Of a DNA stretch of 48,099 nucleotides, positions 1-48,099 are shown piece after piece (the first letter of the stretch is position 1; every line of letters begins with the position of its first letter). Position numbers and translations under genes: made by a program. The notes under the pieces were generated by a model, which saw only the letters and a list, made by a program, of their open reading frames with translations, was not told the DNA's origin and ran no database searches. Source of the stretch: Plectonema cf. radiosum LEGE 06105 (GTDB lineage: Bacteria; Cyanobacteriota; Cyanobacteriia; Cyanobacteriales; Nostocaceae); assembly GCF_015207665.1 (NCBI RefSeq), contig NZ_JADEWL010000044.1, forward strand, positions 1-48,099, in the 5' to 3' direction.

Positions 1-26
1 CCCCATCTCCCCATCCCCCCATCTTA
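1..26. repeat. C-rich CCCCATCTCC repeat, cut by the window edge
   Basis: A short run of CCCCATCTCCCCATC units lies directly downstream of the carB stop. The same motif recurs at 5495-5549, 14388-14401 and 47195-47210, each time just past a coding region. It is a dispersed low-complexity element, and the window edge truncates it. Confidence 0.6.
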
Positions 27-30
27 ATTG

Positions 31-3000
31 TTAGTCAATCAAACAATAATCTTGAATCAGCTTCACATCCAGATTAGTATTTTGTAAGGAACGAATAGCA
101 GCCAGGGTTGCTTTTGCACCGGCAATTGTGGTTAGTATGGGAATTTTGTAAGATAATGCAGTGCGTCGAATTAATCTACCATCGCTTTGAGCTTCTTGCC
201 CCGAAGGAGTGTTGATAATCAACTGAATTTGACGATTTTTGATAGCATCAAGAACATGGGGACGACCTTCATGAAGTTTGAGTACTAAGTCTACATCTAA
301 TCCATTTTCTTGAAGTACTCTTCGGGTACCGCTAGTTGCCATTACCGAAAATCCTAATTCGATAAATTCTTTAATTACCGGCACCGCAGCAGCTTTATCA
401 CGGTCGTTCATCGATATAAATACTGTACCACTTAATGGTAAATGTTCTCCTGCACCCATTTCTGCCTTAGCATAGGCTCTACCAAAGTCGCTATCTATAC
501 CCATTACTTCCCCTGTAGAACGCATTTCTGGTCCTAAAATGGTATCGGTACCGGGGAATTTATTAAATGGTAATACTGCTTCTTTAACGGCAATGTGGGA
601 TGGTATAACTTCTTTGGTAAATCCTAGTTCCTCTAAAGTTTTACCCGACATAATCAAAGATGCTAATTTGGCGAGGGGTACACCTGTTGCTTTGGAAACA
701 AAGGGTATGGTACGAGAAGCGCGGGGATTTGCTTCTAAAATGTAAACTTGAGGAGAATAAGTTTGAACGCCTACAATCGCAAATTGGACATTCATTAATC
801 CTACAACTTTTAAAGCTTGTGCCAACTTGATTGTAGAAGTACGAATTTGGTTGAGAATCCCTTGGGGTAGAGAAATTGTCGGTAGCGCACAAGCTGAGTC
901 TCCTGAGTGAATTCCCGCTTGTTCGATGTGTTCCATGATGCCACCAATTACCACTTTACCCGTGCTATCAGCAATCGCATCCACATCTACTTCCGTCGCA
1001 TTTTCCAAAAACTTATCGATTAAAATCGGATGTTCTGGTTCTACCAGCACCGCAAAAGTCATATAACGCTCTAGTTCTGCATCCGAGTAAACGATTTCCA
1101 TCGCTCTTCCACCTAAGACATAGCTCGGACGTACTACTACCGGATAACCAATACGCTTCGCAACAATCAAAGCATCTTCGTAGGTTCTAGCAATACCGTT
1201 CTGGGGTTGAGTAATATCCAATTCCTGAAGAATTTTTTCAAATTTTTCTCTATCTTCAGCAGCGTCAATGGAAGCAGGAGAAGTTCCCCAGATTTTGGTT
1301 GTTGGAGATTCTGGAGTATCTAAATATTTCTGCAAGGGTAAAGCTAACTTTAAAGGTGTTTGTCCTCCAAATTGCACGATTATCCCCACGGGATTCTCTG
1401 CCTCAATAATGTTGAGAACATCTTCTAAGGTTAACGGTTCAAAATAAAGGCGATCGCTAGTGTCGTAATCGGTAGAAACTGTCTCTGGATTTGAGTTAAC
1501 CATAATTGTCTCATAACCCGCATCCTTGAGAGCATAAGCAGCGTGACAACAGCAATAGTCAAATTCTATTCCTTGTCCGATACGGTTGGGACCTCCACCC
1601 AAAATCATGACTTTGGGTTTATCGCTGGGAATGATTTCGTTTTCTTCTTCGTAAGTCGAGTAATGGTAAGGAGTAAATGCAACGAACTCCGCCGCACAGG
1701 TATCGACAGTTTTATAGACTGGGATAACTCCTAATTGTTTGCGTTTTTCTCGAACTGCATCTTCGGTGGTTTTGGTTGCATAAGCAATTTGTTTGTCGCT
1801 AAAACCATACTGCTTCACTTCATACAATTGCTCTTTTGTCAATTGTTCCAAAGGAGTTCGCTTGATAAATTTTTCCACCTCCAGTAATTGCTGCATTTTA
1901 TTTAAGAACCAGGGATCAATTCCCGTAAGTTCATAGATTTCCTCCATGCTAATTTTCAACTGCATCGCATGGCGCACCGCGAAAATCCGCTCTGGATTGG
2001 GTGTTCGCAATTGAGCGCGGATTTGCTCCCCAGAAGGCAATTTTTCATCGCGATCGCAACCCCAACCGGCTCTTCCGGTTTCCAGGGAACGCAAAGCCTT
2101 TTGGAAGGATTCGTTAAAAGTCCGGCCAATAGCCATTGCTTCCCCTACCGACTTCATTTGAGTTGTTAATACAGAGGAAGAACCGGGAAATTTTTCAAAA
2201 GCGAAGCGGGGAATCTTGGTGACGACATAATCAATGGTTGGTTCAAAAGATGCGGGAGTTTCTTTGGTAATGTCGTTTTTGATTTCGTCTAAGGTATAAC
2301 CTACAGCCAATTTAGCGGCAATTTTAGCGATGGGAAAACCCGTAGCTTTACTAGCTAAAGCCGAACTACGAGAAACACGGGGATTCATTTCAATTACAAC
2401 CACTTCCCCGGTAAGAGGATTGACGGCAAACTGAATATTAGAACCGCCAGTTTCCACACCAATCTCGCGGATAATTTTAATTGCCATATCCCGCAAGCGT
2501 TGATATTCTTTATCAGTGAGTGTTTGTGCGGGAGCTACCGTAATCGAATCTCCCGTATGAATACCCATTGGGTCAATATTTTCAATCGAGCAGATAATCA
2601 CCACATTATCCGCCAAATCCCGCATTACTTCTAATTCATATTCCTTCCAACCCAACAAAGATTGGTCGATGAGAATTTGTGATACAGGAGAAGCCTCAAT
2701 ACCCCCTTGAGCCATTTCTTCAAATTCTTCTTGATTGTAGGCAATACCACCACCCGTACCACCCATAGTAAAAGCTGGACGAATAATCAACGGATAGCTG
2801 CCAATATCTTTAGCTACAATTTTAGCATCCTCCAAAGTTGAAGCCGTACCGCTCGGACAGATTGCGACACCAATTCGCGTCATTGCATCGCTAAATAGTT
2901 GTCTGTCTTCGGCTTTTTCAATGGCTGGTAACTTAGCCCCAATCAATTCCACACCATACTGATCTAAAACGCCATTTTTCGCCAAAGTTACAGCTATGTT

Positions 3001-3288
3001 GAGAGCAGTTTGTCCTCCCATTGTTGGTAACAAAGCATCAGGACGTTCCTTTGCAATAACTTTTTCTACCATTTCCGGGGTTAGCGGCTCAATATAAGTC
3101 TTATCGGCCGTTTCTGGATCAGTCATAATTGTCGCTGGATTAGAATTTACCAGCACAACTTCGTAGCCTTCTTCCTGTAACGATTTACAAGCTTGGGTTC
3201 CGGAATAATCAAACTCACAAGCTTGCCCAATGATAATGGGACCAGAACCTAATAATAAAATTTTTTGCAAGTCTTCGCGACGGGGCAT
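31..3288 (-). CDS. carB: Carbamoyl-phosphate synthase large subunit
   Basis: Makes carbamoyl phosphate from bicarbonate, ammonia (channelled from the CarA glutaminase) and two ATP, feeding arginine and pyrimidine synthesis in the cytosol. The 1085-residue length is usual for the family. Two homologous ATP-grasp halves are visible: the N-terminal half starts with a [19 protein letters not shown] motif and the second half, from about residue 560, with the related [18 protein letters not shown] motif. The MGS-like allosteric domain is at about residues 940-1085 ([20 protein letters not shown]). The ATG at 3288 directly precedes the conserved [16 protein letters not shown] start. carA is not adjacent, as is common in cyanobacteria. 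The stop is followed downstream by a G-rich GGGGATGGGGAGATGGGG tract. No missing key residues were seen. Assignment is secure. Confidence 0.98.
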
Positions 3289-3415
3289 AGTTGTTGCCTT
3301 TAAATACGAGAATATGAATCCTGATTATTTTAAGGGTCTTTGATAGCACTTATGCAGTTTATTATCAAGGTTTATTGGTTTCATGACGAATTTTTTTGAG
3401 CAGATTCGCAAACAC

Positions 3416-3448
3416 AGAAGTCGGGTTTCTTTAAGAAACCCGACTTCT
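3416..3448. terminator. 33-nt palindrome, likely lysC terminator
   Basis: AGAAGTCGGGTTTCTT, one T, then its exact reverse complement. It sits 14 nt past the lysC stop on the minus strand and upstream of carB, so it is well placed to end lysC transcription. It belongs to a dispersed AGAAGTCGGGTTT family also seen at 19561, 36120 and 44257. Hairpin formation is certain from the sequence; terminator function is inferred. Confidence 0.7.
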
Positions 3449-3462
3449 AACCCCACATTAAC

Positions 3463-5280
3463 CTATGTCGGCATGACAAATTTTTCTTTGCCACCAAGTT
3501 CAAATGCTGTATGAATAGCTTGCAAGGCTTTGACTCCTTGATCTTCTGCTACTACACAACTGATTTTAATTTCTGAGGTGGTAATCATTTGAATGTTGAT
3601 TTGCTCCTGGGATAAAGCTGTAAACATTTTGGCTGCAACTCCTGGTTGTCCTACCATTCCCGCACCAACGACGCTGACTTTGGCGATTTCCATGTCAAGG
3701 ACTACTTCACCCCAACCGCATTCGATTGCTGCTTTTTGCAATAATTCTTGAGCTTGTTTTGCTTCTACTCGCGCTACTGTAAAGGCAATATCCCGCGTCG
3801 GAATTCCTTTGATTACATGACAGCGCTGGGATTGAATTATCATATCAACGCTGATTTTATTATCAGCTAAAGTTCCGAAAATTTTCCCTGCCATCCCTGG
3901 TAAATCTGGAACTCGACGAATCCCCAAACGCGCTTGTTTCATGTCAAGAGCTACTCCCCTTACTGGAGGCTGAGAAGAGGAGGGGGAGAATGGGGGATAG
4001 GGCGATGAGGGAATAGATTCTTCTATATTAAATGTTTCTCGCAGTGCAGTTACAGCTTTGTCACAATCTGCACTGTCAATTACACAACTAACTTTTACTT
4101 CGCTCGTGGAAATCATTTTGATGTTAACTCCCTTACGCGCTAAGGTAGCAAACATTTCTGCTGCAACACCCGGACGACCAATCATTCCCGCACCGGCTAT
4201 ACTTACTTTGGCAATCTGCTCCTGTACCATGACTTCGGCTTCTTCTAATTCTCCATGATTAGAACTGCGAAGTGCAGGTGCAATGGCTGAAGCAACTGCT
4301 TCGGCTTTTTTCAAAATACGTTTCATTACGGTAAAAGCAATGTCGTTTGTATTACCTTCATGAATTGATTGAATAATTAAATCTACGTCAACTTTTTGAC
4401 GGGCTATTTCACCAAATAACTGCGCTGCAATTCCTGGTTTATCGGGTACTCGCAACAAGGATATTTTGGCTTGATTAGTATCAAATTGAACATCGTCAAC
4501 AGGTCGTGCTATTTCTAAATTAATTAGCGATCGCGGTTTTGGTTGGGGAGAGTCAACTATAGTACCGGGGTGATCCGTCCAACTGGAGCGTACCACCAAA
4601 CGCACGCCGTAATTACGAGCTATTTCTACAGCACGGGGATGCAGAACTTTTGCTCCTAAAGAAGCTAATTCCAGCATTTCATCACTGGTAATTTGTTCCA
4701 TCAATTGTGCTTCTGGAACCAAACGGGGGTCTGTAGTTAATATCCCCGGTACATCTGTATAAATTTCACATTTATCTGCATTCAATGCAGCGGCGATCGC
4801 CACTGCTGAAGTATCCGAACCACCGCGTCCTAAAGTTGTGATTTCTAATTCTTCAGTGCTACTAATTCCTTGAAAACCAGCAATGACAACAACTCTACCT
4901 TCTTCCAGACATTTCTCGATGCGTTGTGTAGCAATATGTAAAATGCGAGCGCGGGTATGTTCAGCTTCAGTAACAATTCCGACTTGCGCCCCCGTCAGAG
5001 AAATAGCTGGTTGTCCGATTTGCTGCAATGCCATACTAACCAAAGCAATAGATACTTGTTCCCCAGTGGAAAGCAACATATCCATTTCTCGTTTTGAAGG
5101 GTGGGGAGAAATTTCAGAGGCTAATTTCACAAGTCCATCAGTAGTTTTCCCCATTGCAGAAACCACCACTACCAGGGAATTTCCAGCTTTAACCGTTTCA
5201 CAGACGCGCTTTGCTACCGCTTGAATGCGTTCAACTGAACCAACAGAAGAACCACCATATTTTTGAACTATCAGCGCCAT
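3463..5280 (-). CDS. lysC: Aspartokinase with four ACT domains
   Basis: Phosphorylates aspartate in the first step of lysine, threonine and methionine synthesis. The frame is open to 5367, but the ATG at 5280 (MALIVQKYGGSSVGS) is the family start, giving 605 residues. The kinase domain has KYGGSSVGS at residues 7-15, a SLTGAQVGI segment and LGRGGSDTSAVAIA. Two duplicated ACT pairs follow (about residues 270-440 and 450-600), recognisable by the repeated VDVDLIIQS / ISVDMIIQS and KVSIAGAGMIG / KVSVVGAGMVG blocks. The four-ACT form of about 600 residues is the cyanobacterial type and is expected to be feedback-inhibited by lysine and/or threonine. A Pro/Ser-rich linker (PSSPYPPFSPSSSQPP) joins the two ACT pairs. 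Confidence is high. Confidence 0.97.
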   Translation of the reverse strand: MALIVQKYGGSSVGSVERIQAVAKRVCETVKAGNSLVVVVSAMGKTTDGLVKLASEISPHPSKREMDMLLSTGEQVSIALVSMALQQIGQPAISLTGAQVGIVTEAEHTRARILHIATQRIEKCLEEGRVVVIAGFQGISSTEELEITTLGRGGSDTSAVAIAAALNADKCEIYTDVPGILTTDPRLVPEAQLMEQITSDEMLELASLGAKVLHPRAVEIARNYGVRLVVRSSWTDHPGTIVDSPQPKPRSLINLEIARPVDDVQFDTNQAKISLLRVPDKPGIAAQLFGEIARQKVDVDLIIQSIHEGNTNDIAFTVMKRILKKAEAVASAIAPALRSSNHGELEEAEVMVQEQIAKVSIAGAGMIGRPGVAAEMFATLARKGVNIKMISTSEVKVSCVIDSADCDKAVTALRETFNIEESIPSSPYPPFSPSSSQPPVRGVALDMKQARLGIRRVPDLPGMAGKIFGTLADNKISVDMIIQSQRCHVIKGIPTRDIAFTVARVEAKQAQELLQKAAIECGWGEVVLDMEIAKVSVVGAGMVGQPGVAAKMFTALSQEQINIQMITTSEIKISCVVAEDQGVKALQAIHTAFELGGKEKFVMPT

Positions 5281-5437
5281 AATAATTGTATGGGGAAGTG
5301 GATGGACAAGTAAGTTACTGTTTAAATACCAGCGCAATTGGGTAAAGCTACCGCAAGATATTGCCAAGTATATATTTAACTAACTTATCAGACTCCATAC
5401 CCCATTAGTAAAGGACGTTTTTACTATTTTGGAAATA

Positions 5438-5482
5438 GTTGACAGTGGACAGTTGACAGTGGACAGTTGACAGTTGACAGTT
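5438..5482. repeat. GTTGACA/GTGGACA heptamer tandem repeat
   Basis: Six to seven heptanucleotide units (GTTGACA with GTGGACA variants) in the gap between lysC and the LuxR-type regulator. The same unit recurs at 14329-14372 and 47084-47107. This is the short tandemly repeated repetitive (STRR) class known from heterocystous cyanobacteria. Confidence 0.85.
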
Positions 5483-5494
5483 ATTATTTATTTT

Positions 5495-5549
5495 GCCCAT
5501 CTCCTTGTCCCCCCATCTCCTTGTCCCCCCATCTCCCGAACCCCATCTT
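5495..5549. repeat. C-rich ~20-nt tandem repeat
   Basis: Two consecutive units of about 20 nt (CATCTCCTTGTCCCCC) plus a partial third, running up to the stop codon of the minus-strand regulator gene. Read in the gene's direction, it is a G-rich 3' trailer. No coding potential. Confidence 0.7.
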
Positions 5550-5552
5550 AAA

Positions 5553-6272
5553 TTACTGGACAATACCTGAACGTAAAGCGCGAACTGCTGCTTGAGTGCG
5601 ATCGTCAACGCAAAGTTTGCTGAGAATTCCTCGTACATGGGTTTTTACAGTACCGATTGTCAAGTAAAGTCTTTTGGCAATTTCTGCATTGTCGCATCCA
5701 GAAACTATTAATTCTAATACTTCTAATTCTCGTTTTGTGAGAGGATAAGTTTCTATAACTTTTTCAACTTCTGGGTCTACTGCTTGAATTGCCACGGTTT
5801 TTGCATCCGCAGATGTTTTTCCTTGGGATACTTCTTCACGCACTTGTCGGAGTACAATATCTGCAATAGTTGGATCAATCCAAGAACTGCTTGAAGCTGT
5901 GGCTTCTACTGCTTCTACTAATTTATCGCTTTCAATATCTTTCATACAGTAAGAGTCCGCACCAGCACCAAAAGCTGCTAATACTGCTTCATCGCTGTTT
6001 TGCATGGTTAGAACTAACAGCTTTGTATCTTCGTTTTGAATTTCTGCTTGATATTGTCGAAATCTTCGCGTTAATTCAATACCATCGATATCGGGTAAAC
6101 CAAGATCAATGGTAGCAACATCTGGTTTTAAACTCTTGAGAAGGTTTAAACCATCATTTCCATTGGAAGCTTCACCAATAATCTTGATTGTTTCGCGAGT
6201 TTCCAAAGCCGCTCGTAAACCGATTCTGGTTAAGTTATGGTCTTCAATTATAACTACCCTAATTTCATTCAT
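5553..6272 (-). CDS. NarL/LuxR-family response regulator
   Basis: DNA-binding response regulator of 239 residues. The receiver has acidic residues E10-D11, the phospho-acceptor D56 (VATIDLGLPDIDG) and a conserved Lys in MKDIES near residue 121. A LuxR-type helix-turn-helix lies at about residues 172-232 (LTKRELEVLELIVSG...IAKRLYLTIGTVKTHV). The ATG at 6272 was chosen over a TTG at 6281 because it has an AGAGG ribosome binding site 9 nt upstream and matches the receiver start. It is divergent from the multi-PAS kinase at 6756, which makes that kinase or its neighbours possible partners. Targets cannot be read from the sequence. Confidence 0.93.
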   Translation of the reverse strand: MNEIRVVIIEDHNLTRIGLRAALETRETIKIIGEASNGNDGLNLLKSLKPDVATIDLGLPDIDGIELTRRFRQYQAEIQNEDTKLLVLTMQNSDEAVLAAFGAGADSYCMKDIESDKLVEAVEATASSSSWIDPTIADIVLRQVREEVSQGKTSADAKTVAIQAVDPEVEKVIETYPLTKRELEVLELIVSGCDNAEIAKRLYLTIGTVKTHVRGILSKLCVDDRTQAAVRALRSGIVQ

Positions 6273-6392
6273 ATCAAGCAACCTCTAGCCAAATTATTTA
6301 AAACCCTATTTAAGATAGCAGAGCTATTGTGCAATAAACTTTATGTTTATTCTATTAGATAGATTTACAACCATTGTCGCATTACCATAAGT

Positions 6393-6422
6393 ATTTTGTT
6401 TACAAATAGTTATAAACAAAAT
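6393..6422. promoter_or_regulatory. Inverted repeat in divergent intergenic region
   Basis: ATTTTGTTTA and its reverse complement TAAACAAAAT are separated by 10 nt, about 120 bp upstream of the LuxR-type regulator. Position and spacing fit either an operator for a dimeric regulator or a hairpin. The symmetry is seen; the function is a guess. Confidence 0.35.
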
Positions 6423-6512
6423 TTCTACAGTTCATCCTGACGATAGATACTCGTAGATAAAATAACTAAACTACAGAAGCTAGGAAAAACAAGGGTTAAA
6501 CAAGTATATATA

Positions 6513-6569
6513 GGTTAAAGGTTAAAGGTCAAAGGTTAAAGGTCGAAGGTCGAAGGTCGAAGGTTAAAA
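6513..6569. repeat. GGTTAAA/GGTCGAA heptamer repeat
   Basis: About eight consecutive 7-nt units (GGTTAAA, GGTCAAA, GGTCGAA) in the 483-bp gap between the divergent regulator and the kinase. Unit drift from AAA to GAA in a contiguous block suggests recent slippage expansion of variants. Confidence 0.85.
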
Positions 6570-6575
6570 GTATTA

Positions 6576-6732
6576 ATTACCCATTACCCATTACCAATTA
6601 CCAATTACCCATTACCCATTACCAATTACCAATTACCAATTACCAATTACCCATTACCAATTACCCATTACCCATTACCAATTACCCATTACCAATTACC
6701 CATTACCAATTACCCATTACCCATTACCAATT
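6576..6732. repeat. ATTACCA/ATTACCC heptamer tandem array
   Basis: More than 20 consecutive 7-nt units, alternating ATTACCA and ATTACCC, ending about 25 bp before the start codon of the four-PAS kinase. The same family, in reverse orientation, is at 13052-13147 and, shorter, at 32397-32428. It occupies the expected 5' UTR or promoter of the kinase, so copy number could affect expression. Confidence 0.9.
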
Positions 6733-6755
6733 TCTAATGCTCCATGCCCTAAATT

Positions 6756-9092
6756 ATGAATCCAAGTCGCTATACTGCTTCCAGTAATAATACTCCTCAA
6801 ATTGATGCTCCGTTTGAGCGAATTGTGCAGTCTATGGCGCAAATTATTTGGTGTGCGAATCGGGATGGACAAGCTACTTATTTCAATCAACAATGGTACC
6901 AATTAACTGGATTAGATGAAAATCAATCTTTGGGTTTAAATTTTCTCCAAGCTGTTGATTCTCAACAACGCAATGGAGTTTCTCAATCTTGGTTTTCGGC
7001 GATAAACAGACAGCAATTATGGAAATATGAGTTCATAATTATACATCAAGATAATCAAGCTCATTGGTATGCAGCTACTGGTCAGCCTTGTTTTGATGAA
7101 TCTGGAGAAATAATTGAATGGGTAGTAGTTTGTCAGAATATTGACGAATATAAGAATATAGAAACTGAATTAAAACAGCAACAAGTAAGTCAAAAAGTAA
7201 ATTTAGAAATTCAAAAATACTTTGAAAGACTAACCTTAGCGTTAGATGCTGCTAAGATGGGTTCTTGGCATTGGGATTCATTTACTAATAAAAATTTATG
7301 GACTCCTTACCATGATGTGATTTTTGGTTATGAACCGGGTAATGGAGAACATACTTATGAAGATTGGGTTTCTCGCGTTCATCCGGATGATTTAGCGTTA
7401 GCTGAGTCTGCTTGGAAAACTGCTTTACGAGAGCATAAAGATTATGCTTGTGAGTATCGCATAGTTTTACCCGATGGTAGCGTCCGCTGGGTTGAATCTT
7501 ATGGTCGTTACTATTATGATGACGATGGTAAAGCTTTGCGGATGGCTGGGACTGTCATTGACATTAGTGAGCGTAAAAAACAGCAGCAGGCTTTACAGGA
7601 AAGCGAACGTCGTTACAGTACTTTAGCTCAAATTTCCCCGGTTGGTATTTTTCGTTGCGATACTTCAGTAAATTTACTTTACGTAAATCAACGGTGGTGT
7701 GAAATTACTGGGTATAGTTTTGAGGAAGTAATTAACCAAGAATGGCGACAAATAATTCATCCAGAAGACATAGCACGAGTCGAAGCAGAAGTAAAACGTA
7801 CTATACAGGATAAAATACCCCTTGAATGCGAGTTTCGCTTTCAGCGTCCCGATAAATCTCTAGTTTGGGTATTCACTCAATCGGTTGCGGAAATGAATGC
7901 GGATGAAGTTGTTATCGGTTATGTAGGTACTGTTACTGATATTACTCAGCGGAAACAATGGGAAGAAGCATTACAAGAAAGTGAAAAACGTTTTCGTTCA
8001 ACTTTTGAACAAGCAGCAGTGGGTATTGCTCATGCAGATTTAAGCGGTAAATTTATCCGAGTTAATCAGAAATTGTGCGATATTTTGGGTTATAGCCGCG
8101 AGGAGCTTTTACAATTCAGATTTCACCAAATTACTCATCCAGATGATTTACGAAGCGATTTAAAAAAAGTCCGCGATTTGCTTGCAGGTAGAACTGAAAA
8201 TTTCTCGATGGAGAAGCGCTACATTTGTAAAGATGGTTCTGTAATTTGGGTAGAAATAACGGTTTCCTTCGTCTGTCAACCAAATGGTTCACCCAAATAT
8301 TTTCTCAGTGTGATTCAAGATATTAGTGGGCGCAAACAGGTGGAAACTCAATTACAACTGCGAGCGCAAGAGCTAGAGGAATTAAATATATTATTAACCG
8401 ATACTACAACAAAATTAAGAAAACGTAACTCGGAATTAGACCAATTTGCTTATATTGCATCCCACGATTTAAAAGCACCTTTAAGAGCGATCGCGAATCT
8501 TTCACAATGGTTGGAGGATGATTTATCGACAGTACTCGAAGCAGAAAATCGTCGTTACTTAGAGTTATTGCGTCAACGAGTATACCGGATGGAAGCTTTG
8601 ATTAATGGTTTGCTACAATATTCTCGTGTCGGACGTATTGATACTGCTAAAGAAATAGTCAATGTTGGTCAGCTTTTAGAAGAAATAATTGAGGATATTG
8701 CACCACCAGAAAATTTTACAATTGAAGTAAAACATCCTATGCCGATTTTGAATACTAAGGGTATGATGTTGAGACGAGTATTAAGAAATTTAATTGATAA
8801 TGCAATTACTCATCATCATGGTGGCGAAGGTCATATTAAAATATCTGTAGAAGATAAGGGTGAATTTTATGAATTTGCAGTATCAGATGATGGGCCGGGC
8901 ATTTCTCCGCAATATCACGATAAAATATTTGTAATTTTCCAGACTTTGCAAGCTCGCGATCAAAAGGAAGGTACGGGAGTCGGTTTATCGATTGTCAAAA
9001 AAATTTTGGAAAGTCAAGGAGCTACAATTACTGTAGAATCTGATGTGGGAAAAGGTTCAACTTTCCGTTTTAACTGGCATAAGTCATCATAA
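6756..9092 (+). CDS. Four-PAS sensor histidine kinase
   Basis: Soluble 778-residue sensor kinase without membrane segments. Four PAS domains lie at about residues 22-130, 155-270, 283-400 and 408-530; the second is PAS_3-like (HPDD, VRWVESYG, DISERKKQQ). The dimerisation/phospho-acceptor domain follows with H570 in ASHDLKAPLRAI. The catalytic ATPase domain has N box NLIDNAITHH, G1 DDGPGIS and G2 GTGVGLSIV. The H-box style is that of cyanobacterial phytochrome-type kinases, which signal to Rcp1-like receivers, and one is encoded at 11065. The next kinase begins 3 nt after the stop, so the two are co-transcribed and possibly coupled. No chromophore cysteine or flavin motif is evident, so the ligand is unknown. 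Confidence 0.93.
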   Translation: MNPSRYTASSNNTPQIDAPFERIVQSMAQIIWCANRDGQATYFNQQWYQLTGLDENQSLGLNFLQAVDSQQRNGVSQSWFSAINRQQLWKYEFIIIHQDNQAHWYAATGQPCFDESGEIIEWVVVCQNIDEYKNIETELKQQQVSQKVNLEIQKYFERLTLALDAAKMGSWHWDSFTNKNLWTPYHDVIFGYEPGNGEHTYEDWVSRVHPDDLALAESAWKTALREHKDYACEYRIVLPDGSVRWVESYGRYYYDDDGKALRMAGTVIDISERKKQQQALQESERRYSTLAQISPVGIFRCDTSVNLLYVNQRWCEITGYSFEEVINQEWRQIIHPEDIARVEAEVKRTIQDKIPLECEFRFQRPDKSLVWVFTQSVAEMNADEVVIGYVGTVTDITQRKQWEEALQESEKRFRSTFEQAAVGIAHADLSGKFIRVNQKLCDILGYSREELLQFRFHQITHPDDLRSDLKKVRDLLAGRTENFSMEKRYICKDGSVIWVEITVSFVCQPNGSPKYFLSVIQDISGRKQVETQLQLRAQELEELNILLTDTTTKLRKRNSELDQFAYIASHDLKAPLRAIANLSQWLEDDLSTVLEAENRRYLELLRQRVYRMEALINGLLQYSRVGRIDTAKEIVNVGQLLEEIIEDIAPPENFTIEVKHPMPILNTKGMMLRRVLRNLIDNAITHHHGGEGHIKISVEDKGEFYEFAVSDDGPGISPQYHDKIFVIFQTLQARDQKEGTGVGLSIVKKILESQGATITVESDVGKGSTFRFNWHKSS

Positions 9093-9095
9093 ATA

Positions 9096-10892
9096 ATGCC
9101 CCAACTCAATTTTTTGAGAAAAATAACTACTATTTGGCACTCTTTACCCATACGCTATCGTGGTGCAATTATTATTGCTTTACCCTTTTCTTGTTTAATA
9201 TTTACTTTATTTGCTTCAGTTTGGTCAAAAGAAAATTCTCTGGCAATTTATCAGCGAATTGACCATACAAAAACAATCATTTTAGATAGTAACAGACTAC
9301 TGGGAATATTATTAGATGCCGAAACGGGTAGTCGTGGATATGCAATCTCTCAAAATAAAAATTTTTTAGAACCATATAATCAAGCGATTCAAAAATTACC
9401 GGAAATCCTTAATCATTTAGAACAAAACTTGTCCAATCAAGCTCAAATAAACAGATTTAAAATTATTGAAAATTTAGCGCAGCAAAACATCACTATTCTA
9501 GAGCAAAGAATAGCAGAAGTTGACCGAAAAAAGCAAAATAATATCCCCCCATCAGCAGATATTTTGCTTTATCAAGGCAAAGATGTCATGGATAATATTC
9601 GCAGGGAAATTAATGCTTTTCAGGAAGAAGAATTACGTCAATTAGATATCTATCGTCAAGAATTAGATGATATTAGCGATAAAAATAATCTAGTTTTATG
9701 GATTACCCTGGCAATTAGTATAGCGAGCTATATAGGAACAATTTATTTATTCAGCAAGCTGGATTGGCAAATCGCAGGACAACAATTACAACTCCAAGGA
9801 AAGAAAAGCTTGCTTAAAGGAATCATGGAGAATGTTGTAGATGGAATTATTACTTTAGATAAACAAGATAAGATTGATAGTTTTAATCAAGCAGCAGTAA
9901 CCATGTTTGGTTATCCATCAGAAGAAGTAATCGGGGAAAAAATTAATTTATTAATTCCAGAAATTAATCAAACTGAAAAAGACCAATTTACTAATACTAT
10001 TTCTGCAACTCACCAAAGTTTACCAATGTATATGGAGGGGAATCGTCAAGTAGGAGCAAATTTTCCTGTAGAAATATCTATTAGCAACTTAGAAAATGGT
10101 CAAGGTAAAATGGTAATTGTTCGGGATATTACTGAACAAATGCAAATTCGAGAAAAATTAGAAGCCAACGTTCAAGAATTATCTCGATTGAGTTTATTAT
10201 TAGCAAATACTAATCAAGCTTTAACTGAACGCAATCAAGAATTAGATAACTTTGCTTACATCGCTTCTCACGATTTAAAAGCACCGTTGAGGGGAATTAG
10301 AAATCTTTCTCAATGGTTAGAAGAGGATATCAAAGATGATTTAGCACCGGAAAATCAGCAGCAGCTAGAACTTTTAAGAAAACGAGTTTACCGTATGGAA
10401 GCTTTGATTGATGGTTTACTCGAATATTCGCGGGTAGGAAGAATTGAAATTGCTCGCGAAAAAGTTGATGTTAACGAACTTTTAGCCGAAATTATCGATT
10501 CTCTTAATCCCCCAGCCACATTCAACATCCAAATTTCTGGGGAAATGCCGGTATTTATAACCAAAAAATTACTTCTGAGTCAGGTATTTGCCAATTTGAT
10601 TAGTAATGCTATCAAACATCATCCCCGCAATAATGGTAATATCAGTATTTCTGTAGAAGACAATGGCGATTTTTATAAATTTGCCGTTGCTGATGACGGT
10701 TGTGGTATTGACATCCAACATCAAGATCGGATTTTCGGTATTTTTCAAACCCTTGAATCTCGCGATAAAAAGGAAAATACCGGCGTTGGTTTATCTATTG
10801 TCAAAAAAATTATTGAGTCAGAAGGCTGTAAAATCATCTTGGATTCTGAGTTGGGTAAAGGAGCAACTTTTCGTTTCACTTGGTTGAAATAG
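9096..10892 (+). CDS. CHASE3-PAS membrane histidine kinase
   Basis: Membrane sensor kinase of 598 residues. TM1 is at about residues 22-44 and TM2 at about 198-221. They flank a helical extracytoplasmic domain with the CHASE3 signature (LLDAETGSRGYAIS). A PAS domain (about 240-350) and the kinase core follow: H392 in ASHDLKAPLRGI, N box NLISNAIKHH, ADDGCGI and GVGLSIV. The kinase core is closely related to those of the genes at 6756 and 21858, so these are paralogues with different input modules. It starts 3 nt after the preceding kinase gene and is followed by an Rcp1-like receiver at 11065. The stimulus is not deducible. Confidence 0.93.
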   Translation: MPQLNFLRKITTIWHSLPIRYRGAIIIALPFSCLIFTLFASVWSKENSLAIYQRIDHTKTIILDSNRLLGILLDAETGSRGYAISQNKNFLEPYNQAIQKLPEILNHLEQNLSNQAQINRFKIIENLAQQNITILEQRIAEVDRKKQNNIPPSADILLYQGKDVMDNIRREINAFQEEELRQLDIYRQELDDISDKNNLVLWITLAISIASYIGTIYLFSKLDWQIAGQQLQLQGKKSLLKGIMENVVDGIITLDKQDKIDSFNQAAVTMFGYPSEEVIGEKINLLIPEINQTEKDQFTNTISATHQSLPMYMEGNRQVGANFPVEISISNLENGQGKMVIVRDITEQMQIREKLEANVQELSRLSLLLANTNQALTERNQELDNFAYIASHDLKAPLRGIRNLSQWLEEDIKDDLAPENQQQLELLRKRVYRMEALIDGLLEYSRVGRIEIAREKVDVNELLAEIIDSLNPPATFNIQISGEMPVFITKKLLLSQVFANLISNAIKHHPRNNGNISISVEDNGDFYKFAVADDGCGIDIQHQDRIFGIFQTLESRDKKENTGVGLSIVKKIIESEGCKIILDSELGKGATFRFTWLK

Positions 10893-11064
10893 TCGATAGA
10901 ACATTTGTACATCATCCGATAGGTATAGATGATTTGAGAGCAAATCCTCACTATTGGTCAAACACCGCCGTTCAACTATCAGCTTACAATTCATAAAGGC
11001 ACGACTTTTAGAATGCTCTATATTATTTTTAAATAAGCATTTAAAGGATTTATCAAAAACTACA

Positions 11065-11505
11065 ATGCAGGAAAATGACAGGATTGTAAATGTCTTACTT
11101 GTGGAAGATGACGAAGTAGATATTATGAACGTGGAACGAGCCTTCAGAAAGGCTAATGTTAAGAATCCACTTTACATAGCTAGAAACGGTATAGAAGCAC
11201 TAATAATGTTACGTGGAGGTAGTGAAGAGCTTTTAGAGATTCCTCACGAACGTCGTTTAATTTTATTAGATATTAATATGCCTAAAATGAGTGGCTTAGA
11301 ATTTTTACAGACATTACGTGCTGATAAAAATTTAAAATTAACCCCAGTTGTAATGCTGACAACATCAAATCAAGATAGAGACATGATAGAAGCATTTGAT
11401 TTGAATGTCGCTGGCTATCTTTTAAAACCAGTAACTTTTTCGGAATTCGTTGATCTAATCAAAACTCTTAATAAATATTGGTCTTCGTCAGAAATGCCGA
11501 ATTAA
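11065..11505 (+). CDS. Rcp1-like single-domain response regulator
   Basis: Receiver-only protein of 146 residues. The frame is open from 10954, but the ATG at 11065 fits the family start. It has acidic residues E14-D16 (LLVEDDEVDI), phospho-acceptor D69 (LILLDINMPKMSG), conserved T in VVMLTTSNQDRD and K in GYLLKPVTF. The double-acidic EDDEVD motif, long alpha2-beta3 loop (GGSEELLEIPHERR) and C-terminal LNKYW are typical of Rcp1, the cognate regulator of the cyanobacterial phytochrome Cph1. Its location after two kinases with phytochrome-like cores makes it their likely phosphate acceptor. It has no DNA-binding domain. Confidence 0.92.
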   Translation: MQENDRIVNVLLVEDDEVDIMNVERAFRKANVKNPLYIARNGIEALIMLRGGSEELLEIPHERRLILLDINMPKMSGLEFLQTLRADKNLKLTPVVMLTTSNQDRDMIEAFDLNVAGYLLKPVTFSEFVDLIKTLNKYWSSSEMPN

Positions 11506-11821
11506 TTCAATTCAATTCAATTATTTTAATTTAACTATTTTAAATTGATGTTTTAACTTAATCATCTTAAACAAATAAAAAATTTTATTAGAGAAAATTA
11601 AAAAATATTATATTTATTTTTTACTTACTTAATCAGTAGATTATCATATATAAGTTAAATTTGTAAATATATAACAAGTAGTAGATAGTCGGAAATTTAT
11701 TATACAAGAGATGAAGCGATGAAGCTAAAAGTCCATAACTATAGTAAGAACTCGACTAATAAAATATATAGATACAGTAAAAAAAACTTGTCCTTTTAAG
11801 CTTGTTGCTTTTTTCAAGTCT
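11506..11821. other. AT-rich intergenic gap, 316 bp
   Basis: No gene found. Very AT-rich, with a short ATTCAATTC direct repeat just after the upstream stop. It probably holds the promoter for the receiver-kinase gene at 11822, but no convincing promoter elements were recognised. Confidence 0.5.
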
Positions 11822-13069
11822 ATGGAAGAAAACCTCAAAATTTTAATTATTGATGATGATGAAGTAGACCGTATGGCTGTGAGTCGTGCTTTAAAAGCAG
11901 CAGGAATAAAAATGAACCTGTTTGAAGCAAGCGATTATTCAGGAGCCTTTGAAATATTAGCAGAAAATGAGTTTGACTGTATCTTTGTAGATTACCTTTT
12001 ACCAGGGAAAGATGGGTTAGCCTTAGTCCAAGAAATACGGACTTCAGGTTCTAAAGTACCGTTAATAGTTTTAACCGGACAAGGAGACGAACAAACTGCG
12101 GTTCAATTAATGAAAGCAGGTGCTTCCGATTATATTACCAAGTCGAGAATTACTCCCGATTTACTAAGTGCGACTTTAAGAAATGTAATTCGTCTTTATC
12201 AAGTTGAATTACAGATTTGTCAAAGTAAATTAGAGATAGAGTCTTATAATCAGCGATTAAGAGAAAGTAATGAACAATTGAAGAAAAAAAATAAAGAATT
12301 AGAGGAAAAGAAAGAACAAATTCATTTACAAAATCTCAAGTTATTAGAAGCTTCGGAAACAAAATCTAAATTTTTAGCAACAATGTCTCATGAATTGAGA
12401 ACTCCGTTGAATGCGATTATGGCATTTTCGCAAATGTTGCAGCGCAAAAACAAAGATAACTTTTCTACTTCTCAGTTAGAGATGATACAAAGAATTCACA
12501 ATAATGGGAAAAATTTACTTGCTTTAATCAACGATATTCTTGATTTATCCAAAATTGAAGCAGTAGGATTACAATTAAATCCTGAAGAATTAGATTTATC
12601 TTTGTTAATTGCTAACACTGTCGATGAATTACGCTCTTTAAAAGCACAAAAGAATTTAGAATTAGATGTTAAAATAAATTTGCAAAATACCAAGATAATT
12701 AATGATAAAACCCGTGTTCGCCAAATTTTAGTAAACTTGATTTCTAATGCAATTAAATTTACCGATGAAGGAATGGTTTCCATCGAAGTAAAAGAAATAT
12801 CAGATACTCATGTTGCTATTTTTATAAAAGATACTGGTATTGGAATTTCTGCAAATGATATGAAGCATATTTTTGAACCGTTCCGGCAAATTAATCAATC
12901 AATTTCGCGTAAATATGGTGGTACAGGATTGGGTTTAGCAATCACTCAATCTTTAATCAAAATGATGAATGGTCATATTTTAGTTGATAGCGAATTAGAT
13001 AAAGGTTCGACGTTTCGAGTTGAACTACCACGTTGTATTCAAGTGGAATCGTTAATTGGGAATGGGTAA
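11822..13069 (+). CDS. Receiver-histidine kinase hybrid
   Basis: 415 residues with an N-terminal receiver (about 1-125; D11-D13, phospho-acceptor D57 in IFVDYLLPGKDG, K in ITKSR), a charged coiled coil (about 130-185) and a classical HisKA domain with H190 (MSHELRTPLNAI). The ATPase domain has N box NLISNAIKF, DTGIGIS and GGTGLGLAI. There is no sensor domain or membrane segment, so the receiver is the input and the protein probably relays phosphate or is gated by an upstream kinase. The stop codon falls inside a GGGTAAT repeat, so the last residues (IGNG) are repeat-derived. It may form a relay with the next gene. Confidence 0.92.
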   Translation: MEENLKILIIDDDEVDRMAVSRALKAAGIKMNLFEASDYSGAFEILAENEFDCIFVDYLLPGKDGLALVQEIRTSGSKVPLIVLTGQGDEQTAVQLMKAGASDYITKSRITPDLLSATLRNVIRLYQVELQICQSKLEIESYNQRLRESNEQLKKKNKELEEKKEQIHLQNLKLLEASETKSKFLATMSHELRTPLNAIMAFSQMLQRKNKDNFSTSQLEMIQRIHNNGKNLLALINDILDLSKIEAVGLQLNPEELDLSLLIANTVDELRSLKAQKNLELDVKINLQNTKIINDKTRVRQILVNLISNAIKFTDEGMVSIEVKEISDTHVAIFIKDTGIGISANDMKHIFEPFRQINQSISRKYGGTGLGLAITQSLIKMMNGHILVDSELDKGSTFRVELPRCIQVESLIGNG

Positions 13070-13147
13070 TTGGTAATTGGTAATAGGTAATGGGTAATTG
13101 ATAATTGGTAATTGGTAATGGGTAATTGATAATTGGTAATGGGTAGT
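13052..13147. repeat. GGTAATT/GGTAATG heptamer tandem array
   Basis: About 13 units of the GGTAATT/GGTAATG/GATAATT heptamer, the reverse complement of the 6576-6732 family. The array starts within the last codons of the upstream kinase and supplies its TAA stop. Confidence 0.88.
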
Positions 13148-13223
13148 TAATCCGTGAAATCAGCGCAATCTCTTTTAATCCCTAGTCGGGAATTTATTTT
13201 ACAGATAATTTATAAATAAAAAC

Positions 13224-14333
13224 ATGATGTCTTATAACAAATTACAAAAAAAAGACCGTATCTTAGTAGTTGATGATATTTTTGATAACTTACTAGTCAT
13301 TCAAACTATTTTAGAAGATGAAGGATATGAAATTGAAATTCAAGAAGATAGTAAAATAGCCTTAGCTATGGTCGAAGAATCTCCACCAGATTTGATTCTT
13401 TTAGATGTAATGATGCCGGAAATGGATGGTTATGAATTTACCCGTCGTATCCGCCAAAATCAAAATTTGCCATTTATTCCCATCCTCTTAATTACCGCTC
13501 ATGATAGCACCAGCGCAGTGGAAGGATTGGATGCAGGTGCGGATGATTTTATTCACAAACCAGTGGATGCTGATGAACTTCAAGCGCGAGTACGTAGCCT
13601 TTTACGTCTTAAACATAGTATAGATGAACGCGACCATATGGCGAGTTTGCGTCAAGATTTTGTTTCCCGCTTTACCCACGACCTCAGAACACCATTAGCA
13701 GCTTCTAATCGCGTTTTAAAATTATTGCGTGAAGGTAAATTTTTTGAAGTACCTCCAGCAGTTGAACAGATATTTAGCACCATGATTACTAGTAATGATG
13801 ACTTGCTACACATGGTAAATAGTTTGCTGGAAGTTTATCGTTATGAAGCTGATTGTAAACAAATTAATTTCGATAAAATTAATATTACCGATTTAATTCA
13901 TGATGTAGTTCAAGAATTAACTCCTTTGGCAGAAGAAAAAGAATTAACATTGAAGGTAAATTTATGCGATGAAAATTTAGCAGATAATGAATTCACCATT
14001 ATTGCAGACCGGATCGAAATTAAAAGAGTTTTGACTAATATAATTGGAAATGCAATTAAATTTACAAATCAGGGATTTATCGAAGTAAGTTTACAGATGA
14101 ATTCCGAAACAGCAGAAATCAAAATTAAAGATACAGGAAGCGGAATTTCATCAGAACAACAAGCAATCTTATTCGAGAGATTTCGACCCGGTAAAAACAA
14201 AAATTCCGGTAGTGGTTTAGGACTATATCTATCGCGTTGTATTATTGAAGCACACCAAGGCTCGATTAATGTAGAATCCGAACCAGGTAATGGAAGTTTA
14301 TTTATCATTAATTTGCCGTTAGAAGTTAGTTGA
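13224..14333 (+). CDS. Receiver-histidine kinase hybrid
   Basis: 369 residues. The receiver is at about 10-130 with D17-D18, phospho-acceptor D61 (LILLDVMMPEMDG) and K in FIHKPVDADE. The HisKA domain follows with H152 (FTHDLRTPLAAS), then an ATPase domain with N box NIIGNAIKF, DTGSGIS and a short GSGLGLYLS G2 motif. It is cytoplasmic, with no sensor domain. There are two adjacent ATGs (13224, 13227); the first is kept but either is possible. Tandem receiver-kinases behind an Rcp1-like receiver suggest a phosphorelay, but direction and partners are inferred. The TGA stop lies inside a GTTGACA repeat tract. Confidence 0.91.
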   Translation: MMSYNKLQKKDRILVVDDIFDNLLVIQTILEDEGYEIEIQEDSKIALAMVEESPPDLILLDVMMPEMDGYEFTRRIRQNQNLPFIPILLITAHDSTSAVEGLDAGADDFIHKPVDADELQARVRSLLRLKHSIDERDHMASLRQDFVSRFTHDLRTPLAASNRVLKLLREGKFFEVPPAVEQIFSTMITSNDDLLHMVNSLLEVYRYEADCKQINFDKINITDLIHDVVQELTPLAEEKELTLKVNLCDENLADNEFTIIADRIEIKRVLTNIIGNAIKFTNQGFIEVSLQMNSETAEIKIKDTGSGISSEQQAILFERFRPGKNKNSGSGLGLYLSRCIIEAHQGSINVESEPGNGSLFIINLPLEVS

Positions 14334-14372
14334 CAGTTGACAGTTGACAGTTGACAGTTGACAGTTGACAGT
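14329..14372. repeat. GTTGACA heptamer tandem repeat
   Basis: Six GTTGACA units starting at the last codons of the upstream kinase gene and providing its TGA stop. A C-rich CCCATCTCCCCAT motif follows at 14388. Confidence 0.88.
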
Positions 14373-14499
14373 TTTTATTTATTTCTTCCCATCTCCCCAT
14401 AGAGATTTTTTACGGTGAGTATGATAATTAGATTTTCCATAACTTTGCGGAGCATGGTATTAAAGTAGAAATTACAAAGCGCGATGGAGGCTGATATCT

Positions 14500-15834
14500 G
14501 TGGATGCAATTTTAACAACGGCTAAAGAGTTACATTCAGAATTATTAGATTTTGTGTTAGATGCTGAGGACGATTTAGCAGTATCTCTAGAAGCTTTTAG
14601 TGCGGAACAGTTAGCTAATTTTTCCGATTCTCAATATCAAGGTGCGGTTCAAAATGAAATGGTGCTGAATATGTTTCTTACTGAAGGTAAAGTAGGAGAT
14701 AAGCAGCCAATCGATTTATTTTTGGAATCTCATCCCAATTTATCTTCCCAACAGCAAAATCTTGTTGATAATTTTCAGCGCAGTTTTGCAGGTTTGTTTG
14801 TAGTTAAACAGATTTTTGATGATGGTTTTGCATTGAGAAATTGGTTAACAGAAAAAGAATATATCGTAAAAATTAGCGAGCAAGAACAACAACAGTTAAA
14901 ACGTGCAAAAGCAGCAGAAATATTATTAGCACGAATTGCACCTGTAAATGAGCAATACTGGATGTTTTCTTCTCCAGTTACTGTAATGGGACGTTTGGGT
15001 AAACCAAAATTAGCCGTAGCAATTGGCAATTTTAAGAAGAATTACCAAAACTCTCTATACGGTGATGCACCGGAATTACTTGAAGAAGCATGGTTATCTG
15101 TAGAAAAATATCACCAAGGGTTTATTGACTTTTTCAACAGTGATGAAATTACTTTACCGGGATATCAATTAGAACAAAAGCTCAGCGAACTCCAAGAACA
15201 AGTTACTCAAAGTAAATTAGCAGCAGCAGGGATTGATAGTTCCAAATCTCTCAAGGAAATAGTGCAACAAGCGGATATTTCTGATGAGGAAATGTCTGAA
15301 ATAGTAGAAGAAATGGGTGTTGAAGGGAAAGCCGTTTCTCAGGTGTTAGATAGCAAAAAAAGTGTCAAAATGGTAATGCCGAAAGTAGAATTACCTCCAC
15401 ATCTGAAAAAAGCCGAACAAGTTACCGTATTGAGCTTCCCGCGTTGGGGACAAATCTTTTTGACAAACTATACTCAATTTAAGAATTTGTTGATAGGTGA
15501 CAATACCGACGAGCAAATTGAGCCAAACAAATTAGTACGGGAATATCTGGAATCTCCCGATATTAAAGCTTGTGTTTGGCAGCGTTTATCATCACAATAC
15601 CCCGAAAAATTAGAGAAATTATTGCAACAAGTATTAAATAGACCGAAATTTGATATTAAACAAGATTTGGTGAGTTTGTTAACTGAATTTCACAAAAGTT
15701 TAAACCCCGTATTACCAGAAATTGCCAGCGTTCCCTTACATCTACATAACCTTTTCCAAGAAGCATTATCGGAAGTCAAAGGGAAGAGTAATAAGAAGGG
15801 TAAAACTAAGTCTAAAGGAGGATTCGGTGGATGA
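14500..15834 (+). CDS. Conserved cyanobacterial protein of unknown function
   Basis: Not recognised as a characterised family. The 444-residue soluble, acidic protein starts at GTG 14500, backed by a GGAGG ribosome binding site 9 nt upstream. Predicted mostly helical, with glutamine-rich stretches (EQEQQQLKRAKAAE), an acidic middle (DISDEEMSEIVEEMGVEG) and a lysine-rich tail ending KSKGGFGG. No signal peptide, membrane segment or catalytic motif is visible. It is a single gene between the kinase block and the stress genes. Codon use and length look like a genuine gene. No function is proposed. Confidence 0.8.
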   Translation: MDAILTTAKELHSELLDFVLDAEDDLAVSLEAFSAEQLANFSDSQYQGAVQNEMVLNMFLTEGKVGDKQPIDLFLESHPNLSSQQQNLVDNFQRSFAGLFVVKQIFDDGFALRNWLTEKEYIVKISEQEQQQLKRAKAAEILLARIAPVNEQYWMFSSPVTVMGRLGKPKLAVAIGNFKKNYQNSLYGDAPELLEEAWLSVEKYHQGFIDFFNSDEITLPGYQLEQKLSELQEQVTQSKLAAAGIDSSKSLKEIVQQADISDEEMSEIVEEMGVEGKAVSQVLDSKKSVKMVMPKVELPPHLKKAEQVTVLSFPRWGQIFLTNYTQFKNLLIGDNTDEQIEPNKLVREYLESPDIKACVWQRLSSQYPEKLEKLLQQVLNRPKFDIKQDLVSLLTEFHKSLNPVLPEIASVPLHLHNLFQEALSEVKGKSNKKGKTKSKGGFGG

Positions 15835-16243
15835 AGAATAGAAAAGAACCATAAAATATTAAGCTAGGGAATAGGGAGCAGGGAACAGGGAAGTATTTAT
15901 AATTTATAATTATTGTAGTGCGAGCATCTTGCTCGCTAGGAATATCAAATACTCTTGCTAGTTTTTTGCGAAAATTTCCTATTGGGGAGCCAGTAGTCAA
16001 TTAGTACACCAAAAAAATATTCTTCCCCCTGCTCCCAATCCCTACTCCCTTACTTTTGAAATTAGTTAGAAAGTAATTATATTTAAGTGCCTACCTTGTG
16101 ATTTAATAGCTGCTCAACCAAGGTGAAATTTCTATTCCTCTCGAATATCAATATTACTTCTCACTATAGATTTGCAAAATATTGGGAATTGATAAATTAG
16201 GGATAACAAAACAAATATAACTCTTGTTGAGGAGAATTAAGTT
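15835..16243. other. Intergenic gap, 409 bp
   Basis: No credible gene. It holds GGGAACAGGG-type low-complexity repeats near 15868 and a small perfect hairpin at 15920-15936 (GCGAGCA, loop TCT, TGCTCGC). That hairpin resembles a dispersed cyanobacterial repeat. The right end carries the GAGGAGA ribosome binding site of the next gene. Confidence 0.5.
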
Positions 16244-16513
16244 ATGAATATTATTGCATGGGTTATTTTAGGTCTGATTGCTGGTGCTATTGCGAAAGCT
16301 ATTTACCCTGGTCATCAAGGTGGTGGAATACTAGCAACAATGATTTTAGGTATCGTTGGTGCATTTGTTGGTGGAAGCTTATTCACATTTTTAAATACGG
16401 GGACATTAGCCCTAACCGCTACTAGTTTTAGCATTGGTGGATTTATAGTTGCTATTATCGGTGCAATGATTGCTATTTTCATCTGGGGTTTAGTTACTAG
16501 AAGTGCTGCGTAA
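16244..16513 (+). CDS. GlsB/YeaQ/YmgE family membrane protein
   Basis: Small inner-membrane protein of 89 residues from the transglycosylase-associated/GlsB family, widely induced by general stress; its biochemical role is unknown. It has three hydrophobic helices (about 3-20, 30-50 and 60-85) and the family glycine patterns (WVILGLIAGAIAK near the N-terminus, GILATMILGIVGAFVGG mid-chain). Length is typical. A GAGGAGA ribosome binding site lies upstream of the ATG. It is the first gene of a stress-type group and is followed at once by a strongly folded RNA element. Confidence 0.92.
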   Translation: MNIIAWVILGLIAGAIAKAIYPGHQGGGILATMILGIVGAFVGGSLFTFLNTGTLALTATSFSIGGFIVAIIGAMIAIFIWGLVTRSAA

Positions 16514-16526
16514 TAAATACTCCGTA

Positions 16527-16648
16527 AAGATTCTCTTGGACTGCTGGAAAGTCGTTTAAAGGGATGGGGACGCTATACAGATATAGCTGAGAAAATAATT
16601 AATCGTTTCTTAATTATTAATCCCCTTGCCAAGAGAATCTATTTTTTT
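16527..16648 (+). ncRNA. Candidate structured RNA (3' UTR element or sRNA)
   Basis: A nested multi-branch fold can be drawn by hand. A 12-bp closing helix pairs AGATTCTCTTGG (16527-16538) with CCAAGAGAATCT (16629-16640), followed by a T7 run. Inside are a GACT/AGTC hairpin (16538-16552; its first base overlaps the closing helix), a GGGGA/TCCCC helix (16566-16570 with 16621-16625), and, within that helix, two perfect hairpins: GCTATA-CAGA-TATAGC (16572-16587) and AATAATTAA/TTAATTATT (16594-16618). It lies between the GlsB-like gene and the 113-residue gene. It could be a leader of the latter, a stable 3' UTR RNA or an elaborate terminator. It matches no RNA family I recognise. Confidence 0.5.
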
Positions 16649-16699
16649 GAATAAATTCCCGTAATATCAGGGAAGTAAATTGTAACTTGGAATTGTAAT

Positions 16700-17041
16700 A
16701 TGACTAATCAAGATAAAAAACAACCTTTAACACCTGAGCAAGTTGATCTTCAAGAAAAAGATCGACAAAAGCAAGAATTAAAAAATGCAGATAATTCCCA
16801 TGTGTTAAATCCTGGAGACAGAGTTGACGAAAGTAAGTCCTTAGATGAGAAAGCGCAGCAAGTTGCTGTAGATGCACCCGATATTACTGGAGATCACATT
16901 ACTGTTCCCACTTATTTTGTAGTTGAAGACAAAGAAACTGGTGAGGAAGAAGCATTACATCACGTTAAAGATGCTGAAGAAATTTCTGATGTAATTCGTC
17001 AAGCAAGAATGGATGAAGACGGTAATCGAAAATGGAATTAA
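16700..17041 (+). CDS. Small hydrophilic protein of unknown function
   Basis: A 113-residue, highly charged protein with no signal peptide or membrane segment. The N-terminal half looks disordered (LTPEQVDLQEKDRQKQE). The C-terminal half has a compact block (ITVPTYFVVEDKETGEEEALHHV) that could form a small beta-rich fold. Family not recognised. Its position between the GlsB-like and SDR genes suggests a stress role, but this is context only. The downstream flank is fused 18 bp after the stop to a transposase remnant. Confidence 0.75.
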   Translation: MTNQDKKQPLTPEQVDLQEKDRQKQELKNADNSHVLNPGDRVDESKSLDEKAQQVAVDAPDITGDHITVPTYFVVEDKETGEEEALHHVKDAEEISDVIRQARMDEDGNRKWN

Positions 17042-17058
17042 AGTTTAGTTTTAATTAG

Positions 17059-17226
17059 TGGTATCCCAACAGCAAGACTTGTTCTGGTTGTGGACACGTT
17101 CTAAAAAAACTAGATTTGTCAGTGAGAGAATGGCGTTGTCCATCATGCCAATCGGTTAATGGAAGAGACGAAAACCCTCCACGTAACATTCAAATGGTTG
17201 GGGCATCATCCCGAAAGCTTAGGTGA
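17059..17226 (+). pseudogene. tnpB: C-terminal remnant of TnpB (IS200/IS605 family)
   Basis: Fifty-five codons preceded by an in-frame stop and ended by TGA. The peptide reads WYPNSKTCSGCGHV ... VREWRCPSCQSVNGRDENPPRNI. This is the TnpB zinc ribbon (two CxxC pairs) and the final RuvC segment with its acidic residue (NGRDENPPRNI, compare HDRDINAARN). The upstream ~350 residues of TnpB, including the other catalytic acids, are missing, so it is not a nuclease. It begins 18 bp after the preceding gene, placing the deletion junction there. The element's right end follows. Confidence 0.85.
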
Positions 17227-17302
17227 TATAAGTCGGGCTACGCCTGCAATTGCTGGAAGGAGCCTAGAATCCCCACGCCTTTAGGCTGGGGAGTATGTCA
17301 AA
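17227..17302 (+). mobile_element. Right end of IS200/IS605-type element
   Basis: Directly after the tnpB remnant lies a subterminal hairpin, CCCCA-C-GCC TTTA GGC-TGGGG (17271-17291), followed by GAGTATGTCAA. This arrangement is the usual right end of IS200/IS605 elements, where the 3' part of tnpB and the right end also encode the TnpB guide RNA scaffold. The left end and tnpA were not found, so it is a dead remnant. Confidence 0.65.
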
Positions 17303-17370
17303 TTACTCAGATTTTATCTCAGGTTGCTTTTAATTGTGGAGTAATTGTAAACAGCTACTAGGTATTTAAA

Positions 17371-18228
17371 ATGACTCAATCTCAAACACCACCAGCACAA
17401 ACTCAAAATCGTCAACCTGGTATAGAGTCCGAAATGACACCTAAACCCCAGGCAGATGACTCTCAGTATAAAGGCAGTGATAAATTAACTGGTAAAGTAG
17501 CTTTGATTACTGGTGGTGATAGTGGAATCGGTCGTGCTGCGGCTATTTTCTACGCTAAAGAAGGTGCAGATGTTGCGATCGTTTATCTAGATGAGCATTC
17601 CGATGCGGAAGAAACCAAGCAAATGATAGAAGCAGAAGGTCGTCGCTGTATTCTGATCTCAGGTGATATTGGTGACGAACAATTTTGTAAACAAGCAGTT
17701 GAAGAAACTGTTAACAAGCTCGGTCATTTAGAAATTTTAGTTAATAATGCAGCGGAACAACATCCTCAAAAAAGTATTGAAGATATTACAGCAGAACAAT
17801 TAGAACGTACCTTCCGTACTAATATTTTTGGGATGTTCTTTATCACAAAAGCAGCATTGCCTCATCTTAAAGAGGGTGATGCTATTATCAATACTACTTC
17901 CATTACTGCATATAGAGGTAGTTCTTCATTACTTGATTATTCTGCTACTAAAGGTGCAATTGTCGCCTTTACACGTTCTTTATCGCAACAATTAATAGAC
18001 AAAGGTATTCGTGTTAATGGAGTTGCACCAGGTCCGATTTGGACTCCTTTAATCCCCGCAACTTTCCCCGAAGAAAAAGTAGATAGCTTCGGGAAACAAG
18101 TACCGATGAAGCGTCCTGGACAACCCGAAGAAGTTGCTCCCAGTTATGTTTTTCTGGCATCAGACGATTCCTCTTACTTTACGGGTCAAATTCTGCATCC
18201 CAACGGTGGTGCAGTGATTAATGGATAA
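17371..18228 (+). CDS. SDR family oxidoreductase (YghA / GSP39-like)
   Basis: NAD(P)-dependent short-chain dehydrogenase of 285 residues. A hydrophilic N-terminal extension (about 1-40) precedes the Rossmann fold. It has cofactor motif TGGDSGIGRAAA (about 49-60), NNAA (about 125-128), catalytic Ser in NTTSITAY, and YSATK with catalytic Tyr and Lys. The extended N-terminus and the KVALITGGDSGIGRAAAIFYAKEGADVA pattern (shown here in short: TGGDSGIGRA) are those of the YghA/general stress protein 39 group, linked to aldehyde detoxification and stress. The substrate is unknown. The gene ends against a short GGTAATT repeat remnant. Confidence 0.92.
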   Translation: MTQSQTPPAQTQNRQPGIESEMTPKPQADDSQYKGSDKLTGKVALITGGDSGIGRAAAIFYAKEGADVAIVYLDEHSDAEETKQMIEAEGRRCILISGDIGDEQFCKQAVEETVNKLGHLEILVNNAAEQHPQKSIEDITAEQLERTFRTNIFGMFFITKAALPHLKEGDAIINTTSITAYRGSSSLLDYSATKGAIVAFTRSLSQQLIDKGIRVNGVAPGPIWTPLIPATFPEEKVDSFGKQVPMKRPGQPEEVAPSYVFLASDDSSYFTGQILHPNGGAVING

Positions 18229-18396
18229 TTGGTAATTAGCAATCAAATCAAGAATTACCCTGTGGGTGAATAGGAACTAACTCCTAGGGTAATTAATCAT
18301 TATTGCTCATCTTTAATAACATAGAAGTCTAACAGGATTCCTATATTTGATCGGTAGTTTTTCAAATCATAATATTACAAATAAAAGGAGAAGACA

Positions 18397-18798
18397 ATTA
18401 GTATTTTTTTTAATGATATCAAGCACACAATTGCTGTGCTTTCCAATCAAAACAATATCGATAAATTGACGTTGCACTTGAAGCGTGACGGCTTTCCGGT
18501 ACAGCAAATTTATCGGATTTTACCCAATAAAAATCAGTGCTTTGATTACGTTTTAGAAGATTTAGAAATTCCCCAAAATAGAATTGATTTTTATACAAAT
18601 TCTCTTCAACAAGGAGAATACCTATTGGTAATTAATAGCACTGAATCACAGATTAAGCAGATTCAAGCTATTTTAGAATTTTTAAATATGGTCGATTGGG
18701 AAATATATTATACACCGAGAGCTTATCAGGTGAATTCGTCAAAATTTGATGATTTTACACTGTTTGATGATTCAATTTATAGTATGATATTGAACTAG
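18397..18798 (+). CDS. GSP17M/YflT-like stress protein, possible ATT start
   Basis: Resembles cyanobacterial general-stress proteins with a YflT/GSP17M domain: an N-terminal block (HTIAVLSNQNNIDKLTLHL, then GFPVQQI) and a later IPQNRIDFYTNSLQQGEYLL block match that pattern. The first conventional start in frame is GTG 18436, but it has no ribosome binding site and would cut the first beta strand. The frame stays open upstream, and AAGGAG at 18385-18390 lies 6 nt before an ATT at 18397 (ATT AGT ATT TTT), giving 133 residues. The rare ATT start is therefore favoured but unproven; the end at 18798 is certain. A regulatory or desiccation-stress role is guessed from context. Confidence 0.7.
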   Translation: MSIFFNDIKHTIAVLSNQNNIDKLTLHLKRDGFPVQQIYRILPNKNQCFDYVLEDLEIPQNRIDFYTNSLQQGEYLLVINSTESQIKQIQAILEFLNMVDWEIYYTPRAYQVNSSKFDDFTLFDDSIYSMILN

Positions 18799-18967
18799 AC
18801 TTGATTAATTATTATCAAGGAGTTTTTTCACAAAAAAACCTTTTGTTTACAGCTTTAGCGATTGATTTTTTACTTAAAATACCGCTGCTTTATTCATGCA
18901 ATAATTATTTAATGTTAATTTAAATTTGATTTAAAGCAGTTTGCAACTTAATTTGGAGAAACAAACA

Positions 18968-19540
18968 ATGAACTTTCGACAATTCAAACTTGCTTGTTAC
19001 GTTGCTAGTCTTAGTGCAGCTATCTTAACCGTTAGTGGAGTAAAAGCTCAAGCACAAACTCAAAATAATAACGTATACGTTGAAAAATCACCTGAAAAAG
19101 TCGCGCAATTTATACCTGGTAGAACTACTCGTTCTGGTCCTAGCTATCTTGGAGTAGGTGGATTTGTCAGCTTTGATGATAATAGTGCATTAGGTGATGG
19201 TGCTTTTTCAGTAATTAGTAAAATCGGTTTGAGCAGAAACTTTTCTATACGTCCATCTGCTTTAATTAATGATGATCCCGTATTCCTAATTCCCCTAACA
19301 ATTGATTTTCCCGTTGATGACGTTGCAAATACCGGAATTCAAAGACTTAGTGTTGCACCTTATCTCGGTGCGGGAGTTTCAATTAATACTAATAGCGATG
19401 CAGATGTTGGCTTCCTACTTACTGGAGGAGTTGACGTTCCCGTTTCTCAGAGAATTACAGCAACCGGAGGTGTTAACATTGGTTTTTCTGATGATAATAC
19501 TGATGTTGGATTACTTTTGGGTGTAGGGTACAACTTCTAG
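18968..19540 (+). CDS. Exported beta-rich protein, probable outer-membrane type
   Basis: 190 residues from ATG 18968, which has GGAGAAA upstream; an in-frame TTG at 18941 is less likely. Residues 1-31 form a signal peptide (hydrophobic CYVASLSAAILTVSG, cleavage near VKAQAQ). The mature part alternates hydrophobic and polar residues with repeated glycine-rich turns (YLGVGGFVSFDD, YLGAGVSIN, GVNIGFSDD, LLLGVGYNF). It ends in an aromatic F, as small outer-membrane beta-barrels do. No named family is recognised. A nested inverted repeat downstream probably terminates transcription. Confidence 0.78.
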   Translation: MNFRQFKLACYVASLSAAILTVSGVKAQAQTQNNNVYVEKSPEKVAQFIPGRTTRSGPSYLGVGGFVSFDDNSALGDGAFSVISKIGLSRNFSIRPSALINDDPVFLIPLTIDFPVDDVANTGIQRLSVAPYLGAGVSINTNSDADVGFLLTGGVDVPVSQRITATGGVNIGFSDDNTDVGLLLGVGYNF

Positions 19541-19560
19541 TATTAATACAAAGTGAATTT

Positions 19561-19760
19561 AGAAGTCGGGTTTTTATGAGGTTGTCAGTTTGTGACAGAT
19601 ATTTATACTAAAAAACCCGACTTCTGTATTTCACAACCTTGGATTTAGAAGTTGGGTTTTATTAAGGTTTTTAAAAATCGATAATCACAAAAACAAACCC
19701 CGACTTATATATTTTAAATATATATTTTAGATAATATATTTTAAATACAGGTCGGGGTTT
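19561..19760. terminator. Nested AGAAGTCGGGTTT / AAACCCCGAC inverted repeats
   Basis: Two successive inverted repeats fill the gap between converging genes. The first is AGAAGTCGGGTTTTT (19561-19575) with AAAAAACCCGACTTCT (19610-19625). The second is AAACCCCGAC (19695-19704) with GTCGGGGTTT (19751-19760). A degenerate half-copy (AGAAGTTGGGTTTT) lies between them. They are likely bidirectional terminators of the dispersed family noted at 3416. Confidence 0.65.
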
Positions 19761-19789
19761 ATTTTATATAAAAAAATATTACAAAAATA

Positions 19790-20014
19790 TTACAAACCAG
19801 GATTTTCTGATTTTTCAACCTTGGGAACAATATCGGGACGTTCTTTATCTTCCCAACCCACCGGACGTTTGGAATTGTACCAAGCAATGGAACCTATGGT
19901 AGTAGCTGCAACAAAACCGAGAACAACTATTCCGGTTAGGGACATATAGTAATCAGAACGACCGTAGGAATTATCGATTAGCTCTGCTAAAAGGTAGTTA
20001 AAAGAAATGTTCAT
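19790..20014 (-). CDS. Small single-pass membrane protein, possibly Psb35-like
   Basis: 74 residues with one membrane helix (about 24-44, LTGIVVLGFVAATTIGSIAWY) followed by a conserved-looking polar tail (NSKRPVGWEDKERPDIVPK). From memory, this tail resembles the cyanobacterial photosystem II accessory protein Psb35, which associates with CP47 and HLIPs, but I cannot confirm it. The start could also be the Met at residue 24 (19945), which would give a length of about 50 residues. Gene reality is likely; the family name is tentative. Confidence 0.65.
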   Translation of the reverse strand: MNISFNYLLAELIDNSYGRSDYYMSLTGIVVLGFVAATTIGSIAWYNSKRPVGWEDKERPDIVPKVEKSENPGL

Positions 20015-20164
20015 TGTGAAAGCCTAAATTTGAACAACTAATTAGTCAATAATTCGGATATATTTCAATCAGAAATTAATCAAAATTCTCACATTTTTTG
20101 TTGTCACTTGTCAATCAACAACTCAAAATTAAATAGAATAATTCAGAAGTTAAAAATTATTGTA

Positions 20165-20379
20165 AGAGGATGTTTTAAAAGTATCCGGCGGTTTAAACCG
20201 CTACTACAAAAACAAAGTCCACCGTAAGGTGGACTAATTAGTTTAGAACCCGCCTTACTGCCGGTGCCGGTTTGTGTAGCCAAGCCACTGCCTTGCGGGG
20301 GTTCCCCCCGTTGTAGCAAGTGGCGTGCAACTTATAGTCGCCAGGTGAAGTATTAAATTAGACTTTCAAAACATCCTCT
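20165..20379 (+). mobile_element. Non-autonomous element A with multi-hairpin core
   Basis: Terminal inverted repeats AGAGGATGTTTTAAAAGT (20165-20182) and ACTTTCAAAACATCCTCT (20362-20379) match at 17 of 18 positions. Between them, the core 20187-20345 contains GCGGTTTAAACCGC, GTCCACC/GGTGGAC, GGGGG/CCCCC and GCCACT/AGTGGC hairpins. No open reading frame. The same core, inverted, occurs in a different element at 28583-28739. Confidence 0.75.
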
Positions 20380-20486
20380 AACTTCTGTATTTTCAAAAAA
20401 CTCCATTTTCCCACATTAGTAACACTAATTAACTTATTTCAGAGTGACTATAAATCTCTGAAATTAAGCTTATTGATGACTAAAAA

Positions 20487-20669
20487 TTAGTCAATTGCTT
20501 TTTTAACTTTGTCTTTTGCATTCTCGACTGTGTGACGCGCTTCTGCTTCAGTTTGTTTAGCTTTTCCTTCAGCTTGATCTTCGGTATCTCCGGTCATATT
20601 ACCCATTGCTTCTTGAGCTTTACCTTCGATATTTTTAGCAGTTGCTTTTGCTTTATCTTCTGTACTCAT
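20487..20669 (-). CDS. CsbD-like stress protein
   Basis: A 60-residue, highly charged, hydrophilic protein rich in Ala, Lys, Glu and Thr. It has the CsbD-family pattern: KATAKNIEGKAQEAMGNMTG followed by AEGKAKQTEAEARH. CsbD proteins are abundant after general stress in many bacteria; the mechanism is unknown and the protein is probably disordered. An AAGGGG ribosome binding site lies before the ATG at 20669. It extends the stress-gene group of this region. Confidence 0.92.
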   Translation of the reverse strand: MSTEDKAKATAKNIEGKAQEAMGNMTGDTEDQAEGKAKQTEAEARHTVENAKDKVKKAID

Positions 20670-20914
20670 AATTGACCCCTTAAATTTTTATGATTAACCA
20701 AAAATTGGTTGTTTGTTTGTTTCTTTCTTTCTTACCTACTATATTAATTGTTTAGTTTTGGTTCTTGCTCTACCATGAGAAACGTTTTTCAATGATTTAT
20801 CTCTATCTATCTATATAGATAATTCCGATAAATTTAGGAGCTTATATAATGATTCGGAAATTTCTAATTGCGGTAATTTGAATAGAATCTAGACAAAATC
20901 TCCCTATCTCTTCA

Positions 20915-21048
20915 TACAGCATATTTGATCTTTATGAGGCACATTCTGACGGGTAGGGATGCTCCGTTCACCCCTTGGCTTGTTCTCTCCATCTCACGCA
21001 TTGCTTTATAATATAAAGCCGTACCTCATTTATCTGCAAAATGCTGTA
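20915..21048. mobile_element. Non-autonomous element (MITE-like), 134 bp
   Basis: Long imperfect terminal inverted repeats: TACAGCATATTTGATC (20915 on) continuing to ATGAGGCAC at the left, and the matching GTACCTCAT ... TGCTGTA (ending 21048) at the right, about 28 nt per arm. The interior has a small TTTATAATATAAA palindrome and no coding potential. It sits in the 509-bp gap between the CsbD-like gene and the 67-residue gene. Without a second copy here, mobility is inferred only. Confidence 0.55.
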
Positions 21049-21178
21049 TTTCAACTCGGATTGCTATAATAATCATTCAATCTTGATTGAACTTTTGTAC
21101 TGGAGTCTTGTTTGATATATATAAAAATAAATAGAAATAAATAAATAGAAATAAATTTAAATAATTAATTGCTTGTAA

Positions 21179-21382
21179 TTACTTGCGATAAACCGAACGA
21201 AACAAAGAATCGAAAACGTCGGCTTGATTAACTTGCTCTAATGCCCTAAAACTGATGATATCTCCCACATTAAGGATAATATTACCTTGTTTGTCGCGAA
21301 CAGTTCGTTTAACTGGATAGCCTAATATGGCTTTGATCTCTTTATCTTCCCGAATTTGATCGATATTTCTAGAATTAACCAT
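21179..21382 (-). CDS. Small protein of unknown function
   Basis: A 67-residue protein without a signal peptide or membrane segment. The central stretch (GYPVKRTVRDKQGNIILNVGD, given here as GYPVKRTVRDKQGNIILN) looks like a short beta hairpin of PRC-barrel or SH3-like style, and the C-terminus is helical. No family recognised. The ribosome binding site is weak. Amino-acid composition and isolated position support a real gene, with moderate confidence. Confidence 0.65.
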   Translation of the reverse strand: MVNSRNIDQIREDKEIKAILGYPVKRTVRDKQGNIILNVGDIISFRALEQVNQADVFDSLFRSVYRK

Positions 21383-21857
21383 AGTTCACATTCTTGCAGT
21401 TTTAATAATTTAATCCATAATCAAATTTTGGTCTTCTTCTACATCTAATTAACTTAAACATGAATCATAGAAAAACCTACTTTATATATAATTAAAAATT
21501 GCCTGATTTTTCATCGTTCTACAGTAGCACTCATACTCTATTAAAAGATAAATCCTGCATCCTCCTTAAGACGGATATATGTTTTTTTGATATTTTTCTT
21601 GATGTTTTGTTACAAGGCTTTACGATTTGTCATATGAAGCTAAGTAATTGCTTGGTATTGAGTTATTGAATAGGGTTTGCTGAAAAAAACTTTGAGGGTA
21701 GGGAACAGGCAAAAGATAACAGCTTTAGCTGTGTTTTTGACCGTTTTTGTACACCGACGTTCCCCAGTCAATTGTGTTACATAACTTTGGCACAAACTAA
21801 AAAATAGTTAAAAATAGTTAAAAATATAAATACTATCTGGTAATTTTTTGGTAAAAA
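21383..21857. other. Intergenic gap, 475 bp
   Basis: No gene seen. It is an AT-rich divergent region between the 67-residue gene and the large kinase. The only repeats noted are AAAAATAGTT direct repeats just before the kinase start (about 21802-21830). Confidence 0.5.
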
Positions 21858-24800
21858 ATGCTCCCAATTACAGCGAATCTTTTAGCAATTGCTTCCTTTA
21901 TGCCTCATGGTACCTGCTATCTTTGGAAACCTGGATTAGTGGGACTACATTTGGTGAGCGACGCTGTTACTGCTTTATCTTATTTTTCTATTCCTGTAAC
22001 CCTTATATATATTCTTCGCAAACGAGCGGATATCCCCTTTAACGGGATTTTCTGGCTATTTGCTAGTTTTATTATTTTTTGCGGTAGCGGACATTTGATG
22101 GATATCTGGACGTTATGGCATCCAGATTATTGGATTTCGGGTTATATTAGAGCAATTACTGCCATCGTCTCATTGATAACGGCAATTGCTTTAACTCATT
22201 TAATTCCGCAAATTTTAGCTTTACCAACACCTGAGAAATTGCAAGCGGAAATTCAAGCTAGAAAGCAGAACGAGCAATTTTTACGTAGTATTTACGAAGG
22301 GGTAACAGAGGCAATTTTTGTAGTTGATACTACACAACAAGGCGAATTTCTCTATACAAGTATTAATCCAGTGACTGAAAGGGTAATGGGGATGAGTTCC
22401 AAGGAAGTTCAAGGAAAAACTCCCGAACAAGTTCTACCCAATAACTCTGCAACAACGGTTCGAGAACGTTACAATCGCTGCTTGTCAACTGGGGAAAGTA
22501 TTACTTATGAAGAATGTTTAAAATTTAATGGCTCAGAAGAAGATTCTTGGTGGTTAACGAGCTTAAAACCATTGTATGACGAAGCAAATCAAATTTATCG
22601 GATTATCGGTACCAGCGTTAGTATTACCCAACGCAAACAAGCGGAAGCGCAATTACAAGAAAGTGAACGTCGTTTCCGAGCAATTTTTAATTCGATGTTT
22701 CAGTTTATCGGCTTACTGAAACCGGATGGTACTTTAGTCGAAGTCAATCAAACTGCTTTGGATTTCGGGGGAATAAGTAAAGAAGACGTAGTGAATCGAC
22801 CATTTTGGGAAAATTATTGGTGGACGATTTCTCCGGAAACGCAGCACTCATTACAACAAGCCATCGAAAAAGCTGCAAATGGTGAGTTTGTTCGCTATGA
22901 AGTAGATTTATTAGGTGCTGGGGATAAAGTGACGGCAATTGATTTTTCTCTCAAACCTGTATTTAACGAACAGGGAGAAGTAGAATTATTGATTCCCGAA
23001 GGCCGTGATATTACGGATAAAAAAGTGATGATTCAAGCGCTGCAAAAAAGCGAAGAACGTTGGCAGCTTGCTTTGCAAGGTACTGGAGATGGCATATTTG
23101 ACTGGAATATTGCTACTAACGAAGCTTTTTTCTCAACTCGATACAAAGAAATGTTGGGGTATGAAGATGGGGAAGTGGAAAACAGCTACGAAGGATGGGA
23201 AAATTTGATTCATCCAGAAGATGTTGAGTTAACCCAAGCAACTTGGAATGCTTACTTAAATCATCAAATTCCTCAGTATCAGGTTGAGTTTCGTTTACGC
23301 TGTAAAGATGGTAGCTACAAATGGATTTTAGCTCGCGGTATGGCTTTGTGGAATCAAATTGGAGTTGCAGTTAGGATGATTGGTTCCCACCAAGATATTA
23401 GCGATCGCAAAGCAGCGGAAGCGGAAATTATTCGTTTAAATCAAGAGTTGGAAGCACGAGTTAGACAACGAACAGCGCAGTTAGAAGAATCAAATCGACG
23501 TAAAGACGAGTTAATTGAAAGCGAGCAATCGGCAAGAGCAGAAGTCAAAATTTATGAGGATATTGTCAAAAGCATCCAAATTGGTTTGTGTATTTGGCAA
23601 ATGGATGATTTAAACGATATTACCAGTTTTCGGTTGGTAACTACTAATCCTGCGGCATCGCGAATGTTAGGTTTAAATATCCAAAATTATCTTGGTAAGC
23701 CAATAGAGGAATGTTTTCCTAATATGTTAAATGAAGAACATCTCATACAGTTACAGACTTATGCTCAAGTAGTTAAAACCAAGCAAGTGAAAGATTTAGG
23801 AGAATTTACCTACGGTGACGAGCGGATTAATAGTTCATTTTTTAAAGTAACAGCTTTTCCTTTACCAGGTAATTTAGTTGGTGTGGCTTTTGATAATGTT
23901 ACCCAACGTAAACGTATGGAAACAGCTTTAGCAGAAAGTGAACGGTTGTATCGTAATGTAGTTAACAGTGTTAAAGAAGTCGTTTTTCAAATAGATAAAA
24001 CGGGTTGTTGGACATTCTTAAGTGCAGCTTGGATTGATATTACTGGTTATAGTATCAAAGAGAGTTTATGCAAATACTTTGCAAATTTGATGTATGGGGA
24101 AGAAGAACAAATTAAGGGTAGAGAATTATTTGCATCAGTAATTTCAGGAAATGAAGAAAATTTTCAATATGAATTTCGCATTCTGACTAAAAATGGTGAT
24201 TTCCGTTGGTTAGAAATGTACGCACAATTAGAAACTAATTCCGATGATGAACAAATTGGCGTTTATGGTACCCTTAATGATGTTACCGAACGCAAGCAAA
24301 CGGAAGCTGTTTTACAATCGAGAGCTGATGAATTAGCTCAAATTAATTTGATATTGTTGCAAACTACCAGAGAGTTAGAAAAACGCAATAAAGAATTAGA
24401 CCAATTTGCTTATGTCACATCCCACGATTTGAAAGCACCCCTCAGAGCGATCGCAAATTTATCAGAGTGGATTGAGGAAGATTTACAAGAAGTATTAACT
24501 GAGGATACGCAAAAGCAAATGAACTTGTTACGGGGAAGAGTTCATCGTATGGAAGCTTTAATTAACGGACTTTTAAAATATTCCCGTATCGGAAGAATCA
24601 AAACTGAACCGGAAACAGTTAATGTTGGTCAACTTTTAACAGAAATAATTGACTCAATTGCTCCTCCCCAAGAGTTTACCATTGAGATTGTCGGACAAAT
24701 GCCCACCTTGGTGACAGAAAAAATTCCTTTACAACAGGTTTTTAGTAACTTAATTAGTAATGCTGTCAAACATCACCATCGCACGGATGGTAAAGTTACC

Positions 24801-25055
24801 ATTGAAGTCAAAGAACAAGATATTTTTTACGAATTTGCAGTTTCAGATAACGGTACTGGCATTGCAGAACAATATCATCAGAAAATATTTGTCATATTTC
24901 AAACTTTGGAAGCACGAGATAAGCAAGAAAATACTGGTATTGGTTTGGCTATAGTCAAGAGAATAGTTAACGAACTCGGAGGAACTATCAGCTTAGAATC
25001 GGAAGTTGGTAAAGGAACAACTTTCCGGTTTACCTGGCTGAAAAAAAGAATGTAA
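21858..25055 (+). CDS. Ethylene-receptor-like multi-PAS histidine kinase
   Basis: 1065-residue membrane kinase. The N-terminal ~125 residues have three hydrophobic helices with the ethylene-binding pattern. D35, Y42, C75 and H79 fall at the same spacing as D25, Y32, C65 and H69 of plant ETR1 (DAVTALSYFSIP ... FCGSGHLMDIW); C and H are the copper(I) ligands. About five PAS domains follow (approx. 145-255, 262-385, 390-515, 555-665, 670-795). The kinase core has H856 (TSHDLKAPLRAI), N box NLISNAVKHH, DNGTGIA and GIGLAIV. Synechocystis has a related receptor, SynEtr1 (Slr1212). Downstream is an Rcp1-like receiver, its probable partner. The core closely matches the kinases at 6756 and 9096. Confidence 0.93.
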   Translation: MLPITANLLAIASFMPHGTCYLWKPGLVGLHLVSDAVTALSYFSIPVTLIYILRKRADIPFNGIFWLFASFIIFCGSGHLMDIWTLWHPDYWISGYIRAITAIVSLITAIALTHLIPQILALPTPEKLQAEIQARKQNEQFLRSIYEGVTEAIFVVDTTQQGEFLYTSINPVTERVMGMSSKEVQGKTPEQVLPNNSATTVRERYNRCLSTGESITYEECLKFNGSEEDSWWLTSLKPLYDEANQIYRIIGTSVSITQRKQAEAQLQESERRFRAIFNSMFQFIGLLKPDGTLVEVNQTALDFGGISKEDVVNRPFWENYWWTISPETQHSLQQAIEKAANGEFVRYEVDLLGAGDKVTAIDFSLKPVFNEQGEVELLIPEGRDITDKKVMIQALQKSEERWQLALQGTGDGIFDWNIATNEAFFSTRYKEMLGYEDGEVENSYEGWENLIHPEDVELTQATWNAYLNHQIPQYQVEFRLRCKDGSYKWILARGMALWNQIGVAVRMIGSHQDISDRKAAEAEIIRLNQELEARVRQRTAQLEESNRRKDELIESEQSARAEVKIYEDIVKSIQIGLCIWQMDDLNDITSFRLVTTNPAASRMLGLNIQNYLGKPIEECFPNMLNEEHLIQLQTYAQVVKTKQVKDLGEFTYGDERINSSFFKVTAFPLPGNLVGVAFDNVTQRKRMETALAESERLYRNVVNSVKEVVFQIDKTGCWTFLSAAWIDITGYSIKESLCKYFANLMYGEEEQIKGRELFASVISGNEENFQYEFRILTKNGDFRWLEMYAQLETNSDDEQIGVYGTLNDVTERKQTEAVLQSRADELAQINLILLQTTRELEKRNKELDQFAYVTSHDLKAPLRAIANLSEWIEEDLQEVLTEDTQKQMNLLRGRVHRMEALINGLLKYSRIGRIKTEPETVNVGQLLTEIIDSIAPPQEFTIEIVGQMPTLVTEKIPLQQVFSNLISNAVKHHHRTDGKVTIEVKEQDIFYEFAVSDNGTGIAEQYHQKIFVIFQTLEARDKQENTGIGLAIVKRIVNELGGTISLESEVGKGTTFRFTWLKKRM

Positions 25056-25248
25056 AAAATATAATATACAATGAGGGGTATTAGTAATTGCTCACTGTAT
25101 TTATTTTTTAATTTCTTTATTTATTCCTCAAGAGTAAGAAGTAATATTGTGTAATTATTACTATTAGATGAGGCAACAATAATGGAAATTTAGTATCCTG
25201 CAAATAAAGTTAAAAACGACTTAACAAAAATTCAATTAGGAAAGAAAA

Positions 25249-25680
25249 ATGGAGGAAAAAATTTTAAATCTACTCCTGGTAGAAGATGATGAAGTAGATG
25301 TAATGAACGTCAAAAGAGCGCTAAAAAAGAATAATTTGAGAAATCCTCTTTATGTTGCTTGTAATGGAATTGAAGCATTAAAAATGTTGCGAGGTGAAAA
25401 TGAAACTTCTTTAAATATTCCTAAGCAGCGAAGAATCATTTTGCTCGATCTAAATATGCCTAGAATGGGTGGATTAGAGTTTCTTGAAGAGTTAAGAGCA
25501 GATGCCGATCTCAAATCAATACCAGTAATTGTATTGACAACTTCTGACGAAGATCGAGATAGAATCGAGGCTTATAATTTAAATGTAGCCGGGTATCTGT
25601 TAAAACCAGTAAATTTTTCCCAATTCATTGAAACAATGGCAACTTTAAATAAATATTGGATGTTATGTGAAATACCTTAA
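25249..25680 (+). CDS. Rcp1-like single-domain response regulator
   Basis: A 143-residue receiver-only protein with AGGAAAG upstream of the ATG. It has acidic motif LLVEDDEVDVMN, phospho-acceptor D67 (IILLDLNMPRMGG), T in VIVLTTSDEDRD and K in GYLLKPVNF, ending LNKYWMLCEIP. It is a clear paralogue of the regulator at 11065 and shares the Rcp1-specific long loop. Located about 190 bp after the ethylene-receptor-like kinase, it is its likely phosphate acceptor. No output domain is present, so it acts by protein contact or as a phosphate shuttle. Confidence 0.93.
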   Translation: MEEKILNLLLVEDDEVDVMNVKRALKKNNLRNPLYVACNGIEALKMLRGENETSLNIPKQRRIILLDLNMPRMGGLEFLEELRADADLKSIPVIVLTTSDEDRDRIEAYNLNVAGYLLKPVNFSQFIETMATLNKYWMLCEIP

Positions 25681-26057
25681 TCAGCCTGTGCTTTTTAAGG
25701 CTAAAGTACGCTAAAGTACACACAAAGGAACGCAAAATTTTTACTGGTATATTCTTAAATATTTTTAGAATCTTTTAGTATAATTTAATATAATAAAGTT
25801 GTGCATACCATCTTTTAAACTAAAAATATCTATCTATTTGTTGTCTAATCACACAAAATTTAGTTTATAATCGGAATGTGATTTCCGTTGTATTAGCTTA
25901 AATAATTCCTTTCCCTGTAATTAAAAGGCAAAGCATTAGTAAACTGATAGAAGGCAAGTTACGAGTCAATTCATCCACTTAAAGCTTGGTTTCGGCTGCT
26001 GGAGAAAAGCCTCGTCTGTGCTTAAGTATATAATCGATAGACTTTTAGGAGCAGACG
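25681..26057. other. Intergenic gap, 377 bp
   Basis: No gene found. AT-rich; a GTATATAAT stretch near 26028 could be a -10 region for the receiver gene at 26058, with TTAGGAG as its ribosome binding site. Neither promoter mapping nor a hairpin of note can be supported. Confidence 0.4.
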
Positions 26058-26477
26058 ATGAAAATGGAACTTGATGACAATGACAAACAGCAGCGTACTT
26101 CTCAGACTCCTCTGATTCTGGCAATTGAGGACAACGAAGATAACTTACTGATAGTAAATTATATCGTCGATTCTTTAAACTATAGATTTATTGGTGAACC
26201 AGACGGAAACAAGACGTTGCTAATTGCACGAGAATTTCAACCAAATTTAATATTATTAGATATCATGTTGCCAGAAGCAAATGGTATCGACCTTTTTCAT
26301 GTTCTGCGGCAAGATAGTTCAACAAAGCATATACCGATAATTGCGGTGACAGCTTTAGCAAGTGCTGAAGAAAAACACAAAATTCTAGAAGCTGGTTTCG
26401 ACGCTTATGTTAGCAAACCTTATATGCTTGAAGACATCGAAGAAGTGATTTGCCGTTACCTCAACTACAAAAGTTAA
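26058..26477 (+). CDS. DivK-like single-domain response regulator
   Basis: A 139-residue receiver with a short polar N-terminal extension. It has acidic pair E24-D25 (LAIEDNEDN), phospho-acceptor D68 (LILLDIMLPEANG), T in IIAVTALAS and K in AYVSKPYMLEDI. The sequence style is that of the DivK/CheY-like receivers used in phosphorelays, distinct from the Rcp1 type upstream. TTAGGAG precedes the ATG; a second ATG at 26064 is also possible. It converges tail to tail with the DUF2294 gene, with only 3 nt between them. Confidence 0.92.
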   Translation: MKMELDDNDKQQRTSQTPLILAIEDNEDNLLIVNYIVDSLNYRFIGEPDGNKTLLIAREFQPNLILLDIMLPEANGIDLFHVLRQDSSTKHIPIIAVTALASAEEKHKILEAGFDAYVSKPYMLEDIEEVICRYLNYKS

Positions 26478-26480
26478 TTT

Positions 26481-26873
26481 TTATTTAATAAGTTTTTGTT
26501 TTTGCTCCGCAGTAACATTGCATTTATCGGCAAATAAAGCAATGATGCTAACATAATTGGTATCAAGATGAGTTGCAAAAAGTATATCTTTAACTTGAGA
26601 ATTAGTAACTTCCTCAATTATTTTTTGTAGCTGAGGTTGTAAAATCTCTTCAATACGACCTCTTGCTTTTATAACTACATCTTGATGACCTGCTGCCATT
26701 AATAATTGTTCGGGTTTAGTAACAGCATTTTCAATAATAACTGTTAGTTTATCATCCAAAAAACGACAATATACATCTTTAGGTTGATGTCCAAGCTGAC
26801 TTATAAACAAAGACTGTATGCGTTCAGCGATGATTTTTTCGAGATTTTGAGAATGGGAAATTTGAGAATGCAT
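26481..26873 (-). CDS. DUF2294 family protein
   Basis: A 130-residue soluble protein of the DUF2294 family, recognised by IQSLFISQLGHQPKDVYCRF, the EN(A)VTKPEQLLMAAGHQD block and the IEEILQPQLQKIIEEV helix. Function unknown. It is a paralogue of the next minus-strand gene (27084-27521): both share SQLGH/NQLGH and TxPEQLL/TPAEQLL landmarks. Its stop lies 3 nt from the end of the converging receiver gene. Confidence 0.85.
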   Translation of the reverse strand: MHSQISHSQNLEKIIAERIQSLFISQLGHQPKDVYCRFLDDKLTVIIENAVTKPEQLLMAAGHQDVVIKARGRIEEILQPQLQKIIEEVTNSQVKDILFATHLDTNYVSIIALFADKCNVTAEQKQKLIK

Positions 26874-27083
26874 AGGGAATACCCCTTAAGGACAGCCGTA
26901 ATTTATTAGTTTTATTCAATCAAGGAAAATTATCTTCTATATTGCCTAGATGGTAAAGGGTAAAATCTTCCTTTTTATACCAATTTAGAAAATGATTGCG
27001 ACAAATGAAATCTTAAAAAGCCGAACTAGCAACTTTTTTAAAATCCAAAATCTCAAATGGTATTACCCTTTTACCAGTAGGAT

Positions 27084-27521
27084 TTATTCATTTATAGAAT
27101 TGCTTCCATTTCTACTATTTAATGCCTTAGACTTTGCTTTAGGAATTGCATCTGGGTTACGGACTTCCGGTGTATTTGATAGTACGACAACTATACCGCT
27201 CCTACCAGTTTGTAAAGTCGCATCACCCATTAAATCTAATACTTTAACTTCCAAAATTTCTTCAATCAGTACTTTGAGTTTGGGTTCTATTGCATCATCC
27301 AAGCCAGAACGTACTTGTTCTGCTAACTCTTCTTGTCCTTGATCAACTAATAATTGCTCCGCTGGAGTAATTGAATCTTCCATGACAATTGCTAAAGAGT
27401 TATCAAACAGTTGACAGGTGACTTTTGTTGGTCTGTGTCCTAACTGATTGGAATATAAAGCTTGAATCCGCTGTGAAAGCTCTCTTTCTCTTTGTCCTCG
27501 AGTTGGAATTGATGTTTTCAT
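27084..27521 (-). CDS. DUF2294 family protein
   Basis: 145 residues with the same landmarks as its neighbour: IQALYSNQLGHRPTKVTCQL, then SITPAEQLLVDQGQE and IEPKLKVLIEEILEVKV. The C-terminal tail (NPDAIPKAKSKALNSRNG) is longer and polar. No membrane segment. Two DUF2294 paralogues in tandem, 210 bp apart, suggest a local duplication followed by divergence. The biochemical role is unknown. Confidence 0.85.
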   Translation of the reverse strand: MKTSIPTRGQRERELSQRIQALYSNQLGHRPTKVTCQLFDNSLAIVMEDSITPAEQLLVDQGQEELAEQVRSGLDDAIEPKLKVLIEEILEVKVLDLMGDATLQTGRSGIVVVLSNTPEVRNPDAIPKAKSKALNSRNGSNSINE

Positions 27522-27850
27522 TACTATCTATTTATTTAGTTTCAAATATGATTAGACCGCTATCGATAAGCCATTAATTAGGAATTAATGCATTAAAATA
27601 CTGCTTACCTTGTTTTTGATTTGCTTCTGATATACAAAAAAATGCTAGCAAAAGCCAAACATATCAAAACAACTTGAGTTATCAAAAGCAGTAATATTCA
27701 ATTTGTTTGCAACCCGTATCCAATTATTATCTATCTAATAGAATATAGCTTAAAAAATTTGAAAACAGCATTCGAGTGGTAGATATTTTCAGGTTAGTGA
27801 GTAATTCTAGAGATGTAGATTTTTTTGAAATTAATGAACATTTCCTCTGC
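27522..27850. other. Intergenic gap, 329 bp
   Basis: No gene, long repeat or clear hairpin was found between the DUF2294 and universal stress protein genes. It is AT-rich and probably contains the promoter of the DUF2294 gene on the minus strand. Confidence 0.4.
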
Positions 27851-28360
27851 TTATTGAATAACTAAGATGGCACAAGGAGCGTGATGAAGTACATGGTTAC
27901 TGACGCTTCCTAACAAAGCTTCTGCAATTCCGTTATGTCCTTTACGACCTAAAATTATCAAATCTGCTTTCAAATCTTCAGCAATTTGACAAATTTGATA
28001 ACCAATACTTGTGGTGGATTCATAACATTTATATTCAGCGGAAACACCCCCTAAAGCTGCTTTTTGTTGGTAATAACTTAAATGTTTTTCAGCTTGTTGC
28101 TGTTTTGTCAGGCTTGCTTGTTGGATCAACTCCATATTTACCATTGCTGGGGACATGGTAGTTGTAAAAGATGTTTCCGTAAACCCATATCCTCTACCCA
28201 AAGCGGTTTGAGACATCATTGCCATTTCCGTAAATTCAGACAAACAATGAATTAGCGTTATTTGCGCTCCGATATTTTGGGCTAAACTTACTGCTTCCGA
28301 AAATACAGCTTCATCTCTAGGTGAAAGTTCCAAAGCTACCAAGATTTTTTTAAAGGTCAT
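27851..28360 (-). CDS. Universal stress protein (UspA family)
   Basis: A single-domain USP of 169 residues. The N-terminal strand KKILVALELSP and the C-terminal ATP-binding motif G138-x2-G141-x9-G151-S152 (GRKGHNGIAEALLGSVSNHV) fit the nucleotide-binding class. A methionine-rich insertion (about residues 46-80, MAMMSQTALGRGYGF...) extends the middle. The Asp usual after the first strand (VALDxS) is Glu here (VALELS), a tolerated change. General stress role; the specific partner is unknown. Confidence 0.94.
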   Translation of the reverse strand: MTFKKILVALELSPRDEAVFSEAVSLAQNIGAQITLIHCLSEFTEMAMMSQTALGRGYGFTETSFTTTMSPAMVNMELIQQASLTKQQQAEKHLSYYQQKAALGGVSAEYKCYESTTSIGYQICQIAEDLKADLIILGRKGHNGIAEALLGSVSNHVLHHAPCAILVIQ

Positions 28361-28507
28361 AATGATTTTTTGTCTTATGTACTTATATTAATTATTAAAA
28401 TCAACTAACAAGATATCAGACTAATTATAATATTTAATAAGTATAATCAAGCGAAATAATAGAAGTGTCTTCATAAAGACTTACAAGCTGATAATTTCAT
28501 TCTAAAG

Positions 28508-28783
28508 ATATAGCAATCCGAATTGAGATGTGAGAAAATACGTAGATTAAAAGTTAGGAATAGAGGTTACATTTAAATCACTCCTGGCGACTATAAGTCG
28601 CACGGCAGTCGCTCATGGGGGAGACCCCCCCTTCTGCGCGCGGCCTTGGCTACACAGGCAAAACCCGGATGGTGAGCGGGTTGTTTTATAGAGTCCACGC
28701 AGGTGGACTTAGGAAGGTGTCGTAGCGGTTTTAACCGCCAGATTATACATAAATTTCTCACAAGTCATTTAGGATTGCTATAT
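28508..28783 (-). mobile_element. Non-autonomous element B with multi-hairpin core
   Basis: Terminal repeats ATATAGCAATCC (from 28508) and GGATTGCTATAT (to 28783), with inner arms TGTGAGAAA (28529-28537) and TTTCTCACA (28754-28762), so each arm is about 30 nt. The interior (28583-28739) is the reverse complement of the core of element A: CCTGGCGACTATAAGTCGCAC, GGGGG/CCCCC, GTCCAC/GTGGAC and GCGGTTTTAACCGC occur in the same order. There is no reading frame. The arms are unlike those of element A. Confidence 0.75.
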
Positions 28784-28882
28784 ATTTTAATCTCTATCTG
28801 TAGCATGAGATTTTGTAAAATAAATATATCCTTAGATACTAGCAATTAAATCAGTAAACAATTCACCAAAGATTTGGGTCTG

Positions 28883-28907
28883 AAGCCTCGTCCTTCTAGG
28901 ACGGCTT
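28883..28907. other. Hairpin resembling an IS200/IS605 end
   Basis: AAGCC-TC-GTCC TTCTA GGAC-GGCTT forms a 9-bp stem with a 2-nt bulge. Bulged, GC-rich subterminal hairpins of this type mark IS200/IS605 ends, but no transposase sequence is next to it, so a plain terminator for a minus-strand gene is equally possible. The rest of the gap 28784-29036 shows no gene. Confidence 0.3.
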
Positions 28908-29036
28908 TATATTGATTAATTCATCAATATAATTTCTATGTCAATTGATAACTGATAAGTATTTAAGCAAAATTATTTGTATAATTACTAATCAGCTATA
29001 TTACTATTCCCTATTCCCTTTTCCCTGTTTCCTTTA

Positions 29037-29477
29037 TTAAAAGTATTTAATCGGACATAATATGATAATTGCTTCCACTGCACGACGAACATATGCTGAC
29101 CATGATTCAGATGCCGGTGGAAATGCTAAGCCGTAAAGCATCATTCCACTCATCACATCAAATACAAGATTAGCATCTAAATCTGCTCCAACTTCATTTC
29201 TCGCTTTCGCTCTTTCAATTACTACAGCAAAAGCTTCCCTTCGCGATCGCAAATATTTTTCTGAATAAATTTGAGCAAATCCAGAGCTACTTAATGCGCT
29301 GCTAATAATTGTCGCTACAGTTTGTCTTCCCAAAGAATTAAAAGTAATACGTTCAGCATTCTCAATCAAAGCATCAATATCATCCCAAATATTTCCTGTA
29401 TCAGGAATGACCACTTCTTCCCTCACACTTTCAATTGACTTTTTGAAACGCGATACGTGAAGCGTCGCTATAAAGGG
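29037..29477 (-). pseudogene. TetR-family regulator lacking its DNA-binding domain
   Basis: The frame reads the C-terminal ligand-binding half of a TetR regulator (VVIPDTGNIWDDIDALIENA ... FAQIYSEKYLRSRREAFAVV ... RAKARNEVGADLDANLVFD). A GTG at 29426 could start a 129-residue product, but recognisable coding sequence continues upstream (FKKSIESVREE, the end of a TetR helix-turn-helix region) until it runs into a repeat and a TAG stop near 29478. The ~45-residue DNA-binding head is absent. It is probably a decayed gene; expression of a ligand-binding fragment cannot be excluded. Confidence 0.7.
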
Positions 29478-29514
29478 CTATCGCGCTTTACGTTTGTTTC
29501 GAGAGGTCTATATT

Positions 29515-29664
29515 ATGGATGAAACAGTTATAAACTTGCTTGAGTCCATCCCAACCGATATCAAGAAGTTGATAATCGTCATGCTCTGTGTCAAAAAATT
29601 ATCCAAATTTAAACTTAGTATTCCATACATTAAAAAGACGTTGCAATGCAACGTCTCTACATGA
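29515..29664 (+). CDS. Possible small ORF, 49 residues
   Basis: ATG at 29515 with GAGAGG 8 nt upstream, ending at 29664. The start reads MDETVINLLESIPTDIKKLI, then a short hydrophobic stretch (IIVMLC). The last ten residues are encoded by the AGACGTTGCA/TGCAACGTCT hairpin repeat (29636-29656), so the original 3' end may have been lost. No family recognised. It could be a remnant or not translated. Confidence 0.35.
   Translation: MDETVINLLESIPTDIKKLIIVMLCVKKLSKFKLSIPYIKKTLQCNVST
29636..29656. terminator. AGACGTTGCA palindrome
   Basis: AGACGTTGCA, one A, TGCAACGTCT: a near-perfect 21-nt palindrome just downstream of the TRAP lipoprotein stop (minus strand). A common dispersed hairpin type in cyanobacteria; it probably serves as a terminator here. 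Confidence 0.5.
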
Positions 29665-29675
29665 TTATTTATTAC

Positions 29676-30770
29676 CTATTTTTTAGTTACAAAATTAGCA
29701 AAACTCAATTCATTCACGCGATTCCAGTTATAAAGCTTCTCTCTAAAACCTTGCCATTGTTCGTAAACTTTCTTAAAGGTTGCATCTTTACTTGCACTTT
29801 CTTCTAATTCTTCAAGGCTGGCTTTTTGTGCTGCTTGTAAGATATCGTCGCTGTAGGCAACTAATTTTGTACCGCTCTTAGTTAACTCACTTAATGCTTG
29901 CCCATTCAAAGCTTCATATCTTGCTAACATATCCATATTCGCTTCATAAGCCGCAGTTTGGAAGATTTGCTTGTATTCCTCTGGTAATTTTTGCCAAGCA
30001 TTACGGTTAACTAATACGTCTAAACTGGAACCGGGTTCCCACCAACCGGGATAATAATAAAATTGCGCGGCTTTATTTAAACCTAGTTTTTCATCATCGT
30101 AAGGGCCAATCCATTCTGCTGCATCAATTGCACCCCTTTCTAAGGCTAAATAAATTTCTCCTCCGGGTAATACTTGGACGTTAACCCCCAAACGAGACAT
30201 GACTTTCCCACCCAATCCGGGAATCCGCATTTTTAATCCTTTCAAGTCACCAAGGGATTTAATTTCTCGTTTGAACCATCCTCCCATCTGGGTTCCACTA
30301 TTACCAGCCGGAAAATAAATAATATTAAAATTATCATAAATTTCCTGTATTGCTTTTTGTCCCTCGCCGTGGTATAGCCAAGCATTTTGTTGCTGTGCAG
30401 TTAAACCAAAAGGTACGGAGGTTGCAAAGGCTAAAGCGGGGTTTTTACCGATGTAAAAATAACTTGCTGTATGTCCGCATTGTACGGAACCTGTTTGTAC
30501 AGCATCAAGCACTTCCGTTGCACCTGCTAATTCTCCAGCGGTAGAAGGAGTAATGATAAAACGTCCGTCAGTCATTTCCTTGACGCGCTTGGCAATTGTC
30601 TCCGGACCGCTGTAAATTATTAAAGACTCAGGCCAGCTAGTTGCCATTCTCCAGCGGACATTTGGTAAACTCTTGCCTACCGCAGGTCCCTGATTACTAC
30701 TACAGGAAACAATAGTCGCAGCAGTTGCGGTTGCGATCGCGGTTTTTTTGATGATTTCTCGACGTTTCAT
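29676..30770 (-). CDS. TRAP transporter substrate-binding lipoprotein, TakP-like
   Basis: Periplasmic DctP-type solute-binding protein of 364 residues from ATG 30770; the frame is open to 30896, but MKRREIIKK begins the export signal. The signal has a twin-arginine-like RREII and a lipobox VSC (Cys near residue 22). The mature part matches the 2-oxoacid-binding TakP group: RWRMATSWPES, GHTASYFYIGK, GNSGTQMGGWFKREI, GLKMRIPGLGG, EWIGPYDDEKLG and YYYPGWWEPG. The carboxylate-binding Arg of MRIPG is present. Likely ligands are keto acids such as pyruvate. No TRAP membrane subunits are in this window. Confidence 0.92.
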   Translation of the reverse strand: MKRREIIKKTAIATATAATIVSCSSNQGPAVGKSLPNVRWRMATSWPESLIIYSGPETIAKRVKEMTDGRFIITPSTAGELAGATEVLDAVQTGSVQCGHTASYFYIGKNPALAFATSVPFGLTAQQQNAWLYHGEGQKAIQEIYDNFNIIYFPAGNSGTQMGGWFKREIKSLGDLKGLKMRIPGLGGKVMSRLGVNVQVLPGGEIYLALERGAIDAAEWIGPYDDEKLGLNKAAQFYYYPGWWEPGSSLDVLVNRNAWQKLPEEYKQIFQTAAYEANMDMLARYEALNGQALSELTKSGTKLVAYSDDILQAAQKASLEELEESASKDATFKKVYEQWQGFREKLYNWNRVNELSFANFVTKK

Positions 30771-30867
30771 GTGATTTGTTGTAAAAAAGCATTCCCAAAG
30801 TTGCTGTTGCATTTTAAAACAGTTTGATGGGGAAAATAAGCAATTTTTACACCTATCAAAATAAATG

Positions 30868-31596
30868 TTACAATTTCTGTTTGTTAGCGAAACCAAAACC
30901 TAGCAAACTCAGAAGACCAAATATTAAACTTGGTTCGGGAACGGTTTGATTTTCATTTAAGTTAGAAGCAATCGGAAGTTGACGAATTGTAAAGGAATCG
31001 TAGAAATTGTTTCCTTCTAAATCGTCAGGAATATCTAGGGAAAATGTGAAATCCACTGATTCACCTGGCGCTACAGTACCCCCAGACCAGTTAAGATTAA
31101 AAGAACCATCGGGATTAACTTGGGCGAATTTTGAGGAAGTCGGTTGAACGTTATTAAAAGTGGGAATTGCGAAGCCGGCAGGAACTAAAATTACCGCTGG
31201 GGATGCAAAGTTATCTCCACCTAAAGCATCATCGGATTGAAAACCAATTGCCATATTAAAGCCATCCCAAATAGATTCAGTACTATTTACAACTGTTTCC
31301 CTCAGTAAATACTCTGTAATTCCCCCAGATGGCTCAACGAATAATTGGGTGTCGATGGGAGCAATTTCGCGGAAGGTTTTTGGTGTACAGGATAAACCGG
31401 GAAAGTTGTTAATTTGATTGCCACTATTATTAGGAAATGGGGTATCTACGGAAGTTTGCACCTGTGGACAAAATACATCCCCTTGACCTGTTCCTGAAGG
31501 TGGGCTGATACTGTTAATTATTCTGGCTTGTACTGTGGTGTTAAAGGTTAGGGAGATGGTTAAGGTTGTTGCTAGAGTGGTTATTATTTTGTTCAT
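30868..31596 (-). CDS. PEP-CTERM sorting-domain exoprotein
   Basis: A 242-residue secreted protein. A signal peptide (about 1-24, MNKIITTLATTLTISLTFN) is followed by a low-complexity polar body with FSLDIPDDLEGNNFYDSF near the end. The C-terminus is a PEP-CTERM anchor: VPEPS, a hydrophobic LIFGLLSLLGFGFA segment, then basic NKQKL. Such proteins are processed by an exosortase and are linked to extracellular polysaccharide or surface deposition. The body has no recognised domain. It is upstream of the TRAP lipoprotein gene with a 97-bp gap. Confidence 0.9.
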   Translation of the reverse strand: MNKIITTLATTLTISLTFNTTVQARIINSISPPSGTGQGDVFCPQVQTSVDTPFPNNSGNQINNFPGLSCTPKTFREIAPIDTQLFVEPSGGITEYLLRETVVNSTESIWDGFNMAIGFQSDDALGGDNFASPAVILVPAGFAIPTFNNVQPTSSKFAQVNPDGSFNLNWSGGTVAPGESVDFTFSLDIPDDLEGNNFYDSFTIRQLPIASNLNENQTVPEPSLIFGLLSLLGFGFANKQKL

Positions 31597-31739
31597 TAAT
31601 GATGAAGTTTGTGTTTAAATTCGGTTTGATTTTCATGGTATTCGCTGAGGTTAAAAATTACTAGTGGTTTTGCTGCGATATTTTTGATTTATTTAACCGC
31701 AGAGTACGCTGAGTACGCAGAGGAAGAAAGAACAGAGAA

Positions 31740-32360
31740 ATGATACAAGAAGCACTTACTCAGGAAAGTTTTATTGTTGGGTTAAAAGAGCTTGCTAGGA
31801 GGGATGAAGATTTTGCGGGGATTCTGGAAAAATGGGGTAATCCGCCAAAATGGGAGGAAAAACCGGGTTTTTCTGGGTTGGTACGGACAATTTTAGGACA
31901 ACAGGTTTCGGTGGGTTCTGCAAGTGCTACTATGAAGCGTTTATGTGAAACGGTGGTACCACTGACACCTGAGAATTTACTTAAGTTTGATGATATTCAG
32001 TTAAAAACCTGTGGAATTAGCCGTCAAAAAATCATTTATCTTAAAGAATTGGCGATCGCAATTTTTAATCAAGATTTAAATTTGCAAGAATTAGCGTTTG
32101 CTGACGATATAACGATTAGAAATCAACTCAAGCGGATCAAAGGTATTGGTGATTGGACGGTGGATATATACTTATTAATGTGTTTACAGCGTCCAGATGC
32201 CTTTCCTAAAGGTGATTTGGGAGTAATTGTCGCATATCAAAAGCTGAAAAATTTATCAACACGTCCCACACCTGATGACATGGAAATTATAGCCGAAAAT
32301 TGGCGACCTTGGAGGGCGATCGCTGCAAGGATTTTGTGGAACTTTTATTTAAAAAGTTAG
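31740..32360 (+). CDS. DNA-3-methyladenine glycosylase, AlkA/HhH-GPD type
   Basis: Base-excision repair glycosylase of 206 residues that removes alkylated purines. The HhH-GPD fold is clear: LVRTILGQQVS (about 48-58), the helix-hairpin-helix IKGIGDWTVDIYLL (133-146), and catalytic Asp D159 in FPKGDLGV. It lacks the N-terminal AlkA extension, as in the short cyanobacterial and MAG-like forms. The stop codon is provided by a GTTAGGA repeat. The cupin gene follows 73 bp downstream. Confidence 0.93.
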   Translation: MIQEALTQESFIVGLKELARRDEDFAGILEKWGNPPKWEEKPGFSGLVRTILGQQVSVGSASATMKRLCETVVPLTPENLLKFDDIQLKTCGISRQKIIYLKELAIAIFNQDLNLQELAFADDITIRNQLKRIKGIGDWTVDIYLLMCLQRPDAFPKGDLGVIVAYQKLKNLSTRPTPDDMEIIAENWRPWRAIAARILWNFYLKS

Positions 32361-32382
32361 GAGTTAGGAGTTAGGAGTTAGT
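32356..32382. repeat. GTTAGGA heptamer repeat
   Basis: Three to four GTTAGGA units starting within the last codon of the glycosylase gene, whose TAG stop is part of the first unit. Confidence 0.8.
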
Positions 32383-32396
32383 AATTTATATCTCTC

Positions 32397-32428
32397 CAAT
32401 TACCAATTACCAATTACCCATTACCAAA
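32397..32428. repeat. ATTACCA/ATTACCC heptamer repeat
   Basis: About four units of the ATTACCA/ATTACCC family seen at 6576-6732, ending 5 nt before the cupin start codon and so replacing a normal ribosome binding site region. Confidence 0.8.
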
Positions 32429-32433
32429 TAAAT

Positions 32434-32898
32434 ATGATTATTAATCCTGAAGATGTACCAATTGAACAAAGTACAAATTACCCAGAGGAATTCAAGTCCA
32501 TAGTATCGGGAAGATTTCGTCAGCGGTTGGGAAATTTTGCGGGATTGAATAATTTTGGCGTAAATCTAGTAAAGTTATCTCCTGGAAGCGCTTCAGCATT
32601 AAGACATTGGCATTCACATCAAGATGAATTTATTTATATTTTAGAAGGTGAATTGACATTAATTACTGATGCGGGAGAAGAAATTTTAATACCGGGGATG
32701 GCTGCTGGATTTCCGGCTAATGAAGCCAACGGACATCATTTAATCAATCGTTCTAATCAAGTTGCAGTTTATTTAGAAGTGGGGGATAGAACTCCGAATG
32801 ATATTGTAAATTATCCTGATAATGATTTAATTGCGAAACCATCTGATGATGATAAGTCGGTAATTTTTACTCGTAAAGATGATACTAGTTACAAGTAA
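32434..32898 (+). CDS. Cupin domain protein
   Basis: A single-domain cupin of 154 residues. Metal-binding motif 1 is H58-x-H60 (ALRHWHSHQDEFIYILEG, with E65). Motif 2 includes PGMAAGFPAN and a HH pair at 101-102. The typical GDxTPNDIVNYPDND stretch (VGDRTPNDIVNYPD) marks a family of small cupins found with oxidative or sugar-related enzymes. The substrate is not inferable. No clear ribosome binding site: the upstream DNA is a tandem repeat. Confidence 0.88.
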   Translation: MIINPEDVPIEQSTNYPEEFKSIVSGRFRQRLGNFAGLNNFGVNLVKLSPGSASALRHWHSHQDEFIYILEGELTLITDAGEEILIPGMAAGFPANEANGHHLINRSNQVAVYLEVGDRTPNDIVNYPDNDLIAKPSDDDKSVIFTRKDDTSYK

Positions 32899-32939
32899 TT
32901 ATAATTTGATTATATTTTGAAAAAATAGTTGTATTGACT

Positions 32940-34514
32940 TTAATTATCTTGTTCTAATTGACTCTGGTTATTTGCGCCCAAATCGGTTGATTTATGTTTT
33001 TTAGGAGAAAATATAAGCTCGTTCTTTCTATAACTTTGTCTCAAGTATTTTGATGCTATTTTCCATACAATAATACCAACCACTATGCTTATGGAAAAGG
33101 AAAATACAAAATGAGGTATGTGAATTGTTCCAATCACAGGTAACTTAGCTACTTCATCTTTCTTTTCTGTTACAGATCCAGCTTCATAACTAGATGCAAA
33201 ATTTCCCGCACCAGCGATAGCAATACCTAAACTTGTAATTGTAGTTTGCAGTTGTCGTTCTCTATTTGCCTGCTCAATTGCGATTTGTCCTCGGAGTGCG
33301 TCAACTACGTTATCAACTAAATCAATACCATGTTGAAAATAGGCTAATTCTGCTGTAAGCTGGTCTTTAAAAGAACGACAAGCCCTTTCTCCAAAAAAGC
33401 TTAAAAACCCCACACTTTCATTGGGAGAAAAGCTTTTTATCTCTCGTATTTTGTCATTATAATTTCGAGTATTATCAACTATAGCATTTTGATACTCTTC
33501 TATATCTCTCAAAACATTGGCATATCTTACGGACATTTGAGTCAATTCGATTATATCTTGGGATATTTTTATGAGATTAAAATTGTTTTCTCCTGTTTTT
33601 AAAGATGAATTTGTAATCATTCCTTCTAGCTTATTTTCTATTTCTTTATTTTTATCCTTTGCGTCCTTTGAATGTGTTCTTGTTTCTTTATAGGCTTGAA
33701 CAACTTTAGTTCTAAACAAAAATAAATCTAATAACTTGCTATAAAATTTTTCTACAATATTTTTTTCATCTTTATCTTCGATTAACCAAACTAAAACATG
33801 AATATAACTGTCTAATTGTCTAAAAATACCATATTCAAAAACTGGTCTACCGAATAATTTACCGGCTCTATTAAAAGCAGGTTTTCTCAAATTTTTATTT
33901 TCTATAAATAAAGCATCTAAGTATTCATCAGCAATATGATTTTTTAACCACTCTAAAGATTTTTTTCGGTCTTTTCCGGTTAATTTAGCTGTAATTAATA
34001 TTGTCTGACCCAAAAATGGACTATTGTTTTCTTGGGATAAAAATAAACAGTTATGGGGATTTAAATTATATTGTTTTATTTCTTGAATAGTAAATTTTTT
34101 ATTCTCTAATTCCCGTTTGGGATAAAAACTTAAACCCAATGCATAACTTTCATAAAGCCTTAATGGGTAAATTTCAGCTAGAATATCATTTTCCTCTTTA
34201 ATTGAAATTGGAAAATAATTTTCAATATCATAACTATCTATTTTTTTATCTATGGGAATATCAATAAATTCTGGTTTGTCTTGCTCGGATAATTTCTGAT
34301 TAATTAAAAGTTCTCCTGATACTTCCTTATTTTCTTCCTGCAAAAAAGCTTTAAGATTCAACTCGTATGATAATTTTGTTCTAACCATGGAATTACACTT
34401 TTCCCATAGCCAATCAGGATTTATATTTTTTTCATCTGCTAATAAATCTTCTAATTTAGGAGCGCGAGAATAGGCAAACAAGTGAATTATTGGTAAATAA
34501 ATTTTACAACCCAT
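32940..34514 (-). CDS. Large membrane-anchored protein of unknown function
   Basis: A 524-residue protein not assigned to any family. The first ~320 residues are soluble and lysine/glutamate-rich with no catalytic motif seen. Residues about 320-420 are predicted helical and could form a coiled coil (VRYANVLRDIEEYQNAIVDN). Two membrane segments lie near the C-terminus (about 425-445, LGIAIAGAGNFASS; about 465-490, VFSFSISIVVGIIVWKIAS), with a basic tail. The helical stem plus two C-terminal helices recall CorA-like topology, but no GMN motif is present. It is very AT-rich and flanked by AT-rich gaps, consistent with an accessory gene. Confidence 0.75.
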   Translation of the reverse strand: MGCKIYLPIIHLFAYSRAPKLEDLLADEKNINPDWLWEKCNSMVRTKLSYELNLKAFLQEENKEVSGELLINQKLSEQDKPEFIDIPIDKKIDSYDIENYFPISIKEENDILAEIYPLRLYESYALGLSFYPKRELENKKFTIQEIKQYNLNPHNCLFLSQENNSPFLGQTILITAKLTGKDRKKSLEWLKNHIADEYLDALFIENKNLRKPAFNRAGKLFGRPVFEYGIFRQLDSYIHVLVWLIEDKDEKNIVEKFYSKLLDLFLFRTKVVQAYKETRTHSKDAKDKNKEIENKLEGMITNSSLKTGENNFNLIKISQDIIELTQMSVRYANVLRDIEEYQNAIVDNTRNYNDKIREIKSFSPNESVGFLSFFGERACRSFKDQLTAELAYFQHGIDLVDNVVDALRGQIAIEQANRERQLQTTITSLGIAIAGAGNFASSYEAGSVTEKKDEVAKLPVIGTIHIPHFVFSFSISIVVGIIVWKIASKYLRQSYRKNELIFSPKKHKSTDLGANNQSQLEQDN

Positions 34515-34754
34515 TTTTTCAGTTAAGTGATAAAAGTATAAAGCATCAGATACAACCCCTAACTCAGTTATCTACAGCTTCATATAGCCTATTAATTAAC
34601 TTATTATTACTTAATTAGTAGTGATTACTTTGTATAGAATTTCACTTATGTAATCTTTGTAAGAATATCTTTATAATTTTCTTAGACTGAATAAAATGAA
34701 TCCTTAACCTTCTACAATGTTAGAAGTACCTATATACAAGTCTAGTTACTACTG

Positions 34755-35414
34755 ATGACTTATCCTCCCGCACCTTGGACGCTCAAAGGTTATGCAGTTC
34801 AAACCTTACAATTGGTTAATGTTGAACAAGCCAGCAATTTTATTCCTTCAGAGTTAGAAATAATTTCACTGTTACCAGGAAAAACTTTAGCAAGTGTCTA
34901 TATATCTTGCTATGAAAGTGGCTCGTTATTGACATACAACGAGTTGATAGTAGTTCCTGGATTTGTACGTTATCAAGGGAAAATTGGAATTTGGGTTTCC
35001 CATATTTACGTTGATAATCAAGATTCAGTCGCTGGAGGTAGAGAAATTTGGGGTTTACCCAAAGAAATGGCAGATTTTTCTTGGAATAACGGTAGTGTCA
35101 GAGTTAGTCAGAATAACCGCGAATTATGCAGTTTGCGCTATCAAAAAGGTTTGTTTAATTTTTCTACTTGGTGGAAACAAGGATTTAATGGTAGAGCTTT
35201 TAGTGGTTTGGGTTCTGAATTACTATGCTTTGAAAGTCAGTTTAAATCACAAATAAGTTTGGTTCAAGGTAAATTAGCAATTCCTCAAGAAAGTCCTTTT
35301 GTATCTTTAAATCTAGATAAACCACTGTGTACTTTGAACTTACAAAAGCTAGAATTAATTACAGATGTTCCAAAGGTTGTAGGACAAAAAGCTCTGAAAT
35401 ATAGTTATAGTTGA
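34755..35414 (+). CDS. Acetoacetate decarboxylase-like protein
   Basis: 219 residues of the ADC superfamily. The core motif GGREIWGLPKEMADF corresponds to the GREIxGxPKKLA active-site region of acetoacetate decarboxylase; K103 aligns with the Schiff-base lysine, while the neighbouring second Lys is Glu (E104). Several family members are not decarboxylases, so the reaction is uncertain. A GxGSEL segment (GLGSELL) follows near the C-terminus. It is 49 bp upstream of the ICMT-like gene, same strand, probably one operon. Confidence 0.85.
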   Translation: MTYPPAPWTLKGYAVQTLQLVNVEQASNFIPSELEIISLLPGKTLASVYISCYESGSLLTYNELIVVPGFVRYQGKIGIWVSHIYVDNQDSVAGGREIWGLPKEMADFSWNNGSVRVSQNNRELCSLRYQKGLFNFSTWWKQGFNGRAFSGLGSELLCFESQFKSQISLVQGKLAIPQESPFVSLNLDKPLCTLNLQKLELITDVPKVVGQKALKYSYS

Positions 35415-35463
35415 TCAGACAAATCTTTTTGTATTTTTTACCTTGAATTTTCACTAAAAAACT

Positions 35464-36114
35464 ATGAAAGTCAAATATCCAATCAACTTACATAAATGTT
35501 CGACATTTATATTTGTTTTAGCATTAATGATAATCTATCAAAACTTTACTATCGGTGCTTGGGTTTATTTAGCACTCCACGGTACTTATGGAATATTATG
35601 GCTATTGAAAGACCGAATTTATCCAGATAAACAATGGGAACAAGAAGTTTCCCTAGGAATGGGAATACTTAGTTTTTTCTTCATCAGTTTATATTGGGTA
35701 GCACCATTTATTTTAATTAGTAGTGGTTCGATTCCTCCTTCACCTTTAATCGCGGCGGCAATTTCAATTAATATATTAGGAATATTCCTGCACTACAGTA
35801 GCGATGCCCAAAAATACTATACTCTCAAATACAAATCTGGTTTGATAACCGAAGGTTTTTTTGCTCGCTGTCGTAATACTAATTATTTAGGAGAAATTTG
35901 TATCTATTTTGGTTTTGCTTTATTAGTTCAGCATTGGCTACCATTTGCAATTTTAGGATTATTTGCAGCGATGATTTTCGTTCCTAATATGCTCAAGAAA
36001 GATAAGTCTTTATCTCGCTATCCTGAGTTTACAGAATATAAAACAAATTCTGGATTATTGTTACCTAAACTTTGGGTAAATCATTCTCAAAGGGATACTA
36101 CACAAGTTGGGTGA
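35464..36114 (+). CDS. ICMT-like / DUF1295-type membrane enzyme
   Basis: A polytopic membrane protein of 216 residues with about five hydrophobic helices. The C-terminal part has the pattern shared by isoprenylcysteine methyltransferases and DUF1295 proteins: GLITEGFFARCRNTNYLGE (short form of the 'L...G.f...RhPnY.ge' motif) and KDKSLSRYPEFTEYK. The substrate is unknown. It may act with the ADC-like protein upstream. Its C-terminal TTQVG and TGA stop come from a direct repeat (36098-36115) that recurs at 36145-36162. Confidence 0.85.
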   Translation: MKVKYPINLHKCSTFIFVLALMIIYQNFTIGAWVYLALHGTYGILWLLKDRIYPDKQWEQEVSLGMGILSFFFISLYWVAPFILISSGSIPPSPLIAAAISINILGIFLHYSSDAQKYYTLKYKSGLITEGFFARCRNTNYLGEICIYFGFALLVQHWLPFAILGLFAAMIFVPNMLKKDKSLSRYPEFTEYKTNSGLLLPKLWVNHSQRDTTQVG

Positions 36115-36223
36115 ATTTGAAAAAACCCGACTTTTAAGAATTGACTACACAAGTTGGGTGAAGAAGTCGGGTTTTTAAAATAACTATCTTTAGGACTAGA
36201 TAAATTTGGAAAAACCCGACTCC
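36098..36223. repeat. Direct and inverted repeat cluster with AGAAGTCGGGTTT
   Basis: CTACACAAGTTGGGTGAA occurs twice (36098-36115 and 36145-36162). Interleaved are AAAAACCCGACTT (36120 on), AGAAGTCGGGTTTTT (36161-36175) and AAAAACCCGACTCCT (36210 on), allowing alternative hairpins. It is a likely terminator region of the ICMT-like gene and a member of the 3416/19561/44257 family. Confidence 0.7.
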
Positions 36224-36254
36224 TAATGATATTAGTAATACTTTAAAATCTTTT

Positions 36255-36959
36255 ATGAATATAAAAAATAGTTTAAATATTAACGTTTTAGTAACTATAA
36301 TTCAACGCTTACGACAAACTAAAGAAACTGTAGGAGAAAACCTTTACGATTTTACCGATGATTGGAAACAAACGGCAATTCAAGGTAGTCATAATGCTAT
36401 GAATGCAGTTACGAATACCGTAGAACAAGCTAAGAATTCTTTACAAGAAAATTTACAACCTCTATCAGTACAAACTGTTGTTACTTCTTCAGTTGCAGAT
36501 TGGTTTGAACAACATCCAGCATTTTTAAAAGTTATTACATTATTCAATTGGTCAATAAATCATTCTATTATTAGTTTAATTATTATTTTATTTAGCTTAG
36601 CTATTTTTTGGAGTTTAATCAAAGCCATAGGTCGTTTAATTGAATCTATTAGCTTATCAATACTGCAAATACCTTTAAAATTATTTCAAGCTTTAATTAA
36701 ATATAGTTGGTTATGGTTAAGTAAATTATTTAATCATTTTGCAACTAACCAGTTTAGAGATGTAAAAGCATTAAATAACATTTTAGAATATAAATTACAA
36801 GATAATACTACTTATAAAATAGTTTCTTCTCATTATAAACAACAAAGATTAAACGATATTTCCGCAAGATTAGAAGAAATTCACAAAGAACAACAAGAAC
36901 TTTTACAAGAAGCAGCACATATTTTAGATTCGGAAAGAATTAATAATTCCGTTAATTAA
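36255..36959 (+). CDS. Membrane protein of unknown function
   Basis: A 234-residue protein with a polar, helical N-terminal half (NAVTNTVEQAKNSLQENLQP), hydrophobic segments at about 102-125 and 128-155, and a charged C-terminal coiled coil (ISARLEEIHKEQQELLQEAA). No family recognised. It may follow the ICMT-like gene transcriptionally, but a repeat-rich terminator lies between. It is AT-rich like its neighbours. Confidence 0.7.
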   Translation: MNIKNSLNINVLVTIIQRLRQTKETVGENLYDFTDDWKQTAIQGSHNAMNAVTNTVEQAKNSLQENLQPLSVQTVVTSSVADWFEQHPAFLKVITLFNWSINHSIISLIIILFSLAIFWSLIKAIGRLIESISLSILQIPLKLFQALIKYSWLWLSKLFNHFATNQFRDVKALNNILEYKLQDNTTYKIVSSHYKQQRLNDISARLEEIHKEQQELLQEAAHILDSERINNSVN

Positions 36960-37123
36960 TTAACTATTGTGATAAACACTCAATTTAAAATCTCGATAGA
37001 CGCATCAAAGATGAATTCAAAAAACATCAAATCTAGAGAATCAGTAAATATTGAAAGAAGTCTCGGTTACTTTCACCAAGACTTCAAATAAATTGATTAA
37101 ATTGAAAATATAAACCCAAATAC

Positions 37124-37363
37124 TTATCCAAAATTCCTGAACAAACTTACCCAAAGAATTCCAGTTACTCCTATACCAATTAAAAGATTGGTAAAAAATT
37201 TACCCAATTCAGTTTGCTCTCCCAATAGCTTATCATCTTTACCTGCTGTCAAAAATAAAGACCAAGCTTGATTTACATTAATCGCTGCAAAATTGTTAAA
37301 ATCTGGTCGAAAAACAACGGAACCAAGTAAATCTTTTTTAGGAAAATCAAAATCAGTTTTCAT
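37124..37363 (-). CDS. Small membrane protein cotranscribed with hli
   Basis: 79 residues with a polar N-terminal part (MKTDFDFPKKDLLGSVVFRP) and a single C-terminal membrane helix (about 55-76, FFTNLLIGIGVTGILWVSLF). No chlorophyll-binding ExxNGR motif is present. It starts 43 nt after the hli stop, with AGAGGA as ribosome binding site, so it is probably in the same high-light operon and may be a partner or assembly factor. Family not recognised. Confidence 0.75.
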   Translation of the reverse strand: MKTDFDFPKKDLLGSVVFRPDFNNFAAINVNQAWSLFLTAGKDDKLLGEQTELGKFFTNLLIGIGVTGILWVSLFRNFG

Positions 37364-37406
37364 AGTAAGTTATCCTCTATTGTTATCTATCTATTAACTA
37401 CAATTC

Positions 37407-37619
37407 CTATAAACTAGTTAACCATCCAATAAAGCTCCGTCCGCTTAAAAGCTCCACAGCAATCATTGAAACAAAGCCAATCATTGCAAGGCGACCATTC
37501 AGCTTCTCTGCATATTCAGTAAAACCGACTCTTGATGTCTCGTCAACATAAACTTTTGGTTCAACCGCAAAATTATTCAGTTGACCTAGTTCGTTACTCG
37601 TAAAACCTCTACTTATCAT
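37407..37619 (-). CDS. hli: High-light-inducible protein (HLIP)
   Basis: A single-helix thylakoid protein of 70 residues from the LHC/HLIP family that binds chlorophyll and carotenoid and protects photosystem assembly under excess light. The signature E38-x2-N41-G-R43-x-A-M-x-G (YAEKLNGRLAMIGFVSMI) is complete. A polar N-terminal region precedes it. An HLR1 box 34 nt upstream of the start codon indicates RpaB control. Which hli subgroup it belongs to cannot be told without an alignment. Confidence 0.95.
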   Translation of the reverse strand: MISRGFTSNELGQLNNFAVEPKVYVDETSRVGFTEYAEKLNGRLAMIGFVSMIAVELLSGRSFIGWLTSL

Positions 37620-37652
37620 GTTTTTATCCTTAATCTGCGTTTCTTGTTAACT

Positions 37653-37670
37653 AATGTAACATTATGTAAA
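37653..37670 (-). promoter_or_regulatory. HLR1 box (RpaB binding site) of hli
   Basis: On the minus strand the sequence reads TTTACATA-AT-GTTACATT: two (G/T)TTACA(T/A)(T/A) repeats separated by 2 nt, an exact fit to the HLR1 consensus described for cyanobacterial high-light genes. It lies 34-51 nt upstream of the hli start codon, a usual place for RpaB repression or activation. Confidence 0.85.
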
Positions 37671-37707
37671 TTTTTATTAAAAGCTGTAACAACCGTACAT
37701 AGTTGTA

Positions 37708-37737
37708 GGGGATACCGAAATGGCGAGCTTGGTATCC
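37708..37737. other. GGGATACC inverted repeat
   Basis: GGATACC (37710-37716) pairs with GGTATCC (37731-37737) around a 14-nt loop. It lies about 90 bp upstream of hli in the divergent gap (37620-38082). Either a small hairpin RNA element or a binding site; function unknown. Confidence 0.3.
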
Positions 37738-37975
37738 AGAAAACTGCTTAGATGAATATCTAATTATTTTCCTAGTCGTTAAAAGAAATATTGAGATAAG
37801 TAAATACTTCTTGTTTGAGTTCAGGATGATTTTTTGGGAATTATGGTGATTTTGTGAAGATTTTGGGAAACCTAAATATTAGACCTTTTGATGTAGTAAA
37901 TCTTTGTTTTGTCTAAAACAAGGTTAAGAGATAAAAATGAAACTCTTTTATTTTTATTTTCATCTCTTTTTCTAG

Positions 37976-37993
37976 CTTTCTAAACTTAGAAAG
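37976..37993 (+). other. CTTTCTAA hairpin in leader of GAF kinase
   Basis: CTTTCTAA, AC, TTAGAAAG form a perfect 8-bp stem about 90 nt before the kinase start codon. A second imperfect stem (GAGATAAAAATGAAA with TTTCATCTC) lies just upstream at about 37928-37966. Together they could form a structured 5' leader. Seen symmetry only; no known riboswitch matched. Confidence 0.3.
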
Positions 37994-38082
37994 TTTGAAT
38001 AATATTAGAGATGACAACTGAGTTGGAGGTAAAACACATAATTAATTGTTTCTAGTGTTCCCAGTTTTGAGGTGGTTAGTTG

Positions 38083-39753
38083 ATGAGTAGCATTAATGTT
38101 GAGAAATTTTTAACTCAAAAAGATATTACTTACCTGATAAAAAATATTTTTGCAACCGAGAAAACACCTTTGTATATCATGAATAGTGATGGCAAAGTTA
38201 TCCATGGTGAATATCAAAAAGAATTAATCGAGAAATATCCGGTTGAATTATTCGATAAAATATTTGCTTGGGTAGTTGGTGATTCCAGAGCTTTAGTAGT
38301 TTCTCAATTGCTTTCTTTTTTGATTAAACAAGAGTTGGAAAAAAAGTCATTAGCTAAGGAGTTATTAGAAAGATATGAAGAAATTGATTTATTTGATGAA
38401 CTATCTACACAGATTACAAATAGTTTAAATTTAAATCAAATTGCTCAATTAGTCTTAGAAAGAATTAGTACAATAATTGAATGTAATATTGGTGTTTTTT
38501 TGTTATTAGAACCTCAAACTGGTCAACTTCAACCTCTTTATCAATTTGGTAATATTAGCTCTTTTGAGTTTCCTATAACATTGGGTGAAGGTATTATAAG
38601 TGAGATAATTAAAAGAGGTAAAGGAGAGATAATCAACAATCTTTGTGACAGTTTAATATGCCCTACAAATGATAAACCAATTAGTTCATTAATTTGCGTT
38701 CCTTTGAAGAATAAAGAGGAAGTAATTGCTGCGATTGCTGTTGCTAGTCAAGCAAGAATTAACTATACCACAGAAGATTTGAAAGTCCTTAATATATTTG
38801 CCGTTCAAGCGGCGATCGCCATTGAGAAAGCGCTATTATACGAACAAAGTTTAAATGCTGCGAAATGCGCTCAACAACAAGCAAAAGAGTTACAACAAAC
38901 CTTAGATAAATTGCAGCAAACCCAAGCTCAATTAGTACACAGTGAAAAAATGTCTAGTTTGGGACAAATGGTAGCTGGAATTGCTCATGAAATCAATAAT
39001 CCAGTTAATTTTATTAAAGGTAATATTGGTTATGGCTTTAATTATGCTCAAGATTTAATTGATTTGGTAAGTCTATATCAAAAAAATTATCCCCAACCAA
39101 TAGCAGAAATTGAAGACAAAATTGAGGATATAAATTTTAATTTTATTAAGGAAGATTTTATCCAATTATTTAATTCCATGAAAGTAGGAGTTAACCGAAT
39201 TAAAGATATTGTGCGTTCTTTAGGGATTTTTTCTCACCTTGATAAAGCAGAAATAAAACCCGTTGATATTCATGAAGGTATTGATGGAACTTTGTTAATT
39301 TTACGTCATCGTTTGGATGGAAATGAAAAACGAAAATCCATCGAGATAGTTAAAGAATATGGTGAAATACCTTTAGTAAGCTGTTATGCAGGACAGTTAA
39401 ATCAAGTATTTATGAATATCATTAGTAATGCTATTGATGCTTTACAAGAAAAGGGAAATTTGATTTTAATTCGTACTCAAATGATTGGTAATAACTGGGT
39501 AAATATTTCTATTATAGATAATGGTCCAGGAATTGCAGAAGATATTCAGAAAAAGCTATATGACCCATTTTTTACGACAAAAGAAGTTGGTAAAGGTACC
39601 GGATTAGGTATGGCAATTAGCTATCAAATTATAGTAGAAAAACATGGTGGACTTATCAAATGTCTATCAGAATTAGGCAAGGGAACAGAATTTTGTATTC
39701 AGATCCCGATTGAACCAAATCCAGAGAATTTATCTAAAAATTTGGAAATATAA
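38083..39753 (+). CDS. GAF-domain sensor histidine kinase
   Basis: A cytoplasmic kinase of 556 residues. ATG 38083 is chosen over TTG 38080, with GAGGTGG 7 nt upstream. A ~100-residue N-terminal region of unknown type (DKIFAWVVGDSRALVVSQLL) precedes a GAF domain (about 105-255), a coiled coil, and a HisKA domain with H302 (GIAHEINNPVNFI). The ATPase domain has N box NIISNAIDAL, DNGPGIA and GTGLGMAI. The HEINNP H-box marks a different kinase class from those at 6756-10892. No bilin-binding Cys is evident. It precedes the hybrid kinase by 12-78 bp. Confidence 0.92.
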   Translation: MSSINVEKFLTQKDITYLIKNIFATEKTPLYIMNSDGKVIHGEYQKELIEKYPVELFDKIFAWVVGDSRALVVSQLLSFLIKQELEKKSLAKELLERYEEIDLFDELSTQITNSLNLNQIAQLVLERISTIIECNIGVFLLLEPQTGQLQPLYQFGNISSFEFPITLGEGIISEIIKRGKGEIINNLCDSLICPTNDKPISSLICVPLKNKEEVIAAIAVASQARINYTTEDLKVLNIFAVQAAIAIEKALLYEQSLNAAKCAQQQAKELQQTLDKLQQTQAQLVHSEKMSSLGQMVAGIAHEINNPVNFIKGNIGYGFNYAQDLIDLVSLYQKNYPQPIAEIEDKIEDINFNFIKEDFIQLFNSMKVGVNRIKDIVRSLGIFSHLDKAEIKPVDIHEGIDGTLLILRHRLDGNEKRKSIEIVKEYGEIPLVSCYAGQLNQVFMNIISNAIDALQEKGNLILIRTQMIGNNWVNISIIDNGPGIAEDIQKKLYDPFFTTKEVGKGTGLGMAISYQIIVEKHGGLIKCLSELGKGTEFCIQIPIEPNPENLSKNLEI

Positions 39754-39831
39754 TTTTTTTTTCGTTTGATTGTTATTTTTGGAAATTTAATGGGAAAACT
39801 CTTAATAAGTTATTTTATTGATACTAAAAAC

Positions 39832-42540
39832 ATGAAATTAAATAGTTTATTCAACTCGAAATCTATCTACAGCTTAAACTATAAATTGTTCAAAAATCTG
39901 AAAATCAATCGCAAAATTTCCCTAGGATATGCTGTTGCTTTTGGGATTTCTATATTCGGAACTGTCTTAGGAGTGATAATTGGCAATGAATGGGAAAAAC
40001 AAGCTTTGGAACAAGAAGAATACGCTTTAATTAATACTAATTCTCTTCATCGTTTGCAAACAGGAGTTTTACAAGTAAGAACCCATCAACAACAACTAAT
40101 TCCGTTAAGCAAGCAGCCAGAAAAATTTGAAGAAGAATATGCTCATATTATTAAACATTCAGCAGCTATTCAAAAAGGTTGGTCAGAAATTAAATTGATT
40201 AAAGCACAAGAAAACTATTACTCACAACAAGAAATATCAAAATTAGAAAAATTTATCCAATCCTATGAAGGAGTATCAGGAAAATATTTACAATCATTAA
40301 ATCAACTAGTAAACAAAAATCCAGTTACTAACTTAGATTCCGCAGAAAAAATTACAACTGCTCAAACTCAACTTTTAGAATTTACTAATAGTGATGTAGC
40401 AATTAGATTCGATGAAATTTCCGACAGTTTAACTGAAATAATCAATATTTTTTATAAACAAATCATACAAGCAAAAAAGAACTTAAATCAAGCAATTTTA
40501 TTTCGTAATTGGATTATCTTTAGCAGTCTTTTCCTATCTATTATTATAAAATTTTTATTAGCTAGAAAAATTAGTTGGGCAATATCTTCTCCTATTATTG
40601 AACTAACCAATGTTGCGAAAAAAGTAACGCAGTCAGAAAATTTCGACTTACAAGTTCCGATTACTACAGAAGATGAAATTGGTATTTTAGCATTTTCTTT
40701 TAACCATCTGATTAATCGAGTCAAGCAACTGTTAAAAGAACAAGCAGCAAATACAGCACATTTAAACGCAATTATTGATAACCTTGCAGATGGTTTATTA
40801 GTCAGCGATATTAACGGTAAAATAATTAATTACAATCCTGCTATTACTAAAATGTTTGGTTTGAGGGATGTAGATATCAAAGGAATCTCCTGTCAAGAAT
40901 TTCTTCCTGAAATTATAGAATTGGTAAACAATAGTCAGCAAAACCCTACAGCAGTTTTTACAAAAGAATTACAACTAAATGAAAAGCAAATTGCGAAAGC
41001 ATCTGTCACTGCAATTTTAGAAACTAATTGTAACGAGTCTTATTGTAAATCCTTTGGTTCAGTTATTCTCGTTAGAGATATTACTCAAGAAAAAGAAATT
41101 GATGCAATGAAGACAGATTTTATTTCTACCGTTTCTCACGAGTTACGAACTCCTTTAACTTCTGTATTAGGATTTGCATCTATCATTCAAGAAAAACTAG
41201 AAGAAGATGTCTTTCCTTTTCTACCTGTGGAAAATCGCAAAACTAACAAAACTATCAGAAGAGTAAAAGACAATATTAATATTATTATCTCTGAAGCTGA
41301 GCGTCTAACTGCTTTAATCAACGATGTACTAGATATTGCAAAAATGGAAGCAGGAAAGCTTGATTGGAAGCAAGAAGCAATAAGTATTGACAAATTAATT
41401 GAGCGTTCTTTAGCTGCTATATCCGCTTTATTTACAACCAAAAATTTAGAGTTAATCACAAATATTGAACCAGAATTACCGCAAATTATTGGCGATGAAA
41501 ACCGTCTGATACAAGTTTTAATTAATCTCATATCAAATGCTATTAAATTTACTCATGAAGGTTCTATTACCTGTAGTGCTAAACTAATTAATAGTAATAT
41601 TGTTGTCAGTATAATTGATACAGGTAATGGTATAGCATTAGAAGACCAAGCAAAAGTATTTGATAAATTCAAACAAGTAGGAGAAACCCTCACCGACAAA
41701 CCCCAAGGTACGGGTTTAGGATTACCAATTTGCAAACAAATTATTGAACATCATGGTGGTAATATTTGGGTAGAAAGTGAATTAGGGAAAGGTAGTACTT
41801 TTGCATTTTCTATCCCAATTAAAATTAATGTCATTAACCAGTTTGAACAGATTGTCAATTTAAATACTATTGTTCAACAGTTACAAGAACATTCTACTAA
41901 TAATAATCTGACTTATGACCGTCAAAAAACTATTTTAGTGGTTGATGACGATGCGAATATTCGTGAATTGCTCAGACAATCTTTACAAAATCAAGGTTAT
42001 GCAGTCAGAGAAGCTACAGATGGTTTAGATGCAATTTATCAAATTAAAGCTGATAAACCAGATTTAATTATACTTGATGTTATGATGCCTCAAATTAATG
42101 GCTTTGATACCGCTGCAATTATCAAAAATGACCCTACTAAAATGGATATTCCCATTATTATGTTATCTATCTTTGAAGATAAAGAAAGAGGATATAGATT
42201 GGGTATTGATAGATATATGACCAAACCAATTGATAACAATAAGTTAATGAAAGAAATTGGCTTATTACTATCTCAAGGTACATCAGCGAAAAAAGTTTTA
42301 GTAGTAGATACAACTGCTTCAACTTTATTAACTTTATCTCAAATTCTCAAAACACAAGGTTACAACGTTGTGGAAGCGTCTAATGGTGAAGAATGTATAG
42401 AAAAAGCTTTATCTGTCAAACCTGATATGATTATTGTTGATTCCGTTTTATCACAAGAACACGATTTAGTCAAAACATTACGATTTGAAAAAGGTTTAGA
42501 AAATTTATTTTTTATTTTATTAGGTGATACTGACAAATAA
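39832..42540 (+). CDS. HAMP-PAS hybrid histidine kinase with two receivers
   Basis: The frame is open from TTG 39766; ATG 39832 (MKLNSLFNSKS) gives 902 residues and is preferred, though ATG 39790 is possible. TM1 is near residues 35-55 and TM2 near 225-245. They flank a helical sensor region, then HAMP (about 250-305) and PAS (about 310-420). HisKA has H436 (VSHELRTPLTSV); the ATPase domain has NLISNAIKF, DTGNGIA and GTGLGLPI. One intact receiver follows (ILVVDDDANIRE, LIILDVMMP, MTKP). A second receiver keeps the phospho-acceptor (MIIVDSVLS) but lacks the acidic pair (VVDTTAS) and ends before the conserved Lys. A free receiver gene follows. Confidence 0.9.
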   Translation: MKLNSLFNSKSIYSLNYKLFKNLKINRKISLGYAVAFGISIFGTVLGVIIGNEWEKQALEQEEYALINTNSLHRLQTGVLQVRTHQQQLIPLSKQPEKFEEEYAHIIKHSAAIQKGWSEIKLIKAQENYYSQQEISKLEKFIQSYEGVSGKYLQSLNQLVNKNPVTNLDSAEKITTAQTQLLEFTNSDVAIRFDEISDSLTEIINIFYKQIIQAKKNLNQAILFRNWIIFSSLFLSIIIKFLLARKISWAISSPIIELTNVAKKVTQSENFDLQVPITTEDEIGILAFSFNHLINRVKQLLKEQAANTAHLNAIIDNLADGLLVSDINGKIINYNPAITKMFGLRDVDIKGISCQEFLPEIIELVNNSQQNPTAVFTKELQLNEKQIAKASVTAILETNCNESYCKSFGSVILVRDITQEKEIDAMKTDFISTVSHELRTPLTSVLGFASIIQEKLEEDVFPFLPVENRKTNKTIRRVKDNINIIISEAERLTALINDVLDIAKMEAGKLDWKQEAISIDKLIERSLAAISALFTTKNLELITNIEPELPQIIGDENRLIQVLINLISNAIKFTHEGSITCSAKLINSNIVVSIIDTGNGIALEDQAKVFDKFKQVGETLTDKPQGTGLGLPICKQIIEHHGGNIWVESELGKGSTFAFSIPIKINVINQFEQIVNLNTIVQQLQEHSTNNNLTYDRQKTILVVDDDANIRELLRQSLQNQGYAVREATDGLDAIYQIKADKPDLIILDVMMPQINGFDTAAIIKNDPTKMDIPIIMLSIFEDKERGYRLGIDRYMTKPIDNNKLMKEIGLLLSQGTSAKKVLVVDTTASTLLTLSQILKTQGYNVVEASNGEECIEKALSVKPDMIIVDSVLSQEHDLVKTLRFEKGLENLFFILLGDTDK

Positions 42541-42672
42541 GATTTATGCTGATTTTTTATTCATATAATGTCCAGTTAAATGCTTGTAATAAAGAAAGTA
42601 GGGAATAGGGAATAATAACTAACCATTCGGGTTCGATATTATAGTTTAAATAAGTGGAAGTAACAGGTATTT

Positions 42673-43050
42673 ATGGAAAAGAAAATTTTAATTGTCGATG
42701 ACGAAGCAAATATTCGCATCTTAATGGAACAAGTCTTAGAAAAATTAGAAGATGAAGGTGTTGAATTACTTATTGCAGAAAATGGACAAGAAGCTTTAGA
42801 AATAATTGAAAATCAGAAACCTGATTTAGTTTTTCTAGATATAATGATGCCGAAAATGAACGGTTTAGATGTATGTCGAACTGTAAAAAAAGAATTACAA
42901 ATTCCAGATATTTATATTATTATTTTGACAGCCAAAGGGCAAGAAAATGATAAAGAGAAAGGCTTAGAAGTTGGTGCTGATTTATATATGACTAAGCCTT
43001 TTCGCCCCAAAGCAATTTTAGAAAAATCACGGGAAGTATTAGGAATTTAA
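42673..43050 (+). CDS. CheY-like response regulator
   Basis: A 125-residue stand-alone receiver with acidic pair D9-D10 (ILIVDDEANIR), phospho-acceptor D56 (LVFLDIMMPKMNG), T in IIILTAKGQEND and K in YMTKPFRPK. All catalytic residues are present. It lies 132 bp after the two-receiver hybrid kinase and is probably part of the same relay, perhaps replacing the degenerate second receiver. The stop overlaps the stop of the convergent FAD oxidoreductase gene by 3-4 nt. Confidence 0.93.
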   Translation: MEKKILIVDDEANIRILMEQVLEKLEDEGVELLIAENGQEALEIIENQKPDLVFLDIMMPKMNGLDVCRTVKKELQIPDIYIIILTAKGQENDKEKGLEVGADLYMTKPFRPKAILEKSREVLGI

Positions 43051-44213
43051 CTGTTAAAACGTTGTGGAGAAAATTGACAAACAATATCATCTTCATTGCC
43101 AGCCAGATAATTCGCAAAACGTCGCGCTAATGGTGGAATAATTACTAAAGGATTGCTGAAGCCAGAAAAAATATGAATATTATGATGATGATTATTTTGG
43201 GTAACAGCACCAATCAAAGGTAAGTTATCTTTACTAAAAGTTACTAAACAATGATTCCAAGTTCCCGATATATTTTCTAATCTAGGTAATACGTTACCGA
43301 TATTGTCTCGTAATACTGCTTCACTTTTTGTAGAATCTACATCAGCATGAGGATTTGGATTAATATAGCTAATTTGTCCTAATCGTAAACTACCATCTTG
43401 AAATTGAACTGCACCTACGTCTAAAATCCAACCAAGTTGATGATTACTTTCATTCCATAATTTATCATCTTTAGTAGAGTCAGCTTCTAGTTGAAAACGT
43501 TGAAGATTTGCTGGCATAATTAATGTATGTAAATGAAAATCTACGGGTGCAGTTTCGATTATTTCCGCATGGGTAAAATACAGTTGGATAGGAATACCAG
43601 ATGTTTGAAGTAACTGTCTGCTAAATCCACCCGCACAAACTACAATATTTTTACAATGAAAGGTATCGGTATTTGTTTTAACTGATAAATTATTTTCCTC
43701 TATCTCTAAAACTTGGCTAATTTGCATTTTACCCCCAGCAAGTAAAAATGCTTTGATATAAGCTTGTGTTGTTTTTTCTGGATGAATATGTCCGTGTTTT
43801 ACAGTTAAAGCACCAGATATTGCTTCTCTATTTAATAAAGGTTCCAATTCACAAGCTTGATTAATATTGAGTAATTGTGGAGGTGTGACAACACTTTGGT
43901 AAAATGCAGCAATTTCCTGTGGATTACTATCTCTAGAAACTGTTAATAATAAATCTAATTCGCGAAATTGAATATCAGTATTTAATTCTTGAGATAATGT
44001 TTGATAAAGTTTTTTTGACTCATTACATAATTGACGAGTTAAAGGATTTGTACCGCTCCAAAAAGCCAACCCACCGTAACTATAGCGAGTAGCATTTTCC
44101 GGTGTAGTATGTTGTTCTAATAAGAGTACTGAAAATCCTTTTGTTACTAATTCGTAACTAAGTGCAGCACCCGCAATTCCAGCACCGATAATAATAATAT
44201 CGTAGGTTTTCAT
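43047..44213 (-). CDS. FAD-dependent oxidoreductase, DAO family
   Basis: 388 residues with an N-terminal FAD Rossmann motif (IIIGAGIAGAALSYEL, residues 6-21) and the acidic LLLEQ ribose-binding end (about 31-35). A second FAD segment, NIVVCAGGFSRQLL, lies near 190-205, and the C-terminus (LPLIGAVTQ ... HIFSGFSNPLVIIPPLAR) fits D-amino-acid/glycine oxidase-type enzymes. The substrate is unknown; amine or sarcosine-like oxidation is the family theme. It is convergent with the upstream receiver gene. Confidence 0.9.
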   Translation of the reverse strand: MKTYDIIIIGAGIAGAALSYELVTKGFSVLLLEQHTTPENATRYSYGGLAFWSGTNPLTRQLCNESKKLYQTLSQELNTDIQFRELDLLLTVSRDSNPQEIAAFYQSVVTPPQLLNINQACELEPLLNREAISGALTVKHGHIHPEKTTQAYIKAFLLAGGKMQISQVLEIEENNLSVKTNTDTFHCKNIVVCAGGFSRQLLQTSGIPIQLYFTHAEIIETAPVDFHLHTLIMPANLQRFQLEADSTKDDKLWNESNHQLGWILDVGAVQFQDGSLRLGQISYINPNPHADVDSTKSEAVLRDNIGNVLPRLENISGTWNHCLVTFSKDNLPLIGAVTQNNHHHNIHIFSGFSNPLVIIPPLARRFANYLAGNEDDIVCQFSPQRFNS

Positions 44214-44256
44214 AGGAAAATAGGAAGTAGGGAGTAGGGAGTAGGAAAAAAATCAT

Positions 44257-44321
44257 AGAAGTCGGGTTTTTACAATCTTATATCGATAAAACCAAAAAAT
44301 AATCATCAAAACCCGACTTCT
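44257..44321. terminator. AGAAGTCGGGTTTT inverted repeat
   Basis: AGAAGTCGGGTTTT (44257-44270) pairs with AAAACCCGACTTCT (44308-44321) across a 37-nt spacer, between the ychF and FAD-oxidoreductase genes (both minus strand). It is the fourth member of the dispersed family and a likely ychF terminator. Confidence 0.65.
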
Positions 44322-44392
44322 TACCCCACGACTTATAACCACAATCAATATTTATCGCAGCGTCACACACCTTACAAAAATATTAATTCACA

Positions 44393-45481
44393 TTAATTAG
44401 TTAGAAACAACATGACATCACCTTCTTTAACAATATAATTTTTTCCTTCAGCGCGAACTAAACCTTTTTCTTTCGCAGAAGCGAGGGAACCAGAGGAAAC
44501 TAAATCATTGTAACTAACGGTTTCTGCACGAATAAATCCTTTTTCAAAATCGCTATGAATTACACCTGCTGCTTGCGGTGCTGACATTCCAGCTTTGATT
44601 GTCCAAGCACGAGTTTCTTTCTCACCAGATGTAAAATAAGTCCGCAAACCTAATAAATCGTAAGTAGCGCGAATCAAAGATTTCAAACCACCTTCTTTGA
44701 CACCCAAAGATTCGAGAAAATCAAGTCTTTCTTCTTCCGATAATTCCACTAGTTCCGATTCTACCTGTGCGGAAACTATTACTACCTGAGCATTTTCTTG
44801 AGATGCAATTTTTCGCACTTCTTCGACATATTCATTCCCAGTTGCCAAATCATCTTCGGAAACATTTGCAGCGTAAATAATCGATTTAGCACTCAGCAGT
44901 GTCAAAGGTTTAATTATTTCTGCTTCTTCTTCAGTTAACTCGATTTGACGAACCGATTTACCTTCATTTAACTCAGCTGCAACCTTTTCCAACACCGACA
45001 TTTCATATTGAGCATCTTTATTCGCTCGCGCTTGTTTGCGAGTCCGATCCATGCGACGCTCAACTTGCGATAAATCTGCTAAAATCAACTCTAAATTAAT
45101 AACTTCAATATCTCTAGCAGGTCCAACGGAACCAGAAACATGAATTACATCATCATTATCAAAACAACGTACCACATGAACGATCGCATCAGTTTCCCTG
45201 ATATTGGATAAAAACTGGTTTCCCAATCCCTCACCCTTACTAGCACCCTTAACCAAACCAGCAATATCCACAAACTCAACACGAGCGGGTACAATTTGCT
45301 TTGCAGAGGAAATCTTCGCTAAAACTTCTAACCGTTCATCCGGTACCGATACAATACCGACATTCGGTTCAATAGTACAAAAAGGAAAATTAGCTGCTTC
45401 AGCCTTAGCATTAGCCACCACAGCATTAAATAAAGTAGATTTTCCCACATTCGGAAGTCCGACAATACCGGCTCTTAGCAT
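44393..45481 (-). CDS. ychF: Redox-regulated ATPase YchF (OBG family)
   Basis: A ribosome-associated P-loop NTPase with ATP preference. 362 residues is standard. G1 is GLPNVGKST (residues 8-16) and G3 is [20 protein letters not shown], with a coiled-coil insertion ([20 protein letters not shown]) and a C-terminal TGS domain. The NxxE motif (NVSE) replaces NKxD, explaining the nucleotide switch in the family. The ATG at 45481 gives [15 protein letters not shown], the canonical start. It acts in translation and stress response. Confidence 0.97.
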
Positions 45482-45706
45482 TTTGGATTTTAGATTTTAG
45501 ATTTATAACTCACAGGTTATCTTAAATCCAACAGCAATTTGTTTCAATTCTATTTGGTTATTGAGCCGAAGGGGCTTGTTCAACTTTTCACCTCAGAGCA
45601 AGGGAGTAAAATATCTTCAGGTAAAAGGGAATTAAAGTCATCTGGTACAATAAACTTCCCTCGATCTTGTCCCAAACTAGACCGTCAATCATTAGTAATC
45701 TAAAGT

Positions 45707-47095
45707 ATGAATCCAATAATAGTAATTGGTGGTGGACTCGCTGGAACTGAAGCAGCATGGCAAATAGCCAACGCTGGAGTTCCAGTAATTTTTTATGAAA
45801 TGCGTCCGCAACGTTTCGGAGGAGCGCATCATACGGAGCATTTAGCCGAATTAGTATGTAGTAATTCCTTTGGAGCAATGGCAACTGATAGAGCCGCTGG
45901 TTTGCTACACGAAGAACTACGCCGTCTCGGTTCTATCGTGATTTCCAAAGCCGACGAGCATCAAGTCCCCGCAGGTGGAGCCTTAGCGGTTGATAGAGGT
46001 GTATTTAGTCAAGATTTGACAGAAACTCTCAGCAGCCATCCTTTAATTGACTTTCGCCGGGAAGAATTACGAGAAATTCCGGAAGGTATTGTAGTCTTAG
46101 CAACCGGACCTTTAACCAGTCCCGATTTAGCAGCAGATTTGAGCCGCTTTACCGGGATGGAATATCTCAGCTTTTTTGATGCTGCCAGTCCCATAGTTGT
46201 GGGAGAATCGATTAATTATGACGTTGCCTTCATGGCATCCCGATACGATAAAGGTGAAGCAGCTTATCTCAACTGTCCCATGAATAAACAGCAATATCTG
46301 CGATTTTGGTCAGAATTGCGTCAAGCTGAACAAATTGAATTAAAAGGCTTTGAACGAGAAAACGCCAAATTTTTTGAAGCTTGTTTACCCATTGAAGAAC
46401 AAGCGCAACGGGGGGAAGATACCATGCGTTATGGTCCCCTCAAACCAGTAGGTTTGACTCCTCCTTCAACTGCGGGATGGAGTGATGATTCTCCTGACAA
46501 ACCAACTCCAGAAGGAGAAGAAGTTAAAAAGCAACGTCCTTACGCAGTTGTTCAGTTACGTCAAGAAGACAAAGCTGGTAAACTGTGGAACATGGTTGGA
46601 TTCCAAACAAACCTACGTTGGGGAGAACAAAAGCGGATATTCCAGATGATACCCGGTTTAGAAAATGCCGAATTTGTGCGATTGGGAGTAATGCATCGTA
46701 ACACCTTTATTAATGCACCCCAATTAATGATTCCCACACTACAATTTAAATCACGTCCCACCTTACTAGCTGCCGGACAGATTATTGGTACCGAAGGATA
46801 CAGCGCTGCATCCGCCGGAGGTTGGTTAGCGGGAACAAACGCCGCCCGAATCGCTTTAGGAAAAGAACCCCTAACCATGCCCAACACAACTATGATGGGA
46901 GCGCTATTTGACTTCATCAGTTCCGCATCTCCCAAACACTTCCAACCAATGCCCCCTAACTTCGGTATATTACCGGACTTAGGAGTAAAAATAAAGAACA
47001 AACCCGAACGTTACGGAAAATATCGCGATCGCGCTTTGGAGCAGTTAGCAATTATCAGGGATAGAGTTAGGAGTGAGGAGTTAGTTGACAGTTGA
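45707..47095 (+). CDS. trmFO: tRNA (uracil-54-C5)-methyltransferase, folate-dependent
   Basis: Methylates U54 of tRNA (T-loop) using methylene-tetrahydrofolate and FAD. 462 residues. The FAD motif is [16 protein letters not shown] (about 6-21); family blocks include [20 protein letters not shown] (given short), [19 protein letters not shown] and [19 protein letters not shown]. The ATG at 45707 fits the family start, though no ribosome binding site is clear. The last residues and the TGA stop fall in a GTTGACA repeat, so the natural C-terminus may have been altered slightly. Confidence 0.96.
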
Positions 47096-47107
47096 CAGTT
47101 GACAGTT
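47084..47107. repeat. GTTGACA heptamer repeat
   Basis: Three GTTGACA units overlapping the end of trmFO; the second supplies its stop codon. Confidence 0.85.
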
Positions 47108-47121
47108 CTTATTTATTTTTC

Positions 47122-47193
47122 CCCCGAACCCCATACCCCCCTTCGGGTTGCGCCACTTCTCTCAACGGTCGTGTTCCTCCGCACGAGAGTGGC
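47122..47193. repeat. GCCACT/AGTGGC hairpin repeat
   Basis: CCCCGAA (47122 on) pairs with TTCGGG (to 47147), and GCCACTTCTC (47152 on) pairs imperfectly with GAGAGTGGC (47185-47193). The GCCACT ... AGTGGC design also appears in the element A core near 20284-20325, suggesting a shared repeat family. Confidence 0.5.
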
Positions 47194-47234
47194 TTACCAT
47201 CTCCCCATCCCTAAAGCTCAACACCCTAGATTAA

Positions 47235-47963
47235 ATGAACGAATCCGAACGCTATTTATTTGATTTACAAGGATTCTTAGTTGTTGAAGATGTTCTTAGC
47301 AACCAAGAAATTGCTGCTTTGAAGGAATTGGTAGACGAGCAAGTTGCGATCGCAAATCAACCGCAAGCAGCTAAATTAAGGTTTGATAGTTTGCTTTCGT
47401 GGGGGAAACCTTTCCGCAGTTTGATCGATAACCCCCGAATAACTCCTTATTTATCTGAGTTATTAGGAGGAAAATTTCGTTTAGACCACGATTACCTTCA
47501 TATTATCCGTCAAGGGCTTGGTCCCATTGGCTGTTATTTGCACGGTGGAGGAACTCCCTACGATCCAACCCAGTATTACTCATTCCGCAACGGTGGAATT
47601 TACAATGGTTTGCTAGCGGTTGCTTACGAATTAAATGATGTACATCCCGGTGATGGGGGATTTGCTTGTATTCCCGGTAGTCACAAAAGTAATTTACCCT
47701 GTCCCCAATCATGGCTTAATTTAGAACTGCCCAAAAGTTGCGTAAAATCAGTTACCGTTAAAGCTGGAAACGCCATTATATTTACTGAAGCTTTAACTCA
47801 CGGAACCCTTCCTTGGCAAGGAACAAATGAGCGTAGAACATTATTTTATAAATATTCTCCTCATTCATATGCATGGTTGAGAAACTACTATAATCCCGAT
47901 GATTTTACAGATTTAACTCCATGCCAACGAGGAATTCTTAAAACACCCGGAGTTTACCCTTGA
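47235..47963 (+). CDS. Phytanoyl-CoA dioxygenase (PhyH) family protein
   Basis: A 242-residue double-stranded beta-helix oxygenase homologue. Family blocks are PYLSELLGG (about 71-79), CYLHGGGTPYD (100-110), VHPGDGGFACIPGSHK and ALTHGTLPW, followed by NERRTLFYKYSP. H103 and H189 align with the iron-binding histidines and R200 with the 2-oxoglutarate-binding Arg. The second ligand of the usual HxD motif is absent (HGG), a trait of some PhyH subgroups. The substrate is unknown. It starts 140 bp after trmFO and is followed by a TTATCAG repeat. Confidence 0.9.
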   Translation: MNESERYLFDLQGFLVVEDVLSNQEIAALKELVDEQVAIANQPQAAKLRFDSLLSWGKPFRSLIDNPRITPYLSELLGGKFRLDHDYLHIIRQGLGPIGCYLHGGGTPYDPTQYYSFRNGGIYNGLLAVAYELNDVHPGDGGFACIPGSHKSNLPCPQSWLNLELPKSCVKSVTVKAGNAIIFTEALTHGTLPWQGTNERRTLFYKYSPHSYAWLRNYYNPDDFTDLTPCQRGILKTPGVYP

Positions 47964-47964
47964 A

Positions 47965-48014
47965 ATCAGTTATCAGTTATCAGTTATCAGTTATCAGTTA
48001 TCAGTGATCAGTTA
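47965..48014. repeat. TTATCAG heptamer tandem repeat
   Basis: Six to seven TTATCAG units starting 2 nt after the PhyH-family stop codon. A second block of the same unit begins at 48082 and is cut by the window end. Confidence 0.88.
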
Positions 48015-48081
48015 ATTTTCAACTGTCAACTGTAAACTAACTCCTCACTCCTAGTAAGATATTTTTCCATTGCGTAATTTC

Positions 48082-48099
48082 AGTTATCAGTTATCAGTT
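48082..48099. repeat. TTATCAG repeat at window edge
   Basis: CAGTTATCAGTTATCAGTT runs to the last base, so the array probably continues beyond the window. Confidence 0.8.

Follow-up and report, generated by a model that had tools for sequence, protein, structure and literature searches.

A candidate ethylene receptor kinase with five PAS domains and an adjoining Rcp1-type receiver in the cyanobacterium Plectonema cf. radiosum LEGE 06105

Comparison with known receptors

Among the matches listed, the nearest characterised receptor is AzoEtr1 of Azospirillum brasilense with its regulator AzoRRetr1. According to the published description (PMC11819568), AzoEtr1 is a protein of 525 aa composed of an ethylene-binding domain (EBD), one PAS domain and a kinase; it carries D35, C75 and H79, its binding of 14C2H4 was measured, and ethylene inhibits its signaling. 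AzoRRetr1, encoded just downstream, is given there as a single-domain regulator of 135 aa without an output motif. In Synechocystis, SynEtr1 (slr1212) bears an N-terminal EBD on a histidine kinase and binds ethylene, and Geitlerinema PCC 7105 is reported to have two such proteins, GeiEtr1 (EBD-GAF-kinase) and GeiEtr2 (EBD-PAS-PAC-GAF-kinase-receiver) (PMC6682694).

The receptor gene described here lies in a window of 48,099 nucleotides (the whole stretch of DNA that was analysed) from Plectonema cf. radiosum LEGE 06105. Its open reading frame at 21858-25055 on the + strand has an ATG start and encodes 1065 aa, which the ORF list, Pfam and our own PAS profile divide into an EBD, five PAS domains and a histidine kinase. 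As far as AzoEtr1 is described, the two receptors share the type of layout, the residue numbers and an adjoining single-domain regulator; they differ in that AzoEtr1 is proteobacterial and has one PAS domain instead of five. The preliminary description of this locus had contrasted the receptor with SynEtr1 by PAS content and partner. The contrast is correct: SynEtr1 is described as having slr1213 for its regulator and as containing a cyanobacteriochrome domain, whereas the receptor here is followed by a single-domain receiver and has no GAF domain (no Pfam match at E up to 0.01). However, SynEtr1 is a poor yardstick of novelty, since AzoEtr1 is closer. A SynEtr1-like photoreceptor was ruled out, as no GAF or cyanobacteriochrome domain of the SynEtr1 type was found. 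At the loci that we take to be SynEtr1-like by their layout (L134, L156, L159, L161), the regulator comprises about 250-260 aa and is not a single receiver. LEGE 06105 resembles Geitlerinema PCC 7105, as reported, in having two EBD proteins in one filamentous genome, but the layouts differ: the second EBD gene of LEGE 06105, on another contig, is a short EBD-kinase with an open frame of 465 codons.

Phytochrome relays pair a kinase with a small receiver, as in Cph1-Rcp1, CphA-RcpA and CphB-RcpB. Their kinase core class and receiver class are those found here, whereas the receptor has no phytochrome photosensory module in Pfam. Among the matches listed in the open PMC literature, no paper describes an Rcp1-type receiver as the partner of an EBD kinase.

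Occurrence and layouts of EBD proteins

The EBD family PF25487 was found in 47 of 60 relatives' genomes and, in a phylum-wide sample of 244 genomes, in 64, but in none of the 14 control genomes. Given the precedent of AzoEtr1 with AzoRRetr1 and the frequency of EBDs in cyanobacteria, the receptor class is known. EBD-PAS-kinase layouts are frequent in cyanobacteria. The 61 EBD ORFs in 60 sampled loci comprised 36 EBD-kinases without a receiver, 17 hybrids with one and 8 other proteins; by our PAS profile, whose model excludes GAF domains, 22 had no PAS domain and two had five. Outside the genus, five-PAS EBD proteins were found at L009, L113 and L132. The five-PAS layout is thus one of many.

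An Rcp1-type single receiver stands beside six of the 61 EBD ORFs (L105, L118, L128, L133, L145, L149), the assignment being weak for L118 (44 versus 35 bits). Ten are accompanied by a larger regulator and eight by another receiver, PAS or kinase gene, and for the other 37 no receiver or kinase gene was found within 500 bp downstream (three of these lie at the end of the stretch). Further pairs of an EBD-kinase and an Rcp1-type receiver occur at L055 (Methyloversatilis) and L100. Two other layouts came to light. The gene at 4776-8345 of L016 joins an EBD, with S at the Y42 position, to PAS, GGDEF and EAL domains and is a candidate ethylene-controlled cyclic-di-GMP enzyme. At 7971-12089 of L014 a single chain carries two receivers and an Hpt domain in addition to EBD-PAS-PAS-GAF-kinase.

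The ethylene-binding domain and its predicted copper site

The EBD comprises residues 14-122 (21897-22223, + strand). Pfam places PF25487 (ETR1_N) at residues 27-122 with E 7.5e-40 and a score of 135.6 bits (cut-off 27), and the model of the domain (pLDDT 86.5) has three long helices (25-55, 62-87, 91-120) and a following helix; the receptor thus begins with a three-helix EBD scoring above the family cut-off. In the alignment with ETR1 (E 9e-23, 34% identity) the two sequences run at an offset of 10. We take the ETR1 binding positions outside the copper site to be Y32, I35, P36 and I62. The absence of gaps claimed earlier holds for residues 27-97, but beyond these a gap of three residues occurs near the start of helix 3. 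As this gap comes only after residue 97, the gap-free offset covers all named residues.

Seven residues are described as required for ethylene binding by ETR1 (PMC6682694, PMC11819568), and Asp25, Cys65 and His69 are given as its copper site (PMC12643061). All seven positions are kept in the receptor: D35, Y42, C75 and H79, which had been pointed out before, and in addition I45, P46 and I72. Both copper(I) ligands, C75 and H79, were confirmed by the sequence alignment at the ETR1-equivalent positions. A chance likeness of the four residues first named was ruled out by the PF25487 score together with the full set of seven. No solved EBD structure was found by sequence search (one chance match, E 0.21) or by fold search at E up to 0.001. 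Among 123 distinct EBDs (133 found minus 10 second copies of a locus), cysteine and histidine are kept in 121 and all seven residues in 104. Eight have N at the D35 position, including L009 and L099, the latter a second copy of L013, and the EBD of L145 has A at the P46 position.

Within the genus, the EBD is conserved to the same degree as the kinase: identity is 0.852 with a median dN/dS of 0.136 for the EBD, and 0.850 with 0.109 for the kinase (7 genomes, 21 pairs; G002, which has only the gene end on a short contig, was left out). These values indicate clear purifying selection on the EBD.

The proposed ethylene or copper input thus has strong support from the sequence, binding itself being predicted. 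The three membrane helices would form a Cu(I) site of C75 and H79 with D35, at which ethylene would be bound. By analogy with ETR1, SynEtr1 and AzoEtr1, ethylene binding may lower receptor output. Another interpretation is that copper or the redox state, and not ethylene, is what the membrane domain senses. The conserved residues form a predicted Cu(I) site, and Cu(I) alone is reported to rigidify ETR1 (PMC12643061). Yet the receptor retains all seven ethylene-binding residues and not just the copper ligands, and the bacterial EBDs of SynEtr1 (PMC6682694) and AzoEtr1 (PMC11819568) are described as binding ethylene. We therefore regard a pure copper or redox sensor as unlikely.

The PAS domains

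Our own PAS profile found five PAS domains in the receptor, as had been described. They are PAS1 (residues 141-262; 22278-22643), PAS2 (270-392; 22665-23033), PAS3 (397-518; 23046-23411; followed by a long helix), PAS4 (562-688; 23541-23921) and PAS5 (692-815; 23931-24302), all on the + strand. Pfam agrees, with clear best matches at 150-261, 286-387, 424-510 and 697-809 and a weak one to PAS_8 for the fourth domain at 566-623. The full-length model has five PAS-like strand/helix units (about 152-255, 282-384, 412-513, 576-680 and 707-808); its quality is modest (mean pLDDT 67.5, pTM 0.27), and it served only for counting PAS folds. The signal from the EBD would run via a helix into these five domains, which may integrate other cues.

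Among the PAS domains, conservation within the genus is highest for PAS2 (87% identity, median dN/dS 0.120, 15 pairs) and PAS3 (83%, median dN/dS 0.107), while PAS1, PAS4 and PAS5 show 75-79% identity. The receptor of Calothrix parasitica lacks exactly PAS2. PAS4 is the PAS domain in common with the short EBD-kinases of L012 and L013.

PAS2 matches PAS1 of the toluene sensor TodS with E 3e-32. The toluene pocket of TodS PAS1 is described as twelve contact residues (PMC4861429), nine of which are identical in PAS2, including all five named aromatics (F283, F316, W321, W322 and F363 in PAS2); I114, V126 and A145 of TodS are replaced by L, I and P. PAS2-like domains were found at 36 places in 16 of 21 genomes. 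In an alignment of the 13 of them in loci already read, which includes the window's own PAS2 (a row that enters the frequencies two times), conservation is 0.77 for the pocket columns and 0.73 for the rest. As the pocket columns barely exceed this background, a hydrocarbon ligand is a lead and not a result; PAS2 may perhaps bind a hydrophobic ligand. It would be a bold guess, and one we hold to be quite improbable, that the receptor is a two-input hydrocarbon sensor, in which ethylene at the Cu(I) site and, in the PAS2 pocket, a hydrocarbon of volatile or aromatic type both gate the Rcp1-type relay.

Kinase core and receivers

Pfam finds HisKA and HATPase_c in the C-terminal part of the receptor. 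The kinase core (residues 840-1062; 24375-25043, + strand) consists of a DHp domain with H856 and an ATPase domain with the N-box at 964, DNGTGI at 997 and GIGLA at 1027. Its motifs are complete and its best solved relatives are bacteriophytochromes, in accordance with the phytochrome-style core of the preliminary description. The PAS array would set the autophosphorylation of H856.

Downstream follows rr1 (25249-25680, + strand), a single-domain receiver with D67 and K119. Its best solved relative is 5te9 (9e-30), and RcpB, RcpA and Rcp1 are among the next matches (3.5e-23 to 8.8e-21), whereas the matches to canonical CheY chains are no better than about 1e-10; 5ic5 and 3heb, labelled CheY by their depositors, score better than the canonical chains. 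The Rcp1-like character of this receiver was thus borne out. A second single-domain receiver, rr2 (26058-26477, + strand), has D68 and K120 by Pfam and active-site check. On the + strand no terminator-like site was listed between the kinase and rr1; a single weak one lies between rr1 and rr2, at 25872. Promoter-like matches in the window were about as numerous as expected by chance (36 against 35.4), and no structured RNA matched Rfam there at gathering scores.

Neighbourhood of the receptor gene

The order receptor, rr1, rr2 on the same strand was found in six of seven genus loci (the window, L066, L068, L069, L070 and L071). Between the open frames, the gap from receptor to rr1 is 170-501 bp and that from receptor to rr2 848-1331 bp in these six. 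On the short contig of G002 (L086), rr1 and rr2 are present with the kinase end. In the seventh locus, L067 (same contig as L005), a full receptor is followed by a convergent transporter gene in place of both receivers, and the best rr1 match of that genome is only 65% identical and lies at another cluster.

Upstream, a divergent ORF of 67 aa (21179-21382, - strand) matches no Pfam family and is 62-100% identical in the six other genus loci; a gene for a CsbD-like stress protein lies at 20487-20669 (- strand). Two MpsC-family genes (PF10057; 26481-26873 and 27084-27521, both - strand) adjoin rr2, and the rr2-MpsC vicinity recurs in the genus. MpsC matches near rr2-family receivers also occur in L012, L088, L089, L093 and L094.

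An Rcp1 pathway had been suggested for this receptor. For it speak rr1 at six of seven genus loci and an EBD-less kinase paired with rr1 (L008, see below); against it, the receptors of L005/L067, L012 and L013 are not paired with rr1. The relay from the kinase to rr1 is thus supported, not proven, by the neighbourhood. Phosphate would pass mainly to D67 of rr1, with rr2 as a possible second acceptor. That rr1 is the sole partner has counter-evidence, since neither receiver is present at one of seven genus loci and rr2 alone accompanies two outgroup receptors. Alternatively, rr2 could be the cognate receiver, with rr1 inserted later between it and the kinase. The outgroup loci L012 and L013 each have an EBD-kinase containing one or two PAS domains and, after it, an rr2 orthologue (59% and 51% identity, respectively) but no adjacent rr1; rr2 is present in the six genus loci as well. 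However, rr2-family receivers also stand near rr1-family clusters at L087-L090 and L093, where no EBD gene was found in the stretch read, so that rr2 may be a passenger; these receivers lie beside MpsC genes in L088, L089 and L093, while no MpsC match was found near those of L087 and L090. Moreover, it is rr1 that adjoins the EBD-less kinase of L008. Hence we consider rr2 as the cognate receiver possible but doubtful, and rr1 remains the preferred partner.

Proposed origin of the relay

In a Microcoleaceae MAG, L008 encodes a presumably soluble kinase with a PAS domain followed by PAS2 to PAS5 and without an EBD, which is 56% identical to receptor residues 262-1062. Downstream of it, at a distance of about 0.2 kb, lies an rr1 orthologue (72.5%), after which comes a receiver ORF truncated by the contig end. 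As the PAS2-PAS5-kinase array and an rr1 orthologue occur there without an EBD, the ethylene head seems to have been set on an older relay. The facts fit an EBD-PAS1 head fitted onto an older pair of PAS-array kinase and rr1; the direction of this change we infer.

In the kinase tree, the cores of the genus EBD-kinases form a clade of their own (100/99), which includes the contig-truncated row L086, and the well-supported branches require the EBD label to change at least six times among the 38 rows. Kinases of this type have thus acquired or shed EBD heads more than once. This exchange, together with the existence of a similar chassis without EBD in L008, could mean that the EBD serves as a membrane anchor and contributes little to signaling, the real inputs being the PAS domains. 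Yet the EBD matches the kinase in its degree of conservation and surpasses PAS1, PAS4 and PAS5, and an anchor role alone would hardly preserve I45, I72, C75 and H79. We therefore consider a mere anchor very unlikely and keep to the EBD as the ethylene input.

In the poorly resolved receiver tree, the genus rr1 genes split into two groups without a supported branch uniting them, so that a single EBD-linked rr1 lineage is not demonstrated; these genes have no supported tie to L008 either.

The window contains a further, paralogous relay of five genes at 6756-14333 (+ strand), which comprises a PAS-kinase, a CHASE3-PAS-kinase and the Rcp1-type receiver rrU (6756-11505), then two receiver-kinase genes (11822-14333). 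Similar clusters occur in other genomes of the family. The receptor kinase as a recent copy from this upstream cluster was rejected, as the genus clade stands apart from the window's two other kinases. The 65% identity of rr1 and rrU (gene at 11077) and their linkage suggested that rr1 may be a recent copy of rrU; the receivers of L008 (72.5%) and L145 (70%) are nearer, and rr1 did not group with rrU in the poorly resolved receiver tree.

Having no output domain, rr1 probably relays the signal onward, perhaps to receiver-kinases like those at 11822-14333. In L145 the order is EBD-PAS-PAS-kinase, rr1-family receiver, receiver-kinase. In three genomes of the family (L087, L089, L090) a PAS-kinase is succeeded by an rr1-family receiver and this by two receiver-kinases, and the same row is visible from the rr1-family receiver onward in L088 and L093. 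Pairs of receiver-kinases after rr1-family receivers were found at nine loci altogether (L012, L087-L091, L093, L094, L101), with partial domain calls in L088, L093 and L101.

Conclusions

We consider it fairly probable that the protein is a bacterial ethylene receptor kinase in which an EBD with Cu(I) acts through five PAS domains on H856 and from there mainly on rr1, its EBD-PAS1 head having been joined to an older relay. Judged by its sequence, the receptor would be a sound but rather ordinary representative of a bacterial receptor class that is already known, and its reading as an ethylene receptor appears well founded. With it, a well-conserved candidate for an ethylene receptor is added for cyanobacteria of the Rivularia/Calothrix type. 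Independently of this, the TodS-like PAS2 offers a lead towards a second chemical input. The EBD-less relative with the same type of kinase and receiver suggests how an ethylene head plugs into an existing relay, and the two together form a testable pair, a receptor with and without the head and with the same receiver class.
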